A stretch of 64,000 bases of DNA, from the NCBI GenBank assembly GCA_038400315.1, contig CP151667.1:6831174-6895173 (forward strand). The letters run 5' to 3'. Each line of letters begins with the position of its first letter. Position 1 is the first letter of the stretch. Shown one piece after another: positions 1-64,000 of the stretch. Below the pieces are notes generated by a model, which worked only from the letters and a program-made list of their open reading frames with translations, was not told the DNA's origin and did no database searches. This stretch comes from Isosphaeraceae bacterium EP7 (GTDB lineage: Bacteria > Planctomycetota > Planctomycetia > Isosphaerales > Isosphaeraceae). The translations under genes were made by a program, and so were the position numbers.

Positions 1-723
1 ACTTGCAAACAGCTTGTACAGGCTGAACAAGGGGCAGGTGGCGGGGTCCTTGGGGGCCTCCACCGGGGTACTGTCGGTGACGATCTTCTTGACCTTCTTC
101 CGGATCAACGCCGGCTCGTCGAAGATCTCGATCGTGTTGCCGTAGCTCTTGGACATCTTCCGGCCGTCGAGGCCAGGGACCACGGCCGAGGCGTCCAGGA
201 TGTAAGGCTTGGGCAGCCGGAACGTCTCGCCGTAGACGTGGTTGAACCGCTCGGCGATGTCCCGCGTAATCTCCAGGTGCTGCTTCTGGTCCTGGCCCAC
301 CGGGACGAGGTCGGCGTCGTACAGCAGGATATCGGCGGCCTGGAGCACGGGGTAGGCGAACAGCCCGTGATCGGAGGGCAACCCCTGCTGCACCTTGTCT
401 TTATAGCTGACGCACTTCTCCAGCCAACCCATGGGCGTGACGGTCGTCAGCAGCCAGGCCAGCTCGGCCGTCTCCGGCACGTCCGACTGGACGAACAGGG
501 TGGCCACCTCGGGGTCGAGCCCCAAGGCCAGCAGGTCGACGATCACGTCGAACACGTACCCGCGCAGCTTGCCTGCGTCGCGGACGCTGGTGAGCGCGTG
601 GTAGTTGGCCACGAAGTAGAAGGCCTCATTGCCGCGTTGCAGCTCGACATACTGGCGGATCGCGCCGAAGTAATTGCCGATGTGCAGGGCCCCGGACGGC
701 TGGATTCCCGACAACACGCGCAT
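1..723 (-). CDS. trpS: Tryptophanyl-tRNA synthetase, 5' part (runs off the window)
   Basis: Charges tRNA-Trp with tryptophan in the cytoplasm. The minus-strand frame begins at an ATG at 723 and stays open for 241 codons to the window edge, so roughly the last quarter to third of a normal bacterial TrpS (about 330 residues) is missing. The class I signatures are both present: the HIGH-type motif reads HIGN at residues 14-17 and the KMSKS loop is exact at residues 189-193. The N-terminus [11 protein letters not shown] is the usual TrpS start, which fixes the start codon. No partner gene is visible on this side; the 327-base gap upstream separates it from a divergent unknown gene. Confidence 0.95.
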
Positions 724-1050
724 GATGGAAACGCTCGCTCCGCTGGCAACCTTCCGCCCCTCGCCCGAGGCCACTTCGCCGCCAAACCATCGTACCATCC
801 GGCCGACGAGCCTTCCAATCGCGGCACGTTGGACGGTTCCGGCCTGGCTGGTAGGATGTTGGCGATCGCCGACCTGAAAATCGGCGAGACCTCGATGGTC
901 GGCACCCGCGACCCCAGGACGGGCGGGGCGAGTTCAACCGTTGCAGGGGATGCCATCGGGTCGCCAGGACGCCGAAGGCCAGGCCATGCTCCTGATACGG
1001 CGGCGACCGGCACCGATCCACGAATCAATCGTCTCTAACCGGATGAAACG
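724..1050. other. Divergent intergenic region trpS / unknown gene
   Basis: This 327-base gap must hold the promoters of trpS (leftward) and of the gene at 1051 (rightward). The only structure seen is a 7-bp inverted repeat, TCGCCGA at 866-872 and TCGGCGA at 881-887, around an 8-base loop. No convincing -35/-10 pair, riboswitch or T-box stem was recognised. Open frames here are GC-driven and are not credible genes. Confidence 0.4.
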
Positions 1051-1485
1051 ATGGCAGTCAACTTCTACGACGACAACGGCATCCGCTTCGAGTACCCGGA
1101 AGACTGGGAAATCGAGGACAGCCAGGAAGGGCCCGTGACGACGATTGCCCTGCAATCGTCCGAGGGGCCGGCGTTCGCGATCATCACGGTCGATGACACC
1201 ATGCCCACGATCGAGGAGGTCTCCGAGGCGGCCGTGGAGGCGCTGCGGGATGAGTATCCCGCGCTGGATGCCACGCCGGTCACGGAGACGTTCGCGGGGT
1301 TCCCGGGCATCGGGTACGACATTGAATTCATCAGTCTGGATATGGTCAACGCCTGCTCGACGCGGTGCGTGCGGACTCCCAGGCGGACGATCCTGGTCTT
1401 CGGCCAGTGGTCGGACATCGAGGGGGACGAACCGGGCGAGGTGGTCCGGGCCATTCGAAGGTCGCTGGCGGAGACCGACGCATGA
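1051..1485 (+). CDS. Hypothetical small acidic cytoplasmic protein
   Basis: A 144-residue protein that I do not recognise with certainty. It starts MAVNFYDDNGIRFEYPEDWE, a pattern (extended strands with a 'YP..W' turn) also found in small PsbP/DcrB-like folds, but that resemblance is weak. It has no signal peptide or membrane segment and is rich in Asp and Glu. Its stop codon overlaps the ATG of the downstream permease in an ATGA arrangement (1482-1485), so the two genes are almost certainly co-transcribed and translationally coupled; it may be an accessory to the transporter, which is inference only. Confidence 0.7.
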   Translation: MAVNFYDDNGIRFEYPEDWEIEDSQEGPVTTIALQSSEGPAFAIITVDDTMPTIEEVSEAAVEALRDEYPALDATPVTETFAGFPGIGYDIEFISLDMVNACSTRCVRTPRRTILVFGQWSDIEGDEPGEVVRAIRRSLAETDA

Positions 1486-3062
1486 CCGAGGCGGAACTCG
1501 TGGCCGGGTCGATGGTAGACCTGGAGGCCGCCGCGGTGGCGGAGGATGAGGCGAGGCAGGCGAGCGCCGACATCGAGACGCTGAGACGCATGGGGTACAA
1601 GCAGGAGCTTGCCCGGCGGCTCTCGGCGTTCTCGAATTTCGCCATCTCGTTCGCCGTGATCTGCATCCTCTCGGGGTGCGTCACGTCGCTGCACCTGGGG
1701 CTCTGCGCCACCGGCGGGGCGGCGATCGGCATCGGCTGGGCGGTCTCCTGCCTGTTCTCGATGGCCGTGGCCGCGTCGATGGCGCAGCTTGCCTCGGCCT
1801 TCCCGACCTGCGGCGGGCTCTATCACTGGGCGTCGATGCTGGGCGGGCGCGGCTGCGGCTGGGCGACGGCCTGGTTCAACCTGGCGGGCCTGATCACCGC
1901 GACGGCCTCGGTCAACGCGGGCTGTGCCTTGTTCCTGCTCAACACGGTCGGCCCCACCATCGGCGGCGATGCCGACCCCGCAGGCTGGAGCGAAGGCCAG
2001 CGAGTCATGGCGCGGGGCCTGCTGGTCGCGGCGATCACGCTGAGCCAGGCAGGCTTCAACCACCGGGGAATCCGCCTGACCTCGCGGCTGATCGACGCCA
2101 GCGGATATCTGATCTTGTTCGTCACGATGACGCTGACGGTAGCGTTGCTGGCCTATGCCCCGAGCTGGGATTGGTCGCGGCTGGTGACCTTCTCCAACTT
2201 CAGCGGCCTGCCCGCCGAGGCCCCGGTCTGGCCCAGGACCGACAACCTGGCCTGGCTGTTCGTGCTGGGCCTGCTGCTGCCCGCGTACACGATCACCTGC
2301 TTCGACGCCTCGGCGCACGCGGCGGAAGAAACAGTGGGGGCAGCGGAGGCGGTACCTCGGGGGATCATGCGATCGGTCTGGGTCTCCTGCCTGTTCGGCT
2401 GGATCATGCTGAGCGCACTGGTGCTGGCCATGCCCAGCCTGGCCGAGGCGGTCGAGCATGGCGAGGGGGCCTTCGCCTGGACCATCGCCAAGATCATGCC
2501 GCGTGGCCTGGCCCTGGCGTTCTTCGCGGGAATCGCCGTGGCGCAGTATCTCTGCGGCCTGGCGGCGGTGACGTCGACCTCGCGGATGGCCTTCGCCTTC
2601 GCCCGCGACGGCGGCCTGCCGTTTGGCAACGCCTGGGTGCGCCGGGTGAGCCCCCGGTTCGCCACGCCTTCGGTGGCGATCTGGACGACCTCGACGGCGG
2701 CGATCGCGTTCACCGTCTCGACGAGAGTCTATTCGTCGATCGTCTCGGTCTGCATCATCTTCATCTATCTGTCGTACATCATCCCGATCTCGGCCGGCCT
2801 GCTCGCGCACGGGCGGACCTGGACGGCGATGGGGCCGTGGACGGTGGGGCGCTGGTTCAAGCCGCTGGCGACCTTGAGCGTGCTGGGCGGTCTGCTCCTG
2901 ATCGCCGCGGGCATCGCCCCGCCCAATGACACGGCGGCCTACCGGGTGGTTGGCGGCGGGATCGCGGCGCTGGCGCTGGCCTGGGTTCTGGTTGAACGCA
3001 AGCGTTTCAAGGGGCCCCCCTTGATGGACATGCTGGACCACACGAGGGCGTCAGACGCCTGA
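1482..3062 (+). CDS. APC-superfamily amino acid / GABA-type permease
   Basis: An inner-membrane transporter of 526 residues, taken from the ATG at 1482 that overlaps the preceding stop; the open frame extends further upstream but through the previous gene. After a 50-residue cytoplasmic N-terminus containing MGYKQELARRLSAFSNFAIS, the protein has about 12 hydrophobic segments. The first block (SFAVICILSGCVTS) and the later SAFPTCGGLYHWAS and HAAEETVGAAEAVPRG stretches are typical of the amino acid/choline (GABA permease-like) branch of the APC family. The substrate cannot be read from sequence. Its last 12 bases overlap the 3' end of the convergent hydrolase gene. Confidence 0.88.
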   Translation: MTEAELVAGSMVDLEAAAVAEDEARQASADIETLRRMGYKQELARRLSAFSNFAISFAVICILSGCVTSLHLGLCATGGAAIGIGWAVSCLFSMAVAASMAQLASAFPTCGGLYHWASMLGGRGCGWATAWFNLAGLITATASVNAGCALFLLNTVGPTIGGDADPAGWSEGQRVMARGLLVAAITLSQAGFNHRGIRLTSRLIDASGYLILFVTMTLTVALLAYAPSWDWSRLVTFSNFSGLPAEAPVWPRTDNLAWLFVLGLLLPAYTITCFDASAHAAEETVGAAEAVPRGIMRSVWVSCLFGWIMLSALVLAMPSLAEAVEHGEGAFAWTIAKIMPRGLALAFFAGIAVAQYLCGLAAVTSTSRMAFAFARDGGLPFGNAWVRRVSPRFATPSVAIWTTSTAAIAFTVSTRVYSSIVSVCIIFIYLSYIIPISAGLLAHGRTWTAMGPWTVGRWFKPLATLSVLGGLLLIAAGIAPPNDTAAYRVVGGGIAALALAWVLVERKRFKGPPLMDMLDHTRASDA

Positions 3063-3983
3063 CGGATGATTCGCGACCGCGTTTTCGAGGAAGGCGACGA
3101 CCGTGGCGGCAAGCTCGGGCCCGCCCACCTCGAAGACGTCGGAATGCCTGGCGCCCGGCACTTCGAGGTAGAGGGCGGGCCGCGCGAACGCATCGGCGAG
3201 TCGGCGGGCCTCGGCGGAGGGGACGAGGGGGTCGTTGGCCCCGTGGATCACGCAGGCGGGGATCGAAAGCTGCGGGGCCAGCAGCATCGGTGCGCTCCGG
3301 CCCACGGGCACACGGGCCAGCCGGCCCGCGCGGCGGAGCATGGGGCGGGCCAGCGAGCCGGGAAGGCGGCGGCTACGCAACAGCCGGGCCAGGGTCTGCG
3401 AGAGGTCGGGGTCGGGGGCTTCCAGCACCAGGGCGGCAATCCGTGGGTCGGAGGCGGCGGCCCGCACGGCGTTGGCCCCCCCCATCGAGCGGCCCCAGAG
3501 GGCAACCCGGGCCGCTGGATCGAGCTTACCGGCGACCAGGTCGACCCAGCCGCGCAGGTCGGCCACTTCCCGCCCGCCGAAGGTGACGAAGGCCCCGCCG
3601 CTGCGGCCGATGGCGCGATTGTCGGCGACCAGCACGCTCCAGCCAGCCTCGGCCAGCGCGTCGGCCCGGCCGAGCATCGCGGCCCGGTCCTCGCCGAATC
3701 CGTGCAGCAGGATCGCCGCCCGGTCGGTGCCGGCCAGCCGCCAGGCGCCCGAGAGCTTCGAGCCGTCCGGGGCCACGTCCTCGACCGACTCCCAGGGGTG
3801 GGGCTCGGGGTGATGGCCGACGTACCGGCGAGACGGGCTGACCAGGGCCCAGGCCCCCCACTCGACGGCGACCAGCCAGGCCGCGAGCCCCAGGCCGACG
3901 GCCAGGCCGAGCATCCCGACGAAAAGGCCCGTCGGCGACAAGGCAAACGACAAGGCGAACATGGATGCGTAGACGCTGCTCAT
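3051..3983 (-). CDS. Membrane-anchored alpha/beta hydrolase (S33-like)
   Basis: A 310-residue serine hydrolase. One hydrophobic segment at about residues 20-48 probably anchors it in the membrane. The catalytic domain shows the oxyanion region ILLHGFG (91-97), the nucleophile elbow GRSMGG with Ser166, Asp251 in GANDPLVP and His280 in GARHSDVF, so the triad is complete. The fold resembles prolyl-oligopeptidase or S33 type hydrolases; the substrate is unknown. Its ATG overlaps the stop codon of comEC (ATGA, 3980-3983), so it is the second gene of a coupled minus-strand pair. Confidence 0.85.
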   Translation of the reverse strand: MSSVYASMFALSFALSPTGLFVGMLGLAVGLGLAAWLVAVEWGAWALVSPSRRYVGHHPEPHPWESVEDVAPDGSKLSGAWRLAGTDRAAILLHGFGEDRAAMLGRADALAEAGWSVLVADNRAIGRSGGAFVTFGGREVADLRGWVDLVAGKLDPAARVALWGRSMGGANAVRAAASDPRIAALVLEAPDPDLSQTLARLLRSRRLPGSLARPMLRRAGRLARVPVGRSAPMLLAPQLSIPACVIHGANDPLVPSAEARRLADAFARPALYLEVPGARHSDVFEVGGPELAATVVAFLENAVANHPSGV

Positions 3984-6556
3984 GGATCCGGCCCCGTCCC
4001 GCCCCGTTCCAGCCAGCCGTCGACCGCCAGGCCGCCCGACCCCGATCTCGTCGCCATCGTCGCCGCCGGCCGCACCCGCAGGGCGCCGCGTTGCCAGGTC
4101 CGCCAGAGCGGGATGCCTCGGCCGTCCAGGATGGACAGGGCGTCGGCGGCGCCCGGGGCCGGCTCGCGCTGGCTGACGAGGACGACGGCCGGCCTCGCCC
4201 AGTCGTAGAACCAGGGCGGGTTGGCCGTCCGCCCGCCGTGATGCGGCGCGACCAGGGCATCGTAGCCTGGAGCGGCGTTCCGGGCCAGTTCGGTCAGCCC
4301 CGGCCCTTCCAGGTCGCCGGTCAGCAGCAGTCGCAGCCCCCCCAGCCGAACCTCCAGAGCCAGGCTCCGGTCATTGTCCCGCGACGACTCGGGCCAGCCG
4401 ACCGGCGGGTGCACCGCGTCCAGGGCCATCGACCCCAGGTTCACCGAAGCCCCGCTCGAGCACTCGCGGACGGGGATGCCTCGGGCCCGGACGGAATCGA
4501 GCAGGGCCGAGACCTCGGGGGCACCCCCGGAGTCGAAGCCGACGGGAACGACCACCTCGCCGATCTCGAACCGGTCCATCAGGTCGGGCAGGCCGTTGTA
4601 ATGGTCTGAGTCGGCGTGCGAGAGGAAGACCGCCTCGATCCGCGAGACGCCCCGGTCCCAGAGCGCCGGGGCGATCACCCGCCGGCCCACCGTGGGCTGG
4701 CCCATCCGGCCGCAGTCATAAACCAGGCAGCGGCCGTCCTCGGCCTGGAGGATGATCGACAGCCCGTGGTCGACGGCCAGGACCTCGATCTCGGGCGTCA
4801 CGGGGCGCGGCGGGAACCAGGTCGAGGCCAGCCCCAGCGCGCCCCATGCGGCGAGGGCCATCCATGCGGGCCGAAGCATCCGTCCCCGCGCCAGCATCGC
4901 CAGGCCCAGCATCAGGTAGGCGGCCAGGGCCCACCACCAAGCCGGCCCCGGCGTGAACCAGTGGCCGCCGGGGACCGATTCGCCCCAGCGGACGATCGCC
5001 TCGGTGGCCCGCAGCATCAGGCCACAGGCCCAGCCCGCGGGCACGCCCAGGGGCATCCAGAGTGCCGAAAGGCCCAGCGTCAGGCCCGCAGCCAGCAGCG
5101 CCAGCGAGGTCAGCGGGATCAGGGGGATGTTCAAGGCGATGCCGATGGGCGAGACGATGTGGAACCGCAGGGCCACCAGCGGCAACGCCGCCAGCCAGAC
5201 GATCGTCGACAGCGCCACCCCTTCCCAGGCCGAGCGGGCGAGCAGGCGCATCAATCTCTTCCAGGCCGGCTCATAGAAGCGTTCGAGTCTGTCCAGCGGC
5301 TTCAAGGGGCCGCCGATCGTGCGGCCGAGGACCGGGATGCGCCAGGGCCGCCGGGCCAGCGAATCGGCCGCGGCGATGGCCCTGGGGACCAGCCAGAGGA
5401 TGGCGGCGACGGCCAGGAACGAGAGCTGGCAGCCGATGTCGAAGAGGTCCGATGGGTTCCAGGCCAGGGTCATCAACGCGGCCACCGCAAGGATGCCGGC
5501 GGCGGCCCCCTTGCGGTCGGTGCACGCGGCCAGGCAGGCGGTGACGACCATGGCCGCGGACCTGAGCACCGACGGGGCCAGGCCCACGAGCACGCCGTAA
5601 GCCAACGCCGCCAGGGCGACCGCCGCCCAGGTCCGGCGGCGGCCGACGCCCAGCAGCCTCAGCCCATAGCCTAGCGCCAGGGCCAGCACTTGCAGGTGCA
5701 GGCCCGAGATCGCCAGCAGGTGCGTCGTCCCGGTGCGAGCGAAGGCGTCGCTGACCTCGGGGTCGATCGCGCCGCGGCGGCCCAGCAGCAGGGCCGAGGC
5801 CAGGGGCGCCGCGGACGGGTCGAGCCCGCGGGTCAGCAGGGCGTCGCTCCAGGTCCGGGTCCGGCCCAGCCAGCGACGGCCCCAGGCCTCGCCGGGCCAG
5901 GTCGCCGGGGCCGTCGCGTCGGGATCGGGCCAGACGGCCGCGGCGCCGGCATCGAGCCGAAGGCGGATTCCCTGACCCCGCAGGTAACCTCGGTAGTCGA
6001 ACTCCCCCGGATTGCGCGGCGGGGTGATAGTCGAGAGCGAGCCGGCCGCGGCGACGAGCGAGCCGGCGTCCAGGTCCGACCGGTCCCCCTGGGCGTTGAC
6101 GAGGGCACGCCCCGAGGCGGGTTGCCAGCTCCCCCGGTCGTGGACCTCCGACAGTTCCAGCACCAGGCGGGTCGAGCCCCGGTCGTCGGGCCGGCTGCCG
6201 GCGTCGGGCGGGCGGAACCCCTGGCGCTCCAGGATCAGGCCGCGAACCCAGGCGGGCCGGGGCGTCGGGCCCAGGCTGACGGAGAGGTCGTCCGTGGCCC
6301 GGTCGGACCACCGATGGTGGTGCCAGCCGCCCCCCAGAGCCAGGCAGGCCGCCAGGGCCAAGACCCAGGCCAGCCGCGGCCTCCGGCGGTCGAGCCGGGG
6401 CACGATCAGGCCGCAAGCCAGGGCGATCACCGCCCATCCGGCGGTGCCCAGCGGGTCGGCGAAGCGGTCGAGCGCGATGCCGGCGATCAGGGCCAGAGTC
6501 GCCGGGGCCAGCGGCGGCCAGGGGGGGCGGTTCGTCGACGCTTCGGGCTGGCTCAC
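3980..6556 (-). CDS. comEC: ComEC/Rec2-type DNA internalisation protein
   Basis: An inner-membrane channel that carries single-stranded DNA into the cytoplasm during natural transformation. The 858-residue protein has, in order, an N-terminal membrane and OB-like region, a central competence domain with many hydrophobic helices (including GTTHLLAISGLH, a hallmark of the family), and a C-terminal metallo-beta-lactamase domain whose metal motif reads HADSDH from residue 647. I chose the GTG at 6556 (VSQPEAST...) because the frame upstream is Pro/Arg-rich noise reaching 7900; no good Shine-Dalgarno sequence was seen, so the start is uncertain by some tens of codons. No other competence genes lie nearby. 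Confidence 0.9.
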   Translation of the reverse strand: MSQPEASTNRPPWPPLAPATLALIAGIALDRFADPLGTAGWAVIALACGLIVPRLDRRRPRLAWVLALAACLALGGGWHHHRWSDRATDDLSVSLGPTPRPAWVRGLILERQGFRPPDAGSRPDDRGSTRLVLELSEVHDRGSWQPASGRALVNAQGDRSDLDAGSLVAAAGSLSTITPPRNPGEFDYRGYLRGQGIRLRLDAGAAAVWPDPDATAPATWPGEAWGRRWLGRTRTWSDALLTRGLDPSAAPLASALLLGRRGAIDPEVSDAFARTGTTHLLAISGLHLQVLALALGYGLRLLGVGRRRTWAAVALAALAYGVLVGLAPSVLRSAAMVVTACLAACTDRKGAAAGILAVAALMTLAWNPSDLFDIGCQLSFLAVAAILWLVPRAIAAADSLARRPWRIPVLGRTIGGPLKPLDRLERFYEPAWKRLMRLLARSAWEGVALSTIVWLAALPLVALRFHIVSPIGIALNIPLIPLTSLALLAAGLTLGLSALWMPLGVPAGWACGLMLRATEAIVRWGESVPGGHWFTPGPAWWWALAAYLMLGLAMLARGRMLRPAWMALAAWGALGLASTWFPPRPVTPEIEVLAVDHGLSIILQAEDGRCLVYDCGRMGQPTVGRRVIAPALWDRGVSRIEAVFLSHADSDHYNGLPDLMDRFEIGEVVVPVGFDSGGAPEVSALLDSVRARGIPVRECSSGASVNLGSMALDAVHPPVGWPESSRDNDRSLALEVRLGGLRLLLTGDLEGPGLTELARNAAPGYDALVAPHHGGRTANPPWFYDWARPAVVLVSQREPAPGAADALSILDGRGIPLWRTWQRGALRVRPAATMATRSGSGGLAVDGWLERGGTGPDP

Positions 6557-6916
6557 GGGTGGCCCCGAAGGAGGTCGCCGACCGCCGGGCACCCCGCGAC
6601 CGGCCTGCCCGTCGCCCGAGGTCCCCTTCCCTTCTAGCTTAAGGCGCCGGCGACGCCCGGGGACAGCCCGCCCCCCGAACCCCCGCGCAAGGCCCGGGAC
6701 GGCCCCGGGTCCGAAGCCCATCGGCCCCCCCAGGCGCGAGGCAATTGCGATCGTTCGGGATTGACCGGCCCGGGGATCGGCCGTACGTTCCCACGCCCGT
6801 GAAGGGACCTCGGCCCCACGCCTCGACCTCGGTCCGCCGAGGGCGATCGCCCGGCGTATCGACGCGGCCGGGATCCCGCGAGGGTGGATCGAGGACCGGG
6901 CCGGGAGGGCCTGACG
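6557..6916. other. Divergent intergenic region comEC / TPR lipoprotein
   Basis: A 360-base gap containing start regions for two divergent genes. Apart from the Shine-Dalgarno-like GGGAGG at 6903-6908 in front of the TPR gene, I see no operator, terminator or recognisable promoter. Confidence 0.35.
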
Positions 6917-7792
6917 ATGGGACGCCTGGTCAGGCCCTGGAGGGCTGCCGCCACCGCGCTGATGCTCGGCCTCTGCGGCTGCCAGGCCTGGCACGACCGC
7001 GAGGCGGCTTCGAAGGACCCGGCACGCGACGCCCAGGTCCAGCAGGTCAGCCGCCAGGCCCAGGATGCCATCGACCGCGGCGACCCGGCCACCGCGCTGG
7101 CCCTGCTGCAGCAGATGGTCGCGCTGGCCCCGCGCTCGGCAGAGGCCCACCACCGGATCGGCCGAGTGCTCCAGGAGCAGGGACGGCTGGCCGAGGCCCG
7201 CGCGTCCCAGGCCCGGGCGCTGGAGATCGACGATGAATATGTGAATGCCCTGATCGCCATGGGCGAGGTCGAGCTGGCGATGGGCCGGCCCGACGAGGCG
7301 CTGGTCCGGCTCGACGCGGCCATCGAGATCAACCCGGCCCCCTCCGAGGCCCACCTGGCACGCGGCCGGGCCCTGCAAGCCCTGGGCAGGCCCGACGACG
7401 CACTGGCCGCCTACTTCCGCGCCCTCAACGGCGACCCCAACCTGACCGCGGCCATGCTCCAGGTCGCCGCCATCCAGCTCGCCCGCAAGCAGCCCGAGCA
7501 GGCCCTGGCCCGCCTGACGCACGCCCTGGACCTGACCCCCGACGACCCCGAGGCCCTGCACGGCCGCGGCATGGCCCTGCTGATGCTGGACCGCCCCGCC
7601 CTGGCCGCCGCCGACCTGCGCAAGGCCGCCGACCGCCTGCCCGACCGCCCCGAGGTCTTCTACCACCTGGCCCTGGCGCTTGAGGCGAACCACCAGGCAC
7701 CGGCCGACGCCCTGAAGGCGGCCGAGCACGCCCTGAGTCTCGCCCCGGGTTACTCCGACGCCAAGGCCCTCTCCGAACGCCTCAGGCGCTAG
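6917..7792 (+). CDS. TPR-repeat lipoprotein
   Basis: A 291-residue exported protein made of tetratricopeptide repeats, likely a protein-interaction scaffold at the membrane. The start at 6917 follows GGGAGG by 8 bases and gives a short signal sequence ending LCGC, so Cys22 would be the lipidated residue; position -2 is Cys, which is unusual for a lipobox. From about residue 40 the sequence repeats in 34-residue units with the W/L-G-Y-A-type spacing (for example EAHHRIGRVLQEQGRLAEA, EAHLARGRALQALGRPDDA, EALHGRGMALLMLDRPALA), about seven units in all. Partner and pathway are unknown. Confidence 0.85.
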   Translation: MGRLVRPWRAAATALMLGLCGCQAWHDREAASKDPARDAQVQQVSRQAQDAIDRGDPATALALLQQMVALAPRSAEAHHRIGRVLQEQGRLAEARASQARALEIDDEYVNALIAMGEVELAMGRPDEALVRLDAAIEINPAPSEAHLARGRALQALGRPDDALAAYFRALNGDPNLTAAMLQVAAIQLARKQPEQALARLTHALDLTPDDPEALHGRGMALLMLDRPALAAADLRKAADRLPDRPEVFYHLALALEANHQAPADALKAAEHALSLAPGYSDAKALSERLRR

Positions 7793-7917
7793 CCGGGCAA
7801 CCGCGGGGCAACCGCCGCCCCGGCCGTTCCGCGGGGCGGCTGGCTCGGATATGGTGTGCCGGCGGCCGTCGCCGATGGGGGTTGCGGCCGGATGCGCCAC
7901 AGCCAGGAGGTCGCGCC

Positions 7918-9318
7918 ATGAGCCTGCCCGATCGCGTCGGTCGGAGTCTATTCGTCGCCCTGGCCGTCGGCATGGCCTGGGGGATCCGCGGGGATTTCGG
8001 CCACCTGATCGGCGCGATGTATCCCGGGGCGGCCCTGGCCATGGCCCTGGCGTACGTCAGCGGCCAGGCCTCGATGGCTGCCTGGATGCCCGTCCTGGCC
8101 GCCCTGGCCGCGCTCGGCATCGGCTCGGGCGGCACGATGAGCTACGGGATGCTGCACGGCTACGCGCAGGCGGACATCCCGGTCAATTACGCCTACGGGT
8201 TCGGCACCCTGTTCCTCCAGGGGTCGGCCTGGGGGACCTTCGGCGGGGCGCTCATCGGCCTGATGCTCGAGCGCAGGCCGATGCGCACGGCCGACTGGCT
8301 GGCCCTGGCCGCGTGCATCCTGGGGGGCGGCTGGGTCGCGTCGTTCCTGGTCGTCGACGTCCTGGGCTTCCAGATCAACCCGCCCCGGAACAACGGCTCG
8401 ATCGGCTACTTCGGCGCGGCGATCGGCCAGATCGCCTGGCTGGTGGCCAGCGACCGGCGGATGGGGCTGCGGGGCGCGGTGCTCGGCTATGTCGGATTCG
8501 GCCTGGGCATGGCGGGCGGCCGGCTGCTGGGGAACCTGGCCAATGTGGGGCAAGTTCCTTATGGGTATACGATCAACCACTGGAACGTCATGGAGACCTC
8601 CTGCGGCATGATCGCCGGCTTCATCTACGCGTTCGGCATGCTCGGCCAGGCCTTCCCCACCCCCGCGCCCGAGGACCGGCTCAGCCTGGGGGTGGCCTCG
8701 GCCTGGAGCATCGCCTTCGTCCTTGCGGGCATCCCGGCCTGGCATCGGCTGGCCCGGATCCAGCCCCAGAAGAAGCTGGCCGAGTGGTCGGGATTGCTCG
8801 GCGGCTACGGCTATGCCGACCCCGACGGCCTGGCCCGCAAGGTGCTCTGGATGCTCGACGGAACCTGCGTGCTGGGCCTGGTCGGCGCGGCCCTCTGGAT
8901 GGCCATCTATCTGGGCCACGACCGGAACCGCAGGCCGTCGCCGCTGCCGGTGCTCTGGCTCTCGCTGACGATGCTCCTCTTCCAGAACATCAACGCGCTC
9001 TACTTCTTCTACCCGATCCGGCCCAATCTGATCAACATGCACAGCGTCTTCTGGGTGCTCTTCGCCCTGATGGCCCTGTATGCCGCATTCGCCCGGCCCT
9101 CGGAGTCGGCGGTCGCGGCCCCCGAGGTAGACGGCCTGGAGCCCGAGGCCCCGTTCGCCTGGGCGGCCTGGCTGGGCGGTTCGCTGGTCGCGCTGACCCT
9201 GATCATCTTGCTGGCGGGGCTGGTCAACGGGCCGACGACCATGGCGACGGCCAACACCCGATGGCCCGTCTGGTCGTGGTCCCAGGGCCCCTTCCCCGGC
9301 CGCGTCGCCGGGCCCTGA
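7918..9318 (+). CDS. Uncharacterised polytopic membrane protein
   Basis: A 466-residue integral membrane protein that I cannot assign to a known transporter or enzyme family. The start is well supported: AGGAGG lies 7 bases upstream of the ATG at 7918. About ten to eleven hydrophobic segments are visible. The N-terminal part has charged and polar residues inside the membrane region (WGIRGDFGHLIGAMYPG), and there are repeated Gly-rich helices and a conserved-looking polar loop, NPPRNNGSIGYFG, followed by GYTINHWNVMETSCG. These buried polar motifs suggest a transport or catalytic role rather than simple anchoring. It is followed by a strong hairpin at 9346-9377. Confidence 0.8.
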   Translation: MSLPDRVGRSLFVALAVGMAWGIRGDFGHLIGAMYPGAALAMALAYVSGQASMAAWMPVLAALAALGIGSGGTMSYGMLHGYAQADIPVNYAYGFGTLFLQGSAWGTFGGALIGLMLERRPMRTADWLALAACILGGGWVASFLVVDVLGFQINPPRNNGSIGYFGAAIGQIAWLVASDRRMGLRGAVLGYVGFGLGMAGGRLLGNLANVGQVPYGYTINHWNVMETSCGMIAGFIYAFGMLGQAFPTPAPEDRLSLGVASAWSIAFVLAGIPAWHRLARIQPQKKLAEWSGLLGGYGYADPDGLARKVLWMLDGTCVLGLVGAALWMAIYLGHDRNRRPSPLPVLWLSLTMLLFQNINALYFFYPIRPNLINMHSVFWVLFALMALYAAFARPSESAVAAPEVDGLEPEAPFAWAAWLGGSLVALTLIILLAGLVNGPTTMATANTRWPVWSWSQGPFPGRVAGP

Positions 9319-9345
9319 AGCCGACGCCCGCCCCATCAACGGAGC

Positions 9346-9377
9346 GACCCGCGACGATCATCGGATCGTCGCGGGTC
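9346..9377. terminator. Bidirectional intrinsic-type terminator hairpin
   Basis: A perfect 14-bp inverted repeat (9346-9359 with 9364-9377) around an ATCG loop sits in the 87-base gap between two convergent genes. It has no T-tract on either side, so it may act as a structural barrier or need Rho. Confidence 0.75.
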
Positions 9378-9405
9378 GGGGCGTGTTCGGAGGCTCGTCG
9401 GCAGC

Positions 9406-9891
9406 TCAGCAGCTGCAGCAGACGGGCATGTTGTTCATCATGACGCAGCAGGTGCAGCCGGACTTCATCATGGAGGTCATGCAGTCGCAGCAGGCCTGGA
9501 TCATGGCGCAGCAGGCGGCGTCGCCGCTGGTGCAGGTCATGCAGACGCCCATGTCGCAGGGCTCGCACTTGGTCATGCCCATCATCATGTTGCAGTTGCA
9601 GGCCATCATGCCGTTCATCATGCAGCAGCAGGACATCATGCTGCCGGCCATCATGGTGCAGAGGTTCTGCAGCATGGCGGCGGACATCTCGTCCTCGCAC
9701 TTGCAGGTGACCTTCATGCCGCCGGTGCACTTCTCGAAGGTCATGGTGCAGCGGGGCACCATCATCATGTTCATGCCGGCGGGCGTGGTCGTCGGCGCGG
9801 TGCCGGTCATCATGCCTGCGGCCGGCATCCCCATGCCCATGCCGGTCATGCCCATCATCGTGCCACGTTCCATCATCTTCGCGGTCGCCAT
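9406..9891 (-). CDS. Methionine- and cysteine-rich protein, putative metal binder
   Basis: A 161-residue protein of extreme composition: by hand count 40 Met and 25 Cys, many in MM, CCC and CC runs. Residues 1-45 are Met/Gly/Thr-rich (TGMGMGMPAAGMM); residues 48-161 carry nearly all cysteines, spaced as CxC, CC and CxxC (KVTCKCEDEM, SCCCMMNGMM, ACCDCMTSMM, GCTCCVMM). No signal peptide or membrane helix is obvious. Soft thioether and thiol ligands of this kind bind Cu(I), Ag(I) or similar metals, so metal storage or buffering is the natural guess, but I know of no characterised homologue. GGGAGG lies 9 bases before the ATG. A frame on the opposite strand is also open; the minus frame is preferred for its ribosome site and ordered N-terminus. 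Confidence 0.75.
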   Translation of the reverse strand: MATAKMMERGTMMGMTGMGMGMPAAGMMTGTAPTTTPAGMNMMMVPRCTMTFEKCTGGMKVTCKCEDEMSAAMLQNLCTMMAGSMMSCCCMMNGMMACNCNMMMGMTKCEPCDMGVCMTCTSGDAACCAMIQACCDCMTSMMKSGCTCCVMMNNMPVCCSC

Positions 9892-10221
9892 CGGTCTCGG
9901 CCTCCCAGGTTCGGCGTCTCACCTTCAAGGCCGGCGATTCCGGCCATTCATGGGTCGCATTCTTCCGGAAAAAGGCGCGACTTGCAAGGAGTTGGATCGG
10001 AAATATTCGCAACTGATCATGATAAAGTTGATCATCAACGAAAAGCTGATCGAGATTCGTAACACCCCAAGAAGCAGCCCCTTAGACCGCCCCAGGCGGG
10101 CAGAAAAACAACGCCCCGAAAGATTCTTGGGATTTTCTCCTTGCCAATCTCACCAATGCCGATAACCTTAGTGAGGTATCCGACGAAGACGCCGCCCGAC
10201 AGCCGCAGTGGGAGCCTTCGC
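9892..10221. other. Divergent control region with TGATC repeats
   Basis: This 330-base gap separates the Met/Cys-rich gene (leftward) from a small gene (rightward). Around 9960-10075 it is clearly richer in A+T than its surroundings. TGATCAT occurs at 10014-10020 and again at 10029-10035, and TGATCG at 10047-10052; the first two are palindromic at the core (TGATCA). They lie 120-160 bases upstream of the Met/Cys-rich start and could be regulator sites; this is inference. Confidence 0.4.
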
Positions 10222-10446
10222 ATGCGTCAGTTTTCGATCCAGATCGCGGGAGACGGGTTCCAGATTGCCCAGCCCTGGTTCGCTCAGGCGGCCGCCCCCG
10301 GCCTGATGCCCTGCCCCACGGCCTGCCTGCCCGTGGCCGACCAGCAGACGATGGCCCTGGAGGTCTACCGGCTGGCCTACGAGCGGGCAATGCGCATGGC
10401 CCGCCCCTCGATTTATCAGCGTGCCTGCGCCACCTGCCCCAACTGA
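10222..10446 (+). CDS. Small hypothetical protein
   Basis: A 74-residue protein beginning MRQFSIQIAGDGFQIAQPW. The ATG at 10222 has GGGAG 7 bases upstream and is preferred to the more distant in-frame ATG at 10141. No signal peptide, membrane helix or known domain is visible. It contains four cysteines (PCPTAC near the middle and ACATC near the end), which could bind a metal, next door to the Met/Cys-rich gene; whether they work together is unknown. Confidence 0.6.
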   Translation: MRQFSIQIAGDGFQIAQPWFAQAAAPGLMPCPTACLPVADQQTMALEVYRLAYERAMRMARPSIYQRACATCPN

Positions 10447-10548
10447 GATCGGGGTTGGCGCGGCGAAGGGGGGGCGGCGTGCCTCCCCTCGCGGCCTTGG
10501 CGTGCCAGGTTGCCGGTTGGCACGGCGCTCGACGGAGCCGAGCATCCG

Positions 10549-10959
10549 ATGAAGATCTCCGCGAAGGCCGAGTATGCCTGTTTGGCGATCATCGAGCTGG
10601 CCAGGGATGCAGCCCCCTTCCTGCCCAGGCCCGCACGCGAGATCGCCGAGGCCCAGGGTATCTCCGAGCCCTACCTCGTCCAGATCCTCCTCAGGCTCAA
10701 GGCCGCCGGGCTCGTCCAGAGTGCACGCGGGGCCGTCGGCGGGTACCAGCTTGCCCGCGACCCCGAGTCGATCACCGTCGCCGAGGTGATCTCCGCCATC
10801 GACGGGCCGGGCGAACGCCTGGGACGCAAGGGAGGCATGGCCGCCAGGGCCCTCATTGACCTCCTGGTCAACGCCAGGGCCGCCGAGCAGACGGTCCTCA
10901 CGTCGACCTCGATCGCCGACCTCGCCGGCCGCGTCCCGCGCAATGACTGGGTGCTCTAG
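10549..10959 (+). CDS. Rrf2-family transcription regulator
   Basis: A 136-residue winged-helix DNA-binding protein. The start MKISAKAEYACLAIIELA and the recognition region EIAEAQGISEPYLVQILLRLKAAGLV followed by the wing SARGAVGGYQLAR are characteristic of Rrf2 proteins. The C-terminal part lacks the three spaced cysteines that ligate Fe-S clusters in IscR and NsrR; the only Cys is residue 10. It therefore resembles the cysteine-free branch (such as CymR-like proteins) and probably senses something other than an Fe-S cluster or acts through protein contact. No target gene is obvious in the neighbourhood. Confidence 0.85.
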   Translation: MKISAKAEYACLAIIELARDAAPFLPRPAREIAEAQGISEPYLVQILLRLKAAGLVQSARGAVGGYQLARDPESITVAEVISAIDGPGERLGRKGGMAARALIDLLVNARAAEQTVLTSTSIADLAGRVPRNDWVL

Positions 10960-11013
10960 CGTGACCATCGCCCGTCCTCCTCGCCGAGATCGAGACACCG
11001 GAACCCGCCGATC

Positions 11014-11811
11014 TCAGGCCGGGCGGAGCGGGTAGACCCGCACGCGGACCTCGGCCGCGTAGTGCGCCAGGGGATCCGACGCGGGGCGGGCGATTCCCGA
11101 CGCGGCCAGCAAGGTCTCGTCGAGCCGCAGGAGCCTCGCGGGCTGGAGCGGGTAGGGCGTGTGGTGCACCCGGCCCGAGATCAGGCCGCGACGGCCCAGG
11201 GTGTAGAGCAGATAACGCTCGGCGAGGAAGTGCTCCAGGGTGCCGGGGCGAGAGGCGGCCGGCGTCCCCTCGGGGCGATAGGCCAGGTCGCAGCCGGCCG
11301 GCGTGGGTCCCGGCCAGAGCCGCTCCGAGCGATACGAGATCGACCCATCCGACCCGTGCGCCTGCCCCATCCGGGCGAAGTGATAGGGAAGGTTCCAGAA
11401 CCGCCGGGCGATGCGCACCGCGACCGAGCTGGCCGCGTCGAGGCTGAAGAACCAGACCCCCGGGTTTTTCCCCCGGTGGTGCACGTACGTCCGGACGTTG
11501 ACCTCGTGGAAGTTCGACAGCCCCGGCACGGCGGGCGCCCAGGTCGGGCGGACGCCGGTCATGGTGAACGGGACGAGGCCGACGTAAGCCGTCCCATCGA
11601 AGGTGTCTACCTCCAGGCCCTGCGGGATCAGGGGGCGGAGCACCTCGACCGGCACGGGCCAGTGCAGGAAGAGCAGGTTCGCCCAGCGCTGACGCATGGC
11701 CGTCCGGCCGCTGGGGAGGAGCGTCGGTGTCAGGCGGTCGATGGCGTCGTCCACGGGGTTCTCGCCTCGGGAGTGGGACACGGGGCGGTCGGAGAGGGGG
11801 CTCAAGGTCAT
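11014..11811 (-). CDS. DUF2071 (YqjF-like) family protein
   Basis: A 265-residue protein of the DUF2071/YqjF family, function unknown. Family landmarks are RQRWANLLFLHWPVPVEVLRPLIP near residue 40, then GTAYVGLVPFTMTGVRP, the SNFHEVNVRTYVHHRGKNPGVWFFSLDA block, and the closing YPLQPARLL. The ATG at 11811 was chosen because the family's conserved region starts soon after it; the frame is open to 12018 but that part is Arg/Pro-rich and unlikely to be translated. It converges on the Rrf2 gene with a 54-base gap. Confidence 0.85.
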   Translation of the reverse strand: MTLSPLSDRPVSHSRGENPVDDAIDRLTPTLLPSGRTAMRQRWANLLFLHWPVPVEVLRPLIPQGLEVDTFDGTAYVGLVPFTMTGVRPTWAPAVPGLSNFHEVNVRTYVHHRGKNPGVWFFSLDAASSVAVRIARRFWNLPYHFARMGQAHGSDGSISYRSERLWPGPTPAGCDLAYRPEGTPAASRPGTLEHFLAERYLLYTLGRRGLISGRVHHTPYPLQPARLLRLDETLLAASGIARPASDPLAHYAAEVRVRVYPLRPA

Positions 11812-11953
11812 TCCATCCGCCCGAGGGCAACCGGCAAGGTTCGGCCTCGGCCGTCGCCGGCGACCCGGACGTTGGAATAGACTGGCTGGCCGTGAGCGAT
11901 GCTCCAGGATGGCAACGCACTGCCGAAGATGGCGAAACGTCGGGGTGCCGCGG

Positions 11954-12622
11954 ATGGACACGAAGATCTGGTGGACAACCTTCCACCGTTGGGGGTGGAT
12001 CCTCCTACTCCGAGGCAACGAGCTCCACCTCCTGGAGATGACCGGGCCCCAGCACCTCCGGGCGTTGAACCGGGCCGTCGAGAACCTGACCGAGGGGGAG
12101 GAGCCGGCTTACGTTGGCGCGAAGTCGGTGAAGACCATCCGGCTGGGGTCGATCCTCGGTGCCGTCGTGGATCCCGACGATTTCAGCCTGACGCTGCGGA
12201 CCGAGGGAGGCCGGCCCAGGACCCTGGAATTCACCCCGGGTGCGGGGGCCGGCGAGATCGTGCGAGCCATCCTGTCCAGGACGGGCCGGGCGTATCACGA
12301 GGAGAGGCGAGAGATCGGCCTGAGAACGGCCTTGCTCGGGCCGACCATCGGGGCCGTCGTGTCCACGGCCGTCTGCATCTTGCTCCATCCACGCGTGATG
12401 ACGCTGGCCGCTGGACTGCAAATCGAGCCGATCAGAGTCATGGGCGGACGCGACCGCGGCGGCCAAGTCCTGGCAGATCTCTTCAACCTGTGTGCCCGGG
12501 TGCTGGGTGTCAAAGGATTTTACCTGCTCGTGGCCGCGCTGCTGGTCCTGAATCTGAGATGGGCAGTCCGGGCAGCCACCAACAGGCCAATGCTCACCGC
12601 CTGGGAGGTCGAGCGGGCCTGA
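11954..12622 (+). CDS. Membrane protein, first of a tandem paralogous pair
   Basis: A 222-residue protein starting MDTKIWWTTFHRWGWILLL. The first 130 residues look like a soluble domain; two hydrophobic segments follow (about 128-150 and 183-203), so it is probably anchored near its C-terminus with the domain in the cytoplasm. It is clearly related to the next gene over most of its length: YVGAKSVKTIRLGSILGAVVDP matches AGAKWVETLDVRTIAKAEVDP in the neighbour, and GEIVRAILSRTGRAY matches DTILQTILERSGRTY. Neither belongs to a family I recognise. The arrangement of a compact domain before two helices is reminiscent of PH-like membrane proteins, which is a guess. Confidence 0.7.
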   Translation: MDTKIWWTTFHRWGWILLLRGNELHLLEMTGPQHLRALNRAVENLTEGEEPAYVGAKSVKTIRLGSILGAVVDPDDFSLTLRTEGGRPRTLEFTPGAGAGEIVRAILSRTGRAYHEERREIGLRTALLGPTIGAVVSTAVCILLHPRVMTLAAGLQIEPIRVMGGRDRGGQVLADLFNLCARVLGVKGFYLLVAALLVLNLRWAVRAATNRPMLTAWEVERA

Positions 12623-12830
12623 CCCGATTCCTGCCGCCCCACTTTCCCCGGTGATTTCCGGCTGAGAACGCTTGCCCGACCCTTCGAGGGGCAACAGTCC
12701 ATTGCCCTTTCACCTGCTTCGAATATGTCCTAGACTTTTCTGCGTTACCCATCAAACCGATCGGACGTGCATCGAAAGGCCCGAGATCTCGGGCCGCGGT
12801 CGGGATGCGCCATCGCAGCGGAAAGGAACG

Positions 12831-13496
12831 ATGATGGAGTCGCGGATCTGGCTGAAATCTGAGGAGAAGTGGGCCTACATCCTGATGCTGAGGGAGTTCG
12901 AGGTCTTCAAGCTGAAGGTCACCGGGTCGATGATCACGCTCAAGCGCAACCTCAAGGCGGTGCTCGACGCGTTGGAACAGGGCAAGGCGCCCGCGGACGC
13001 GGGGGCCAAGTGGGTCGAGACTCTGGACGTCCGGACGATCGCCAAGGCCGAGGTGGACCCGGGCAACAGCGGCCTGACCCTCCACTCCGAGGGCGATAAG
13101 CCGACGTCGATCTCTTATTCGACGGGCGACAGCGACGCCGACACCATCCTGCAGACGATCCTCGAGCGATCCGGCCGCACCTATCAGCCGACGCAGGAAG
13201 AGGTCGGGGTGGTCGAGGCCGTGCTCCCGCCCCTGTTCGTCGGTGGCATCGTCGGCCTCTTCTTGGGGGGCGTGTACAGCGCGGCGACCGAGATCGCCGC
13301 GGGCAATGACGTCGAGGTCGACGGGCTCCGCCGCCGGGGCCTGAAGCGGCTCCTGATCACGATTGCCGAGATCATCGGCGTCAACGGGTCGATCGCCATC
13401 GGCGTCATTCTGCTGGCCCTGATCGTCGCCTGGATCATACGGCGGATCGTCCACCGCCCCGAGCGCACCGTCTGGCTCCCCGCCGCCCAGGCCTGA
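12831..13496 (+). CDS. Membrane protein, second of a tandem paralogous pair
   Basis: A 221-residue paralogue of the preceding gene, with the same plan: a soluble N-terminal domain (about 1-120), then hydrophobic segments at about 130-148 and 184-205. It begins at ATGATG; the second ATG (12834) is 6 bases from AAGGA at 12823-12827 and may be the true start. The 208-base gap between the paralogues suggests separate promoters rather than a tight operon. Function unknown. Confidence 0.75.
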   Translation: MMESRIWLKSEEKWAYILMLREFEVFKLKVTGSMITLKRNLKAVLDALEQGKAPADAGAKWVETLDVRTIAKAEVDPGNSGLTLHSEGDKPTSISYSTGDSDADTILQTILERSGRTYQPTQEEVGVVEAVLPPLFVGGIVGLFLGGVYSAATEIAAGNDVEVDGLRRRGLKRLLITIAEIIGVNGSIAIGVILLALIVAWIIRRIVHRPERTVWLPAAQA

Positions 13497-13519
13497 CCGG
13501 AACCCGGCGATCGCCTTCC

Positions 13520-13549
13520 CCGCGTCGCTCGATCAATGATCCGACGCGG
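13520..13549. terminator. Hairpin between convergent genes
   Basis: CCGCGTCG (13520-13527) pairs with CGACGCGG (13542-13549), with an inner GATCA/TGATC pairing at 13531-13541. It lies between two convergent genes and overlaps the last codons and stop of the leftward one, so it can serve both directions. No T-tract is present. Confidence 0.55.
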
Positions 13550-14084
13550 AGAAGGCGTACCAGTCGCCCGTGAGATGGACCCGATCGTAGCGGCCCATAC
13601 CGTATGGAGAGCCCTTGGGATTGGGCCTGTGGGCGATGCCCCAGGAGGTGATGAAGGGGCCGTCTTCGGATGTCCCGGTCCGGAAGTAGACCCCGCCCCT
13701 CGGGTCGGCGTCCCGCCGATCGACCCGGTAGAGCCCGAGCGGCCGGCCCGGATCGTGAGGGCCGGCAAGCCCCGCCTCGAAGGCGGAACGTGAGGCCGCG
13801 AAGCCCAGCCGCACGGGGAGGCTGACGCACAAGGCGGCGAGCGTCAGGAGAAGGGTCGCCCCGGCGGACAGGGCCCAACTCCGCGTCCTGCTCGCCCTCG
13901 CCGCTTCGCCCGGCCGCTGACACTCCTGGGAGGCCGACCGCAGCACGGCGAAGGCCGTGAGGGGGAGCCAGATCAAGGAGAAGGTGAATGCGGCGAACAG
14001 GCCGAGGCTCATCCTGGCCGGCCAGATCGACAGGACGAGCAGCGCCAGACTTGCGCCGATGCAGAGCTTCGACGCAAGTCTCAT
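13533..14084 (-). CDS. Small membrane protein of unknown function
   Basis: A 183-residue protein with two N-terminal hydrophobic segments (about 5-24 and 29-48) and a third at 74-95, followed by a polar C-terminal domain that contains GLYRVDRRDADPRGGVYFRTG and GMGRYDRVHLTGDWYAFS. The C-terminal domain reads like a small beta-rich extracytoplasmic module. It starts 21 bases after the stop of the FAH-family gene on the same strand, so the two probably share a transcript. I do not recognise the family. Confidence 0.7.
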   Translation of the reverse strand: MRLASKLCIGASLALLVLSIWPARMSLGLFAAFTFSLIWLPLTAFAVLRSASQECQRPGEAARASRTRSWALSAGATLLLTLAALCVSLPVRLGFAASRSAFEAGLAGPHDPGRPLGLYRVDRRDADPRGGVYFRTGTSEDGPFITSWGIAHRPNPKGSPYGMGRYDRVHLTGDWYAFSASDH

Positions 14085-14105
14085 GGACGACCTCGCGGGC
14101 CTGGA

Positions 14106-14966
14106 TCAGTGCCTGACGACCGGGTTGCGGAGGGTTCCCAGGCCGTCGATCTCGACCTCGCAGACGTCGCCGGGCTGGAGCCAGACGGGGGGCTTGCGGG
14201 CCATGCCGACTCCGGGAGGGGTCCCGGTGAAGATGAGGTCGCCGGGCTCCAGGGTCATGATCTGGGAGAGGTAGGCGACCACCTCGTCGACTTTGAAAAT
14301 GAGCTGGTCGGTGCTGGAATCCTGCATCGTCTTGCCGTTCAGACGCAGGCGGATGCCCAGGGCGTGGGGGTCGGGCACCTCGTCGGCCGTGACCAGGGCG
14401 GGGCCCACGGGGGCGAACGTGTCGAAGGTCTTGCCGGCCATCCACTGCTTGCCGGGCTTGTTCAGCTGCCAGTCTCGCGCCGAGACGTCGTGGCCGACCA
14501 TGTAGCCGGCGACGTAATCCATGGCGTCGCCGCGCTCGACCAGCTTGCAGGTGCGGCCGATGACGAAGACCAGCTCGGCCTCGTAGTCGACCTCGGTGCT
14601 GACCCTCGGCAGGACGATCTCGGCCCCCTGGCCGACAAGCGTCGAGGGATACTTGCTGAAGAGGATCGGCTCGGTGGGGATTGCCATCCCGCTCTCTTCG
14701 GCGTGATCGCGATAGTTCAGCCCGAGGCAGATGATTTTCTGGGGGTCGGGGATGGGCGCGAGCAAGACCGCCTTGGCGGGGTCGTACTTGACGGTCCCCT
14801 TGGCCTGAGCCTCGGCGGCGCGGGCCAGCCCGTCGGGCCCGAGCGCGAGGATCTCGCGGACGCTGGCCGGCAGCGCGGGGTCGGCCGCGTTGAGGTCGAC
14901 GTATTGCCCCTGGAATGTCCCGCAGGCCCTGGGCCCGCCCTCGGTCTTCACGGTCACCAGGCGCAT
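14106..14966 (-). CDS. Fumarylacetoacetate hydrolase (FAH) family enzyme
   Basis: A 286-residue cytoplasmic metal-dependent enzyme of the FAH superfamily, acting on a 2-keto acid: hydrolysis, decarboxylation or isomerisation in the breakdown of aromatic compounds or oxaloacetate-like molecules. Family signs are KIICLGLNYRDHAEESG, FSKYPSTLVGQGAEI, the metal ligands in VDYEAELVFVIG, and the closing LEPGDLIFTGTPPGVGMARKP. The ATG at 14966 is preferred to an upstream in-frame codon at 14993 because the family begins MRLVTV. The exact substrate cannot be read from sequence, and the neighbours (a small membrane protein) do not help. Confidence 0.9.
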   Translation of the reverse strand: MRLVTVKTEGGPRACGTFQGQYVDLNAADPALPASVREILALGPDGLARAAEAQAKGTVKYDPAKAVLLAPIPDPQKIICLGLNYRDHAEESGMAIPTEPILFSKYPSTLVGQGAEIVLPRVSTEVDYEAELVFVIGRTCKLVERGDAMDYVAGYMVGHDVSARDWQLNKPGKQWMAGKTFDTFAPVGPALVTADEVPDPHALGIRLRLNGKTMQDSSTDQLIFKVDEVVAYLSQIMTLEPGDLIFTGTPPGVGMARKPPVWLQPGDVCEVEIDGLGTLRNPVVRH

Positions 14967-15377
14967 CGCTTTTCCATCTCCGGCCGTTTCCAAAAGTCCG
15001 GCCCGACCCTACCGAATTCCCCCGCCCGAGGCCAGTGCCCCCCGCCCCGCCCCCGAATCCTTCGCCCGGAAAACAGGGGCCCCGCACCGGGGCCAAGTGC
15101 CGGTGCCGGCCCCCGTTTTCAGGGGTCTGCAATGAGCCGCCCGCCGAATCTTGGGCGTCCCTTTTTCGCATCATCGCCGGCCACCCTCCGCCCCGAAGGC
15201 CGGACAGGCCGGCGTTTTCGAAGGCACCTTCAGCCCGGGACGCGCCGGGGCCCGGGCTCATGGGCGGACGGCCCTGGGCGTCCGACGAAACGCGGGACTT
15301 TTCGCTCCGAATTGCCAAAGAGCCCAAGGAACAGAGGCGTGGAGTCTTGCTTCCGGAGGCGACGCCCCCGGCGAAGG
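14967..15377. other. Intergenic region with small hairpins
   Basis: A 411-base stretch without a credible gene. It holds a 7-bp hairpin with a CAC loop at 15078-15094 and, about 60 bases after the stop of the leftward RSTGPK-family gene, the motif CGAATTGCCAAAG at 15308-15320, which recurs at 49912-49924. Confidence 0.4.
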
Positions 15378-16496
15378 TTAGCAGGAGAGGAGCAAGGCCT
15401 GGGCCGCCTGGCGTCGAGCACGAACCTGGCGCAACTTGCGGGAGTTGCGTGCCTTGCGACCCGCCTCCGGCGCCCGTCCGGGCCCCTCGGTGGCTTCGAT
15501 CGGGACGCTCGCGGCGACGGCCGTCGGGGTGGCCAGGTCCCTCATGGCGTCGGCCAGCTGGACCCGTCCGGAATGGGCGCAATCAGCCCCAGCCCGGGAC
15601 ACGGAAGTTGTTTCTGAAATAGGACTTGCGGCCCCCTGCCCAGCCTGACGGGGCTCATCGGCCTGGCGGAGATTCTCGGCGGTTTCGGGGCGGCGGTTCT
15701 TGTCGAGGAGGTCGAGGGCCCAGCGCATCCGGCGGAAGCTGGCGGCCTCGTAGCGACGGATCAAGGCGAGCGCCGGGTCGAGGTCGACGGCGTATCCCAG
15801 GGCCGTGGCCTCGCGGAGGTCGTCCTCGATGTCGTCAAGCGTCCGTTCCTTGCGGCCGATCAGCCGTTCGAGCTGGTCGTCGACGAGCGCCTGCCGGAAC
15901 TCGATCGCATCCAGACCTTCGGGGGCGTTGATCGGCGTCTCCAGGTCGCGCAGGTCGGCGGCGACCCCGAGCATGTTCAGGGCCATGTTCCGCTGCTCGT
16001 CGGTCCACTCGCCCGCCTTGTCGAGCGCGAACCCCAGCATCCGCCAGCGGTCAATCAGCCATTCGCACCCCGGCGCCGACGACGCCAGCACCATCGCCGT
16101 CTCGGCCGGCCGCCGCCCCAGCGCCCGGGCCGCCTTCGCAACAACGGCCTTCCGCTCATCCCCCCAGCAATGCCCGGCCCGCCGAGCCCTGAAGTCGCGG
16201 GCCAGGTCCTCTTCCACCCGGCACCGCTCGATCCGCAAGCTCTCCACGGCAATCGTCTCGACCAGCCCCATCTCGAACGCATCCATCGGGCAGAGCGACG
16301 CACTCCACATCGCCACCCTGTCGGCCAGAGCGTTCCTCTCCCGCTCGGCCACCACCACCCCCGCCCCGGCCAGCCCGTGAACCAGGCTATTTCGCCGGGA
16401 CTTCTCCTTACCATCGGCCGATTTCGGCCCGGTGCTGCGCATGGCATTGCGGCGGTTGGCGTCGATGCGCTTCTGGCTGACTTCGATTTTGCCCAT
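15378..16496 (-). CDS. RSTGPK-family planctomycete protein
   Basis: A 372-residue soluble protein of unknown function. Its N-terminus, MGKIEVSQKRIDANRRNAMR followed by STGPKSADGKEKSRRNSLVHGL, matches a motif I know from many planctomycete proteins of multi-copy families (RSTGPKT..GK..S..NALKHGL); the motif is basic and could contact nucleic acid. The middle is helical and rich in charged residues (RRPAETAMV, DDQLERLIGRKERTLDDIEDDL, YEAASFRRMRWALDLLDKNRRP). The last 80 residues are low-complexity Ala/Arg. The ATG at 16496 was chosen because it begins the conserved motif. A role in mobile DNA has been suggested to me only by copy number in such genomes; nothing here proves it. Confidence 0.7.
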   Translation of the reverse strand: MGKIEVSQKRIDANRRNAMRSTGPKSADGKEKSRRNSLVHGLAGAGVVVAERERNALADRVAMWSASLCPMDAFEMGLVETIAVESLRIERCRVEEDLARDFRARRAGHCWGDERKAVVAKAARALGRRPAETAMVLASSAPGCEWLIDRWRMLGFALDKAGEWTDEQRNMALNMLGVAADLRDLETPINAPEGLDAIEFRQALVDDQLERLIGRKERTLDDIEDDLREATALGYAVDLDPALALIRRYEAASFRRMRWALDLLDKNRRPETAENLRQADEPRQAGQGAASPISETTSVSRAGADCAHSGRVQLADAMRDLATPTAVAASVPIEATEGPGRAPEAGRKARNSRKLRQVRARRQAAQALLLSC

Positions 16497-17024
16497 GGTG
16501 CTGCGTCGCTTCCTGGGATGGAGTTCCGGGTGTGAGCCATCCCGTCGCGACGTCGCGTCAGGATGGTCTTCACGAACAATCATCCCCAATGCGGGACAAG
16601 CCTTGCAACGGAATTCTTCCAGCCCATCCGGATTTTCCCCGAATAAGGGGGGTTGATCGTCCCGATGCCGCGAGGCTGAGGCCACGAACCCTGAAAAGAT
16701 CGGGCAAAGCCGGGGGGATAAGTTCAGGTCGGCACGATCCCGAATGCGACGGCGATCCCGACCAGCAAGAGGGCGAAACCCTCGGCGATCGTCATCCGCC
16801 CCCGGCAACGACCGTCGTGACGCAGGGATTCGGCCTGCCGGATGGGTACCCACCAGACCATCGGTCTCCCGGCTTTCGCGATGATGAGCCGCGCCCGATG
16901 CTCATGGACACTTTGATCCCATCCGGGAGTTCAAGAAGCCCTGACAAAACCCGGGCACCCGCCGATATTGCGAGGCGTGAGCGGTGGTTTTGCCAGGGCT
17001 TCTCAGCGAGACGAGCGGCCCCGT
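16497..17024. other. Long intergenic region between two leftward genes
   Basis: A 528-base gap. The first 200 bases form the upstream region of the RSTGPK-family gene. The right end holds the large inverted repeat at 16934-17003. In between I see no gene, RNA or promoter that I can defend. Confidence 0.35.
16934..17003. repeat. 18-bp inverted repeat with a 34-base spacer
   Basis: The arms are 16934-16951 (AGAAGCCCTGACAAAACC) and 16986-17003, complementary at 17 of 18 positions. The repeat lies 22 bases beyond the stop of the heme-binding-type gene, so a terminator is the simplest reading; the long spacer also resembles the ends of a small mobile element remnant, but no flanking target duplication was seen. 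Confidence 0.6.
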
Positions 17025-18128
17025 CTAACCCGGCACGACCTGGTAGGGTTCCGGCGACTTCTCCAGGGTGGCGATGCTGATGTGCGGCCAGACGGCCCGC
17101 CCCGGGAAGTCATCCTGGCGAGGATGGAAGAAGTGGAGCATGACGACTTGCGAGTATTGCAGCCTCAACTTGGGCTTCCCCGATTCGTCCTTCTCGGCGA
17201 GTTCCTGAATCCAGAACGTCGACTTCATGCTGACCGGCTCGGCCTCGCGGACCGAGAATGGGACATTCGTGATCCCGGCGCTCTTCCGATCCGTGTCCAC
17301 TGTCAACGTCGTCGTCCGGACGATGTTGACGCCCTGGTTCGCGAAACGAAGGATCTGGTTCATGTCGGCCGGACTGAATCCGGGGAACGTGGGCGCCCCG
17401 ACGGTTCCCTTGAACGGGTTGTCGATGTAGTGCTTGTATGGCTCCAGATACGGGTCGCTCTTGAAGTCGTAGTTCGGGCCGCTCACGTCCTCGAAGCGGC
17501 CAAAGGGCAACCCGCTCACCGGCGGGATCGGCGGCATGCCGTCGTGGACCTCCGATCTGCCGAGGGCGAGGACGGAGTTTCCGTGCGGAATCGATGCGAG
17601 TCGTGCGACGTCGAGCTCCACTTCCGTCACTTGGTCGCCATTGATGTGGTCGTCCTTGGTCCTGCGATTCTTATCGTACAACCATAAGCCGGGTTCGTGG
17701 TGGATCGGCAGGCCTGCCGCACCCGCGAGGCCGCTATGAGGCCGGTCTTCCGCCGCGACCTGGGCGATCTTCTGCTGATAATCGACGGTGGCGACGAACT
17801 GGTCGGAATCGGGAAGGCCGGGCCGCGACATGCCTCGATTGGGGACGCCGTCGTCGACGAAGGTGAACCGAAGTTCTTCGTCGTACTGATTCATCAGGAG
17901 GCGGAATTTGAACCCCGCGGGCGGCGACGGGGCCATCTGGAACGGCAGGGCAATCATGTTCCACCCGGTGCCACGTCCGTTCCAGACCCCCAACAGTTGT
18001 TCGAGAGGCCCAAGGTCATGGAGCGGCGGAGTGCCTTGAGTGGTCAATCGTTCCGCTTGCGCGGGCTGCGGAGGGATGATCTCGGCAAACTTACGGCCAC
18101 TGCCGCCTGCTTGACTGGGCTGAGACAT
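17025..18128 (-). CDS. Nitrobindin/THAP4-like heme-binding-type protein
   Basis: A 367-residue protein without a signal peptide. Its landmarks, LGPLEQLLGVWNGRGTGWNM, FTFVDDGVPNRG, DYQQKI, IHHEPGLWL and ARLASIPHGNSVLALG, match bacterial proteins annotated as heme-binding (FABP-like beta barrel, related to nitrobindin and the C-terminal domain of THAP4). Those proteins bind heme through a His near the barrel mouth; His149 or the His in ASIPHGN are possible candidates, but I cannot say which. It is longer than plain nitrobindins, with an N-terminal extension and an inserted loop. The start at 18128 (MSQPSQAGG) is the first ATG; a palindrome lies just upstream. Confidence 0.7.
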   Translation of the reverse strand: MSQPSQAGGSGRKFAEIIPPQPAQAERLTTQGTPPLHDLGPLEQLLGVWNGRGTGWNMIALPFQMAPSPPAGFKFRLLMNQYDEELRFTFVDDGVPNRGMSRPGLPDSDQFVATVDYQQKIAQVAAEDRPHSGLAGAAGLPIHHEPGLWLYDKNRRTKDDHINGDQVTEVELDVARLASIPHGNSVLALGRSEVHDGMPPIPPVSGLPFGRFEDVSGPNYDFKSDPYLEPYKHYIDNPFKGTVGAPTFPGFSPADMNQILRFANQGVNIVRTTTLTVDTDRKSAGITNVPFSVREAEPVSMKSTFWIQELAEKDESGKPKLRLQYSQVVMLHFFHPRQDDFPGRAVWPHISIATLEKSPEPYQVVPG

Positions 18129-18153
18129 GGTGCTTTGTCCTAGGTGATGTGGA

Positions 18154-18183
18154 TGACACGCCGCTTGTTATTACGACGTGTCA
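18154..18183. promoter_or_regulatory. Palindrome upstream of the heme-binding-type gene
   Basis: TGACACG (18154-18160) and CGTGTCA (18177-18183) are exact inverted repeats around a 16-base AT-richer spacer, 26-55 bases upstream of the ATG at 18128. The position suits an operator; the regulator is unknown. Confidence 0.4.
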
Positions 18184-18368
18184 CATGGTCGCAGATTCCA
18201 GGATCTGACAAAGCATTTTCACGGCAAAATTCAAGTCGATGGGATCCAGGCACCTGGAACGATCCCCATCCAAGGAGATTTTCAGGATCGCGCACCGTTG
18301 ACGTCCATAAGATCTATGAGTTCTTCAATGAAACCGTCGGTCGGGGTGGAGCCCTGTCCGGCGACGTT

Positions 18369-18932
18369 TCACGGCGAGAAGATGATCCCGACTCGCTTTT
18401 CACCGAATGGTCCTTCAGTCCCGTTGGGGCCGTAGAGTGCCTCGGAGACGACGTATTGCTGGACCACGAGGAAGAGCGCGAAGGCCGTGCAGCCCGCGAT
18501 GATCAGGTACCATCGATCGACGAGCGGCCCACGCCGACCGAGCGAGAGCACGTCCGCCAGGGCGGGCGACCCCAGGAGGAAGCAGACGAAGTGCGCCACC
18601 GAAAAGGCGGGTCCAATCAGGGTCCGACTACGCACAACACCCTGGCTAGCGAGCAGCAACAACTCGACCGAGAACACACCAAGGACAAGCCACGACACAC
18701 AGACGAACAGACGGCTTATGAGATCGGACTTCATCGCGTAAAAATTCAGGAAGGCGCAATAGGCCGTGTTCGCGACGAGGGCGACAGGGATCGAGAGAAG
18801 GATGGCGAAGCCTTCCAACGGGATGCTCCGCGACTCGTGAGGAACGCGGCGAAACCTCTCACAATCCGGAGGTCGAACGCCGGGAGGGGACTGCCCCCTC
18901 GCGCTCCCCCCGACGTTGCGATCCTCGCACAT
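18369..18932 (-). CDS. Small integral membrane protein
   Basis: A membrane protein with four clear hydrophobic segments: ILLSIPVALVANTAYCAFLNF, LFVCVSWLVLGVFSVELLLL, FSVAHFVCFLLG and WYLIIAGCTAFALFLVVQQYVV. The frame from ATG 18932 encodes 187 residues, but the first 38 look non-coding (Pro/Arg-rich); a TTG at 18818 with GGAG 8 bases upstream would give 149 residues beginning just before the first helix and is an attractive alternative start. No family is recognised. It follows the sensor kinase gene on the same strand by 27 bases if the long start is used. Confidence 0.6.
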   Translation of the reverse strand: MCEDRNVGGSARGQSPPGVRPPDCERFRRVPHESRSIPLEGFAILLSIPVALVANTAYCAFLNFYAMKSDLISRLFVCVSWLVLGVFSVELLLLASQGVVRSRTLIGPAFSVAHFVCFLLGSPALADVLSLGRRGPLVDRWYLIIAGCTAFALFLVVQQYVVSEALYGPNGTEGPFGEKRVGIIFSP

Positions 18933-18959
18933 CGTCCGGGCTGAGATTTACCGGTTCAT

Positions 18960-19778
<819 letters not shown>

Positions 19779-19872
19779 CGTTTCCACCCCCCCGCCCCGG
19801 CCCTGACCGTCCTGTCAAGGCCACAGGCATGGTATCGGCCGGGGGGCGGGGGCGGGTTGAGGCGGCGATGGG

Positions 19873-22800
19873 TCAGAGTTCCACACTCCGGGGTTGACGG
19901 GCGGCGAAGAGGGGATAGATGGCGGGGAGGACCAGGGCGGTCAGGAGGGTTGAGGTGAGAAGGCCGCCGATGACGACGGTGGCCAGGGGGCGCTGGATCT
20001 CGGCGCCAGGGGTGACGGAGGTGGCCATGGGCAAGAAGCCGAAGGCGGCGACCAGGGCGGTCATCAGGATCGGCCGGAGGCGGGAGAGCGAGGCCTCGCG
20101 GGCGGCCTCCCGGGGCGGGTGGCCGGCGTCGCGCAGATGTTCCACGGCGCTGACCCAGACGAGGCCGTTGAGGACGGCGACCCCGAAGAGTGCGATGAAG
20201 CCGACGCCCGCCGAGATCGAGAAGGGCAGGTCTCGCAGGGCCAGGGCGAAGATGCCTCCGGTGGCCGCGGTGGGGACGGCCAGGTAAATCAGCAATGCCA
20301 GGCGCATCGATCCGAACGAGCTGTAGAGCAGCAGGAAGATCAGGCCGAGCGCCACCGGCACCACGATGAGCAGGCGGCGAGTGGCGGTCTGCAAGTGCTC
20401 GAACTGGCCGCCCCAGCGGAGGACGTAGCCGGGGGGGAGGCTGACCTTGGCGGCGATGGAGCGCTGGGCCTCGGCGACGAAGCCGGCGAGGTCGCGGTCG
20501 CGGACGTTGACGCCGACGACGGCCCTGCGCTGGACGTTCTCGCGCTCGATCTCGCTGGGGCCTTCCTCCATCGTGATGTCGGCGAGGTCGGCCAGCGGGA
20601 TGGGCCGGCCGAGGGGGTCGGCGACGCGGATCGAGCCGATGCGCTCGGGGCTGTCGCGCCAGGCGAGCGGGAGCCGGATCTGGATGGGGTGGCGGGCCTG
20701 GCCTTCGAAGACCATGCCGACGGTGGTCCCCCCCTGCGCGGAGATGGATTGGAGGACGTCGGCGGCCTGGATCCCGTAGCGGGCGAGCTGGTCGCGGCGC
20801 ACCGTGACCCTGAGCATCGGGAGCCGGCCCGAGGTGGGGACCTTGATGTCGCGGGCCCCCTCGATCTTGGAGAGCACGCGCTCGATCTCGGTCGCTTTCT
20901 CGCGGAGCACGCCGAGGTCGGGGCCGTACAGCAGGGCGGCGACGTCGCTCTTGACGCCGGCGACAAGCTCATTGACGCGCATCTCGATTGGCTGGCTGAA
21001 GCCGAACTTGACGCCGGGCACCTGGGCGGAGAGGACCTCGTCCATCTTGCGGATGAGCTCGTCGCGGGTGACCCCCTGGCGCCACTCGGACTGGGGCCTG
21101 AGCATGGCCCAAACATCGGTCTGATGCACACCCATCACATCATTGGCGATCTCGGGCCGGCCCGTCTTGCAGAAGACGGTGCGGACCTCGGGGAAGGTCT
21201 TCAGGATCGTCTCGATCTGGGTCGACATGGGGACGGCCCCCTCGAGCGCGGCCGACGGGATGCGCACGGCCTCGATGAGGAGGTCGCCCTCGTTGAGCCT
21301 GGGCATGAACTCGGCGCCAAGGTTCAGGGCCACCGGCACGCTGGAAGCGACGAGAGCGACGGCCAGCAAGGCCGCGAGGACCGGGCGATGGACGAAGGCG
21401 TCGAGGATCGGGGCATAAAGGCGCTTGAGGATGCGTATGACGAGAATTTCGCGGGCGGCGGGGACGGCCTTCAGGGCCAATGACGCGAGGACGGGCATCA
21501 ATGTGAGTGAGAGGACCATTGAGCCGGCCAGGGCGAAAATCACGGTGAGGGCCATCGGCCGGAAGAGCTTCCCCTCGGTCCCTTGCAGGGCCAAAATCGG
21601 CAGGTAGACGATGGCGATGATCAGCTCGCCGAAGAGGGTGGGCTTGCGGACCTCGACGGCGGCGTCGCGGATGATGGCGAGCTTGGATCGCGTGCCTGCC
21701 TCGTGTCCGAGGCGATGGACACAGTTCTCGACCATGATGACGCTGGAGTCGACGATCAGGCCGAAGTCGATGGCGCCCAGGCTCATCAGGCTGGCGGAAA
21801 GGCCGGTGGCGAGCATGACGTTGGCGGCGAAGAGCATCGACAGCGGGATGGCCAGCGCGACGATCAGGCCGCCGCGGAGGTCGCCCAGCAGCAGGAGCAG
21901 CACGGCGACGACGAGGATGCCCCCCTCGGCCAGGTTGTGGAGGACGGTTTCCAGGGTCTGCTCGATCAGGTGCGAGCGGTCATAAAGGGGCTCGATGGTG
22001 ACGCCGGTGGGGAGGGCGGCGTTGATCCGTTTCAGCTCCGCCTTGACGTCCTCGACGACGAGCCTGGAGTTCTGGCCGATGAGCATCATGACCAGGCCGA
22101 CGACGATCTCGCCCTCGCCATCGCGGGTGGCCAGGCCCGCGCGAATCATGGGGGCGATGGTGACGTTTGCCAGGTCTTTGATGGTGACGGGGACGCCGGC
22201 GCGCTCGTCGACGACGATGGCCTCGATGTCGGGGATGCCGTGGGCCTGGCTCTCGCCGCGGATGTAGCGGGCCTCGCCCTCGTGCACCAGGTAGCCGCCG
22301 CCCACGTTGACGTTGTTGGCGTTCAGCGAGTCGACGATCCGGGCCATGGTCAGGCGGTAGGCGTTGAGCTTGTCGGGGTCGACCTCGACCCGGTACGTCT
22401 TCAGCTCGCCGCCGTGGCTGTTGATCTCGGTGACGCCCGGCACGGCGCGGAGCTGGTAGGAGACGAACCAGTCGAGGATCGTGCGCAGCTCCATGGGGCT
22501 GACGCCCTTGCCCTTCACCTGGAACTGGTAGACCTCTCCCAGGGCGGTGGAGATGGGCCCGAGGCCGGGAGTCCCGTAGCCGGGGGGAATGGCCTGCGCG
22601 GCGCGTGAGAGCCGCTCGCCGACGAGCTGGCGGGCGCGGTAGATGTCGGTCCCCTCGCGGAAGACGACGGTGACCACGGAGATGCCGAATTTGGAGACGG
22701 AGCGGATCTGCTCGACGTCGGGCAGGCCGCTCATGGCCCCCTCGACGGGGAACGAGATGAGGGTCTCGACTTCCAGGGGGGAGAGCGCGGCGGCCTCGGT

Positions 22801-22950
22801 GAGGATCTGGACCTGGACGTTGGTCAGGTCGGGGATGGCGTCGATGGGCAGGTTCAGGGCGGAGTAGACGCCCATGGCGGCAACCAGGGCGGTCAGGGCC
22901 AGGACCATGAACCGGTTGCGCAGCGAGCCCTCGATGAGTGCGTTGAGCAT
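19873..22950 (-). CDS. Heavy-metal efflux RND pump (CzcA/CusA family)
   Basis: A 1025-residue inner-membrane proton/metal antiporter that expels metal ions from the periplasm or cytoplasm. The family plan is complete: N-terminal helix, two large periplasmic loops, and two blocks of helices. The motif in the fourth helix reads DFGLIVDSSVIMVEN, the DFG...D form of the divalent-cation (CzcA-like) branches rather than the GGIAIAIG form of copper/silver CusA, so zinc, cobalt or nickel is more likely than copper; the substrate remains unproven. It starts 7 bases after the stop of the membrane fusion protein gene, so the two form an operon. No outer-membrane TolC-type gene follows. Confidence 0.93.
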   Translation of the reverse strand: MLNALIEGSLRNRFMVLALTALVAAMGVYSALNLPIDAIPDLTNVQVQILTEAAALSPLEVETLISFPVEGAMSGLPDVEQIRSVSKFGISVVTVVFREGTDIYRARQLVGERLSRAAQAIPPGYGTPGLGPISTALGEVYQFQVKGKGVSPMELRTILDWFVSYQLRAVPGVTEINSHGGELKTYRVEVDPDKLNAYRLTMARIVDSLNANNVNVGGGYLVHEGEARYIRGESQAHGIPDIEAIVVDERAGVPVTIKDLANVTIAPMIRAGLATRDGEGEIVVGLVMMLIGQNSRLVVEDVKAELKRINAALPTGVTIEPLYDRSHLIEQTLETVLHNLAEGGILVVAVLLLLLGDLRGGLIVALAIPLSMLFAANVMLATGLSASLMSLGAIDFGLIVDSSVIMVENCVHRLGHEAGTRSKLAIIRDAAVEVRKPTLFGELIIAIVYLPILALQGTEGKLFRPMALTVIFALAGSMVLSLTLMPVLASLALKAVPAAREILVIRILKRLYAPILDAFVHRPVLAALLAVALVASSVPVALNLGAEFMPRLNEGDLLIEAVRIPSAALEGAVPMSTQIETILKTFPEVRTVFCKTGRPEIANDVMGVHQTDVWAMLRPQSEWRQGVTRDELIRKMDEVLSAQVPGVKFGFSQPIEMRVNELVAGVKSDVAALLYGPDLGVLREKATEIERVLSKIEGARDIKVPTSGRLPMLRVTVRRDQLARYGIQAADVLQSISAQGGTTVGMVFEGQARHPIQIRLPLAWRDSPERIGSIRVADPLGRPIPLADLADITMEEGPSEIERENVQRRAVVGVNVRDRDLAGFVAEAQRSIAAKVSLPPGYVLRWGGQFEHLQTATRRLLIVVPVALGLIFLLLYSSFGSMRLALLIYLAVPTAATGGIFALALRDLPFSISAGVGFIALFGVAVLNGLVWVSAVEHLRDAGHPPREAAREASLSRLRPILMTALVAAFGFLPMATSVTPGAEIQRPLATVVIGGLLTSTLLTALVLPAIYPLFAARQPRSVEL

Positions 22951-22957
22951 GTCTCGA

Positions 22958-24517
22958 TCAGTCCTCCGTCTCGCTGCCCAGGATCAGCTCGCTCTTGAGC
23001 AGGAAGGCGCCTGCGGCGACGACCTCCTGGCCATCCGCCAGGCCGGCCCGCACGACGCGCCTGCCCTCGGCGGTGCGGCCGGCGTCGACCACGCGGAACC
23101 GGAAGCAGTTGGGCGCGCCGGCGGGGACGAAGACGCCCGACTTGCCGTCGATCTCGACGACCGACGCGTCGGGTACGGTCAGGGCCTCCGAGGCGTCGGA
23201 GCCGGTGAGGTGGACCCGGACGAACTGGCCGATCTTCAGCAGGCCCGAGGCGTTGTCGACCTCGGCCACCAGCGGCACGGTGCGGGTGGCCACGTCGACC
23301 TGGGCGCCGACGTCGAGAATCCTGGCGCGGAAGGACTGGTCGGGGTAGGCGGCGGCCGTGAGCAGGACCTGCGCGTCCTTCAGCTCGGGCAGGCGCCGCA
23401 GGCTCCCCTCGGGGACGTCGGCGCGGACGCGGACGCGGGTGACGTCGGCCAGGCGGAAGAGGACCGAGGCGGGCTCGGCGAGCATCGAGGGGACGGCCGT
23501 GCGGGTGAGGATCTTGCCGCCGAAGGGGGCCTTGATCGTGTACGAGGTCAGGTCGGGCTCGGCGGCCGAGCCTTCGGGGGCGGGCGCGGACTCGGCCCGC
23601 GCGTCGTCCTCGGGCGGGACACCGTAGATCTTCAGCCGCTGGCGGGCGTCGAGCACGGCGGCCTCGGCCAGCCTGAGGTGCTGCTCGGCGAGCCGTTTCT
23701 GCTGGGCGGCGTCGAACTTGATCTGCTCCAGGGAGGCCTCGAACTTGGCCTGGGTCCCCTCGCGGGCGTGCTTGGCGAGGAAGGCGGGGTGCTCGCCGAC
23801 GATGTTCTTCTTGAACAACTCGGCCTGCTTCTGCTCCTCGTGGGTGGCCATCTCCAGGTTGGCGTAGGCGGTCAGCAGCTCGGCCCGATTGGTGCCCAGG
23901 GGGCGATCGGCGAAGGTCTTCTCCAGTTCCACGGCGGGGACGTTCTTGCGGAGCAAGGGGATGAGCGTCTGGATGTTGTCGGCGGTCTGGTTGCGCCAGT
24001 CGGCCTCGGTCCTGGCGGTCTCAAGCTCGCGCAGGCGGGCCCGCAAATTGAGCCGGGCCAGGCCGACCTCGGCGTTGTCCAGGGTGACGAGCGGGTCGCC
24101 CGCCTTGACGACCTGGCCGAGCGTAACATGGACGGTGCGGACGATGCCGGGAACCTGCGAGCGGATGTCGATGAGGTGGTCGGCGTCGGCCTCGACCTGC
24201 CCGGCCACGCCCAGCTCGTCGGGCATGGCCAGCATCCGGGCGGGCTCGATGCGGAGGCCGCCGGCGCGGGCCTTCTCCGGCGAGAGGGTGACAAGTTCCA
24301 CCGGCTCGCGTTCCGCGGGCGATGCCACCGGGGGAGAGGCCGGCGACGGGCGGGCGACGGTGTCATTATGTGTCGAGAAGGGCTCGCCCCAGACCCCGTG
24401 GAAGACGCGGTCGTGGGCCGAGAGCCCGAAGAAGAAGGCGAGCCCGAGCCCGATTAAGGGCAGGCCGAGCTTGAACCAGGACGCAAGACGGTGCGCCGCG
24501 GCGAGTCCGAGCTTCAT
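22958..24517 (-). CDS. Efflux membrane fusion protein (CzcB/CusB family)
   Basis: A 519-residue periplasmic adaptor that links the RND pump to an outer-membrane channel. The ATG at 24517 opens a signal-anchor (LGLPLIGLGLAFFFGL). Then come the first half of the barrel-sandwich hybrid (VEADADHLIDIRSQVPGIV, GQVVKAGDPLVTLDNAEV), a long alpha-helical hairpin (about residues 175-290, Glu/Lys/Ala-rich), the second half (TSYTIKAPFGGKIL) and beta-barrel domains ending VVAAGAFLLKSEL, as in the CzcB branch. The open frame extends to 24649, but the extra part lacks export features. It is expressed with the pump and probably with the His-rich gene upstream. Confidence 0.9.
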   Translation of the reverse strand: MKLGLAAAHRLASWFKLGLPLIGLGLAFFFGLSAHDRVFHGVWGEPFSTHNDTVARPSPASPPVASPAEREPVELVTLSPEKARAGGLRIEPARMLAMPDELGVAGQVEADADHLIDIRSQVPGIVRTVHVTLGQVVKAGDPLVTLDNAEVGLARLNLRARLRELETARTEADWRNQTADNIQTLIPLLRKNVPAVELEKTFADRPLGTNRAELLTAYANLEMATHEEQKQAELFKKNIVGEHPAFLAKHAREGTQAKFEASLEQIKFDAAQQKRLAEQHLRLAEAAVLDARQRLKIYGVPPEDDARAESAPAPEGSAAEPDLTSYTIKAPFGGKILTRTAVPSMLAEPASVLFRLADVTRVRVRADVPEGSLRRLPELKDAQVLLTAAAYPDQSFRARILDVGAQVDVATRTVPLVAEVDNASGLLKIGQFVRVHLTGSDASEALTVPDASVVEIDGKSGVFVPAGAPNCFRFRVVDAGRTAEGRRVVRAGLADGQEVVAAGAFLLKSELILGSETED

Positions 24518-24723
24518 TGGGGTCCCCCCGGCCGGCGACATTGGGCTGCGCATCGCGGGATCAACCGCGCGGTGGCCCTTGCCATCGGCCTCGCTGGGTG
24601 CGACATCCGTCGGAGTGTCGACGGAGGCCGCGCACGTTCGTTCTGGCACGCTTCAACACGGTTGGACGGCACGGCGGGCGCCGGGAGGGGGCGTCGCGGG
24701 GAGGGCGGCGTCGGTGCCGGGCC

Positions 24724-25236
24724 TCAGCAGGTCCAGCGTTGGAGCAAGGCCAGGGGAGAAGCGGCCGGGCGAGGCGCGCGGGGATGCGACCCGACCGGGG
24801 CCATGGAAGGCGGGTGCCAGAAGGAGAAGGCGTCGAGCAGGAAGGGAGTCAGGCCAGGGCCGATGGGGTCGAGCGTGACCAGCCGGCCGGCCGCGGGGGA
24901 CGACGACGACTCGTCGAGGGCGATCTGCGGCAAGGGGTCGGGGACGGTGCCCGGCTGGTCGGGGATGTTCGCGTGCAGCGCGGGTGTCGAGTCGACGGGG
25001 CCACCCGGCAGGGCGTTGGCGGGATTCAGCCAGTGCCAGTGGAGCACGGCCACGTCGTCGGCCACCCCGGCCTCGGGGTGCCAGCGGAGGAGGTGGTCAT
25101 GCATGGCGCAGACTTCGCCCGGCGTGTCGTGGTGCCGGATATTATGGAAGTCGGCCTCGGGGAACGGGGTCCGGAGTATGCCCAGGACGACCATGGTCGT
25201 CGCGAGCCATCCCAGACGTCCGCGCCTCAGTCGCAT
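24724..25236 (-). CDS. Small exported His-rich protein of the metal efflux operon
   Basis: A 170-residue protein with an N-terminal signal sequence (MRLRRGRLGWLATTMVVLGI). The mature part has a cluster of histidines and a cysteine, DFHNIRHHDTPGEVCAMHDH, then LLRWHP and LHWHWLN, a pattern that suggests metal ligands. It is the first gene of the leftward unit, 206 bases before the membrane fusion protein gene. A periplasmic metal-binding accessory or sensor for the efflux system is plausible but inferred from composition and position alone. The ATG at 25236 was chosen because it begins the signal peptide; the frame is open to 25302. Confidence 0.65.
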   Translation of the reverse strand: MRLRRGRLGWLATTMVVLGILRTPFPEADFHNIRHHDTPGEVCAMHDHLLRWHPEAGVADDVAVLHWHWLNPANALPGGPVDSTPALHANIPDQPGTVPDPLPQIALDESSSSPAAGRLVTLDPIGPGLTPFLLDAFSFWHPPSMAPVGSHPRAPRPAASPLALLQRWTC

Positions 25237-25762
25237 GGAAAACCCCCGACTGCCCCGCCGCTCGGTGGAGGCTTCAACTCTGATGGGCGCAACCCCCACC
25301 AATCCTCTTTCTGCATTATGAGGCGCGGCGAGGCGGCGTCAAGCGGCTTCAAGAGTCGTTGTCTCGCGTGATCGGGCGACGGGGCGGGGAAATTGAGGTT
25401 TACTTGCCCGGCCCGATGGATTAAGTTCCCCCGCAGTTCGATTTCGCCTCAAGGTTTCGCCACTGCGGACCGGGGCGGATCGGCATCCAGGTGGCCGGGC
25501 AAGGAGGCCGGGTCTCTTGAACAAGCACCCATCGCGACGGCACCCAGACCTCAGCCGATTTGACCAAGGCACGGATGCTGCTCCGGCTCTCGCAGCCGTG
25601 GCGGACGGGGTCGCTCTCCCTCGAGGCGAGCGCGGCCCGGGCGCATTTCAGATCGCCGGCGGCGACGGGGTTTTCCCCCGGCTCGCCGAGCGAGACCGGC
25701 CAGGCCCCGACATTGGATGTCAGTCGGGGCGCGACATTCCCATTCAAGTTCAGGAGGAGACG
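25237..25762. other. Divergent intergenic region, metal operon / PEP-CTERM gene
   Basis: A 526-base gap that should carry the promoters of the leftward metal efflux unit and the rightward PEP-CTERM gene. The only confident signal is AGGAGG at 25752-25757. I looked for a MerR-type or CopY-type dyad and found none that convinced me. Confidence 0.35.
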
Positions 25763-26401
25763 ATGAGCATGTCACGAAAGTGGGTCGGGCTACGGATCGC
25801 CCTCGCCGCTTTGGCTACGATCGCCGTAACGGCGGGCAGCTCGCGGGCGGATTCGCTCAAGAGCTACATGAATTACAACACCTCCGGCACGATCGACTCG
25901 GCCGGCGTCACGGGCACCCCGGTCATCAGCTTCAACAGCGTGGCCGCCGGCTCGTTCACCGCCCCCTCGTCGTTCAGCCTGGGCGAGTTCCTCGTCTCCG
26001 GCGCCCTGCCCGACGACCAGGTGACGACCTACACCAACACCAAGTTCTCGATCACGCTGGGCATCAGCAAGGTCAACGGCTCGGTGCCGCTGCCCAACGA
26101 GACGCCCTTCACCCTGACCGGCGTGCTCAACGGCTCGATCACCGGCACGTCCCAGTCGGACGTGGTGGCGACCTTCGACCCGGTCCCCGTCGGCACCTTC
26201 CGCACGGGCGACTTCCTCAACACCCTGAAGGTCCTGGACTCGAACATCTCGCTGGTCCCCTCCACGACCAACGGTGGACGTACGACCGCCCAGGCCCAGA
26301 TCACCACCACCGCGGCGGTGCCCGAGCCCACCTCGGTGGCGATCTTCCTGTCGGCCCTTGCCGGCTTCGGAATGCTCCGCCGCTCGCGGGCCGGCCGCTA
26401 A
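25763..26401 (+). CDS. PEP-CTERM exported protein
   Basis: A 212-residue secreted protein. AGGAGG precedes the ATG at 25763 by 5 bases. A signal peptide (IALAALATIAVTAGSSRA) is followed by a beta-rich, Thr/Ser-rich body (about residues 30-180) and a C-terminal sorting signal: VPEPTSVAIFLSALAGFGML followed by RRSRAGR, i.e. the PEP box, a hydrophobic stretch and a basic tail. Such signals are processed by an exosortase at the membrane; no exosortase gene is in this window. The body has no recognised domain. A hairpin terminator follows about 70 bases after the stop. Confidence 0.85.
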   Translation: MSMSRKWVGLRIALAALATIAVTAGSSRADSLKSYMNYNTSGTIDSAGVTGTPVISFNSVAAGSFTAPSSFSLGEFLVSGALPDDQVTTYTNTKFSITLGISKVNGSVPLPNETPFTLTGVLNGSITGTSQSDVVATFDPVPVGTFRTGDFLNTLKVLDSNISLVPSTTNGGRTTAQAQITTTAAVPEPTSVAIFLSALAGFGMLRRSRAGR

Positions 26402-26469
26402 GCATCCCGGTCGAGCCAAGGGCCGTCGCGACCCCGCGATGTGCAACCTAGAAAAGCGATCGGTTCGCG

Positions 26470-26493
26470 CGGCCCCTCGGTTCCGAGGGGCCG
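26470..26493 (+). terminator. GC-rich hairpin after the PEP-CTERM gene
   Basis: CGGCCCCTCGG (26470-26480) is the exact inverse complement of 26483-26493 with TT between them. It lies 69 bases after the stop codon and is followed by a short pyrimidine-rich run, without a proper T-tract. Confidence 0.65.
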
Positions 26494-26828
26494 ACCTCAT
26501 TTCGAAGCCCGACCAAAATTCGCCCTGCCCTGCTCTGCTCCGCCATTCCTCACCTCATCTCCGGTGACCGCACGGGGGCTCGTTCCCCTGGCCATCCGGG
26601 TCATCCCGACCAAGCCATCGTCGCCATTTCGCGGTCGTGCCGGACAGACCTCGGCGATCACCGCCCGTTCGTCGTTGGGCAATGGCCGTGCATCTCCGTC
26701 TCGGTTGCCCAGCGTGTGGCGGCCAGGGCGATCTCCTCGACGGTTGGCCCCTCGTTCGCCGCGTATCAGACGGAGGTGAGCACGACCGTTCGCGGGTGAG
26801 TTGGATCACGAGACGTGGTGCATTGATT

Positions 26829-26846
26829 ACCACACACGTGTTTGGT
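26829..26846. promoter_or_regulatory. 18-base palindrome upstream of LolA-like gene
   Basis: ACCA-C-ACACGTGT-T-TGGT is palindromic except for one base pair and stands out from the GC-rich surroundings. It lies 131 bases before the ATG at 26977 and could be an operator for that gene; no regulator is known. Confidence 0.35.
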
Positions 26847-26976
26847 CGAATGGCCTTACCGCACCCCCAAGACCACCGGCACCGCGTCTCCTCTGCCGCG
26901 ATCACTCCCTCGGGTGGTCGAGCGAGGCGGCCCTCGTGACGCGAAGGCGGCAGCAGGCACCCATCGGGAGTCCGCC

Positions 26977-27756
26977 ATGCACGACATCCGAGCCGAACGT
27001 CGCGTCTTCCTCGGCACGCTCGCCGCCCTCTTCATGACCGGCCGGATCTCCCGACGCATCGCGCGGGCGGATGACGCGAAGCCCGACCCCTTCGAGCTGG
27101 CACGCAAGGTCGAGGCGCTCTACGCCTCGTGCAAGACCTACCGTGATCAGGGCAAGGCGGTCCAGATTTTCCTCGATGCCAAGGGAAACGATCGGGCCGA
27201 AGGCGAGACCAAGCCTCGCCTGATCACCACGGCGTTCGCCCGCCCGGACAAATTCCGCTTCGAATTCGACGACGAGCGCGACGAGAAGCGCATCCGCAAC
27301 CTGATCTGGATGGACGGCACGGCGGTGAAGACCTGGTGGGACATCCGGCCGGGCGTCCAGAAGCCCAACTCGCTGCAATTCGCGCTGGGGGCCGCGGCCG
27401 GGGTCACGGAATCCGCGTCGATGACGATCGCTCCCCTGCTCCTGCCCGAACTCCTGGGCCGCCCACACGCCCTGAGCGAGGGGCCCGGCGTGCTGTCGCA
27501 GTTGGAGGACGGATCGATCGGGGAGCACGCCTGCCGTCGCCTTCGCCGACGGTTCGAGGCGGTCAATTTCCAGACCAGGAAGAAGTTCGAGGTCGTGGAC
27601 ACCTACTGGATCGACGCGAAGACCCACGCCGTCCGGCGGGTCGTCAAGGAGATGCAGCACGACGAGTTCCGGTCGGTCGGCACGCTGGACCTTGAGCCCG
27701 AGTTCGACGTCGAGTTGCCCGCCTCGGCCCTGGAATTCGACCCGCCTCAGAATTAG
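26977..27756 (+). CDS. Exported LolA-like protein
   Basis: A 259-residue protein exported to the periplasm, probably through the Tat route: the N-terminus has ERRVFLGTLAALFMTGR, a twin arginine before a short hydrophobic stretch. The body (LARKVEALYASCKTYRDQGK, RLITTAFARPDKFRFEFDDE, FEVVDTYWIDAKTHAVRRVV) follows the half-barrel pattern of the LolA/LppX lipoprotein-carrier superfamily, widely found as single genes in planctomycetes. Binding of a lipid or lipoprotein is therefore possible but unproven. The Cys in YASCKTY matches the place where such proteins often carry conserved polar residues. Confidence 0.7.
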   Translation: MHDIRAERRVFLGTLAALFMTGRISRRIARADDAKPDPFELARKVEALYASCKTYRDQGKAVQIFLDAKGNDRAEGETKPRLITTAFARPDKFRFEFDDERDEKRIRNLIWMDGTAVKTWWDIRPGVQKPNSLQFALGAAAGVTESASMTIAPLLLPELLGRPHALSEGPGVLSQLEDGSIGEHACRRLRRRFEAVNFQTRKKFEVVDTYWIDAKTHAVRRVVKEMQHDEFRSVGTLDLEPEFDVELPASALEFDPPQN

Positions 27757-27780
27757 TCGGACGCGGGGCTCGGTTCACGC

Positions 27781-28392
27781 TCAGAACGAGCAGCCCGAGG
27801 CCATCTCGTCGGGTGCCCCGGCCGTGTCGAGATTGATCTCGGCCACTCCGGCGAGCCGGGCCAGGCCGGCGCCGACCTCGGCCAGCATCGTCGACGAGTA
27901 GCCGGGCCACATCGCCTCGACCTGCCCGCCCGGGGCCGCGAGCATCGCGTAGGCCGATCGATCGGCCTTGCAGGCTTCGATGATCGTCCGATCGGGGTCG
28001 GCGAGGACCGGGTAGGGGGTGCCGTGGCGGCGGGCCCAGTCGCGGGCGGTGGCCAGGTCGCCGTCGATCACGCCGAGGATCGAGGCGTTCGCGCCATAGG
28101 CGGCGTGGATTCGCCGAAAATAGGGCTCGGCCGCCTCGCTGCACGGGCAGCCGTCCTTGATGAAGACGAGGACGAGCGGACGATTGGCCGCCTCGCTGGC
28201 CGGCGAATGGTCACGCCCGTCCGAACCCATCGCCGAGTGCGCCGTCACTCGCGTGCCGGACATCGCGCCGGCTGCGGCGAGCATGGGCGGTGTGACCGGG
28301 TGGACGGCCGCCGGCGGCTTCAGGGCGGCGTAGGCGATCGCGGCGACGGCCGCGACGATCAGGAGCCACGAAATCCGGTCGCGGACTGCCAT
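27781..28392 (-). CDS. Membrane-anchored thioredoxin-fold (redoxin) protein
   Basis: A 203-residue protein with an N-terminal membrane anchor (SWLLIVAAVAAIAYAAL) and an extracytoplasmic thioredoxin-like domain of the AhpC/TSA type. The active-site region is LVFIKDGCPCSEAAEPYF, with Cys82 and Cys84 in a C-P-C arrangement rather than the usual CxxC; the following strands (SILGVIDGDLATARDWARRH, GTPYPVLADPDRTI) fit the fold. It may reduce or oxidise a periplasmic partner. The neighbours on the same strand (MFS transporter) and opposite strand (LolA-like protein, 24-base gap) give no specific hint. Confidence 0.78.
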   Translation of the reverse strand: MAVRDRISWLLIVAAVAAIAYAALKPPAAVHPVTPPMLAAAGAMSGTRVTAHSAMGSDGRDHSPASEAANRPLVLVFIKDGCPCSEAAEPYFRRIHAAYGANASILGVIDGDLATARDWARRHGTPYPVLADPDRTIIEACKADRSAYAMLAAPGGQVEAMWPGYSSTMLAEVGAGLARLAGVAEINLDTAGAPDEMASGCSF

Positions 28393-28421
28393 CGGCCCCC
28401 CCTTCCCGGCTGAGTCATGAT

Positions 28422-29738
28422 TCAGCCAATCGCCGGTTCCAGCGCGGTGCCCGGGGTGTCGGCATCGGTTTCAGCGGGCCGCTCCGGCCCCCGGCCGATT
28501 TGCAGGACGAAGGCGGCGGTCACCAGGCAGAGGGCTCCCGACGTGAGGAAGGCCCGCTGGTAGTCGCCCATCCAGGAACGGGTGGCGCCGGCCCCGTACG
28601 CGGCCGCGGCGGCGCCCAGTTGATGGGCCGCCACGATCCAGCCGAACATGACCCCGGCGCGGGCCTTGCCGAAGGCGTCGGCGGTCAGCCTCGCCGTGGG
28701 GGGGACCGTCGCGATCCAGTCGAGGCCGTAGACGACGGCGAAGATCGGCAGGCCCCAGGAGGCCGGCCCCAGGACCATCGGCAGGGCGATGAGCGCCAGC
28801 CCGCGCAGGCCGTAGTACCACGACAGCAGGAGGCGATTATCCCAGCGGTCGGAGAGCCAGCCCGAGGCGGTCGTGCCCACCAGGTCGAACAGGCCCATCG
28901 CCGCCAGCAGGCCCGCCGCACGCACTTCGGGGATCCCGTTGTCCAGGCAGGCCGGAATCAGGTGGGTGCCGATCAGGCCGTTGGTGCTGGCCCCGCAGAC
29001 GAAGAAACTGCCGGCCAGGAGGCGGAAATCCCTGGATCGGAGCCCGTCGAAGAGGGCCTGCATGGCCTCCCGCACCGGGTTCTCGACGACCGTCTCCGGC
29101 TCTTCCTCGCCGGCAAGCTCTCCATAAGGACGCAGGCCGAGATCGGCGGGCCGATCACGCATGAGCAGAGCCACGAGGGGGATCACCGCGGCGGTCGCGC
29201 CGGCGATGAGCATCGCGGCGGGCCGCCAACCCAGGTGCTGGACCATCGACGCCATCAATGGCAGAAAGATGAGCTGGCCGGTGGCCGAGCTGGCCGTGAG
29301 CAGGCCGAGCACCAGGCCTCGGCGGCGGGCGAACCAGCGATTGACGACCGTGGCGCCCAGGACGAGCGCCGTCATGCCCGTGCCGCCGCCGACGACCACG
29401 CCCCAGAGCAGGACTAGCTGCCAGGAGGCCGTCATCTGCGTCGTCAGGGCGACCCCGGCCGACACGATCGCAAGCGAGAGCATCACCGTGCGTCGCAGCC
29501 CCAGCCGGCCCATGAGCGCCGCCGCGAACGGGCCGATGAGGCCGTAGAGGATCAGGTTCACCGAGATGGCCAGCGAGATCGTCGACCGGCTCCAGCCGAA
29601 TTCTCGCTCGAGCGGGACGATCAGGATCGAGGGGGCAGACCGGACGCCGGCCGTGGCCAGCAGGATGAAGAAGGTCACCCCGGCGACCGCCCAGGCGTAG
29701 TGCAGCGAACCACGTGCGGCCGGCCTGAGCGTCGTCAT
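28422..29738 (-). CDS. Major facilitator superfamily transporter
   Basis: A 438-residue inner-membrane transporter with 12 hydrophobic segments in two halves of six. The motif between helices 2 and 3, PFAAALMGRLGLRRTVML, and the later SGWLSDRWDNRLLL carry the MFS loop signature. The overall pattern (YAWAVAGVTFFILLATAGVRSAP and EREFGWSRSTISLAISV at the start) resembles the oxalate/formate and monocarboxylate porter branch. It is divergent from a TetR regulator with a palindrome between them, so the regulator probably controls it. The ATG at 29738 is preferred to 29759. Confidence 0.88.
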   Translation of the reverse strand: MTTLRPAARGSLHYAWAVAGVTFFILLATAGVRSAPSILIVPLEREFGWSRSTISLAISVNLILYGLIGPFAAALMGRLGLRRTVMLSLAIVSAGVALTTQMTASWQLVLLWGVVVGGGTGMTALVLGATVVNRWFARRRGLVLGLLTASSATGQLIFLPLMASMVQHLGWRPAAMLIAGATAAVIPLVALLMRDRPADLGLRPYGELAGEEEPETVVENPVREAMQALFDGLRSRDFRLLAGSFFVCGASTNGLIGTHLIPACLDNGIPEVRAAGLLAAMGLFDLVGTTASGWLSDRWDNRLLLSWYYGLRGLALIALPMVLGPASWGLPIFAVVYGLDWIATVPPTARLTADAFGKARAGVMFGWIVAAHQLGAAAAAYGAGATRSWMGDYQRAFLTSGALCLVTAAFVLQIGRGPERPAETDADTPGTALEPAIG

Positions 29739-29766
29739 CGGATCGGGACCCCGGATCACCCTTGAT

Positions 29767-29783
29767 CGAACGTCCTTCGTTCG
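29767..29783. promoter_or_regulatory. Candidate TetR operator
   Basis: CGAACG (29767-29772) and CGTTCG (29778-29783) form an exact palindrome with a 5-base spacer between the divergent MFS gene (start 29738) and TetR gene (start 29843). Size, symmetry and position fit an autoregulatory TetR site. Confidence 0.55.
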
Positions 29784-29842
29784 GCGACAATGTTACGGAC
29801 GGTTCTGTCTCATGTCAATTCAAGGCGGCGAGGGGGCGATTC

Positions 29843-30415
29843 GTGGAGCCCGAGAAGACGGCACGCGACCGGGTGATGGAGGCGACGCTGGACCTGTTCG
29901 GCCGCGAGGGCATCCGCGCCGTCGGAATTGACACGATCATCGCCCGCTCGGGCGTGGCGAAGATGAGCCTGTACCGCAGCTTCCGGTCGAAGGACCACCT
30001 GGTCGTCGCCTACCTGGAGGAGCGGAACCGTAGGTTCTTCGACTGGTGGGAACGGTCGATCGGCGACGAGTCCGATGAGCCGGCCGCGCGGCTGCGGGGC
30101 CTGGTCGCGGCCACGGTCGAGAAGGTCCGCGGCCCGGGGTATCGCGGCTGCCCGTTCCTGAACACGTCGGCGGAGTTCCCCGACGCGGCACACCCGGCGC
30201 GGGCGGTCATCGCGGCCCACAAGCGTGAGGTGAGGTCGCGACTGGACGACCTCTGCCGCCGAGTGGGAGGCCCCGGGGCGGAGGCCTTGGCCGTCCAGCT
30301 CATCGTCCTGATGGACGGCATTTATGGCTATCCGGGGTCGGTCGCCGCGCCCGAGGACGCGGCGGCCGTCAACGAGGCCGCCGCCGCCCTGATTGGCCGC
30401 GTGGCGACGTGTTGA
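29843..30415 (+). CDS. TetR-family repressor
   Basis: A 190-residue repressor. The N-terminal helix-turn-helix is clear (FGREGIRAVGIDTIIARSGV and AKMSLYRSFRSKDHLVVAYL). The C-terminal region has GYRGCPFLNTSAEFPDAAHP, a pattern found in a known group of TetR proteins that often control divergent MFS efflux genes. The GTG at 29843 follows GAGGGGG and places the palindrome outside the gene; the ATG at 29762 would run through the palindrome and is less likely. It probably represses the divergent transporter and itself. Confidence 0.88.
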   Translation: MEPEKTARDRVMEATLDLFGREGIRAVGIDTIIARSGVAKMSLYRSFRSKDHLVVAYLEERNRRFFDWWERSIGDESDEPAARLRGLVAATVEKVRGPGYRGCPFLNTSAEFPDAAHPARAVIAAHKREVRSRLDDLCRRVGGPGAEALAVQLIVLMDGIYGYPGSVAAPEDAAAVNEAAAALIGRVATC

Positions 30416-30430
30416 ACCGGGGCGGCCGGC

Positions 30431-31765
30431 TCACTTGGTTCGCATGAGCCCCGCCGGCTGCTTGGAGAAGGACTCGAAGACATCGCCGACGACCCGGTCG
30501 GCCAGGCGGCCGAGGGTGGCGTGGATGACCGGTTCGGCCTCGGGCAGCAGGGGGGACTGGATGGGCTCGTAGCCGCCGACCTTGTAGGACTCGGCCGTGG
30601 CGATGTAGCCGAGGGTCCCGTTGGCGTAGCCGACGATGATGGGGATGGCGCGGTCGGCGATGGCGGCTTCGAGCTTGAAGCCGTACTCGACCATGGGCTC
30701 GCCGGGGATGGTCAGGAACAGGTAGGGGCCGACCTTCAGGGCCATCATCTCGGCCTCGACGGGGCCGTCCTTGCCGGGGAGCATCACGCGCTCGGAGGCG
30801 CAACGCAGCTTGTAGTTCGTGGGGCGTTTGGTCAGGTGCTCACGGACCATGGAGCGGGACAGGGCGCGGACGACGGCTCCGCCCAGGTCGCGGCCGGCCC
30901 ACTGGATGTCGGCCTCGTCGGCGCAGCGATAGGGGTCTCCGGGCAGGTTGGGGCGGATGTCGCCGGCGCAGCCTTGGAGGAACAGGGCGCGGGTCTGGCC
31001 GTCGTAAACCTTCTCGACGAAGGTCTGGGCCTCGCCGGGGAAGTCCGCGCTCATCCTGGGGTAGCCGGTGGGGTACGGCGTGGTGGCGTTGTCGCCCCAG
31101 GTGAAGAAGCAGGGATGGCAGACGGCGTGCATCAGGGTGGTCATCGGGGCCATCGACCGGCCGTCGTCGAACCGGAGGACCTTCACCCGGGGGTCATTCG
31201 GGCCGTCGGGGTTGAGCCTGACGACGGCGCGGCCGTCGATCACCTTGCGGCGGTTGATGCCGAAGCCGATCGAGTCCTCTCCGTAGCCGACGGAGACGGG
31301 CCGCATGTCGGAGGCGGCCTCGGCGGCGGCCGCGGCGACCTTGACGGCGAGCTCGTCGGCCCAGGCCTTCTCCTTGTCGAAGTCGGGGCCCGAATGGTTG
31401 TGCGAGGCCGCGACGAGGATGTTCTCGGGAGGGATGCCCGTCTTCGAGGCGATCGCCTGGCGCATGGCCTTGACGAACGGGTCGCCCGCCTTGATCAGGT
31501 CGAAGGTGGCGATGGCGGCCTTGGTCTTGCCGTCGTCGAGCAGCAGGATGCCGGCGCGGAGCGGGTCTCGGGCCCCCTTCGTCGGCCTGGGGTGGCCGGT
31601 CACCGGGGTGTCGGGCGGCGGCGTGATGTCGAGCTTGGCCACACCGGCCCGGAGGTTGGACTGGACCGGGAAGCCCTCGGCCACGTCGTCGGCCCCGACG
31701 GCGTTGGTGGCGGCCAGTCCGAGCAAGGCGCCCGCGAACGTCAGGGCGCGAATGGGACCCATCAT
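30431..31765 (-). CDS. Neutral/alkaline ceramidase family protein
   Basis: A 444-residue secreted protein with a signal peptide (IRALTFAGALLGLAATNAVGA). The domain begins LRAGVAKLDITPP and continues with GHPRPTKGARDPLRAGILLL, LVAASHNHSGPDF, HAVCHPCFF and LQGCAGDIRPN, the marks of the neutral, non-lysosomal ceramidase N-terminal domain; the histidines in ASHNHSG and HAVCHP would bind zinc. True ceramidases are about 650 residues with a C-terminal immunoglobulin-like domain, which is absent here, so it belongs to the short form common in planctomycetes whose substrate is not established. Amide hydrolysis of a lipid is possible. Confidence 0.82.
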   Translation of the reverse strand: MMGPIRALTFAGALLGLAATNAVGADDVAEGFPVQSNLRAGVAKLDITPPPDTPVTGHPRPTKGARDPLRAGILLLDDGKTKAAIATFDLIKAGDPFVKAMRQAIASKTGIPPENILVAASHNHSGPDFDKEKAWADELAVKVAAAAAEAASDMRPVSVGYGEDSIGFGINRRKVIDGRAVVRLNPDGPNDPRVKVLRFDDGRSMAPMTTLMHAVCHPCFFTWGDNATTPYPTGYPRMSADFPGEAQTFVEKVYDGQTRALFLQGCAGDIRPNLPGDPYRCADEADIQWAGRDLGGAVVRALSRSMVREHLTKRPTNYKLRCASERVMLPGKDGPVEAEMMALKVGPYLFLTIPGEPMVEYGFKLEAAIADRAIPIIVGYANGTLGYIATAESYKVGGYEPIQSPLLPEAEPVIHATLGRLADRVVGDVFESFSKQPAGLMRTK

Positions 31766-32061
31766 CGGCTGCTCCCGGCGGATCTCGACGCGCGAGCGGC
31801 CCGTGAATGCGTCGGGCGGTCGCGCCGGCGCGTCTCCTACGGAGGATTCGAATCGATCCCGCGTGCCGAGGCAAGCGCCGACCCGCCGACGGCGACCCGA
31901 ATTTGCGGCCAGGGGACGGCTTCTCGCGCGGCGCCTTGCCCTGGGTCTCGAGGGATCGGATCATAAAAGGGGGAACATGACGGCCGCGGCTGACGCTCTC
32001 AAGAGTAGGGGAGCCTTCATGCGGTCGCTCGGGCCCAAAAGTCGGAGGGGGCCTCAGCACG

Positions 32062-32727
32062 ATGGGCGGCGGACCGATGGACCTGATCGCGCGAGCCAGG
32101 GGCGGCGAGGCCGAAGCTCTGGGGGATCTCTGTGCGCTCTATCGAAATTATATGCGCATGGTGGTCCGGACCGGGCTGGGCCCGAGGCTCCGCGAGCGCG
32201 TCGAGCTCTCCGACGTGGTGCAGGAGGCCCTGGTCGAGGTGGTCCGGCAGTTCCCGCAGTTCACCGGCCAGAATGAGGCGGCGCTGGTCGGCTGGCTGCG
32301 ACGGCTGGTCGGGCAGAAGCTGGCGGACCTGGGGAGATATCACAGCCGGGCGAAGCGAGGGTCGGGCGACGCGGCGCTGCCGCTGGACGCGCACTGGGGG
32401 GACGGCGGCGGGGGCGAGTCGAACGCGAGCGGAGGCGGCAAGCTGCTGGACATGCTGTCGCTGGACCAGACCAGCCCGAGCGAGGCCGCCAGCCGCCGCG
32501 AGCTGACCGTGCTGCTGGCCGATGCCCTGGCGAGCCTGGCCGAGACGGAGGCGATGGTGCTCTGGCTGTACCACGCCGAGGGGCTTTCTTTCGAGGCGAT
32601 CGGCGACCGACTGGGGGTCAGCCGCAAGTCGGTCCGGGGGATCTGGGGACGCGGCCTGAAGGATCTGAAACGGAACCTGGACGGCCCCCCGGGCGGGAGC
32701 CTGAAGTATCCGACGCCCGGACCCTGA
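32062..32727 (+). CDS. ECF-type sigma-70 factor
   Basis: A 221-residue RNA polymerase sigma factor. Region 2 is LGDLCALYRNYMRMVVRT followed by VELSDVVQEALVEVVRQFPQF, and region 4 is VLWLYHAEGLSFEAIGDRLG with VSRKSVRGIWGRGLKDLKR. Between them lies a Gly/Ser-rich linker of about 45 residues, longer than in classical ECF factors but usual for the planctomycete group linked to Ser/Thr kinases. The gene ends 37 bases before the WD-repeat kinase gene on the same strand, so kinase-dependent control of the sigma factor is likely from what is known of such pairs. Confidence 0.9.
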   Translation: MGGGPMDLIARARGGEAEALGDLCALYRNYMRMVVRTGLGPRLRERVELSDVVQEALVEVVRQFPQFTGQNEAALVGWLRRLVGQKLADLGRYHSRAKRGSGDAALPLDAHWGDGGGGESNASGGGKLLDMLSLDQTSPSEAASRRELTVLLADALASLAETEAMVLWLYHAEGLSFEAIGDRLGVSRKSVRGIWGRGLKDLKRNLDGPPGGSLKYPTPGP

Positions 32728-32764
32728 TGCAATCCGAGCGATTGATTGATTGAGGAGTGACGCC

Positions 32765-35700
32765 ATGGTCCGCCGCATCGAGCCCGAGCCGGAACCGATC
32801 AACCGCGACGAGCGGCTGGGCGAGGCGATCGAGACCTATCTGGAGCTGGCCGAGAGCGGGTTCCCCCCCGCGCCCGACGTCTTCGCCTCGGGCTACCCCG
32901 AGCTGGGCGACGACCTGCGCGAGGCGCTGGAGGGCCTGGCCCTGGTGCAGGGGCTCGTCGGCGAGCCGAGCGGGCCGGGGCACCGGCTGGAGGCGGGCCG
33001 GCGCGTGGCCGGCTACCGGATCGTCCGCGAGCTGGGCCGCGGCGGCATGGGCATCGTCTACGAGGCCGTGCACGTCGGCCTCGACCGCCCCGTGGCCCTG
33101 AAGGTGCTGGGGGCCACCGCGGCGCCGGACTCGACCGGGCGGCGTCGGTTCCTGAACGAGGCGAGGACCGCCGCGGGCCTGCATCACACCCACATCGTGC
33201 CGGTCTTCGACGTCGGCCAGGTGGGCGGGCTCTGCTACTACGCGATGCAGCGCATCGAGGGGAGCGGCCTGGACCGCGTCATCAAGCACCTGCGGCGCGA
33301 CCGGGCCACGGCGGCGGGGTCGAGCCTGGGCACCAACCACCAGGCCAGCACCGGCAGGGGCCGGGCCGCCGCCACCGAGCACGGCGAGACGAACGGATCG
33401 GCCGACTCCTCCCCCACGGTGAGCTGGGACGGCACCGTGACGGGCAAGACTCGCCCTTCATTCGCCGGCAACGGCCCCCTCGGACGCGTCCGCGACGAGG
33501 AGGACGAGGACGACGGCCCGCCCTATGAGCCCCCGCGCGGGTCGGCCTACTACCGATGGGTCGCGGGGGTCGGACGCCAGGGGGCCGAGGCGATCGCGCA
33601 CGCGCACGGCCGGGGGGTGATCCACCGCGACCTGAAGCCCTCGAACCTGCTGGTCGACGCCAGGGGGACCGTCTGGGTGGCCGACTTCGGCCTGGCGCGG
33701 CGGCTGGCCGACCCCAGCCAGACCCAGGCCGACAGCCTGCTGGGCACCCCCCGGTACATGAGCCCCGAGCAGGCGAAGATCGGCCCCATCGACGGCCGGA
33801 CCGACGTATACAGCCTGGGCGCGACCCTCTTCGAGCTGCTGACCCTGCGGCCCCCCTTCGAGGGACAGACCGCCGCCGAGCTGGTCAACCAGATCACCGA
33901 CCGCGAGCCCCCCCCGCCGCGCAAGTTCGACCCGAAGATTCCCAGGGACCTGGAGACGATCGTCCTGAAGGCCATGGCCAAGCGTCCGGCCGACCGCTAT
34001 GCCGGCGCGACCGAGCTGGCCGACGACCTTGAGCGTTACCTGAACACCGAACCGGTGCTCGCTCGCCGGATCGGGCTCGCGGGCCGCGCCTGGAGGTTCG
34101 CCCGCCGGCATCCGGCCATCACGGCGGTGACCACGGTGGCCACCGCGACGGTTCTGACGGTGGTCACGGTCGCCTACTGGCGGGTGGTGCAGGATCGCAA
34201 CGTGGCCATCAGGGCCGGGGAAGAGACCCGGCGCGAGCGCGAGCGGGCACTGGACGCCCAGGCCGAGACGCAGGTGGCGCTGGCCTCGGTGCTGCGGTTC
34301 TCCAGCGAGCCGGACCGGCTGGCACGCGGCCTGAAATCCCTGAGCGAGGCCGCGAAGCGGACGGGGCAAGTGGCCGGGCTGCTCGGCCGGCTGCGGAACG
34401 AGGCGGTCGAATACCTCGCGCTGCGGGACATCAAGTCGACACCCGGCCTGGCCACCGGGCCGTCCCGGGGAATCGTCTTCGGGCCCCGCGGGCGGGTGGT
34501 CACGCTGGCCAGGGAGGGGCAATCGGTCTCGATCTGGGACCCCGAGCAGCCGCTGAAACCCCTGCGGACCCACGAGCTTCCCGGCGCGGCGGCCACCGCG
34601 CCGGGCCGCGGGCCTGGCGGCAACAACCGGCCCCAGCCCCCCGCGCTGGCCGCCGCGGGCCGGCTCGCCGCGGCGGTCTGGGCCAACGGCCGCGGGGTCA
34701 GATTCTTCGACATCACCTCGGGCGAGATGGCCGGAGACCTTGACTCGCAGGGCCACGAGATCCTCTCGGTCCACGGCTCGCCCTCGGGCGACCGGATCGT
34801 GACGGTCGAGAGCCTGGACGAGCCGGGTAAAGGGAACCGCGAGCGGGACAGGGACCGCGGGCCCGGAGCACGCTGGGGCTACGTGGTCAAGCTCTGGGCA
34901 GTCGGCCAGGCCGACGAACCGCTGGCCACGCTGGCCGAGATCACGCCGCAGTCGGGCCCGCTGGCCCCCCCGCCGCTGGTCGACTTCAGCGACGACGGAG
35001 AGGTCATCGCCACGGCCACGACCTGGGGCCAGGGCATCAAGCTCTGGTCGGCCAAGGATGGCGAGCCCTGGGCCTCGACCGACGGCCACGCGCGGCCCGA
35101 CCTGGAAACCCAGCCGAGCCTGACGGCGCTCGCCTTCGGGCCCGACGGCCTGCTGGCGGCCGCAGGCGGCGGGACGATCCGGCTCTGGGATACCCGGACG
35201 ATGACCCCCCTGCCCGGCGTCACGCCCCGCCAGACCTTCGTGCGGAACCTGAGGTTCAACCGCGACGGGACGCTGCTGGCCGTCAGCGGCTTCGGCTCCG
35301 AGATCGAGGTCTGGGACCCCGCGGCCAACGTCACCGTGGCCAGCCTGTCGGCGACGGACCTGGTCGTCGACCTGGCGTTCGCCCCCAACGGCCTGACCCT
35401 GGCCGCCGCCGGCGCGACGGAGACCCTGGCGACCTGGACCATCGTCGAGCCCGCCGCGCGGACCAGGCTGGGGGGGGCCAAGCCCGCCTGGTCGATGGCC
35501 TTCGGCGCGGGCCCGACGCTTGCCATCGCCTATCGAGACACCGACGCGCGGCTCTGGTCGCCCAAGGACTGCAAGGTCGGCTCCGGCGCCATCGCCCGGA
35601 CGAAGCTGCTCTCGTTGAGCCCGGCCGGCGACGGCCGGATCGTCGGCGTCGATCCCAACAGCATGACCCTGAACTGGTACGACGACCCCAACGGCCCGGC

Positions 35701-36550
35701 CTCCCGCACGCTCCCCCTGCCCACCGGCCCCGGTGACGACCGCGATCGCCGCAAGGACCGCGATCGGATTCCAAAGCCAGGCCCCGCGCCGGCTGGGGCC
35801 GCGGCAACAGAAGGCCGACCCGCCCCGGCCGGGACTCGCGGCGGACGGGGGGGCGGCTTCTTCATCATGCCGATGAGCGTCACGCGCGACGGCAAGGCCC
35901 TGGCGCTGGCCATCGTCGACGAGGTCTTGATCTGGAGGGCCGACTCCCCCGACGTCGTCGACCGCCTCCACCGGCCGGCCGTCTACGACCGGGATGGTCA
36001 GCGGGTCGCCGGGGGCCAGGCGCAGCGGCCGCGGTTCTGGAGGCAGGCGTTGATCTCGACGGCGGGCGACCGGCTCTACCTGCTCGACGACGGCTCGCAG
36101 CTCCACGTCTGGGACCTGGTCGGGGACAAAGCTGCGATAGCATCCTGGACGTCCCCGGGCGACTTCGCCGAGATCGCGCTGAGCCCCGACGGCGGAACCC
36201 TGGCCCTGGCCAGGCGCAACGGAGACATCGCGATCGTGGAGACACGCCGGGGCGAGGTGCTCGTCAACCTGCCCTCGTCGGCGGTCGGCCTCTCGCCGGT
36301 CTCGGTGGCCTATTCCCCCGACGGCCGCGACCTGGCCGTGGGGACGCAGCAAGGGTCGGTCCAGATCTGGCGGCTGGGAACGAAGCCCACGCCCCTACTG
36401 AGGCTGCCTGGCCACCGCGGAGAGTCTCGCACCCTGGCCTACGACGCAGCCGGCCGCTACCTGGCCATCGGCGGCGGCGACAAGGCCGTCGACGTCTGGG
36501 ACATGTCCCGGATCCGCAGCGAGCTGGGGGGCATCGGCCTGGGCTGGTAA
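32765..36550 (+). CDS. Transmembrane Ser/Thr protein kinase with WD-type repeats
   Basis: A 1261-residue kinase. After a 65-residue N-terminal helical region, the Hanks-type kinase domain starts at about residue 84 (ELGRGGMGIVYEA), with Lys113 in ALKVL, the catalytic HRD at 287-289 (HRDLKPSN), DFG at 307-309 and SPEQAK in the activation segment. Residues 181-262 form an insertion of low-complexity, acidic sequence between the hinge and the C-lobe. One transmembrane helix lies at about 451-471. The external or C-terminal part (540-1261) consists of WD-like beta-propeller blades (LWDTRTM, VWDPAANV, IWRLGTKP, VWDMSRIR). GAGGAG lies 8 bases before the ATG. It probably senses a partner and phosphorylates regulators such as the adjacent sigma factor. 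Confidence 0.92.
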   Translation: MVRRIEPEPEPINRDERLGEAIETYLELAESGFPPAPDVFASGYPELGDDLREALEGLALVQGLVGEPSGPGHRLEAGRRVAGYRIVRELGRGGMGIVYEAVHVGLDRPVALKVLGATAAPDSTGRRRFLNEARTAAGLHHTHIVPVFDVGQVGGLCYYAMQRIEGSGLDRVIKHLRRDRATAAGSSLGTNHQASTGRGRAAATEHGETNGSADSSPTVSWDGTVTGKTRPSFAGNGPLGRVRDEEDEDDGPPYEPPRGSAYYRWVAGVGRQGAEAIAHAHGRGVIHRDLKPSNLLVDARGTVWVADFGLARRLADPSQTQADSLLGTPRYMSPEQAKIGPIDGRTDVYSLGATLFELLTLRPPFEGQTAAELVNQITDREPPPPRKFDPKIPRDLETIVLKAMAKRPADRYAGATELADDLERYLNTEPVLARRIGLAGRAWRFARRHPAITAVTTVATATVLTVVTVAYWRVVQDRNVAIRAGEETRRERERALDAQAETQVALASVLRFSSEPDRLARGLKSLSEAAKRTGQVAGLLGRLRNEAVEYLALRDIKSTPGLATGPSRGIVFGPRGRVVTLAREGQSVSIWDPEQPLKPLRTHELPGAAATAPGRGPGGNNRPQPPALAAAGRLAAAVWANGRGVRFFDITSGEMAGDLDSQGHEILSVHGSPSGDRIVTVESLDEPGKGNRERDRDRGPGARWGYVVKLWAVGQADEPLATLAEITPQSGPLAPPPLVDFSDDGEVIATATTWGQGIKLWSAKDGEPWASTDGHARPDLETQPSLTALAFGPDGLLAAAGGGTIRLWDTRTMTPLPGVTPRQTFVRNLRFNRDGTLLAVSGFGSEIEVWDPAANVTVASLSATDLVVDLAFAPNGLTLAAAGATETLATWTIVEPAARTRLGGAKPAWSMAFGAGPTLAIAYRDTDARLWSPKDCKVGSGAIARTKLLSLSPAGDGRIVGVDPNSMTLNWYDDPNGPASRTLPLPTGPGDDRDRRKDRDRIPKPGPAPAGAAATEGRPAPAGTRGGRGGGFFIMPMSVTRDGKALALAIVDEVLIWRADSPDVVDRLHRPAVYDRDGQRVAGGQAQRPRFWRQALISTAGDRLYLLDDGSQLHVWDLVGDKAAIASWTSPGDFAEIALSPDGGTLALARRNGDIAIVETRRGEVLVNLPSSAVGLSPVSVAYSPDGRDLAVGTQQGSVQIWRLGTKPTPLLRLPGHRGESRTLAYDAAGRYLAIGGGDKAVDVWDMSRIRSELGGIGLGW

Positions 36551-36570
36551 GCCGAGATCCGCGCATTGCA

Positions 36571-36610
36571 CCGCCCGCCGGCGAGGCCCGGAGGCCTCGC
36601 CGGCGGGCGG
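36571..36610. terminator. Strong hairpin between convergent genes
   Basis: A perfect 18-bp inverted repeat (36571-36588 with 36593-36610) around a CGGA loop, 20 bases after the kinase stop and 32 bases from the stop of the convergent gene. It can stop transcription from both sides. Confidence 0.85.
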
Positions 36611-36642
36611 CGGCTTGAATTCGTGCGGGAAAGCCGATCCGG

Positions 36643-37413
36643 TCAGATCTGGCTTTCCAGCAGGAGCTTGAGCTTGCGGACCTCGACCTCGATCTCGAAG
36701 GGGCTGTCGGGCCGGTCTTCCATCGAGACGGTCAGCGACCGGTTGTAGCCGGCCCGTTCGAGCTGGCCGAGGACCTTGCCATACTCGATTTCGCCCTGGC
36801 CGATGCGCACCTGGAAGGCGGCGGGGTCGCGGCCGGTGTCCCGCAGGCAGACGTTCTGCACATAGGGGAAGACCTGGTCGTAGGATCCCCCCTTGTGTGG
36901 CCCCTGGATGTAGTGGCTGGGGTCGAGCGTCAGGCCCAGGCCGGGCACGGCCTGGCAGAGCGCGACGGCAGCGTCGGGGTCGGCCGTGAGGGTGGCCGAG
37001 TGGGTGGCGACGGAGAGGACGAGCCCCTCGGCCGAGGCCTTGTTGGCCAGCGCGGTGAGCCGCTTGACCTCGACGTCGAAGGGGGTGCCCAGCGGGGCGG
37101 CCTCCATCGTCAGCACGGCCACCGTGGTCGCCTTGGCCAGCCTGCAGGCGGCGTCGAACCGCTTGCGGTAGACGGGCGAAGCGGGATCCAGGTCGCCGAA
37201 GCCGAGGGTCAGGCCCGACGGCGTCAGGCTCGGCCCGCTCCGCAGGCGTTGCACCACGGCGTCCAGGTCGTCGGCAACCTCCGAGGGGCTCAGGTGGAGC
37301 GATCCCTCGATGACGGCCAGCTCGTATTTGTTGAATTCGAGTTCGGCGATATGCCTCAGGGCCGACTCCAGCGGCTCCCGGGCGAAGCAAAGCGTATGAC
37401 AGGCGACGAACAC
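36643..37413 (-). CDS. Sugar phosphate isomerase/epimerase-like TIM barrel
   Basis: A 256-residue protein of the xylose-isomerase-like TIM-barrel family (AP endonuclease 2 superfamily). The motifs seen are ACHTLCFAREPLESALRHIA, ELAVIEGSLHL, LTMEAAPLGTPFDVEVKRL, LSVATHSATLTADPDAAV, LGLTLDPSHYIQG, and the C-terminal SMEDRPD; the Glu, Asp and His residues in these strands would hold a divalent metal. The GTG start at 37413 is well supported by AGGAGGGG 4 bases upstream; the longer open frame is spurious. Substrate unknown; many planctomycete members act on sugars or inositols. Confidence 0.85.
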   Translation of the reverse strand: MFVACHTLCFAREPLESALRHIAELEFNKYELAVIEGSLHLSPSEVADDLDAVVQRLRSGPSLTPSGLTLGFGDLDPASPVYRKRFDAACRLAKATTVAVLTMEAAPLGTPFDVEVKRLTALANKASAEGLVLSVATHSATLTADPDAAVALCQAVPGLGLTLDPSHYIQGPHKGGSYDQVFPYVQNVCLRDTGRDPAAFQVRIGQGEIEYGKVLGQLERAGYNRSLTVSMEDRPDSPFEIEVEVRKLKLLLESQI

Positions 37414-37514
37414 CGAGCCCCTCCTAGCCACCGAGAGGTCCGCAGGACCCCGATCCTCCGCGTACAGGAGGCATCCTTGCCGGCGTCGGACCGGCCCCTC
37501 GACGCGTGCCGATC

Positions 37515-40500
37515 TTACCGCAAGGCCCGGTCCGTGGGTAGGGCAGACGCGGTGCCCGTGCGGGCCAGCGGGTCGGCCGCCGCGGCCTGGCGGGCCCAGT
37601 GCGACCCGGCCAGCCTGGAGAAGTCGGCGAAGCGACGCTCGCGATAGGCCTGCAAGGCCGCCGACAGGGTCCGCCTGGCGTTGAGCCGCTCGGGCTCGGT
37701 GAGGGTGGCCTCCTGCAACGCAAGGTCGTCGACCCAGAGCCGCCCGGGGCCCGCCAGCTCGAGACGAAGCCGCGCCGAGCTTAGCCCGTCGGCCGGGAGA
37801 TCGGCGGCCCGCAAGGTGACCTCGGACCACTGCGGGCCGATGTTGGCCTCGGCCAGACGGACCAGCGGGTGCCCGCCGGCGGTCCCTTCGAGGCTGAGCC
37901 GGGCGCGGGCCCCGGCCCGGTCGGCACGCAGCCAGGCACGGACGGTCATCCCGGGGCCGGCCGGGGTGGCGAACGCGTCGCTCAGGACGGCGCCCTCCGT
38001 TTCCGTCGAGACCAGGCGCAGGCTCGTCCGGCCCGATCGAGGACCGAGCGGGTCGAGCCCGACGGCCACCTTCGAGCCCACGGCATGCCAGCCGGCGGGC
38101 TCGGCGGCGAGCCTGGCCGCCTCGGGCTCACCCTGCGCGGGGGTGGCCCCGCCGTCGAGCTCGAAGCCCGGGTTGGGCGGGCCGGGCGGGTGCAGGTCGA
38201 GCTGGCGGTCGAGCCTTGCCAGCCGGGTCGAGAGGTCGTCATAGCTGACCTTCAGCCCGGCGAGGGCGGCCGGAGCGGGATGCGGGACCACCCGGCCGAG
38301 CGTCACGCCGGTCGCCGGAATCCGGACCGCCGCCACGCCGAAGGGCTCGAGCTGGAGCGCCAGGCGGCACCCCTTGTCGATGGCCTGCGGGGCCAGGGCG
38401 AGCCCGCGACCGAGGTCGAAGACGGTGGGCGGCCCCGGGGCCGAGGCCGTCGAGCTGGCCTGGAGGATCTCACCGTCCCAGAGGATCGGCAAGGGGGTGT
38501 CGTTTGCCAGGATCAGGTAGCTGGACCGACCCGCGGCGATGGTCCGAGCGGCGACAGGAGGCCGACCCTCGGTCCGGTCGGCGGCCTCGGAGGCGGACGC
38601 GGGCAGGGCGTTGAAGACCCGGCCGAACCGGTTCAGACGCCCCTCGCGGCCCGAGGCCGAGGCCAGCTCGACCCAGGCCCAGCGCGGGTCGATGGCGGCC
38701 AGCGCGTGCCCCAGGGGCTCGTCGGCGTCGGCGCCCGCGGCGGTCGGTCGGGCCGAATGAGCCAGCGTCGTGCCGCTCGAGGCCGGGTCGTGGCCCAGGA
38801 ACAGGCCGCGGCCGAGGCGGGCGGCGACCGGGGCGTCCAGGTCGGGGTTAGTCGCCAGGTCGCGGGCCAGCCCGGCGGGGTCGGACGAGGCGCCCCGGAG
38901 GATCACCGGGGCGTCGGGGCCGTCGGGCCAGGCCTCCAGGTCGAGCCCGACGGCGCGCCAGGCCACACCGGCGGGCAGCCCGGCCAGGTCGGCCTTGCGT
39001 GCCTCGTCGCCGGCCGGCCCATCGGCCAGCACGGGGGTGACCAGGGCCAGTCGTGCGGCGGGCGAGACGCCCCGGACCTGGTCGGCCAGCTCGGCATAAA
39101 GTCGACCCAGCTCGCGGGCCCGCCACTTCAGCCAGGGCTGGTGGCCGGGGCCCTCGACGAATCGGGCGCGGGCGGCGAACCGGCCGGCGTCGGCTCCCAT
39201 CCCGGGGACCTTGCGGGCCGTCTCGCCTTCGAAGGTCTGGGCCACGAACTGGCCATAGCTCGCGTCATCCAGCCCGGTGGAGGGACCGCCCAGCAGCGTG
39301 GGCCCGGGGCCAAGCCGGACCAGCACGCCGGCGAAGCGGTCGCCGCCGGGCGGATGTTCCAGCTGCTCGGCCAGCCGCCGCTTCATCGCGTCGCGGACCT
39401 CGGGGTGGAGCGGGTGATAGGCCGATCCATCGGGCTGGCCCGTCACGCTGACGCGGACCAGGCCGCGTGCCACGGCGTCCGAAGAGTCGGGCGCGGGCAG
39501 TCCGGGCAAGGTTCCGTCGAAGCCGACTTCCAGCCAGAGGCCGACGCCCTGACGGGCGAGAATCCTGGACAGGAGTGTCAGGCGATCGGCCCCGGTGCAG
39601 TCCTCGGCGGCCTGGCCATCCAGGCGGCGTCGGGCGTTGCGGTCGGGCAGGTCGGAGGGGAGTGCCACCGAGGTCGCGCCGCAGGCGGCCAGGTAATCGC
39701 CCAGGTTGCGGGACTGGGCCACGAAGTCGGGCTCACGCCCCTCGCGTCCGCCGAAGGCGTCGAGCTGCCTGCGGTCGGAGATCGAAAGGCCCAGCGTCCT
39801 GGCCGGGCCGGCCTTGGGTGCCCCGGCCATGTCGGAGTTGAACGGCTCGGCCAACTCGGTCAGCGAGACCGAGCCGAGGTGGATCGGCCGCGAGGCCCCG
39901 CGGTTGACCAGCACCAGGACCGGCTCGGCGACATCGGGCCAGACCAGCCATGAGGTCGAGGCGGGGGGCGTGGGCGCCGCGATCGGGAGGCCGGAGGCCC
40001 TGGTGTCGAGCAGCAGCCGGTGGCGGTCGCCGCCCGCTGAGTTCGAGGCGACCAGCGCGACGCCCAGGTCGGCGGGATCCCCCTCGATAATGCTGAGGGT
40101 CAGCCGGTGCGGCCGGCCAGGGCGGCGGACCTTCAGGCCGAGCGCCGACCAGGCGAGGCCGTCGGTCGACTCGGGGGGAAGCTCGGCGATCTCGGGGCCG
40201 CGGGCCAGCCAGCCTCGCAGGCGGTCGCGTCGGGTTGCCTCGACGAGGGCCCCCTCGGGCAGCGGCCAGTCGGACCGGCCCGGACCGGCGACCGGCGACC
40301 GGCCTGCGGCCAGAGGCCGGTAGCTCCGCGAACGGTTCAGGTCGAGCGAGTCAACCTCCTCGGAGAGGCCACGTGCCGAGGCCTGGGGGCGGACGGTGGC
40401 CTCGCGGGCGACGACAGCCAGGCTGACCGTGCGGGTGGCGTTGACGGCCGACGCCTGATCCCTCCGCCTCCGGAGCCAGCGGGCCCGCCTCGGGGCATCG

Positions 40501-41306
40501 CCGCCGGAGAGCGGTTCCCAGGACGCCCTGAGCGTCAGCAAATAGGTCCCCTCGGCCGCCGGGGCGGGAACGGCCAGTTCCAGGGTGGGCCGACCCTGGG
40601 CGTTGGCGACGACGATCTCGTGGCGGTCGACCGTCCAGGTCGGCTCGCCCCCCCGCGCCGGCCGGATTTCGGCCGTGAGCTTCACGGCCATCTCGCCGGG
40701 CTCGGCCGTCAGCAGGTTCAGGCCAACCTTCACCGGCACCGATTCCGAGGGGGCGGCGATTCCCTCGCCGGGCAGGTCGATCTCCAGCGCGTCCCAGGCC
40801 AGCCGCTCGATGCCCAGGTCGAACGGCACGGGCGGGGCGGTCCGGCGCGGGCCGTCGAGCAGATCCCGGACCGGGAACCGGACGACCCGGGGGCCAACCC
40901 GCACGGCGAGGCTCGCCCCGAGGATCGTCTCCAGCCTGACCCGGGCCCTGCCCGATCCGATCGGCCCCAGGGTCCAGCCGCCGCCCGACCAGGGGGCCGG
41001 AGCCTGGCCCGGCAGCTCGGCGGGGCCGCAGGCGACGGCGCCCAGGATGGTGCCTTCGGACAGCTCGACCACCGGAGGGCCGGGCGACTCGGCGGCCACC
41101 GCAGCGGGGAGGTTCCAGTCGACCTCGACGGTCAGGCGGATGGTGTCGTGGGCCGGGTCCTGCGGGGCACGCATCGGGGGCCCGGCCGACGCCGGGGCGT
41201 GTGGCCCGGGTCCGATGGCGATCAGGCCGGCCAGGACAATCAAGGCCGAGTGCCGTCCGAGCATGCTCCGCACCGGGCCGTCCGATCCGTCGGGTGAGCC
41301 TGGCAT
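37515..41306 (-). CDS. Very large secreted protein, possibly glycosidase-like
   Basis: A 1263-residue exported protein; the signal peptide probably begins at Met15 (MLGRHSALIVLAGLIAIG, DNA 41264). Four parts can be seen: beta-rich N-terminal modules (about 50-330); a middle part resembling a carbohydrate-binding beta sandwich (350-500); a long region (about 510-960) with the alternating pattern of a TIM barrel, including LGDYLAACGATSVALPSDLP, GVGLWLEVGFDG, VRDAMKRRLAEQL and FAGVLVRLGPGPTLLGGPS, like family-10-type hypothetical glycosidases; and a C-terminal carbohydrate-binding-like sandwich (1080-1220). Catalytic acids cannot be assigned with confidence. It is well conserved in composition with its neighbours and shows no sign of transfer. 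Confidence 0.65.
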   Translation of the reverse strand: MPGSPDGSDGPVRSMLGRHSALIVLAGLIAIGPGPHAPASAGPPMRAPQDPAHDTIRLTVEVDWNLPAAVAAESPGPPVVELSEGTILGAVACGPAELPGQAPAPWSGGGWTLGPIGSGRARVRLETILGASLAVRVGPRVVRFPVRDLLDGPRRTAPPVPFDLGIERLAWDALEIDLPGEGIAAPSESVPVKVGLNLLTAEPGEMAVKLTAEIRPARGGEPTWTVDRHEIVVANAQGRPTLELAVPAPAAEGTYLLTLRASWEPLSGGDAPRRARWLRRRRDQASAVNATRTVSLAVVAREATVRPQASARGLSEEVDSLDLNRSRSYRPLAAGRSPVAGPGRSDWPLPEGALVEATRRDRLRGWLARGPEIAELPPESTDGLAWSALGLKVRRPGRPHRLTLSIIEGDPADLGVALVASNSAGGDRHRLLLDTRASGLPIAAPTPPASTSWLVWPDVAEPVLVLVNRGASRPIHLGSVSLTELAEPFNSDMAGAPKAGPARTLGLSISDRRQLDAFGGREGREPDFVAQSRNLGDYLAACGATSVALPSDLPDRNARRRLDGQAAEDCTGADRLTLLSRILARQGVGLWLEVGFDGTLPGLPAPDSSDAVARGLVRVSVTGQPDGSAYHPLHPEVRDAMKRRLAEQLEHPPGGDRFAGVLVRLGPGPTLLGGPSTGLDDASYGQFVAQTFEGETARKVPGMGADAGRFAARARFVEGPGHQPWLKWRARELGRLYAELADQVRGVSPAARLALVTPVLADGPAGDEARKADLAGLPAGVAWRAVGLDLEAWPDGPDAPVILRGASSDPAGLARDLATNPDLDAPVAARLGRGLFLGHDPASSGTTLAHSARPTAAGADADEPLGHALAAIDPRWAWVELASASGREGRLNRFGRVFNALPASASEAADRTEGRPPVAARTIAAGRSSYLILANDTPLPILWDGEILQASSTASAPGPPTVFDLGRGLALAPQAIDKGCRLALQLEPFGVAAVRIPATGVTLGRVVPHPAPAALAGLKVSYDDLSTRLARLDRQLDLHPPGPPNPGFELDGGATPAQGEPEAARLAAEPAGWHAVGSKVAVGLDPLGPRSGRTSLRLVSTETEGAVLSDAFATPAGPGMTVRAWLRADRAGARARLSLEGTAGGHPLVRLAEANIGPQWSEVTLRAADLPADGLSSARLRLELAGPGRLWVDDLALQEATLTEPERLNARRTLSAALQAYRERRFADFSRLAGSHWARQAAAADPLARTGTASALPTDRALR

Positions 41307-41547
41307 GCACCCCCACGCCGGGGGCCGTCTCGAGAGTGATCTATCGGCACCTCAAGACCCGAACTCGATGAAAAATCGCGACAAAAGGAAAAATCGGCAC
41401 GCATTTCCAGCACGCAGATCGCACCCTGTATGATCCCCCGACGATAGAATAGACTGATGGCCGGGCGCATCCGGCGGCATGGGCGGTGCATGCCCTCATC
41501 ACGCAATGCAGATGCCCGATCCGTTTTCTCCACGGGGTTCCCATCCA

Positions 41548-42507
41548 ATGTTGAAGCTGATCCTCTCGATTGCCGGGCTCTTCGGAGGGCACGACGGGTT
41601 GGAGCCGACCGACCGCCTGATCCCTCCCGGATACCAAGGCAACCCGTGGGGCCCGGTCGCCAACGAGGCACGCCGCGCCGGAGCTCTGCCGCCGATCCCG
41701 ATGACGCCGGCCATGACCCAGTGGGACGGCTGGGGGCGCAAGGTTCTGCGCGACGGCGACGTCCTGTTCCGCCGGGGCGACGGCCGCGTCCTCATGGGCG
41801 CCTTCCCGTTCAGCCGCTTCATCGCCGCCGCCAGCGGCAGCTACTTCTCGCACACCGGCATCGCCGCCATCGAGGACGGCTCGCCCTTCATCTATGACAT
41901 GACCAAGGCGGGCGTCCGCCGCCAGCCGTTCTCCGTCTGGGTGCTGGACAACGTCGGGCCCGTCGGCGTCAAGCGGCCCAGGCCCGAGCACCAGGCGAAG
42001 ATCCCTCAGGTCCTGGCCTTCTGCCGCGACACCTACGCCCGCCAGGTCGCCTTCGACTTCGACCTGAAGATCGACGACAACGAGCTCTACTGCGTCGAGA
42101 TGACCGAGAAGGCCTTTCGCTCGGTCGGCCTTAAGCTGTCCGACCCGGTGCTGCTGGGCGACATGGAAAACGCCTCACGGTTCCCGATCTGCATGTGGGC
42201 GTTCGCCACCTTCTCGAAGTTGACGCTCGACCAGCCGGTCTTCTTCCCCGGCAACCCCCGCCACGGCATCTGGTCGTCGCGCGACCTGCTGACCGTGTAC
42301 GACCCGTCGCGCGACCCCAAGTTCGAGCCCCCCGTGGGCAGCAAGGTCGGCGACCCCCTGGGCTGGCTGCTGGCCGACCTCCAGCGCATCGGCGACCCGG
42401 CTCGCCCCCGGTCGAAGCCCGTCGCGCCGAGGACCGACTCCAAGCCCGAGGCATCCACACCGTCCGCCAATCCGTCGGCCGCGCGAGCCGGCCAGTCCCG
42501 GAGCTGA
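41548..42507 (+). CDS. YiiX/C92-like cysteine peptidase-type protein
   Basis: A 319-residue protein of the NlpC/P60 superfamily, YiiX (C92) type. The start of the domain, RDGDVLFRRG, is followed by SRFIAAASGSYFSHTGIAA (His102), and ELYCVEM (Cys182, Glu184), the circularly permuted Cys/His arrangement of this family, which cleaves amide or lipid ester bonds in the cell wall or lipids. An N-terminal hydrophobic segment (MLKLILSIAGLFGG) may be a signal or anchor. The last 60 residues are Pro/Ala/Ser-rich. Located in a region of envelope-directed hydrolases. Confidence 0.78.
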   Translation: MLKLILSIAGLFGGHDGLEPTDRLIPPGYQGNPWGPVANEARRAGALPPIPMTPAMTQWDGWGRKVLRDGDVLFRRGDGRVLMGAFPFSRFIAAASGSYFSHTGIAAIEDGSPFIYDMTKAGVRRQPFSVWVLDNVGPVGVKRPRPEHQAKIPQVLAFCRDTYARQVAFDFDLKIDDNELYCVEMTEKAFRSVGLKLSDPVLLGDMENASRFPICMWAFATFSKLTLDQPVFFPGNPRHGIWSSRDLLTVYDPSRDPKFEPPVGSKVGDPLGWLLADLQRIGDPARPRSKPVAPRTDSKPEASTPSANPSAARAGQSRS

Positions 42508-42660
42508 TCGGACCGACGGTGGCCGTGCGGGGGGATCGGATCGTGCCTTGACAGGCGGCGGGATTCATCGCTTAATCCCACCGCGTCGATGGCATCCCTC
42601 CTCGCGGCCGAGTCGGGAGACCTCGGCCCGTACCCTTCGCCGGTCGCGGGCCGGATCACG

Positions 42661-43746
42661 ATGATCACGCACCCCCCCCTAGCACGACCCGCGGCGGCCG
42701 CGTTGCTCGGCTGCCTGCTGCTGGCGTTGACTCCCGGCAGGTCCGACGCGGGCGACGCACTGGCGCTCGACGACGGCCAGCCCCACGCCGCGATGCGTCG
42801 CGCCGAATATGGCACCGGACCTCGGTCGTACTGGCTCTTCGAGCCTCGTCAGCCCACTCCGGAGACGGCCCCGCTGGTCGTCTTCTTGCACGGCTGGCTG
42901 GCGGTCAACCCGGGGGTCTACGGCGCCTGGATCGATCACCTCGTGCGGTCCGGGCACATCGTCGTCTTCCCCAGGTATCAGGACGACGTCGCCACCCACC
43001 CGGGCGAGTTCCTGCCCAATGCCCTTGAGGCGGTCAACGACGCCATCGGGGTGCTCACGACCTCGCCCGGGCATGTCCGGCCCGACCTCAAGCGGTTCGC
43101 CCTGATCGGCCACTCGGCCGGCGGCAACCTCGCGGCGCAGATGGCGGCGGTCTCGGACGAGGCCGACCTGCCCAGGCCCAGGGCGGTCGTCGTGGTGACC
43201 CCCGGAGAAGTCAGGGCGCTAGCCGGCCCCGACCTGGCGCTGATTCCATCGACTACCCTCCTGGTCGTGGCGGTCGCCGATCAGGACTTCCTCGTCGGCG
43301 ACAGCCGAGGGCGGCACATCTTCGCCCAGGCGTCGTCGATCCCCGCCTCGCGAAAGAAGTTCGTCCTCTACCGGACCGACCGCCACGGCAAGCCCTGGCT
43401 GGTGGCCGACCACACGTCGCCGACCGGCGCCCTTCCCTCGCTGGGCAACGGTAACGGCCTGTTCCCGGGCGCCCAGATGAACCTGGCCGGGGTCGACCCG
43501 CTGGACCGCGCCGGGTACTGGCGGATGGCCGACCTGACCCTGGATGCCGGCTTCCGGGGCAAGACCCTGGACGAGGCGACGGCCGGCGGGGCCGAGTTCC
43601 GCCAGATGGGCTTCTGGAGCGACGGCCGCCCCGTCCTGCCGCCGATCGTCGGCGACGACCTGACGAAGATCCCCCGGGTGGTGCTCGCCAACGGCCTCCG
43701 CCTGATCGCCATGCCCGGCGCCGTGGTCGACAAGATCACCCGCTGA
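42661..43746 (+). CDS. Exported alpha/beta hydrolase
   Basis: A 361-residue secreted serine hydrolase. A signal peptide (AAAALLGCLLLALTPGRSDA) leads to an alpha/beta hydrolase domain: VVFLHGWL (oxyanion loop, about 73-80), GHSAGG with nucleophile Ser152, VADQDF carrying the probable catalytic Asp, and HTSPTG with a possible His. The family resembles chlorophyllase or poly-ester hydrolase types. The ATG at 42661 is chosen because it starts the signal peptide; the frame upstream to 42589 lacks a signal. Substrate unknown. Confidence 0.78.
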   Translation: MITHPPLARPAAAALLGCLLLALTPGRSDAGDALALDDGQPHAAMRRAEYGTGPRSYWLFEPRQPTPETAPLVVFLHGWLAVNPGVYGAWIDHLVRSGHIVVFPRYQDDVATHPGEFLPNALEAVNDAIGVLTTSPGHVRPDLKRFALIGHSAGGNLAAQMAAVSDEADLPRPRAVVVVTPGEVRALAGPDLALIPSTTLLVVAVADQDFLVGDSRGRHIFAQASSIPASRKKFVLYRTDRHGKPWLVADHTSPTGALPSLGNGNGLFPGAQMNLAGVDPLDRAGYWRMADLTLDAGFRGKTLDEATAGGAEFRQMGFWSDGRPVLPPIVGDDLTKIPRVVLANGLRLIAMPGAVVDKITR

Positions 43747-43776
43747 GGCCGTCGTCGCACAGGAGCGTGCCGACGT

Positions 43777-45285
43777 TCATCTGCTGTGCTTCAGCCACTC
43801 GTCATAGGCGTGGGTCCTCGGGCCCAGATATTTGTAGGCCTCGAAGACTTCGCCGCGGCCGGACATGCGTGGATCGCCGTCCATGCGCAACGACGCTTCC
43901 ATCTCCGATCTGAGCTGCTGCTTGAGGGCCTGGAGCGACGCGTCGGACGCCAGGTTCTTCACGCAGTCGGGGTCCCTGACGACGTGGTAGAGCTCCTCGG
44001 CCGGACGCTTGCCGAAGCAGAGGCGATAAGATTCATCGAACTGGGATGTGATCAGGGTCTTCGTCGGGCCATTGTCGCAGTTCGGGTAGCTCGTCTCGGG
44101 GTTGCCGACCGGCCAACGATCGGGCTCGTAGTTGACGACGTAGAGATATTCGAGAGAGCGGATGGCGCGGACCGGGTAACCCTGGTCGTCCGGCCGCCCG
44201 AGGTCATGACGCTCCTTGCCGACCACCATCCGGTTGCGGGTCGGATCAATCTGCCCGGCCTTCTCGCTCGCCAGAAGGTCGCCGAAGCCGCGACCGCTCA
44301 TCGAGTCGGGGGCCTTCAGGCCGGCGGCCTCCAGGAACGTCGGGGCGAAGTCGCGGACATTGACGAAGTCATCGACGACGCGGCCCGGCTTGATGCGACT
44401 CCCCCACCGGACGGCCAGGGGGATGTGAAATCCCGCCTCGTAGATCTGGCCCTTCACGCGTGGGAACGGCATGCCATGGTCCGAGGTGACGAGGAGGAGC
44501 GTCTCCTCAAGCTCGCCCGATTTCTCGAGCTGGGCGATGATCCTGCCGAGATCCGCGTCGAATCGCTCGACTTCCATCGCATAGTCGAGCATGTCGCTGC
44601 GGATGACGTCCGAGTTGGGGTAATAGGCCGGGAGCGGGACGGAGGCGAGGTCTCGGCCCGCGCGACGGCCCGCCCCTTCCTCATACGCGCGATGCGGCTC
44701 CTGGCTGCCGACCCAAAAGCAGAACGGTTGGCCCGTCTTGCGCTCTTCAAGGAAGGCGGAGAAGTTGCGAGCGAGGTCGGTATTGCTCATCCCGCGCAGC
44801 GGCGGCTTCTGCTTGAACTGCTGGTAGCCCGGCCCGGCGGGGTTGCGCTTGAATCCACCCGCCTTGAAGTCTCCCGGCCCCCAGCCCTTGCCTGTGTGGC
44901 CGACGAGGTAGCCCGCCTGTTCCAGGAGATCGGGGTAGACCGGCCACTTGGCGGGGAAGACGCCGTTGTGGCACATCGCCTCTTCGAGTTGCCAGGTATT
45001 CCGCCCCGTCAGCAGGCTGGCACGGCACGGGCTGCACTTGGGGTTGTTCGTGAATGCGTTGCGGAACAGCACCCCTTCTTGGGCCACGCGGTCGAAGGAT
45101 GGCGTCTTGATCCACGAACAGCCGTAGGCGCCCGCGTGGCCCGACGACCAGTCATCGGCGATCACCAGGACGATGTTCGGGCGTTTGTCATCCCGGGGCG
45201 GGGCGGCGTCGGCGGCCCGCGCCATGAGCAAAATCCCACAGAATCCGACGGCAAACACGGCCCGCCCCGTCACAAGACTGCTCAT
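43777..45285 (-). CDS. Sulfatase
   Basis: A 502-residue secreted type I sulfatase that removes sulfate from a sugar or other ester. Signal peptide at residues 1-27; the metal-binding strand is NIVLVIADDW (Asp44, Asp45); the maturation motif C-x-P-x-R is CSPCR with Cys84, which would be converted to formylglycine by a separate enzyme; downstream are LLTGR, HTGKG, LLVTSDHGMPFPRVKGQIYE and VPLAVRW-like (IPLAVRWGSR) strands. The C-terminal subdomain includes ELYHVVRDPDCVKNL. Planctomycetes carry many such enzymes for degrading sulfated polysaccharides. No sulfatase-maturing enzyme is nearby. Confidence 0.93.
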   Translation of the reverse strand: MSSLVTGRAVFAVGFCGILLMARAADAAPPRDDKRPNIVLVIADDWSSGHAGAYGCSWIKTPSFDRVAQEGVLFRNAFTNNPKCSPCRASLLTGRNTWQLEEAMCHNGVFPAKWPVYPDLLEQAGYLVGHTGKGWGPGDFKAGGFKRNPAGPGYQQFKQKPPLRGMSNTDLARNFSAFLEERKTGQPFCFWVGSQEPHRAYEEGAGRRAGRDLASVPLPAYYPNSDVIRSDMLDYAMEVERFDADLGRIIAQLEKSGELEETLLLVTSDHGMPFPRVKGQIYEAGFHIPLAVRWGSRIKPGRVVDDFVNVRDFAPTFLEAAGLKAPDSMSGRGFGDLLASEKAGQIDPTRNRMVVGKERHDLGRPDDQGYPVRAIRSLEYLYVVNYEPDRWPVGNPETSYPNCDNGPTKTLITSQFDESYRLCFGKRPAEELYHVVRDPDCVKNLASDASLQALKQQLRSEMEASLRMDGDPRMSGRGEVFEAYKYLGPRTHAYDEWLKHSR

Positions 45286-45455
45286 CGGTCGGACGCTCCG
45301 CCCGGTTGCACGATCGCCGCAATTTGAACGGGAGCGACCTCACGAGAGGGCGACAACGTGCGGGCCGGACGACCGGGAACAAAGAAACTACACTAATCCG
45401 ATCGATCTAGCGATAATCGACCGGCGGGGCACAGAATCCGGCGCATTGACGGGCC

Positions 45456-47741
45456 CTAAAGCAGGCTGATCGGGTCGACGTCCACGGCCAGCTCGATGCC
45501 CGGCGGCGGTTCCATGGCCCCCACGCAGGCACGGAGCAGGTCTTGCAGCGGCCTTGGCCCGGCCGCCCGCAGCTTGAGATGGTGGCGGAAGAGGTTTTTG
45601 ATCTTCTCCACCGGCGCCGGCGAAGGCCCCATCAGCTTGATCTGCCCCGGGGGCGAAGCATCCCGCAGGACCGTGGCCAGGCCGTCGAGGTAGTCGCGTA
45701 CCGCGTGGTCATTCGGCCCGCGGGCGATCATCCGGACGAGTCGGCCGTAAGGGGGGAAGCCCCACTGCCTGCGGGAGGGCAACTCGCCGGCGACGAAGCC
45801 GAGGTAGTCGTGCGTCATGGCGCAGCGGATCGCCGGGACGTCGGGCGAATGAGTCTGGACGAGCACGCGCCCGCGGCGGTCGCCGCGCCCCGTGCGGCCG
45901 GCGACCTGCGCGACGAGCTGGAAGGTCCGCTCCGAGGCGCGGAAGTCGGGCAAATGCAGGCTGGTGTCGGCGTCGATGACCCCGACCAGGGTCACGTCGG
46001 GGAAGTCGAGCCCCTTGGCGATCATCTGGGTTCCCAGCAGGATGCGGACCTCGCCGGCTCGGAAGGCCGAGAGCACCTGCTCGTGGCTGCCCGGCGTGCG
46101 CATCGTGTCGGAGTCCATCCGCCGGATCGACTGGTCGGGGTGGAGCGTGCGAACCTCGCGCTCCAGCCGCTCGGTGCCGATGCCGCCGTAGAAGAGCGTG
46201 GAGGTCCGGCACGACGGGCAGGCGACGAGCCTGGGCCGCTCGGCGTCGCACATATGGCAGACGAGCAGTTGCCTCCCCTTGTGGAAGGTCATGGCGACGT
46301 CGCACGAGTCGCACTTCACCACGCCGCATTTCTGGCAGAGCGCGTAGGTGTTGAACCCGCGTCGGTTCAGCAGCAGGATCACCTGGCCGCCGTCGTCCAG
46401 GGCCTCGGTCATCGCCGTGCGCAGGGGCTGGCTCAGGGCGCCGTCTCGCATGGGCTCGCTCCGCATGTCGATGAGCGCGACCTCGGGCATGGGCCGGTCG
46501 GCCACTCGCCTGGAGAGCGTGACCTTCCTGAACCGGCCGAGCTCGGCGTTCTGCCAGGTCTCCAGCGCGGGGGTGGCCGAGCCGAGGATCACCGGGATCC
46601 CCAGCGCCTGGGCCCGCTTCACGGCGACGTCCCGTGCGTGGTAGCGGGGGACAGACTCCTGCTTGAACGTCGATTCATGCTCCTCGTCGATGACGATCAG
46701 GCCGAGCCGCCGCGCCGGGGCGAAGACGGCCGATCGGGCACCGACGACGACCTGGATCTCGCCGGCCGCGATGCTCTTCCAGTGCCGGTGGCGCTCGGCG
46801 TCCGAGAGGTGACTGTGCAGGACCGCCACGCGCGGGAACCGCCGCTTGAACCGGCGGATCGTCTGCGGGGTCAGGCTGATCTCGGGGACCAGGACGATCG
46901 CCTCCATGCCTCGGGCCACCACACGCTCGATGGCGCTGAGGTAGACCTCGGTTTTGCCGCTGCCGGTGACGCCGTGCAGCAGGTAGGTGGCGAAGCCCCC
47001 CCCGGACAGCGCCGGCTCCAGGTTGCGCAGGGCCTCGGCCTGCTCGTCGGTGAGCGCCGGCGGTGCGGGCGATCCGCCGGTGGTGTCGCCCTCGGCGGCC
47101 GTCGCCGGGGGGAGCCGACGCTTGACGGTGTGGATCAGGCCACGCTTGCGCAAGGCGATCACCGGCCCGGTGGTGCAGCGGCCTCTGCGGCAGGCGTCGG
47201 CCAGGGTCAAGGGCCCCTCGGCGGCCAGCAAGATCGCCAGGACCTCCGACTGCTTGGGCGGGAGCCCCTCGGGGATGCCCGCCAGGCGGACCTCCTCGGG
47301 CACCGTCAGGCAGGTCCAGACGCGCGTGCCGGCCTGCTTCTTCACCCCCGCGGGCACGACGGCGTCGAGCGCCTGGCCCCAGGAGCAGGCGTAATAGCCG
47401 GCCATCCAGCGGGTCAGCTCGAGCATCGGGGCGTCGATCAGGGGAGGGTCGTCCAGGACCTCCAGCACATCCTTGACCCGGCCGGGCTCGAGCCCGTCGG
47501 GGGCCAGGTCGGACAGGCTGACGCAGTAGCCGACCGTCGGGGTATCGCCCCGGCCCAGGGGGACTCGGACCCGCTGCCCGGGGCAGATCGCGTGCACTAG
47601 GCCGGCCGGCACCCGGTAGGAATAGGCCGTGTCCAGCGGGCGGTTGAAGACCACCCCGGCGAACGGGCCGCCGGCCGCGCGCAAGGGCACCTCGTCGACG
47701 CCGAACCATGCCCCTTGGTGTTTGCCGTTGACAGAACTCAT
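45456..47741 (-). CDS. priA: Primosomal replication restart helicase PriA
   Basis: A 761-residue DNA helicase that reloads the replisome at stalled forks. Residues 1-130 hold the DNA-binding domains; the helicase core has GVTGSGKT (257-264), DEEH (352-355), GSATP, and a later RNRRGF-like motif VILLLNRRGF; the zinc-binding insertion provides eight cysteines, at 469, 472, 477, 480, 495, 498, 508 and 511 (CQKCGVVKCDSC and VCHMC, CPSC). The C-terminal part is typical for PriA. The gene stands alone between sulfatase and nadD, with a 171-base gap to the divergent nadD. Confidence 0.96.
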   Translation of the reverse strand: MSSVNGKHQGAWFGVDEVPLRAAGGPFAGVVFNRPLDTAYSYRVPAGLVHAICPGQRVRVPLGRGDTPTVGYCVSLSDLAPDGLEPGRVKDVLEVLDDPPLIDAPMLELTRWMAGYYACSWGQALDAVVPAGVKKQAGTRVWTCLTVPEEVRLAGIPEGLPPKQSEVLAILLAAEGPLTLADACRRGRCTTGPVIALRKRGLIHTVKRRLPPATAAEGDTTGGSPAPPALTDEQAEALRNLEPALSGGGFATYLLHGVTGSGKTEVYLSAIERVVARGMEAIVLVPEISLTPQTIRRFKRRFPRVAVLHSHLSDAERHRHWKSIAAGEIQVVVGARSAVFAPARRLGLIVIDEEHESTFKQESVPRYHARDVAVKRAQALGIPVILGSATPALETWQNAELGRFRKVTLSRRVADRPMPEVALIDMRSEPMRDGALSQPLRTAMTEALDDGGQVILLLNRRGFNTYALCQKCGVVKCDSCDVAMTFHKGRQLLVCHMCDAERPRLVACPSCRTSTLFYGGIGTERLEREVRTLHPDQSIRRMDSDTMRTPGSHEQVLSAFRAGEVRILLGTQMIAKGLDFPDVTLVGVIDADTSLHLPDFRASERTFQLVAQVAGRTGRGDRRGRVLVQTHSPDVPAIRCAMTHDYLGFVAGELPSRRQWGFPPYGRLVRMIARGPNDHAVRDYLDGLATVLRDASPPGQIKLMGPSPAPVEKIKNLFRHHLKLRAAGPRPLQDLLRACVGAMEPPPGIELAVDVDPISLL

Positions 47742-47912
47742 GATCCGGCCCTAACGTCCGACGTTCGGGCCCCGGCCTCCCCCCCTTCGCCCCGTGCCGG
47801 GCTGGCCGGGGTCACGCGACTCAGTCTAGCATTGCACGTTTGTCCAGACAATTCCGGCCGGGGCCCCGTGGGAGGGGCGGCCATTGGTCCTTAGCCTGAG
47901 GTCGAGCCCTCG

Positions 47913-48509
47913 ATGCGACTGGGAGTCTTCGGCGGGACATTCGACCCGATCCACCTGGGGCACCTGATCCTGGCCGAGTGGTGCCGCGAGGCCTGCGAGC
48001 TCGACGAGGTCTGGTTCGTCGTGGCCGGCGCCCCGCCTCACAAGCCGCCGGGCGGCCGGACGCCGGTGGCCGACCGGCTGGAGATGGTCCGGATTGCCGT
48101 GGCCGGCAACCCCGCGTTCTCGGTCTCCGAGATCGAGGCCCACACCCCCGGGCCTCATTACAGTGTGCAGACCCTGGAGACGATCCGGCTTGCCCGGCCG
48201 GATGACGACCTATTTTTCCTGATCGGTGGAGACAGCCTGGTCGACCTGCCCGGCTGGCGTCAGCCGGGGCGGATCGCCGAGCTGGCGACCCTCGTGGCGG
48301 TCAATCGGCCGGGTGCCGACCTGCCGCCGACTCCCCCCGGGCTCGGGCCTGGCGACAGGCCGATCGTGCATGTCAGCATCCCGCCGATCGGCATCGCCTC
48401 CAGCGACCTCAGGCGCCGCATGGGGCAAGGCAAGGGGATCCGCTATCAGGTCCCGCGCGGGGTCGAGGCGTACATTCATGCCCACCGGCTGTACGGCGTG
48501 GGCCGCTGA
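47913..48509 (+). CDS. nadD: Nicotinate-nucleotide adenylyltransferase NadD
   Basis: A 198-residue cytoplasmic enzyme that joins nicotinate mononucleotide and ATP to give deamido-NAD in NAD synthesis. The nucleotidyltransferase motif GGTFDPIHLGH lies at 7-17; further signs are APPHKPP, the GGDSLVDLPGW region that binds the ribose, and the C-terminal IPPIGIASSDLRRRM, equivalent to the ISSTxIR motif. Length is normal for the family. The gene is divergent from priA. Confidence 0.95.
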   Translation: MRLGVFGGTFDPIHLGHLILAEWCREACELDEVWFVVAGAPPHKPPGGRTPVADRLEMVRIAVAGNPAFSVSEIEAHTPGPHYSVQTLETIRLARPDDDLFFLIGGDSLVDLPGWRQPGRIAELATLVAVNRPGADLPPTPPGLGPGDRPIVHVSIPPIGIASSDLRRRMGQGKGIRYQVPRGVEAYIHAHRLYGVGR

Positions 48510-48911
48510 ATATCCGGAATTTTAGCCATTTCGGCCCGATTTGGGCCCGCTCGAACGCACCTGCGGACCCATGCACGCATCCCGCGTTCGCATCATCCCG
48601 GCATATCGACGAAGGACACGGAACCGGAACAGAACCATAGTTTTGAGATCCAGATCGGCGGAAATCAGACAGACTATTCAACCCATTTCCGCACGCTGAC
48701 CCGACCGAAAAGGCCAAATTAGTTTGCCCAGATTCTCCAAATTTGGACTTGCAATCGAAGTTCGACGGGGGCAAGGTGGCTCCGACGACGCGTGACTCTC
48801 GGGGGAACCGGGACGGTCACCTTGCTCGCCCAGGACAGGCGGATCGCTTCACGGATTGAGGCAGAAGGTCGAGCGTTCCCTCGAAGCTGCCCATGACTTG
48901 GCTCGCAAAGT
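48510..48911. other. Intergenic region upstream of the CAP-domain gene
   Basis: A 402-base gap, a little richer in A+T than its surroundings. I see no gene, clear promoter, hairpin or RNA in it. Confidence 0.35.
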
Positions 48912-49655
48912 TTGCAGCCGGGCCGCGTCGGGTCGAGGGAGTTCTGGACGTTGCCACTTCGCACCAATGACCTGCCACGTCGCCGTATCGGCTTTTCTGC
49001 CCTATCTCTTATCGCGACGACGGTGGCCATCGGGCTGCTGGCCATGGGGGCGAACGATGCCTCCGCCCAGGCGGTGACCTACCGCTACGCAGGCCAGCCT
49101 GCCGCCCAGTACGTCTATCCGGCTCAGACGCAGCAACCGACGTACTACACCTACCCGGCGGCCCAACCCGCGCAGCCGGCCTATTATTACTATCCCGCGG
49201 CCCAGCAGCCGGTGGCCCAGCAAGCCCCCGCCCAGGCCGTGCAAACCTACGTCGCGGCCAAGCCGGCCACCTACCAGACGCAGGCCCAGCCCGCTGCCGC
49301 ACCGGCAGTCGCGGCGGCCCCGGCGCCGGCAGCTGCGACCCAACCGTCGGGCGACTCGTACGGATTCACCAACTGGCTGAATTCGACCCGAGCCTCCTAC
49401 GGCCTGGGCCCCGTCGGCTATGACCCCAACCTGGAAGCGTGGGCGGCCGCCAACAACGGCCAGCAGAACGCCCGGGGCATGGGCCATCACGTCATGGGAC
49501 CCGCCCGCAGGCAGAACTCCGCGATGGGCAATTACGCCTCCATCGGGGCCATGTGGATGGCCTCCCCGGCGCACCGGGCGGCCTTGCTCGACCCGACGAT
49601 CACCGCCATCGGCCTCGCCGGTGCCGGGGCGTACTGGACCTTCAACGCCTACTGA
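48912..49655 (+). CDS. Exported CAP/SCP-domain protein with Tyr/Gln/Pro-rich linker
   Basis: A 247-residue protein. The N-terminus has a signal sequence (IGFSALSLIATTVAIGLLAM) ending in NDASAQA. Residues 52-150 are low-complexity, made of Tyr, Pro, Ala and Gln in repeats such as YVYPAQTQQPTYYTYPAAQP and PAYYYYPAAQ, a flexible, probably wall-spanning linker. The last 95 residues form a CAP (SCP-like) domain: FTNWLNSTRASYGLGPVGYD, LEAWAAANNGQQNARGMGHH, and SPAHRAALLDPTITAIGLA. Such domains are found in secreted proteins of varied role. The true start may be downstream of 48912, since the first 24 residues look unlike a signal peptide. Confidence 0.75.
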   Translation: MQPGRVGSREFWTLPLRTNDLPRRRIGFSALSLIATTVAIGLLAMGANDASAQAVTYRYAGQPAAQYVYPAQTQQPTYYTYPAAQPAQPAYYYYPAAQQPVAQQAPAQAVQTYVAAKPATYQTQAQPAAAPAVAAAPAPAAATQPSGDSYGFTNWLNSTRASYGLGPVGYDPNLEAWAAANNGQQNARGMGHHVMGPARRQNSAMGNYASIGAMWMASPAHRAALLDPTITAIGLAGAGAYWTFNAY

Positions 49656-50574
49656 CCGATCCCCCGCGGATTGCTCAGCCGACCGATCGCCCGAGCCGCC
49701 GGCCCGGACCGATCGCAGCCCTTCCACGCGCCCACCCCCCATCGCCGCCCGGACCGTCGACACGGCGAACTCTCCCCCCCGGCGAATCGACGCCGGGGCG
49801 GGGAGCGGGCCTCGCCCCTCCCCTAACCTTCCCATCTCTCGCTTGCCGCTTCCCACCCGCCGCGCACCGCTGGCAGGTCAACGCCGGGCCTGACTCCCGG
49901 CCCCCTCGCCTCGAATTGCCAAAGAACCCCCTCGCCCCATCTGCCGCTCACCCGCCTGCATCGCCCTTCAAACGCCCTCATTGGCTTCGTTCTGCGCCCG
50001 TTGAATGGCTTCGTTTCGCACAGATCAGAATCAATTCGGCGGCTGACCTGTTACAACTCGAGATTGGACCATCGCTTACGCCCACAATGGGTTCGTTTTG
50101 CCGCAGCTCAATGGCTTCGTTTCGTTACGAGCCTGGAAATTCGATCCTTCACACAATGAGAGCATGCAAATACAAGCGATGATCGCCGTCACCTGCCGTT
50201 GAATGAACGACGCGGTGTTGAACACTAGAACAACAAAGCCGCAAGATCAAGACGATCGTTCTCAACATGAAATTCGTAAGACATGAGAGAATCGTGACAG
50301 GCTCGGGACTGAACTTTCCTGATGACTTTTGTCAGAGATAGGTGCAAGGCCGGTCGTCAACGGCTTTAGCTGTCCTATCAGTTGCAATTGCGAAACAAAA
50401 CCGGCAGGAATTCTGGCGAAGATTGCCAGTGTGCCGACGAATGGCCAGGCTTAACTTGGCCCGCGAGAGACGTGGGACGGGCACCTGCAATTTTCCCTGA
50501 GCCGGTCCCTTTTCCCGCGCCACCCGGGCGAAGAGCGCTCCGGGCGAAATCCGTCGGCGTCAAACCTCGTCCCG
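49656..50574. other. Long intergenic region with repeats and AT-rich part
   Basis: A 919-base gap between the CAP-domain gene and a lipoprotein gene. It holds CGAATTGCCAAAG at 49912-49924, four related short repeats at 49980-50127, and a stretch from about 50130 to 50420 that is visibly richer in A+T than the window. No open frame in it looks like a gene. Confidence 0.45.
49980..50127 (-). repeat. Four copies of AATGGCTTCGTTT-like repeats
   Basis: Copies begin at 49980, 50004, 50086 and 50110 (AATGGCTTCGTTTCG and close variants); within each pair they are exactly 24 bases apart. Read on the minus strand each pair encodes an 8-residue period, NEAIELRQ-NEPIV and NEAIQRAQ-NEANE, but the two pairs are in different frames, so this is either a broken coding repeat or a non-coding repeat. 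Confidence 0.6.
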
Positions 50575-51162
50575 TCAGGGCAGGAAGAGGTTGTCGCGGA
50601 TCTTGGCGAGGATGGCCCGTTCGAGGAGCGGGTCTCGGCCTCGGGGGATCCACTGGACGGAGAGGGGAACGGGGCCGACGATTTCCCGGGAGCGATTGAC
50701 GGGGAAGTCGTTGCTGAAGACGGCCCGGCCGGCGTTCTGGCGGTCGGGCTTGATGAGGTCTTCCAGCTCCTTGAAGACCTCGACCTTGACGGCGAATCCG
50801 CCGGCGGGGGCGGGCTTGACCGTGACGATGGCGAAGCGGCGGATGGTCTGGAGGCTGGACTCGAACCGCTCGCGGAAGCCGACGGAGTCGCCCGACCAGG
50901 GTTCCAGCAGGGTGGCGCCGGCCTTGGGCTGGGTGACGATCTTGCCGGAGAGGCGGTTCTCGCTGGCGATGTCGAAGTACTCGTCGACGCTGGCGACGGC
51001 CGCCTTCCAGGTGGTCTCGAAGTCGGACGAGGGGGCGACGATGGGGTTGTCCGAGGCGGGGCGCATGTTGGCCCCCATCAGGCCGCAACCGGGCAGGCAG
51101 AGGGAGAGCGGAAGCAGCAGGGCCAGCGCGGCGGGCGCGAGGCGCGGGGGGCGCGTGCGCAT
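50575..51162 (-). CDS. Lipoprotein of unknown function
   Basis: A 195-residue lipoprotein. The ATG at 51162 has AAGGA 8 bases upstream; the signal sequence (ALALLLPLSLCLPGC) ends in a lipobox with the Cys in LPGC. The mature part contains NPIVAPSSDFETTWKAAVAS, then VDEYFDIASENRLSGKIVTQ and VFKELEDLIKPDRQ, a pattern shared with many single-copy planctomycete lipoproteins of unknown role. No enzyme motif is visible. Confidence 0.75.
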   Translation of the reverse strand: MRTRPPRLAPAALALLLPLSLCLPGCGLMGANMRPASDNPIVAPSSDFETTWKAAVASVDEYFDIASENRLSGKIVTQPKAGATLLEPWSGDSVGFRERFESSLQTIRRFAIVTVKPAPAGGFAVKVEVFKELEDLIKPDRQNAGRAVFSNDFPVNRSREIVGPVPLSVQWIPRGRDPLLERAILAKIRDNLFLP

Positions 51163-51424
51163 GACGGGAGTCCTTTCCGGTCCGCGGCGAGCTGGGTGGC
51201 CTCGCCCGGTCAAGTTCGCCGCGATCGGCCCATCCATGGGCGCACCCGGGGTAGAGCGGCGGGGCCGTTCCTGCCAGGGCGCCGGGCATGTTGATGATTT
51301 TTCGTCGCGCGGGCAAGGTCAAACGCGTGCGGACGTCGCCGACGTGACCTAGGTTTGCCCTTGAGATGGCGGGAGGCGGGGCCCGCCCGACGCTGCGGGA
51401 GGACTCAAGCCGAATCGAGGACCG

Positions 51425-52495
51425 ATGATCGACATCCAGACGCAGCGACCAGGATCGGGCGACCCGGCCGAGGGCAGGCCCGCGTACCGCAGCGCCATCC
51501 ATCGCGTGGCCGACCGGATCGGGCTGTCGCGGCGAACCCGCGACGTCTCCGAGACCGAGCACATGATGGCCGACTTCGCCGGGGTGCTAACCTCAGTGCG
51601 CGACTGCGGCGAGCTGGCCGCGGGCCTGGCCAGGGTGGCCCAGGGGATGGTCGGCGGCTGGGCGAGCGCGACCCTGACGCGCGGCGAGGGGGCCTTCCGC
51701 GTGTCGTCCGTCTGGCCGCCGCCCGACCCGCCCCTGGCCTCGACGACGCGGACGGCACCGGCCACCGTGGCGGAGACCCAGAACGCCCCGACCGCCGAGC
51801 GGCTGCAATTCCCGCTGGCCATCCGGGGCCGGACCTACGGCAAGCTGACCGTCGAGCCGAGCCCCTCCTTCCATGCGAGCCCCGAGGTGATCGCCCGGCT
51901 GAAGACCCTGGCCACACTGGCCGCGGCGGCCATGGCCGGCACGCCCGGGCGCGCCGCGGGGAGGATCGACGGCGAGACGCCCGAGGTCACCGACAGCGTG
52001 TTCGAACTGGTGCTGTCGCCGATGCTCGTGCAGTCGGACCGCCGGCACGAGCCGGCGACGCTCTTCTACGTCCAGATCGACCTGCTCGACGCGATCCGAC
52101 AATTGAACGGGCCCGCGGTGGCCGACGAGGCCGTCCGCCGTGCGGAGACGGCGGTACGCACCGCGCTGCGGGCGAGCGACATCGTGATGAGGCTGCCCGA
52201 TGGCCGGGTCGCCGCCATCCTGCCCAACGCCTCGGCCGCCGACAGCCAGACGGTGGCCAACGCCGTGCGTGCGCTGGTGTCCAAGGCCAACGGCCACCGG
52301 GAGGACATGCCGGCCCTGACGGTGACCGTCGGCGTGGCCAGCTACCCCGAATGCGCCCACGACGCCCAGGCCCTGCACATGGCCGCGATCGTGGCCCTGG
52401 ATCGGTCGAAAGTCCTGGGACGCGACCGCGTGCAGTGCGCCCCGCGCGTCAACCAAGGCATCCAGCCCGGCGCCGCGATGAGTTCGGCCGGCTGA
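51425..52495 (+). CDS. GAF-like plus degenerate GGDEF-domain protein
   Basis: A 356-residue cytoplasmic protein. Residues 45-185 look like a GAF-type sensor domain (ADFAGVLTSVRDCGELAAGL, LQFPLAIRGRTYGKLTVEP). Residues 190-345 follow the GGDEF fold: LFYVQIDLLDAIRQLNGPAV, ADEAVRRAETAVRTALRASD, and LTVTVGVASYPECAHDAQAL. At the place of the catalytic GG(D/E)EF loop the sequence reads LPDGRVAAILPN, so it should not make cyclic di-GMP; a receptor or protein-contact role is more likely. GAGGA lies just before the ATG. Confidence 0.75.
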   Translation: MIDIQTQRPGSGDPAEGRPAYRSAIHRVADRIGLSRRTRDVSETEHMMADFAGVLTSVRDCGELAAGLARVAQGMVGGWASATLTRGEGAFRVSSVWPPPDPPLASTTRTAPATVAETQNAPTAERLQFPLAIRGRTYGKLTVEPSPSFHASPEVIARLKTLATLAAAAMAGTPGRAAGRIDGETPEVTDSVFELVLSPMLVQSDRRHEPATLFYVQIDLLDAIRQLNGPAVADEAVRRAETAVRTALRASDIVMRLPDGRVAAILPNASAADSQTVANAVRALVSKANGHREDMPALTVTVGVASYPECAHDAQALHMAAIVALDRSKVLGRDRVQCAPRVNQGIQPGAAMSSAG

Positions 52496-52892
52496 GCGCC
52501 TTCTCATGCGCGCGGGCGTCGGTCTCCCCGCGCAGACTGCGCAATGGCTTGCCACCCGGGGATGCCAGCTCGTGGCCGCCCCGCGTGGGGGTTCGACCTT
52601 GGGCGAGCTTCATCGCCGGGTCGGGAACGGGTGGGCAGCCATCCAACCTACCCTTTCCTTCCAGGCCCGCTGATCGCGCGGGAATCGAGGTCCGAACGCG
52701 ACCCATCGGCATTCTGATTGCCATCCTTTGAGGGTGACGGGCCGGCGCGGGGCGGATTGCGGTCGCCGCACGCCTCGCAGGCCATCGTTCTCGGCGGTCC
52801 CCGTCGACTCGTCTCCCCCCAAAGGGTGTCTCCTCGCCGGCCGCAGCCCTCCCGCGGCGTAGGCGAGGCGACCAGAGGCAAACAGGCATCGC
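52496..52892. other. Intergenic region before the GH5 gene
   Basis: A 397-base gap. Apart from GC-driven short frames on both strands I see nothing in it that I can name. Confidence 0.3.
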
Positions 52893-54359
52893 ATGTCAGA
52901 TGACTTCGCCCGCGGTCCGATTCAGACGCCGAGCGTCCGGCACGCCCGCCTGTCCGACTTCCTCATGGTGCTCGCGATCGGCCTCGCGGCATCTTGCGGC
53001 GAGGCCAACGGGCAGCAGCCTGGCGACCTGGTGCCGACCTTGCGGGCGGAGGGGCGGCATTTTGTCGACGGGTCGGGCCGGGTGGTCTTGCTGCGCGGGG
53101 CGAACCTGTCGGGCACGTCCAAGGTCCCCCCGTTCGTCCCGCTGACCGACACGATCCACCTGGATCGGATGGCGGCGCTGGGGATGAACGCGGTGCGGCT
53201 GATCTTCATCTGGGAGGCGTATGAGCCCTGCCCGGGCGAGTATCGAGAAGACTACCTCGACCAGATGCGGGGGATCGCCGAGGCGGCCTGGGCTCGCGGG
53301 CTGCACGTGATCGTCGACTTCCACCAGGACGGGTTCTCGCGGTATGCGTCGCATGGGGCCGGGGATGGGTTTCCGGCCTGGGCCGTCTCGCCACGCGGCC
53401 GGCTCTCCACACCGGACAATAATCCGAGCCGCAAGAACTGGCCGATCCTGATGGCCACCGACCCGACGACGTACCGGTCGTTCCACGACTTCTTCGGCGA
53501 CCGCAACGGCGTCAGGACCCGATTCCTGGCGATGGTCGGGCGGGTGGCGGCGGGGTTCTCAAGCAACCCCGGGGTGATCGGCTACGACGTCCTGAACGAG
53601 CCCTGGGGCAACGAGCGTCGCGAGCTTCTGCCGCTGTATCGCGATGCGGCGGCCTCGATCCGGTCGGCACACCCCTGGGCCATCCTCTTCTTCGAGGGGC
53701 AGTTGACGACGAACGCGGGGTACCAGTCGAACCTGCCACGCCCTGAGGTGGGCAATGCGGCCTACGCCCCGCATTACTATCTGCCGGCGACGATCGTGCT
53801 GAACGGCTGGATGTCTCGGACCGGGCCCATCGACCGGGCCTTCGCCAACATGGAGGCGAAGGCCGAGGAGTGGTGCGCGCCCCTGTTTCTGGGCGAGTTC
53901 GGCATCCAGGGGGATGCCACGAATGCCGGTGCGTACATGGATTATCTGCACGACCACCTCGACGCGAGGCTGGCCTCGGGCACGCAGTGGAACGTCACGC
54001 CGGGCTGGAACGCGATCGACAAGGACGGCTGGAACGGCGAGGACTTCAACATCATCGACCCGTCGGGGACGCTTCGGCCCAACTTCGTCTGGAGGCCCTA
54101 TCCCAGGGCGGTCGCCGGCGTGCCGACCGAGTTCCGGTTCGATCGCGAGTCGGGCTGCCTGACCCTGTCATGGGACAGCCGGCCCGAGCTGGGCGAGACC
54201 CTGGTGTACGCCCCCGCTCACCTGTTCCCCGGCGGGACAACCCTGACGGTCGACGGCGACCCGCAGGCCGTCGTCACACTCGACCAGGTCCGGCAGCAAA
54301 TCTCGGTGCGTTGCTCCCGGCCGGGCCCGGTCCGCCTGCGTGCCGGCGCCGGGGCCTGA
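52893..54359 (+). CDS. GH5-family glycoside hydrolase, endoglycoceramidase-like
   Basis: A 488-residue secreted glycosidase. A signal sequence lies at about residues 20-41. The TIM barrel shows FVDGSGRVVLLRGANLSGTS, the DFHQD strand (142-146), the acid/base Glu236 in DVLNEPWG, and the nucleophile Glu335 in LFLGEFG. The GRVVLLRG...DFHQD...NEPWG combination and the C-terminal beta domain (RFDRESGCLTLSWDSRPELG) are those of the endoglycoceramidase/GH5 subgroup that cleaves glycolipids, although cellulase-type action cannot be excluded. Interesting next to the ceramidase-family protein at 30.4-31.8 kb. Confidence 0.85.
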   Translation: MSDDFARGPIQTPSVRHARLSDFLMVLAIGLAASCGEANGQQPGDLVPTLRAEGRHFVDGSGRVVLLRGANLSGTSKVPPFVPLTDTIHLDRMAALGMNAVRLIFIWEAYEPCPGEYREDYLDQMRGIAEAAWARGLHVIVDFHQDGFSRYASHGAGDGFPAWAVSPRGRLSTPDNNPSRKNWPILMATDPTTYRSFHDFFGDRNGVRTRFLAMVGRVAAGFSSNPGVIGYDVLNEPWGNERRELLPLYRDAAASIRSAHPWAILFFEGQLTTNAGYQSNLPRPEVGNAAYAPHYYLPATIVLNGWMSRTGPIDRAFANMEAKAEEWCAPLFLGEFGIQGDATNAGAYMDYLHDHLDARLASGTQWNVTPGWNAIDKDGWNGEDFNIIDPSGTLRPNFVWRPYPRAVAGVPTEFRFDRESGCLTLSWDSRPELGETLVYAPAHLFPGGTTLTVDGDPQAVVTLDQVRQQISVRCSRPGPVRLRAGAGA

Positions 54360-54422
54360 ATCCAGAAGGCCTACCGGCCTCGTTCAAGCCATTTTGGCCA
54401 CCTCGATACATCAATAAAATGA

Positions 54423-54809
54423 GTGCCCACTTTGATCGCGTACCAGTTCGATCGACGCACGTTGCGGACACCCGTCGGGGTCGCGGTCGTGTTGCTTGTG
54501 TACGCGATCTGGCGAGGCGATTGGCTCGCTCTCGCGGGATTGCCTCTGATCTATCTCGGATGGGTTGGATGCGCCGCGAACTTGAACCTCGCCGACGGGT
54601 GCATGCCGGCCTTGGCCACGTTGATCGCCTTCAGCATCGGAATGGGGCTCGGTTCGACAGGACTCATCGCCGCCGCGATTGCGTGTGCCGTAACCTGGAG
54701 CGGAGCTTCCCTGGAGTCGGCCGTGCGCTGCCAGCCGATCGATGCCGAGGGCGCCAGGGAGAGTTCCGCCACGACGTCGAGCCCGGACGATCGCGAACAA
54801 CGTGCTTAA
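54423..54809 (+). CDS. Small membrane protein
   Basis: A 128-residue membrane protein starting at a GTG (54423). Three hydrophobic segments are visible: VGVAVVLLVYAIW, LALAGLPLIYLGWVGC and ALATLIAFSIGMGLGSTGLIAAAIACAV. The motif YLGWVGCAANLNLADGCMPA recalls a group of small bacterial membrane proteins with an asparagine-rich turn (N-L-N-L). It has lower GC than its neighbours and no Shine-Dalgarno sequence, so the start is uncertain. Function unknown. Confidence 0.6.
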   Translation: MPTLIAYQFDRRTLRTPVGVAVVLLVYAIWRGDWLALAGLPLIYLGWVGCAANLNLADGCMPALATLIAFSIGMGLGSTGLIAAAIACAVTWSGASLESAVRCQPIDAEGARESSATTSSPDDREQRA

Positions 54810-54833
54810 ACGTCGCGGGAAGTGACGGGGGCC

Positions 54834-57134
54834 TCAGGCGATGCCGTAGATCTTGAGGTCGTAGAGGGAATAGTTGGAAGCGGGGCCGGGGGCGGTGGCG
54901 TAGATCCGGACGTACCGGCCGCTGCCCGAGAGCCCGGACTGGTCGGTGTAGCCGGCGCTGGAGTTGCCGGTGATCGAGCGGATGGTGGTCCAGTTCTGGG
55001 CGTCGTTGCTGACCTGGATCTGATAGTTCACGGCGTAGGCGGCCTCCCAGATCAGGGACACCTCGCTGATCTTGTAGGTCGCGCCGAGGTCGACGTAGAT
55101 CCAGGCGTTCTTCGTCGGCTGCATCCACTGGCCGCTGGACCAGCGGGTGGACGAGTTGCCGTCGACGGCGAGGTTGGCGCCGTAGCCGGCCCCCTCGACG
55201 CTCGACGCGTAGGTGGCCTTGTTGCGGGATAGCTCGGTGGGCTGCGGGCCGGCGGGGATGACGACCTGCGCGCCGTCTGAGGGGCCGAACAGGCGGAACT
55301 CGGCGAGCTGGATGATCGAGTCGCCGTTGCTGGCGATGTTGTCCAGCCGGTAGATCCGGTACGCCGTCGCGTTGCTGAAGCTGTACGTCCGGGTCCCCAG
55401 GCTCGACGTGTTCGCCTGGTTCGTCTGAGTATCAAGCGTCGTCCAGCTCACCCCGTCGTTCGAACCCTTCAACGACCAGCTCTTCGGAGCCCGGCCGGGG
55501 TAGCTCGACGTGTCGGAGGCACTCGTCAGCGTGTACTGATCAATGACGTAGGCCGAGGCGCCGGCGAACTGGTACTGCAACCAGCTGCTGCCGGAGAAGT
55601 CGAGCCACTTCGTCGACGCGTTGTTGTCGAGCGCCTTGGCGCGGCCTTCGCCGGTGCCGTTGTCCCCTCGGGCGGAGACGACGATGTCGGGCACGGCGGT
55701 GCGGTCGACCCGAACGCCGGTGGCCACGGGGACCGACGATGGGCCGCGGAGCCGGACTTCGGCCAGCTGGATGATCGAGTCGCCGTTGCTGGCGATGTTG
55801 TCCAGCCGGTAGATCCGGTACGCCGTCGCGTTGCTGAAGCTGTACGTCCGGGTCCCCAGGCTCGACGTGTTCGCCTGGTTCGTCTGAGTATCAAGCGTCG
55901 TCCAGCTCACCCCGTCGTTCGAACCCTTCAACGACCAGCTCTTCGGAGCCCGGCCGGGATAGCTCGACGTGTCGGAGGCACTGGTGATGGAATATTGATC
56001 GATGACGTAGGAGGTGTTGCCGGCGAACTGGTACTGGAGCCAGCTGACGCCGGAGAAGTCGAGCCACTTCGTGGACGCTTTGTTGTCGAAGGCGGATGCC
56101 CTGCCCTCTCCCGGGCCGTTGTCGCCGCGCGAGGTGACGATGCCGCCGGCCAGGGCGGTGCGGTCGGCGTAGGGGGTGCTGAGATTGAGCGAGGCGACGG
56201 CGCCTGCGGGGTTGAGGTTGCCGCCGGTGGACGACCAGGCGCCGACCGACTGAGCGTGGGGCTGGACGGTCTGCTTGAGCAGGGTAGCGCGGCGTGCGGC
56301 CGACCACGACGGGGTGAGCGCGGCGATGGTGCCTGCGACGCCCGAAGTGTAGCCGGCCGAGTAGGAGGTGGCGCCCGAGGAGTTGGACAGGGCGCCGAAG
56401 TCGACGTGCACGGCCCCGTAATTGGAGGGCGCCGACAGGTTGCCCAGCGAGTCGACGGCGGCGGCGACCAGGACATTGCCGGGCGAAGTGCCCAGGCCGT
56501 TCAGGCTGGAATCATCGGCCCAGGCGGGCATGATGTAGGCGCCGCTTGCGTCGATGTCCTGCCCGCCCTGGCTGGAGCCGAAGCCGTTGTTGCCCGGGGC
56601 GGTGACGACCAGGGCGCCTCGCGCCTCGGCGTACTGGATGGCCTGCGAGAGCGAGGAGTCGGAGTGGGGGTCGGAGGAGTCGACCAGGTACATGTCGCTG
56701 TTGAACGTGATGATGCTGATATTGATGACATCGGCGCCATGGTCGGCGGCCCAGTAGACGCCGCGGACGATGGCCGTGGGGCTGATCGAGCTGCCGCCGG
56801 CGGTGACCCGGATGGGCATGATCTTGACGTCTGCGGAGCCCGCGCCGGGCTGGGCCTTGGTGTCGAGGATGCCCCGGATGATGTTGTCGGCGACGGTGGA
56901 GCCGTGGCCGTGCTGGAGGCTGGTGTCCTGGACGACCGAGTTCCCGGCCTGCGCAGCGGTCTGCTTGGCGTTGGCGTCGTAGGCGGCGGTGAAGTCGTAG
57001 TACGGGTAGTCGGCCGGGTCGGACAGGTCGACGCCGGTGTCGATCAGGGCGACGAGCGCGGGGACGGCGCGTGTCTCGAGCCACTCGAGGCTCGGCCTTC
57101 TCTTACGGGGTGTCGTTCGTCGCACGTGGGGCAC
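54834..57134 (-). CDS. Subtilisin-like protease with three discoidin-like domains
   Basis: A 766-residue secreted serine protease (S8). The GTG at 57134 puts the planctomycete N-terminal motif RPSLEWLETRAVP at residues 14-26; the ATG at 57227 would add 31 unlikely residues. The catalytic residues are Asp32 (ALIDTGVD), His77 (HGSTVAD), oxyanion Asn182 (APGNNG) and Ser257 (ATSYSAG). Three F5/8 type C (discoidin) domains follow, at about 330-470, 485-620 and 640-766, likely binding carbohydrate or other surface ligands. The first two are joined by an almost perfect 218-bp direct repeat (see repeat entries). Location: cell surface or outside. Confidence 0.88.
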   Translation of the reverse strand: MPHVRRTTPRKRRPSLEWLETRAVPALVALIDTGVDLSDPADYPYYDFTAAYDANAKQTAAQAGNSVVQDTSLQHGHGSTVADNIIRGILDTKAQPGAGSADVKIMPIRVTAGGSSISPTAIVRGVYWAADHGADVINISIITFNSDMYLVDSSDPHSDSSLSQAIQYAEARGALVVTAPGNNGFGSSQGGQDIDASGAYIMPAWADDSSLNGLGTSPGNVLVAAAVDSLGNLSAPSNYGAVHVDFGALSNSSGATSYSAGYTSGVAGTIAALTPSWSAARRATLLKQTVQPHAQSVGAWSSTGGNLNPAGAVASLNLSTPYADRTALAGGIVTSRGDNGPGEGRASAFDNKASTKWLDFSGVSWLQYQFAGNTSYVIDQYSITSASDTSSYPGRAPKSWSLKGSNDGVSWTTLDTQTNQANTSSLGTRTYSFSNATAYRIYRLDNIASNGDSIIQLAEVRLRGPSSVPVATGVRVDRTAVPDIVVSARGDNGTGEGRAKALDNNASTKWLDFSGSSWLQYQFAGASAYVIDQYTLTSASDTSSYPGRAPKSWSLKGSNDGVSWTTLDTQTNQANTSSLGTRTYSFSNATAYRIYRLDNIASNGDSIIQLAEFRLFGPSDGAQVVIPAGPQPTELSRNKATYASSVEGAGYGANLAVDGNSSTRWSSGQWMQPTKNAWIYVDLGATYKISEVSLIWEAAYAVNYQIQVSNDAQNWTTIRSITGNSSAGYTDQSGLSGSGRYVRIYATAPGPASNYSLYDLKIYGIA
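55306..55523 (-). repeat. 218-bp direct repeat, copy A
   Basis: Differs from copy B (55765-55982) at one base only (55500 G against 55959 A); the copies are offset by 459 bases, that is 153 codons. They encode the core of the first two discoidin-like domains of the protease. Confidence 0.95.
55765..55982 (-). repeat. 218-bp direct repeat, copy B
   Basis: Second copy; 217 of 218 bases agree with copy A, including silent positions, while the sequences outside the repeat differ more. Confidence 0.95.
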
Positions 57135-57451
57135 CTCGTCGTTGGCTCGCGGTCGTCCTCGTTCGCCCGCCCGCGTCGACGGCGCCGTGGACGCGGGATG
57201 GGCGGGTCGCCTGCCCGAGCATAGCACCGCAAATGGTCAAGCCGATGGGGCCATTGAGGCGATAGCACCCTGGCCCCAGCAGAATCGATTCGATCGAACC
57301 TGGAATTGGACCGCGGGACGGGACGCAGGGGTCGCGACGGATCGCCGGTGATGCGGCCTGTCGCGGTCAACGGCGTCGCGCAAGCGGGAGCCGGCGGAAT
57401 GGCCTCGTTCGCGTGGATCGGGCCGTCATTCCCATCAACGATCCGATCCGG
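57135..57451. other. Intergenic region between two leftward genes
   Basis: A 317-base gap between the protease start and the pyruvate kinase stop. It contains GAATCGATTCGATCG-like sequence near 57280 without clear symmetry. No gene or terminator is supported. Confidence 0.3.
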
Positions 57452-58978
57452 TCAGATCACGTCGACGAGCAGGGCATTGTGGACGGTGGTGCTGGGGAGC
57501 CAGCCCCGGACGAGCACGACGCAGTCGCCCTTCTCGACGAGGTTGCGGGCCTTGGCCCAGTCGATGGCCACTTTCATGGCATGCTGGCCGTCGACGATCC
57601 CGGGGACGTGCAGCGCGGTGACCCCCCAGAAGAGACCCATGGCGCGAGCATTCTCGAGGGTGTCGGCCAGGGCGATGGTGGGAGTGGCGTGCCTGAGCTT
57701 GGAGAGGGTCAGGGCGGTGCGGCCCGAGCGGGTGGCCACGACCAGCAGCGCCGCGTCGAGCCTGCGGCTGACCAGGCTGGCGGCCTCGGCGAGCGCCTCG
57801 GTGATGGGTGTGATCTTGCTGGACGCGCTGGGCCCGTCCTCGATGGCGTCGGCGAGGACCAGGTTGGCATTGCTCGGGATGGCGTTGGCCGGAGAGGCGT
57901 AGGCGGGGGTGTGGTCGCGGGCGCCGTACTCGCCCGAGAAGAGGTGGCGTTCGGCCTCGGTGACGATCCGGCTCATCGTCGAGGCGGCCTCGACGGGGTA
58001 GAGGCCGGCGGCGGTCTCGCCGGAGAGCATCACCGCGTCAGTTCCGTCGAGCACGGCGTTGAAGACGTCGGTGGCCTCGGCGCGGGTGGGGCGGCTCGAC
58101 TGCTCCATGCTGTTGAGCATCTGGGTGGCGGTGATGACCGGCACCCGGGCCCGGTGGCAGGCGGAGATGATCTGCTTCTGGATGGCCGGCACGCGGGCCA
58201 CGTCCATCTCGACGCCGAGGTCGCCGCGGGCCACCATCACGGCATCGGAGACGGCGATGATCGACGCCAGGTTGTCGACCGCCTCGGGCTTCTCGATCTT
58301 GGCGATGATGCGCGCGTGGCAGCCGCGCGCGGCCAGCTCGGCACGCAGGCGGGTCACGTCCTCGGCGCGGCGGACGAAGGAGAGGCCGACGTACTCGACC
58401 TGGTGCGCGGCGGTCCAGTCGAGGTCGAGGAGGTCCTTGGGGGTGAGGGCCTCGACCTTGAGCGCGGCGCCGGGGAGGTTGATCCCCTGCTTGGTCTTGA
58501 TAATGCCGGCCAGGGTGACCGACAGCTTGACGCGGCCGGGCTCGGCGGCCGTGACGATCATCGCCACGGCGCCGTCGGCGAACAGTAGGGGGTCGCCCAC
58601 CTTCAGGTCGTCGGGCAGCTCTCGATAGGTGCAGGTGAGCTGCCTGGGATCGTCCTCGGTGCGGTCGCGGACCAGGGTGAAGACGTCATTCAGGGCACAG
58701 ACGACGGAGTCTCCCGGGATCACCCCGAGGCGGATCTTGGGGCCGCCGAGGTCCTGGAGCACCGGAATGAGGCGGTCGGCCGCGGCGGAGGCGTCGCGGA
58801 TGCGGGCGAGGGTCTCGGTGTGGTCGTCGTGGGTGCCGTGAGAGAAGTTCAGGCGGAAGACGTCGACACCGACATTGATGAGCTCGCCCAGGGTCTCCGG
58901 GCTGCGCGAGGCTGGCCCGACCGTGGCCACGATCTTCGTCCGCACCCTGGCAAACGGCTCGGCCAATCGGATGGTCAA
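57452..58978 (-). CDS. pyk: Pyruvate kinase
   Basis: A 508-residue glycolytic enzyme that converts phosphoenolpyruvate and ADP to pyruvate and ATP. Motifs: TKIVATVGPASRSPETL near the start, RLNFSHGTHDDH, the active-site block IIAKIEKPEAVDNL, the metal-binding VMVARGDLGVEM, and ATQMLNSMEQSSRPTRAEAT; the C-terminal domain (from about 370) carries LVVATRSGRTALTLSK. The start is uncertain: the TTG at 58978 has GGAG 9 bases upstream and fits the family; the frame is open to 59212. The closing LVRGWLPSTTVHNALLVDVI is a little longer than in standard enzymes. Confidence 0.94.
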   Translation of the reverse strand: MTIRLAEPFARVRTKIVATVGPASRSPETLGELINVGVDVFRLNFSHGTHDDHTETLARIRDASAAADRLIPVLQDLGGPKIRLGVIPGDSVVCALNDVFTLVRDRTEDDPRQLTCTYRELPDDLKVGDPLLFADGAVAMIVTAAEPGRVKLSVTLAGIIKTKQGINLPGAALKVEALTPKDLLDLDWTAAHQVEYVGLSFVRRAEDVTRLRAELAARGCHARIIAKIEKPEAVDNLASIIAVSDAVMVARGDLGVEMDVARVPAIQKQIISACHRARVPVITATQMLNSMEQSSRPTRAEATDVFNAVLDGTDAVMLSGETAAGLYPVEAASTMSRIVTEAERHLFSGEYGARDHTPAYASPANAIPSNANLVLADAIEDGPSASSKITPITEALAEAASLVSRRLDAALLVVATRSGRTALTLSKLRHATPTIALADTLENARAMGLFWGVTALHVPGIVDGQHAMKVAIDWAKARNLVEKGDCVVLVRGWLPSTTVHNALLVDVI

Positions 58979-59501
58979 GGGAGTTAGCTCCGGTCGTCGA
59001 GAGGCAGAGGGCGCGAGGTGAGGTGGGGAGAGGGACCCGGGGCCCGCGCATCGCGCCCCGGATCCCTGGCACGTTAGCAAAATCGCAACGCCGACGCCCA
59101 GTCCGTCGCGGACCGGCAGGAGCAACGGGCCTGGCGATCGGGCACGAGGCCGAGCCCGCAAGACTTGAGCAATCGCACCATCTTGTGAATTTGGTCGCAA
59201 ATTGGTCGACAATTTCGTGTCCCGGCCGCCGATCTACTCTAAAGATGATGGCCCCCACGCCCCTCGAGAGACCGGGCGGTCGGCCGGATGCCGAATTGAC
59301 GGCCGAGCGAGGGTATCGGACAATCGCGGGGGCCGCCCAAGGAGAGGACGAAGCCCGACTGGGCCTCGCCCCCCCCCGAGAGACCCCGGCGACGGCCGGT
59401 TCGAGCACGACCCGGGCCCGGCTCGTTCGACCGACATCCTTGCTTCGCACCGACTTGCATTGCTGGGCCCTTTGAACTTTCGATTCCATGGGACCCGCTC
59501 G
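58979..59501. other. Divergent intergenic region, pyruvate kinase / unknown gene
   Basis: A 523-base gap. Its most notable content is a pair of overlapping palindromes at 59188-59214, about 210 bases upstream of the pyruvate kinase start; the rest shows nothing nameable. Confidence 0.4.
59188..59214. promoter_or_regulatory. Two overlapping palindromes (candidate operator)
   Basis: AATTTG-GTCG-CAAATT (59188-59203) overlaps AATTG-GTCGA-CAATT (59200-59214), both exact, in an AT-rich island inside a GC-rich gap between divergent genes. The regulator is unknown. Confidence 0.45.
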
Positions 59502-61463
59502 ATGAAGCGATTGTTCGCCGTCGTCGCCCTGCTGGCCGCCCTCGGCGTGCTGTCGAAGCTCGCCTTGAAGGGATCCCCGGGTCACTCCGGGAACGGGTCC
59601 ATGGCGGGCGATGGAGCTCGAAGCCCCGGCCTGGACGCCCCGGCGGCCCCGGATGACGGGGCCTCGCTGCGGGCCAGGTACGCCGGCACCAAGAGCCAAG
59701 GGCTGGTCGACCGGACCTGGGACAAGTACCGCCAGACGGCCCTCGCGGTCGAGCGGACCGACGGGATCGAGGGGCTCGCCCTGCTGGACCGCCTCGACTT
59801 GGAAGCGATCTTCCTCTACGAGAAATACCCCAAGGAGTTCCGTCGCCTGCGAGACGCCCTGGACGGCGACGCAGCGGCCGACCTGCTGCTGCACTGGCGC
59901 GAATACTTCGGGCTGAAGCGGGCCGACGAGACCGACCGCTCGATCCTGATCTCCGAGATCGCTCACCTCAGCCCCGCCCAGCGCAGGGCGGCGTCCAAAT
60001 ATCCGGCGGCGCTCCCGCTGATCCTGGCCGAGCCGACCGGCGTCACCGAGCTGATCACGCGCAAGCAGGGCGAGCCCAAGGAGTTGGGCGATTCGCTGAT
60101 GCTGCTCGACTTCATCAGCCTGGAACCGGGCTCCGCAGGCCTGCGGGCGGCCCTGCGCACACTGGACACGCACGGGCCGCTGGCGATCGAGGCGTTCCGC
60201 AAGCGAGGCATGGAAGGGTTCGCCCTGGTCAAGCTTTACGGCGAAACGCTCCTCGCCCTCGACGACGCCATGCCGCTGGACCAGGCCCTAATCGTCCTGC
60301 GTGTGAACGCCGACTATGTCGACCAGCTAAGTCGGACCCTGCGGCCCGAGGCCCTGGCCGGCCACCTCCGGCACGTCGCCGCGGCCGGCCTGACCGAGCT
60401 TGTCGGGGGCAGCCCCGACGCCCTCCGCCTGGTCGTCGAGCACGGCGCCATGGGCGAAAAGGCCCTGCGCCAGGCGGGCCCCGACGCCGCCGACGTCGTT
60501 TACGGCGACTACGCCGACGACACCCTGAGAAACCGGGCCGTCGAGGCCCTGGCCGTGCACGGCACGATGGCCCTCGCGATGCTGGACAAGTACGCCATCG
60601 ATCCCGACTTCCGCGAGATCCTCCGCGACCACGGTGCCGCCGTCATCCCCCCCCTGGCCCGCGCCGACGCCGGCCCCGAGACCCTCGCCTATTTGCGGTC
60701 GAAGACCGACCGGACGCTGACGGAAAATCTAGCGCGTTCGGTGCTAGCGGTCTCGGGCGAGAACGGCCAGGCGACGATCCGCCTGATCAAGAAGGACGGC
60801 CTGGAGCGGGTGGCCGAGCTGGACCAGTCCGGCGTCGAGTTCCGCCAGTTCCTGCCCCTCTACGACCTGCTCCACCTGGGCTCGGTCCTGGTCCGGGGCC
60901 ATTCCCCCACGACCGGCGAACTCTCCTTCGCCTTGATGGACGGGGCCTTCGTGGTCGTCGACGTCCTGAGCCTAGCCGCCATCCAGCCCGAAGGGGCCGT
61001 CGCCGCCGAGGCCGCGAGGGCCGAGGTAAAGGTCGCCGTGAGAGAGGCGGCCAAGACCGTCGGTCGGGAAGCCGCCGAGCAAGCCGGCGAGGTCGCCACC
61101 AAGGCCCTCGGCCGCAAGGGTGCCGAGACCACCGCCGGCCAGCTCTCGAAGTGGTGGGCCGTGCGGATGGCCGGGGGAACCTACAAGGTCCTCCGCCGCC
61201 TCCCCGAGGCCCTGCCCCGCATGACCCTCCTCGAAGTGGCCGACCTCGGCCGCCCCCTCTGCGAAAAAGCCGGGATGAAGCTGAGCACCTGGGCTCCCCG
61301 CCGCCTCCTCACTTCCACCGGCGAGACCCTCCTCGCCATCCCCCCCGCCAGCGGCCTCAGCTACCTGGCCAAGCAAGGCGCCATGGCCGGCGTGGGCGTG
61401 GTCGGGTTCCAGAAGATGGAAGAGCACCTGGCCAGCCGCAGGCCGCAGCAATCGGCCGACTGA
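59502..61463 (+). CDS. Large exported or membrane-anchored protein of unknown function
   Basis: A 653-residue protein that I do not recognise. The ATG at 59502 gives a signal-anchor (LFAVVALLAALGVLSKLALK). The rest is predominantly helical and rich in Leu, Ala, Arg and Asp, with recurring helical units such as GIEGLALLDRLDLEAIFLYE, GFALVKLYGETLLALDDAM and HGTMALAMLDKYAID; these suggest an alpha-solenoid. A weak hydrophobic stretch occurs near ELSFALMDGAFVVVDVLSLA, then an Ala/Glu/Lys-rich helix (EAARAEVKVAVREAAKTVGR) that may be a coiled coil. No catalytic motif is visible. Confidence 0.75.
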   Translation: MKRLFAVVALLAALGVLSKLALKGSPGHSGNGSMAGDGARSPGLDAPAAPDDGASLRARYAGTKSQGLVDRTWDKYRQTALAVERTDGIEGLALLDRLDLEAIFLYEKYPKEFRRLRDALDGDAAADLLLHWREYFGLKRADETDRSILISEIAHLSPAQRRAASKYPAALPLILAEPTGVTELITRKQGEPKELGDSLMLLDFISLEPGSAGLRAALRTLDTHGPLAIEAFRKRGMEGFALVKLYGETLLALDDAMPLDQALIVLRVNADYVDQLSRTLRPEALAGHLRHVAAAGLTELVGGSPDALRLVVEHGAMGEKALRQAGPDAADVVYGDYADDTLRNRAVEALAVHGTMALAMLDKYAIDPDFREILRDHGAAVIPPLARADAGPETLAYLRSKTDRTLTENLARSVLAVSGENGQATIRLIKKDGLERVAELDQSGVEFRQFLPLYDLLHLGSVLVRGHSPTTGELSFALMDGAFVVVDVLSLAAIQPEGAVAAEAARAEVKVAVREAAKTVGREAAEQAGEVATKALGRKGAETTAGQLSKWWAVRMAGGTYKVLRRLPEALPRMTLLEVADLGRPLCEKAGMKLSTWAPRRLLTSTGETLLAIPPASGLSYLAKQGAMAGVGVVGFQKMEEHLASRRPQQSAD

Positions 61464-61844
61464 ACACTCGCCGCGTCCCACGATCCCGGCGGGATCTTCC
61501 GAGTCCGCCCCCGACTGGCGCGAACTCGGCATCAACGTGGCGGGGCGAGGTACGCACCGACGTTCATCATCCAACCACGCGATCCTCCGCCCTTCCACGC
61601 CTGACCGCCGGCGGGGTGCCGCCCCATTTGAATCCCCGTTGGCGAGCGGCTCGCATTTCCGTGCGTCGATGGGACTCGCTCACGCCGAAATTCTCGGGCT
61701 GGCGAAGCTTGGCATTGAAGTCCCGAGTAACTCGGGACCGATGAGTAACGCATTGTTATCGGTGCGAGCGCCAACACGGTTCGATGGATCGGGCCTGAGC
61801 AATTCCACAGGAGGAGTTGTTCTTCATATGAAAGCACTCCTTTC
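61464..61844. other. Intergenic region before the surface protein gene
   Basis: A 381-base gap. It holds a 19-base palindrome at 61720-61738, a good Shine-Dalgarno GGAGGAG at 61810-61816 and the hairpin at 61828-61846. No further gene is supported, although an ATG at 61828 opens a short overlapping frame to 61938. Confidence 0.45.
61720..61738. promoter_or_regulatory. 19-base perfect palindrome
   Basis: GTCCCGAGT-A-ACTCGGGAC, exact 9-bp arms around a single A, 107 bases before the surface protein start. It could be an operator or, as RNA, part of a leader hairpin. Confidence 0.45.
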
Positions 61845-61846
61845 AT
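61828..61846 (+). promoter_or_regulatory. Hairpin covering the start codon of the surface protein
   Basis: ATGAAAG (61828-61834) pairs exactly with CTTTCAT (61840-61846) around a CACTC loop. The second arm contains the first two bases of the surface protein's ATG (61845). The Shine-Dalgarno sequence at 61810-61816 lies 11 bases before the ATG at 61828 but 28 bases before the ATG at 61845. Confidence 0.5.
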
Positions 61847-63083
61847 GTCCGATCTCGCCCGCCGCACGTCAGGCCGCATTCGGCCCTCGCTGGGCCAACT
61901 GGAAACGCTCGAGTCGCGGAACCTGCTCAGCGTCCTGATCAATGCCCAGCCGACTCTCCAGGTCGAGCGGTCTCCGGGCGTCAGACCCTATGGGCAGGGT
62001 GAGTTCGCGGTCACGCAGAAATCGGTCATCCATGTCAGGGGTGTGGCTCAGCCGCCCCAGGGGCTGGATGTCACCGTGTCGATTTATGCCCAGGACAGCC
62101 AGGGCCAGATCATCAACGGCGGCCTTCCGCTCGCCACAGTCAGGCCGAATAGCCTCGGCCAGTACAAGGCCTCGTTCCAGCTGCCGAGCCTGATCCGCAA
62201 GGACACGAACACGCTCGTCGCGTTCGAGACGGCCTCCGGCTCGATCACCTCGAACCTGGCGATCAACGGCACGACGCTCTCCGGTCTCAACAGCAACCAG
62301 TCGATCAATGCCACCACGCTGACGAATTTCAGCGGCTCGCTGACGATTAACGCGGGCACGCTCACGAACCTGTCCGCCTCGATCGCCAACCCCAACGGCA
62401 CGATCAGCAACCTGTCGGGGCAGTTCACGATCCCCGCGGGGACGACGGTCAGCGGGATCAGCGGGTCGACCGTCACGGCGGCGGGGACCACGCTGACGCT
62501 CACCGACGGAACCATCACGACGGTCGGCGGGACGCTCTCGGCTCTGGAGGGCACCCTGACCGTCCCGGCCGGAACTCCGGTCACCGTCGGGGCGACCCCA
62601 GGCACGATCGGCGCCATCAACGGCACCGTCTTGCTCGCCGGCGGAACGATCAGCGCATCGACCGGCACCTTGACGGGCCAGTCGGGCACACTCGGCGCAT
62701 CGACCGGAACATTCGCACAGACAGGAAGCGGGACGCTCGGCGCCCTGATCGGCACCCTCAATGGTGGCGGCGGGCTGATCGGGGCGACGACCAGCACGCT
62801 GACTCAGACCGGTTCCGCCACCGAGAGCGGGCGGGGCGGGGCCGTGACGAATGGGTCGGGCACGATCAACCCGACAACGGGGACCGTGACCCAGGTTGGG
62901 ACGGCCGCCATCGCCCCGACGACCGGCACGGCGACGACTCCCATCACCGAATATGCCGTCTCCAACCCGGTCGTCATCCGGATCCACGTCCCGCCGAATC
63001 TCGCCCGGGTCGCCGCGGTCCCGAGCCTCGCGAGACCGGCCCGGCCCGCCCTTCTCGGCCTGACTCGCGTTCGCCGACGTTAA
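61845..63083 (+). CDS. Gly/Thr-rich repetitive surface protein
   Basis: A 412-residue exported protein. It begins with the planctomycete export-type motif RPSLGQLETLESRNLLS (residues 13-29). Residues 30-135 form a beta-rich domain (GEFAVTQKSVIHVRGVAQPP, LDVTVSIYAQDSQGQIINGG). Residues 140-365 are low-complexity Gly/Thr/Ser/Ile repeats of about 10-15 residues (GTLTNLSASI, GTISNLSGQF, GTISASTGTLTGQSG), suggestive of a beta-helix or stalk. The final 30 residues are Arg/Pro/Ala-rich and basic. Likely an adhesin or stalk, which is inference. Start-codon choice: the family motif is in this frame, not in that of the ATG at 61828. Confidence 0.75.
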   Translation: MSDLARRTSGRIRPSLGQLETLESRNLLSVLINAQPTLQVERSPGVRPYGQGEFAVTQKSVIHVRGVAQPPQGLDVTVSIYAQDSQGQIINGGLPLATVRPNSLGQYKASFQLPSLIRKDTNTLVAFETASGSITSNLAINGTTLSGLNSNQSINATTLTNFSGSLTINAGTLTNLSASIANPNGTISNLSGQFTIPAGTTVSGISGSTVTAAGTTLTLTDGTITTVGGTLSALEGTLTVPAGTPVTVGATPGTIGAINGTVLLAGGTISASTGTLTGQSGTLGASTGTFAQTGSGTLGALIGTLNGGGGLIGATTSTLTQTGSATESGRGGAVTNGSGTINPTTGTVTQVGTAAIAPTTGTATTPITEYAVSNPVVIRIHVPPNLARVAAVPSLARPARPALLGLTRVRRR

Positions 63084-63092
63084 TGGCATTGG

Positions 63093-63160
63093 GGGCACCT
63101 CGCGAACCTCGGGCGCAGCGTCGCATCGAGAATATTCAACGGCTAGGTCGTGAGGTGCCC
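63093..63160 (+). repeat. Long inverted repeat directly after the surface protein gene
   Basis: Arms 63093-63105 (GGGCACCTCGCGA) and 63148-63160 pair at all 13 positions if one G-T pair is allowed, around a 42-base loop, beginning 9 bases after the stop codon. Confidence 0.5.
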
Positions 63161-63187
63161 GCGACATTCCCCCGCCTCTACAACCCG

Positions 63188-63238
63188 GCAGCGTCAGGCC
63201 AGACGCGGTCTCCTTGCGACCGGATGGCCTGACGCTGC
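63188..63238 (+). terminator. Two-part hairpin, probable terminator
   Basis: Perfect 14-bp outer stem (63188-63201 with 63225-63238) and an inner CGGTC/GACCG stem (63206-63210 with 63218-63222) with a 7-base loop, about 105 bases after the surface protein gene. No T-tract; a structured RNA is possible. Confidence 0.6.
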
Positions 63239-63307
63239 TGCGTCGCCGTGGTATCATTGACCGGTGGAACCTGGGCCAGTTCTCGCTCTTGAACCGAGGT
63301 AGGTACG

Positions 63308-63415
63308 ATGGGGAAGGGCAATAACTCGCAGAGTAAGGAAACGAAGAAGCCGAAGAAGGGAACGCCCCCGAAGGCGACTCCCGTCAAGGCGACGCCGCCG
63401 CCCAAGAAGCCTTGA
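63308..63415 (+). CDS. Tiny basic Lys/Pro/Thr-rich peptide
   Basis: A 35-residue open frame (MGKGNNSQSKETKKPKKGTP and so on) with GAGG 8 bases upstream of its ATG. It contains 11 Lys and 8 Pro and no hydrophobic segment; the C-terminal half repeats the pattern PPKATPVKATPPPKKP, like the basic tails of histone H1 or other DNA-binding proteins. Small proteins of this composition occur in planctomycetes. A nucleic-acid-binding role is a guess. The gene stands alone between the terminator and the tRNA-like gene. Confidence 0.6.
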   Translation: MGKGNNSQSKETKKPKKGTPPKATPVKATPPPKKP

Positions 63416-63464
63416 TCAAGCCGTTCGGGTGCCGCCGGCCACCCTGCTGCTGCCGGTTTGCTTT

Positions 63465-63536
63465 GTAGGGGTGGAGTAGTAGGCAACTCGCCGGGCTAAT
63501 CCCCCGGAGCCGTGGGTGCGAATCCCACCCCCTGCA
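63465..63536 (+). tRNA. tRNA-like gene, anticodon AAT, atypical
   Basis: A full cloverleaf can be folded: acceptor GTAGGGG (63465-63471) with CCCCTGC (63529-63535), discriminator A63536; D stem GAGT/AGTC-type pairing (63474-63477 with 63486-63489) with a GG in the loop; anticodon stem CCGGG/CCCGG (63491-63495 with 63503-63507); T stem GTGGG/CCCAC (63512-63516 with 63524-63528). T8 and T33 are present. The anticodon loop is CTAATCC, so the anticodon would be AAT (isoleucine) with C at position 37, and the T loop reads TGCGAAT instead of TTCNA. No CCA is encoded. The body resembles tRNA-Met/Ile types. It may be a pseudo-tRNA or a specialised tRNA. Confidence 0.6.
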
Positions 63537-63707
63537 CTCGAGACTTCCCGGCCGATTTCGAGGCCTTGGCCCCGAGAGAAATTCACGGGACTGAATGTGA
63601 TTGATTGCAGCCTTGACGGGGATCATGAAGTCGTTAGATTGCCGGACTTTTGTCGCGACTGATCGTCGAAGAGTACGCATCGGGCGGAGCCCGGGAGTGC
63701 CGCAGGG

Positions 63708-64000
63708 ATGCTCACCGATTGTTCATATCGATGGGCCTCGCTGGCCCTCGGGCTCGGTGTCTGCCTCGCGTCAGAGGGCTCCGCGGCAAGCGGCGCCGCG
63801 ATCTCGACCTGGTCCGGCGCATCCGCCACGGCCGGGGCGACGACTGAGACTGGTGCGACCGCATCGGCGTCCGACGCCTGGTCTCGGAAGGTCGAATATC
63901 GCGGTGCTTACGACTACGGGAGTATTGGCGGACGTTTCGTCAATGCCTCCGGCAAGGCTTCCGCCGCCGCCGGCGGCTCACCCGACAATCTCCTTTCCGT
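63708..64000 (+). CDS. Exported protein, 5' part (runs off the window)
   Basis: An open frame of 97 codons starting at the ATG at 63708 and reaching the window edge. The N-terminus has a signal peptide (WASLALGLGVCLASEGSAAS) followed by a Thr/Ala/Ser-rich stretch and SRKVEYRGAYDYGSIGGRFV. This is the style of secreted PEP-CTERM or surface proteins, but the C-terminus that would decide it lies outside the window. GGGAG lies about 10 bases upstream of the ATG. Confidence 0.6.
   Translation, partial: MLTDCSYRWASLALGLGVCLASEGSAASGAAISTWSGASATAGATTETGATASASDAWSRKVEYRGAYDYGSIGGRFVNASGKASAAAGGSPDNLLS

Follow-up and report, generated by a model that had tools for sequence, protein, structure and literature searches.

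The Csp copper storage proteins (Csp1 and Csp3; DUF326, PF03860) hold Cu(I) on Cys thiols, Csp3 in the cytosol, and the bacterial metallothioneins SmtA and MymT are cytosolic proteins with clusters of CC and CxC. Among plant proteins, the sulfur-rich seed storage proteins (2S albumins and delta-zeins) are secretory. The 161-residue protein described here, found in a window of 64,000 nucleotides (the whole stretch of DNA that was analysed), is similar to the seed proteins in composition and carries CC and CxC clusters as the metallothioneins do. PF03860 had no match in this protein or in 25 members of its family, and a PF03860 protein is absent from the host genome; no known metallothionein model of Pfam or NCBIfam matched it, and no sequence relation to the seed proteins is known. 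Replacement of Csp by the new family was considered and rejected, since no significant anticorrelation was seen: Csp was present in 4 of 23 genomes with the family and in 21 of 76 without it (p 0.42).

The gene, its product and its family

The gene is single-copy in a host genome of 7.2 Mb. Translation of its reading frame confirmed the composition given by the first-pass annotation, with 40 Met (24.8%) and 25 Cys (15.5%), i.e., two-fifths of all residues bear sulfur. Neither a signal peptide nor an N-terminal hydrophobic segment was found, and as only nine sense codons lie in frame 5' of the ATG, a missed signal peptide is impossible; the protein is predicted to be located in the cytosol. The hairpin downstream is probably a terminator common to the two convergent genes, and it was not reported by a terminator scan that required a T tract.

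Table 1. Position of the Cys/Met-rich gene, its sequence elements, protein segments and neighbouring genes in the window
Feature	Position	Strand	Basis or remark
Multi-membrane protein, 478 aa	7882-9318	+	Runs convergently towards the Cys/Met-rich gene; matches no family of Pfam or NCBIfam
Perfect hairpin, 15 bp	9345-9378		Between the Cys/Met-rich gene and the convergent gene
Cys/Met-rich CDS	9406-9891	-	161 aa; stop-free translation
Repeat 2, residues 104-161	9409-9582	-	AlphaFold2; hhalign
Repeat 2 elements: strands 106-112, 115-121; helix 125-141; strands 147-152, 155-160			AlphaFold2
Repeat 1, residues 43-103	9583-9765	-	AlphaFold2; hhalign
Repeat 1 elements: strands 43-55, 58-65; helix 68-81; strands 86-92, 95-102			AlphaFold2
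Met/Gly-rich N-terminal tail, residues 1-41, predicted disordered	9769-9891	-	AlphaFold2 pLDDT <50
Ribosome-binding site GGGAGG	9901-9906	-	Sequence
Putative sigma-70-like promoter, TTGCAA, 17 nt, AAGAAT	9959-9987	-	Sequence, 8/12 matches
Conserved dyad TGATCAACTTTATCATGATCA	10014-10034	-	Upstream of the putative -35
Divergent partner, 74 aa	10222-10446	+	Conserved IYRLAYEQA-type helix, C-terminal Asn
Rrf2-family regulator, downstream of the partner	10549-10959	+	Pfam PF02082 2.4e-27
Large gene for an RND-type efflux pump, resembling CusA by eye	19873-22950	-	About 10 kb from the Cys/Met-rich gene

Homologues with stop-free frames and 44-78% identity were present in 23 of the 99 related genomes searched. 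When 397 genomes were drawn evenly from the class, about 62 of them gave strong matches, with up to three copies per genome, and two further members came from other classes of the phylum. Every named locus belongs to Planctomycetota, and homologues with conserved Cys spacing are present in both Isosphaeraceae and Gemmataceae. The family had no match among Pfam, NCBIfam or PDB sequences, and no description of it was found in the literature searched; the first-pass suggestion of an undescribed, planctomycete protein thus held. The family occurs patchily, and many complete genomes do not have it. Several Gemmataceae loci (L030, L033, L056, L058, L059, and L060) have a DDE_5 transposase at a distance of up to about 2 kb from the gene, and this transposase accounts for 10 of the 143 nearest neighbours, which may help to explain the patchiness; no plasmid carriage of the family itself was found.

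Selection was evaluated in both orientations. Over the core, dN/dS ranged from 0.09 to 0.46 in 11 of 12 pairs, the remaining pair giving 0.86, whereas in the antisense frames pN was about equal to pS, i.e., without protein selection. The first-pass annotation had raised the case of a better-conserved protein in the antisense frame 9383-10165, and this was not what we found: the frame is indeed open in the window, through composition only, but the notion that it is the real gene and that the Cys/Met-rich frame arose by chance has a negligible probability. It is contradicted by the selection data, by the wide homology and by the co-occurrence with a partner gene described below, and the antisense gene was rejected on these grounds. 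With stop-free homologues in so many genomes and purifying values in nearly all pairs, the family is real beyond chance: an undescribed, folded family kept by selection across many planctomycetes.

In the AlphaFold2 model, residues 43-161 form two units of beta-beta-alpha-beta-beta topology, eight strands and two helices in total (pLDDT about 70-89). The two repeats aligned to each other by hhalign with E 2.6e-12, and judged by this sequence comparison the core is an internal duplication. Against PDB folds, the best values were a Foldseek E of 0.24 and a VIA-align Z of 3.8, none well above background, and no metal-binding fold was recognised in these searches; such a lack of a structural match in PDB does not make the fold new.

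Among 72 non-redundant sequences, 25 columns are at least 60% Cys, and six (48, 63, 78, 120, 127, and 148) are at least 97% Cys. The conserved CC and CxC pairs include 63/65, 98/100, 107/109, 127/128, 134/135, 146/148, and 158/159, while G58, D67, N93, G94, and D124 are invariant or nearly so among the non-sulfur residues. The 11 Met columns of the same alignment swap mostly to Leu, Val, Thr, Ile, and Phe, hold Leu, Ile, Val, or Phe in Met-poor members, and are largely hydrophobic-core positions. The earlier impression of a protein with almost no hydrophobic core was therefore mistaken, because the Met columns themselves form the core. Family extremes run from 1-5% core Met with up to 31% Cys to 33% Met with 14% Cys, so the family keeps Cys constant while Met varies. 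Moreover, tail Met tracks core Met (Spearman 0.76) and Met trades off against Cys (Spearman -0.52), neither value being corrected for kinship. In the most Met-rich, distant members Cys is replaced by Met, a pattern to be expected of soft-metal ligands and not of disulfides; a disulfide-linked wall protein is unlikely on this ground and for want of a signal peptide.

Upstream elements and gene neighbourhood

Rightward from the Cys/Met-rich gene follow the putative promoter, the dyad, the partner gene, and the Rrf2 gene. The promoter scored below the threshold of the automatic scan and was not reported by it; comparable -35/-10 pairs are visible in relatives of the locus. An exact-palindrome scan gave little, and the dyad was spotted by eye in the alignment and then tested by a weight matrix on held-out loci, where a high-scoring site was located about 98-143 bp upstream (L055 and L115, the latter from Gemmataceae, are examples). 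At up to three mismatches, the genomes searched held no second copy of the dyad. A regulon sharing it was rejected, as these searches returned only the locus itself, and at that stringency the dyad is therefore not a shared sulfur-regulon site. Furthermore, no riboswitch or other known RNA, Met riboswitch included, was found at gathering score near 20 loci.

The small protein that had been noticed to the right of the gene proved to be a true partner. A profile trained on neighbours of Cys/Met-rich genes matched 20 of the 99 genomes, all 20 within the 23 that have the Cys/Met-rich family (p 4e-18), and strong matches adjoin the Cys/Met-rich gene. The regulator beyond it passed the TIGR00738 cut-off (101.8 against 73.3 bits). 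Its best-scoring equivalog model was that of CymR, which shares the Rrf2 superfamily with it, at a score below the cut-off (NF047409, 84 against 195 bits); it is CymR-like and without the C-terminal cysteine cluster. Elsewhere, in L042, L046, L047, L048, L050, and L051, two distinct Rrf2 regulators flank the Cys/Met-rich gene, the upstream one short and without a cysteine cluster, the downstream one with such a cluster at its C-terminus.

Across the 143 nearest neighbours, Rrf2 (n = 18) and PALP (n = 11) were the commonest Pfam families, followed by the transposase. Of 77 loci, 17 had cysteine synthase (CysK) or cystathionine beta-synthase (CBS) no more than about 2.1 kb away, whereas 0.16 would be expected from the one to five CysK-like genes that each genome carries, the 77 loci not being independent of one another. 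The arrangements vary (CBS-CGL divergent; Rrf2-CysK downstream; CysK and DUF2292 upstream), and such differences in arrangement and in gene family argue against a single inherited accident. CBS and CGL are neighbours of the gene in seven loci. OscA-like DUF2292 proteins lie near it in about ten; they match PF10055 and score below the OscA model NF033785 (33.7 and 34.3 against 85 bits). Of these genes, the host genome has the Rrf2 gene alone at its locus, its CysK-like genes being megabases away. In none of the 77 loci were CPx-type ATPases or copper pumps found, no metal-related family was among the 25 commonest neighbour Pfams, and no metal transporter or metal sensor recurred. The dominant context of the family is cysteine and methionine metabolism with CymR-like Rrf2 regulators, not metal transport.

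The remote IQAH family

The weakest matches of the class search were proteins with the duplicated unit and without Cys/Met enrichment, here called the IQAH family; five of the six weak matches (E 1e-5 to 1e-3) were read, and all belong to it. Its members comprise loci L154-L158, plasmid matches H26-H36, and plasmid loci L159-L168. The unit, G-V-x-x-T-x-S-x-D ... I-Q-A, is common to the Cys/Met-rich family, and no Pfam model covers it; in the IQAH family itself it can be written GV-T-S-D...IQ-H. Over both repeats, the two profiles aligned by hhalign with a score of 34.0 across 98 columns (E 1.4e-4, probability 52%), against 13.3 for the best of 200 column shuffles and 10.2 for the reversed control, which suggests homology at a modest level. 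Some IQAH proteins are fused to a DsrE domain.

Nine of the ten plasmid loci read sit within metal-resistance or metal-stress gene sets, in a sample that is biased because plasmids are rich in metal-resistance genes. In the M. lentiflavum plasmid locus CsoR and a copper P-type ATPase adjoin; other neighbours are CopY with a cadmium transporter and ArsR, a heavy-metal ATPase with ArsR, ars genes, or merA with RND genes. The Aminobacter locus has only a set of two-component, Spy-CpxP, and SHOCT genes, suggestive at most, and one small plasmid with an IQAH gene had no metal-resistance genes. Among four control plasmid DsrE loci, none lay in a canonical metal-resistance cluster, although an ArsR regulator and a multicopper oxidase were present in two of them. 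Most plasmid IQAH proteins have Met/Gly/His-rich stretches. Recurrence of the IQAH family in Cu, Hg, As, and Cd resistance clusters was seen in mycobacteria and alphaproteobacteria, and in planctomycetes its genes adjoin RND pumps or, by eye, apparent sulfide-oxidation operons. From its gene neighbours, the IQAH family itself would be a good candidate for a metal-resistance component. It differs from the Cys/Met-rich family in that most of its proteins have an N-terminal signal-like or membrane segment, are nearly free of Cys, and lack a cysteine-gene context, whereas the Cys/Met-rich loci are not metal-resistance clusters as most of the plasmid IQAH loci are.

Candidate functions and known systems

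We consider, with a confidence of about one half, that the protein buffers soft metals on thiolates in the cytosol and has a cysteine supply of its own. Thiolates and thioethers of the folded protein would bind soft metal ions, Cu(I) most likely, for buffering or storage. The duplicated beta-beta-alpha(-beta-beta) scaffold, common with the IQAH family, would have been refitted by changes from Ser, Thr, Val, Ala, and His to Cys and from core Leu, Val, and Phe to Met. The conserved CC and CxC pairs would form metal-thiolate sites, and the Met/Gly-rich tail would contribute low-affinity thioether sites. The gene would be driven by its own promoter under the locus-specific dyad, in the company of the small partner, often of a cysteine-type Rrf2 regulator, and in several lineages of cysteine-making genes, which we propose lie nearby because the protein drains the cysteine pool; adjacent cysteine genes do fit a cysteine-hungry product. 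The analyses above establish the gene and its family, the selection on it, the duplication, the pattern of its columns, the co-located genes with the partner, the dyad, and the remote homology. Metal binding, the identity of the metal, the regulation, and the partner's role are what we infer, the step from sequence to metal being inferential throughout.

The fixed CC and CxC Cys, the Met tail, the cytosolic address, and the metal-linked relatives favour such a buffer, with Cu(I) first, and homology to the IQAH family of metal-resistance clusters backs it indirectly. In Staphylococcus aureus, loss of CymR leads to higher sensitivity to copper and tellurite (PMC2869319), so the themes of copper and cysteine are linked in biology. 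Against the buffer stand the recurring context, which is sulfur amino-acid metabolism with no recurring metal transporter or sensor, the failure of the fold searches to recognise a metal-binding fold, the distribution of Csp, which does not significantly complement that of the family, the modest strength of the IQAH homology, and the two planctomycete IQAH loci that resemble sulfide-oxidation operons by eye.

The same context fits, and thereby keeps alive, a reserve or sink in which excess Cys and Met would be banked under CymR-like control and degraded when sulfur is short; we rank it second to the soft-metal buffer and regard it as rather unlikely. In such a bacterial sulfur bank, to which we give a similarly low probability, sulfur amino acids would be deposited in and withdrawn from a Met-rewritten core and tail and Cys-set strands, with the Rrf2 regulator and the cysteine and transsulfuration genes adjoining. 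The excess of CysK and CBS genes in several arrangements, the DUF2292 neighbours, the lead of Rrf2 and PALP among neighbour families, and the two Met correlations, which look as though total sulfur were selected, all speak for it. However, the Cys positions are fixed, not free, the five (near-)invariant non-sulfur residues would be needless in a pure reserve, the CysK-like genes of the host genome are distant, neither a Met riboswitch nor another known RNA lies near the gene, the dyad is single-copy, and the literature searched yields no bacterial precedent.

CBS and CGL are able to produce H2S, and their presence beside the gene would suit a role of the Cys array as carrier or trap for the sulfane sulfur they make, Met being structural or antioxidant. 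Two DsrE-fused planctomycete IQAH members, among genes resembling sulfide:quinone reductase (SQR), persulfide dioxygenase/rhodanese, and TauE, point the same way; yet these neighbours, DsrE excepted, were assigned by eye, SQR, rhodanese, and DsrE are all missing from the commonest neighbour families of the Cys/Met-rich gene, and persulfide cannot be carried by Met, which makes this role quite unlikely. An oxidant sink, with Met and Cys scavenging oxidants and reductases recycling them as in periplasmic Met-rich scavengers, is improbable: the disordered tail is rich in Met and scavengers such as MrpX have already been described, but the protein is predicted to be cytosolic and folded with Met within its core, and no methionine sulfoxide reductase is among the commonest neighbour families.

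If the protein binds copper, it would be a cytosolic metal buffer with no known fold recognised in it, from a phylum in which copper handling has received little study, and would illustrate how Cys and Met can be fitted into an ordinary domain; as a reserve, it would be, to our knowledge, the first protein sulfur store in bacteria. Since the locus is compact (gene, partner, regulator, and single-copy dyad), the question can be tested experimentally in cultured Isosphaeraceae.

In brief, as a soft-metal buffer the protein would act like Csp1 and Csp3 in storing Cu(I) on many Cys thiols, although Csp is a Cys-lined four-helix bundle and the fold predicted here is a duplicated alpha/beta one. Compared with SmtA and MymT it is longer, very rich in Met, and predicted to be folded with two repeats. 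Under the reserve reading its function would be akin to that of the 2S albumins and delta-zeins. The protein would thus work like Csp3 or a metallothionein while belonging to neither.
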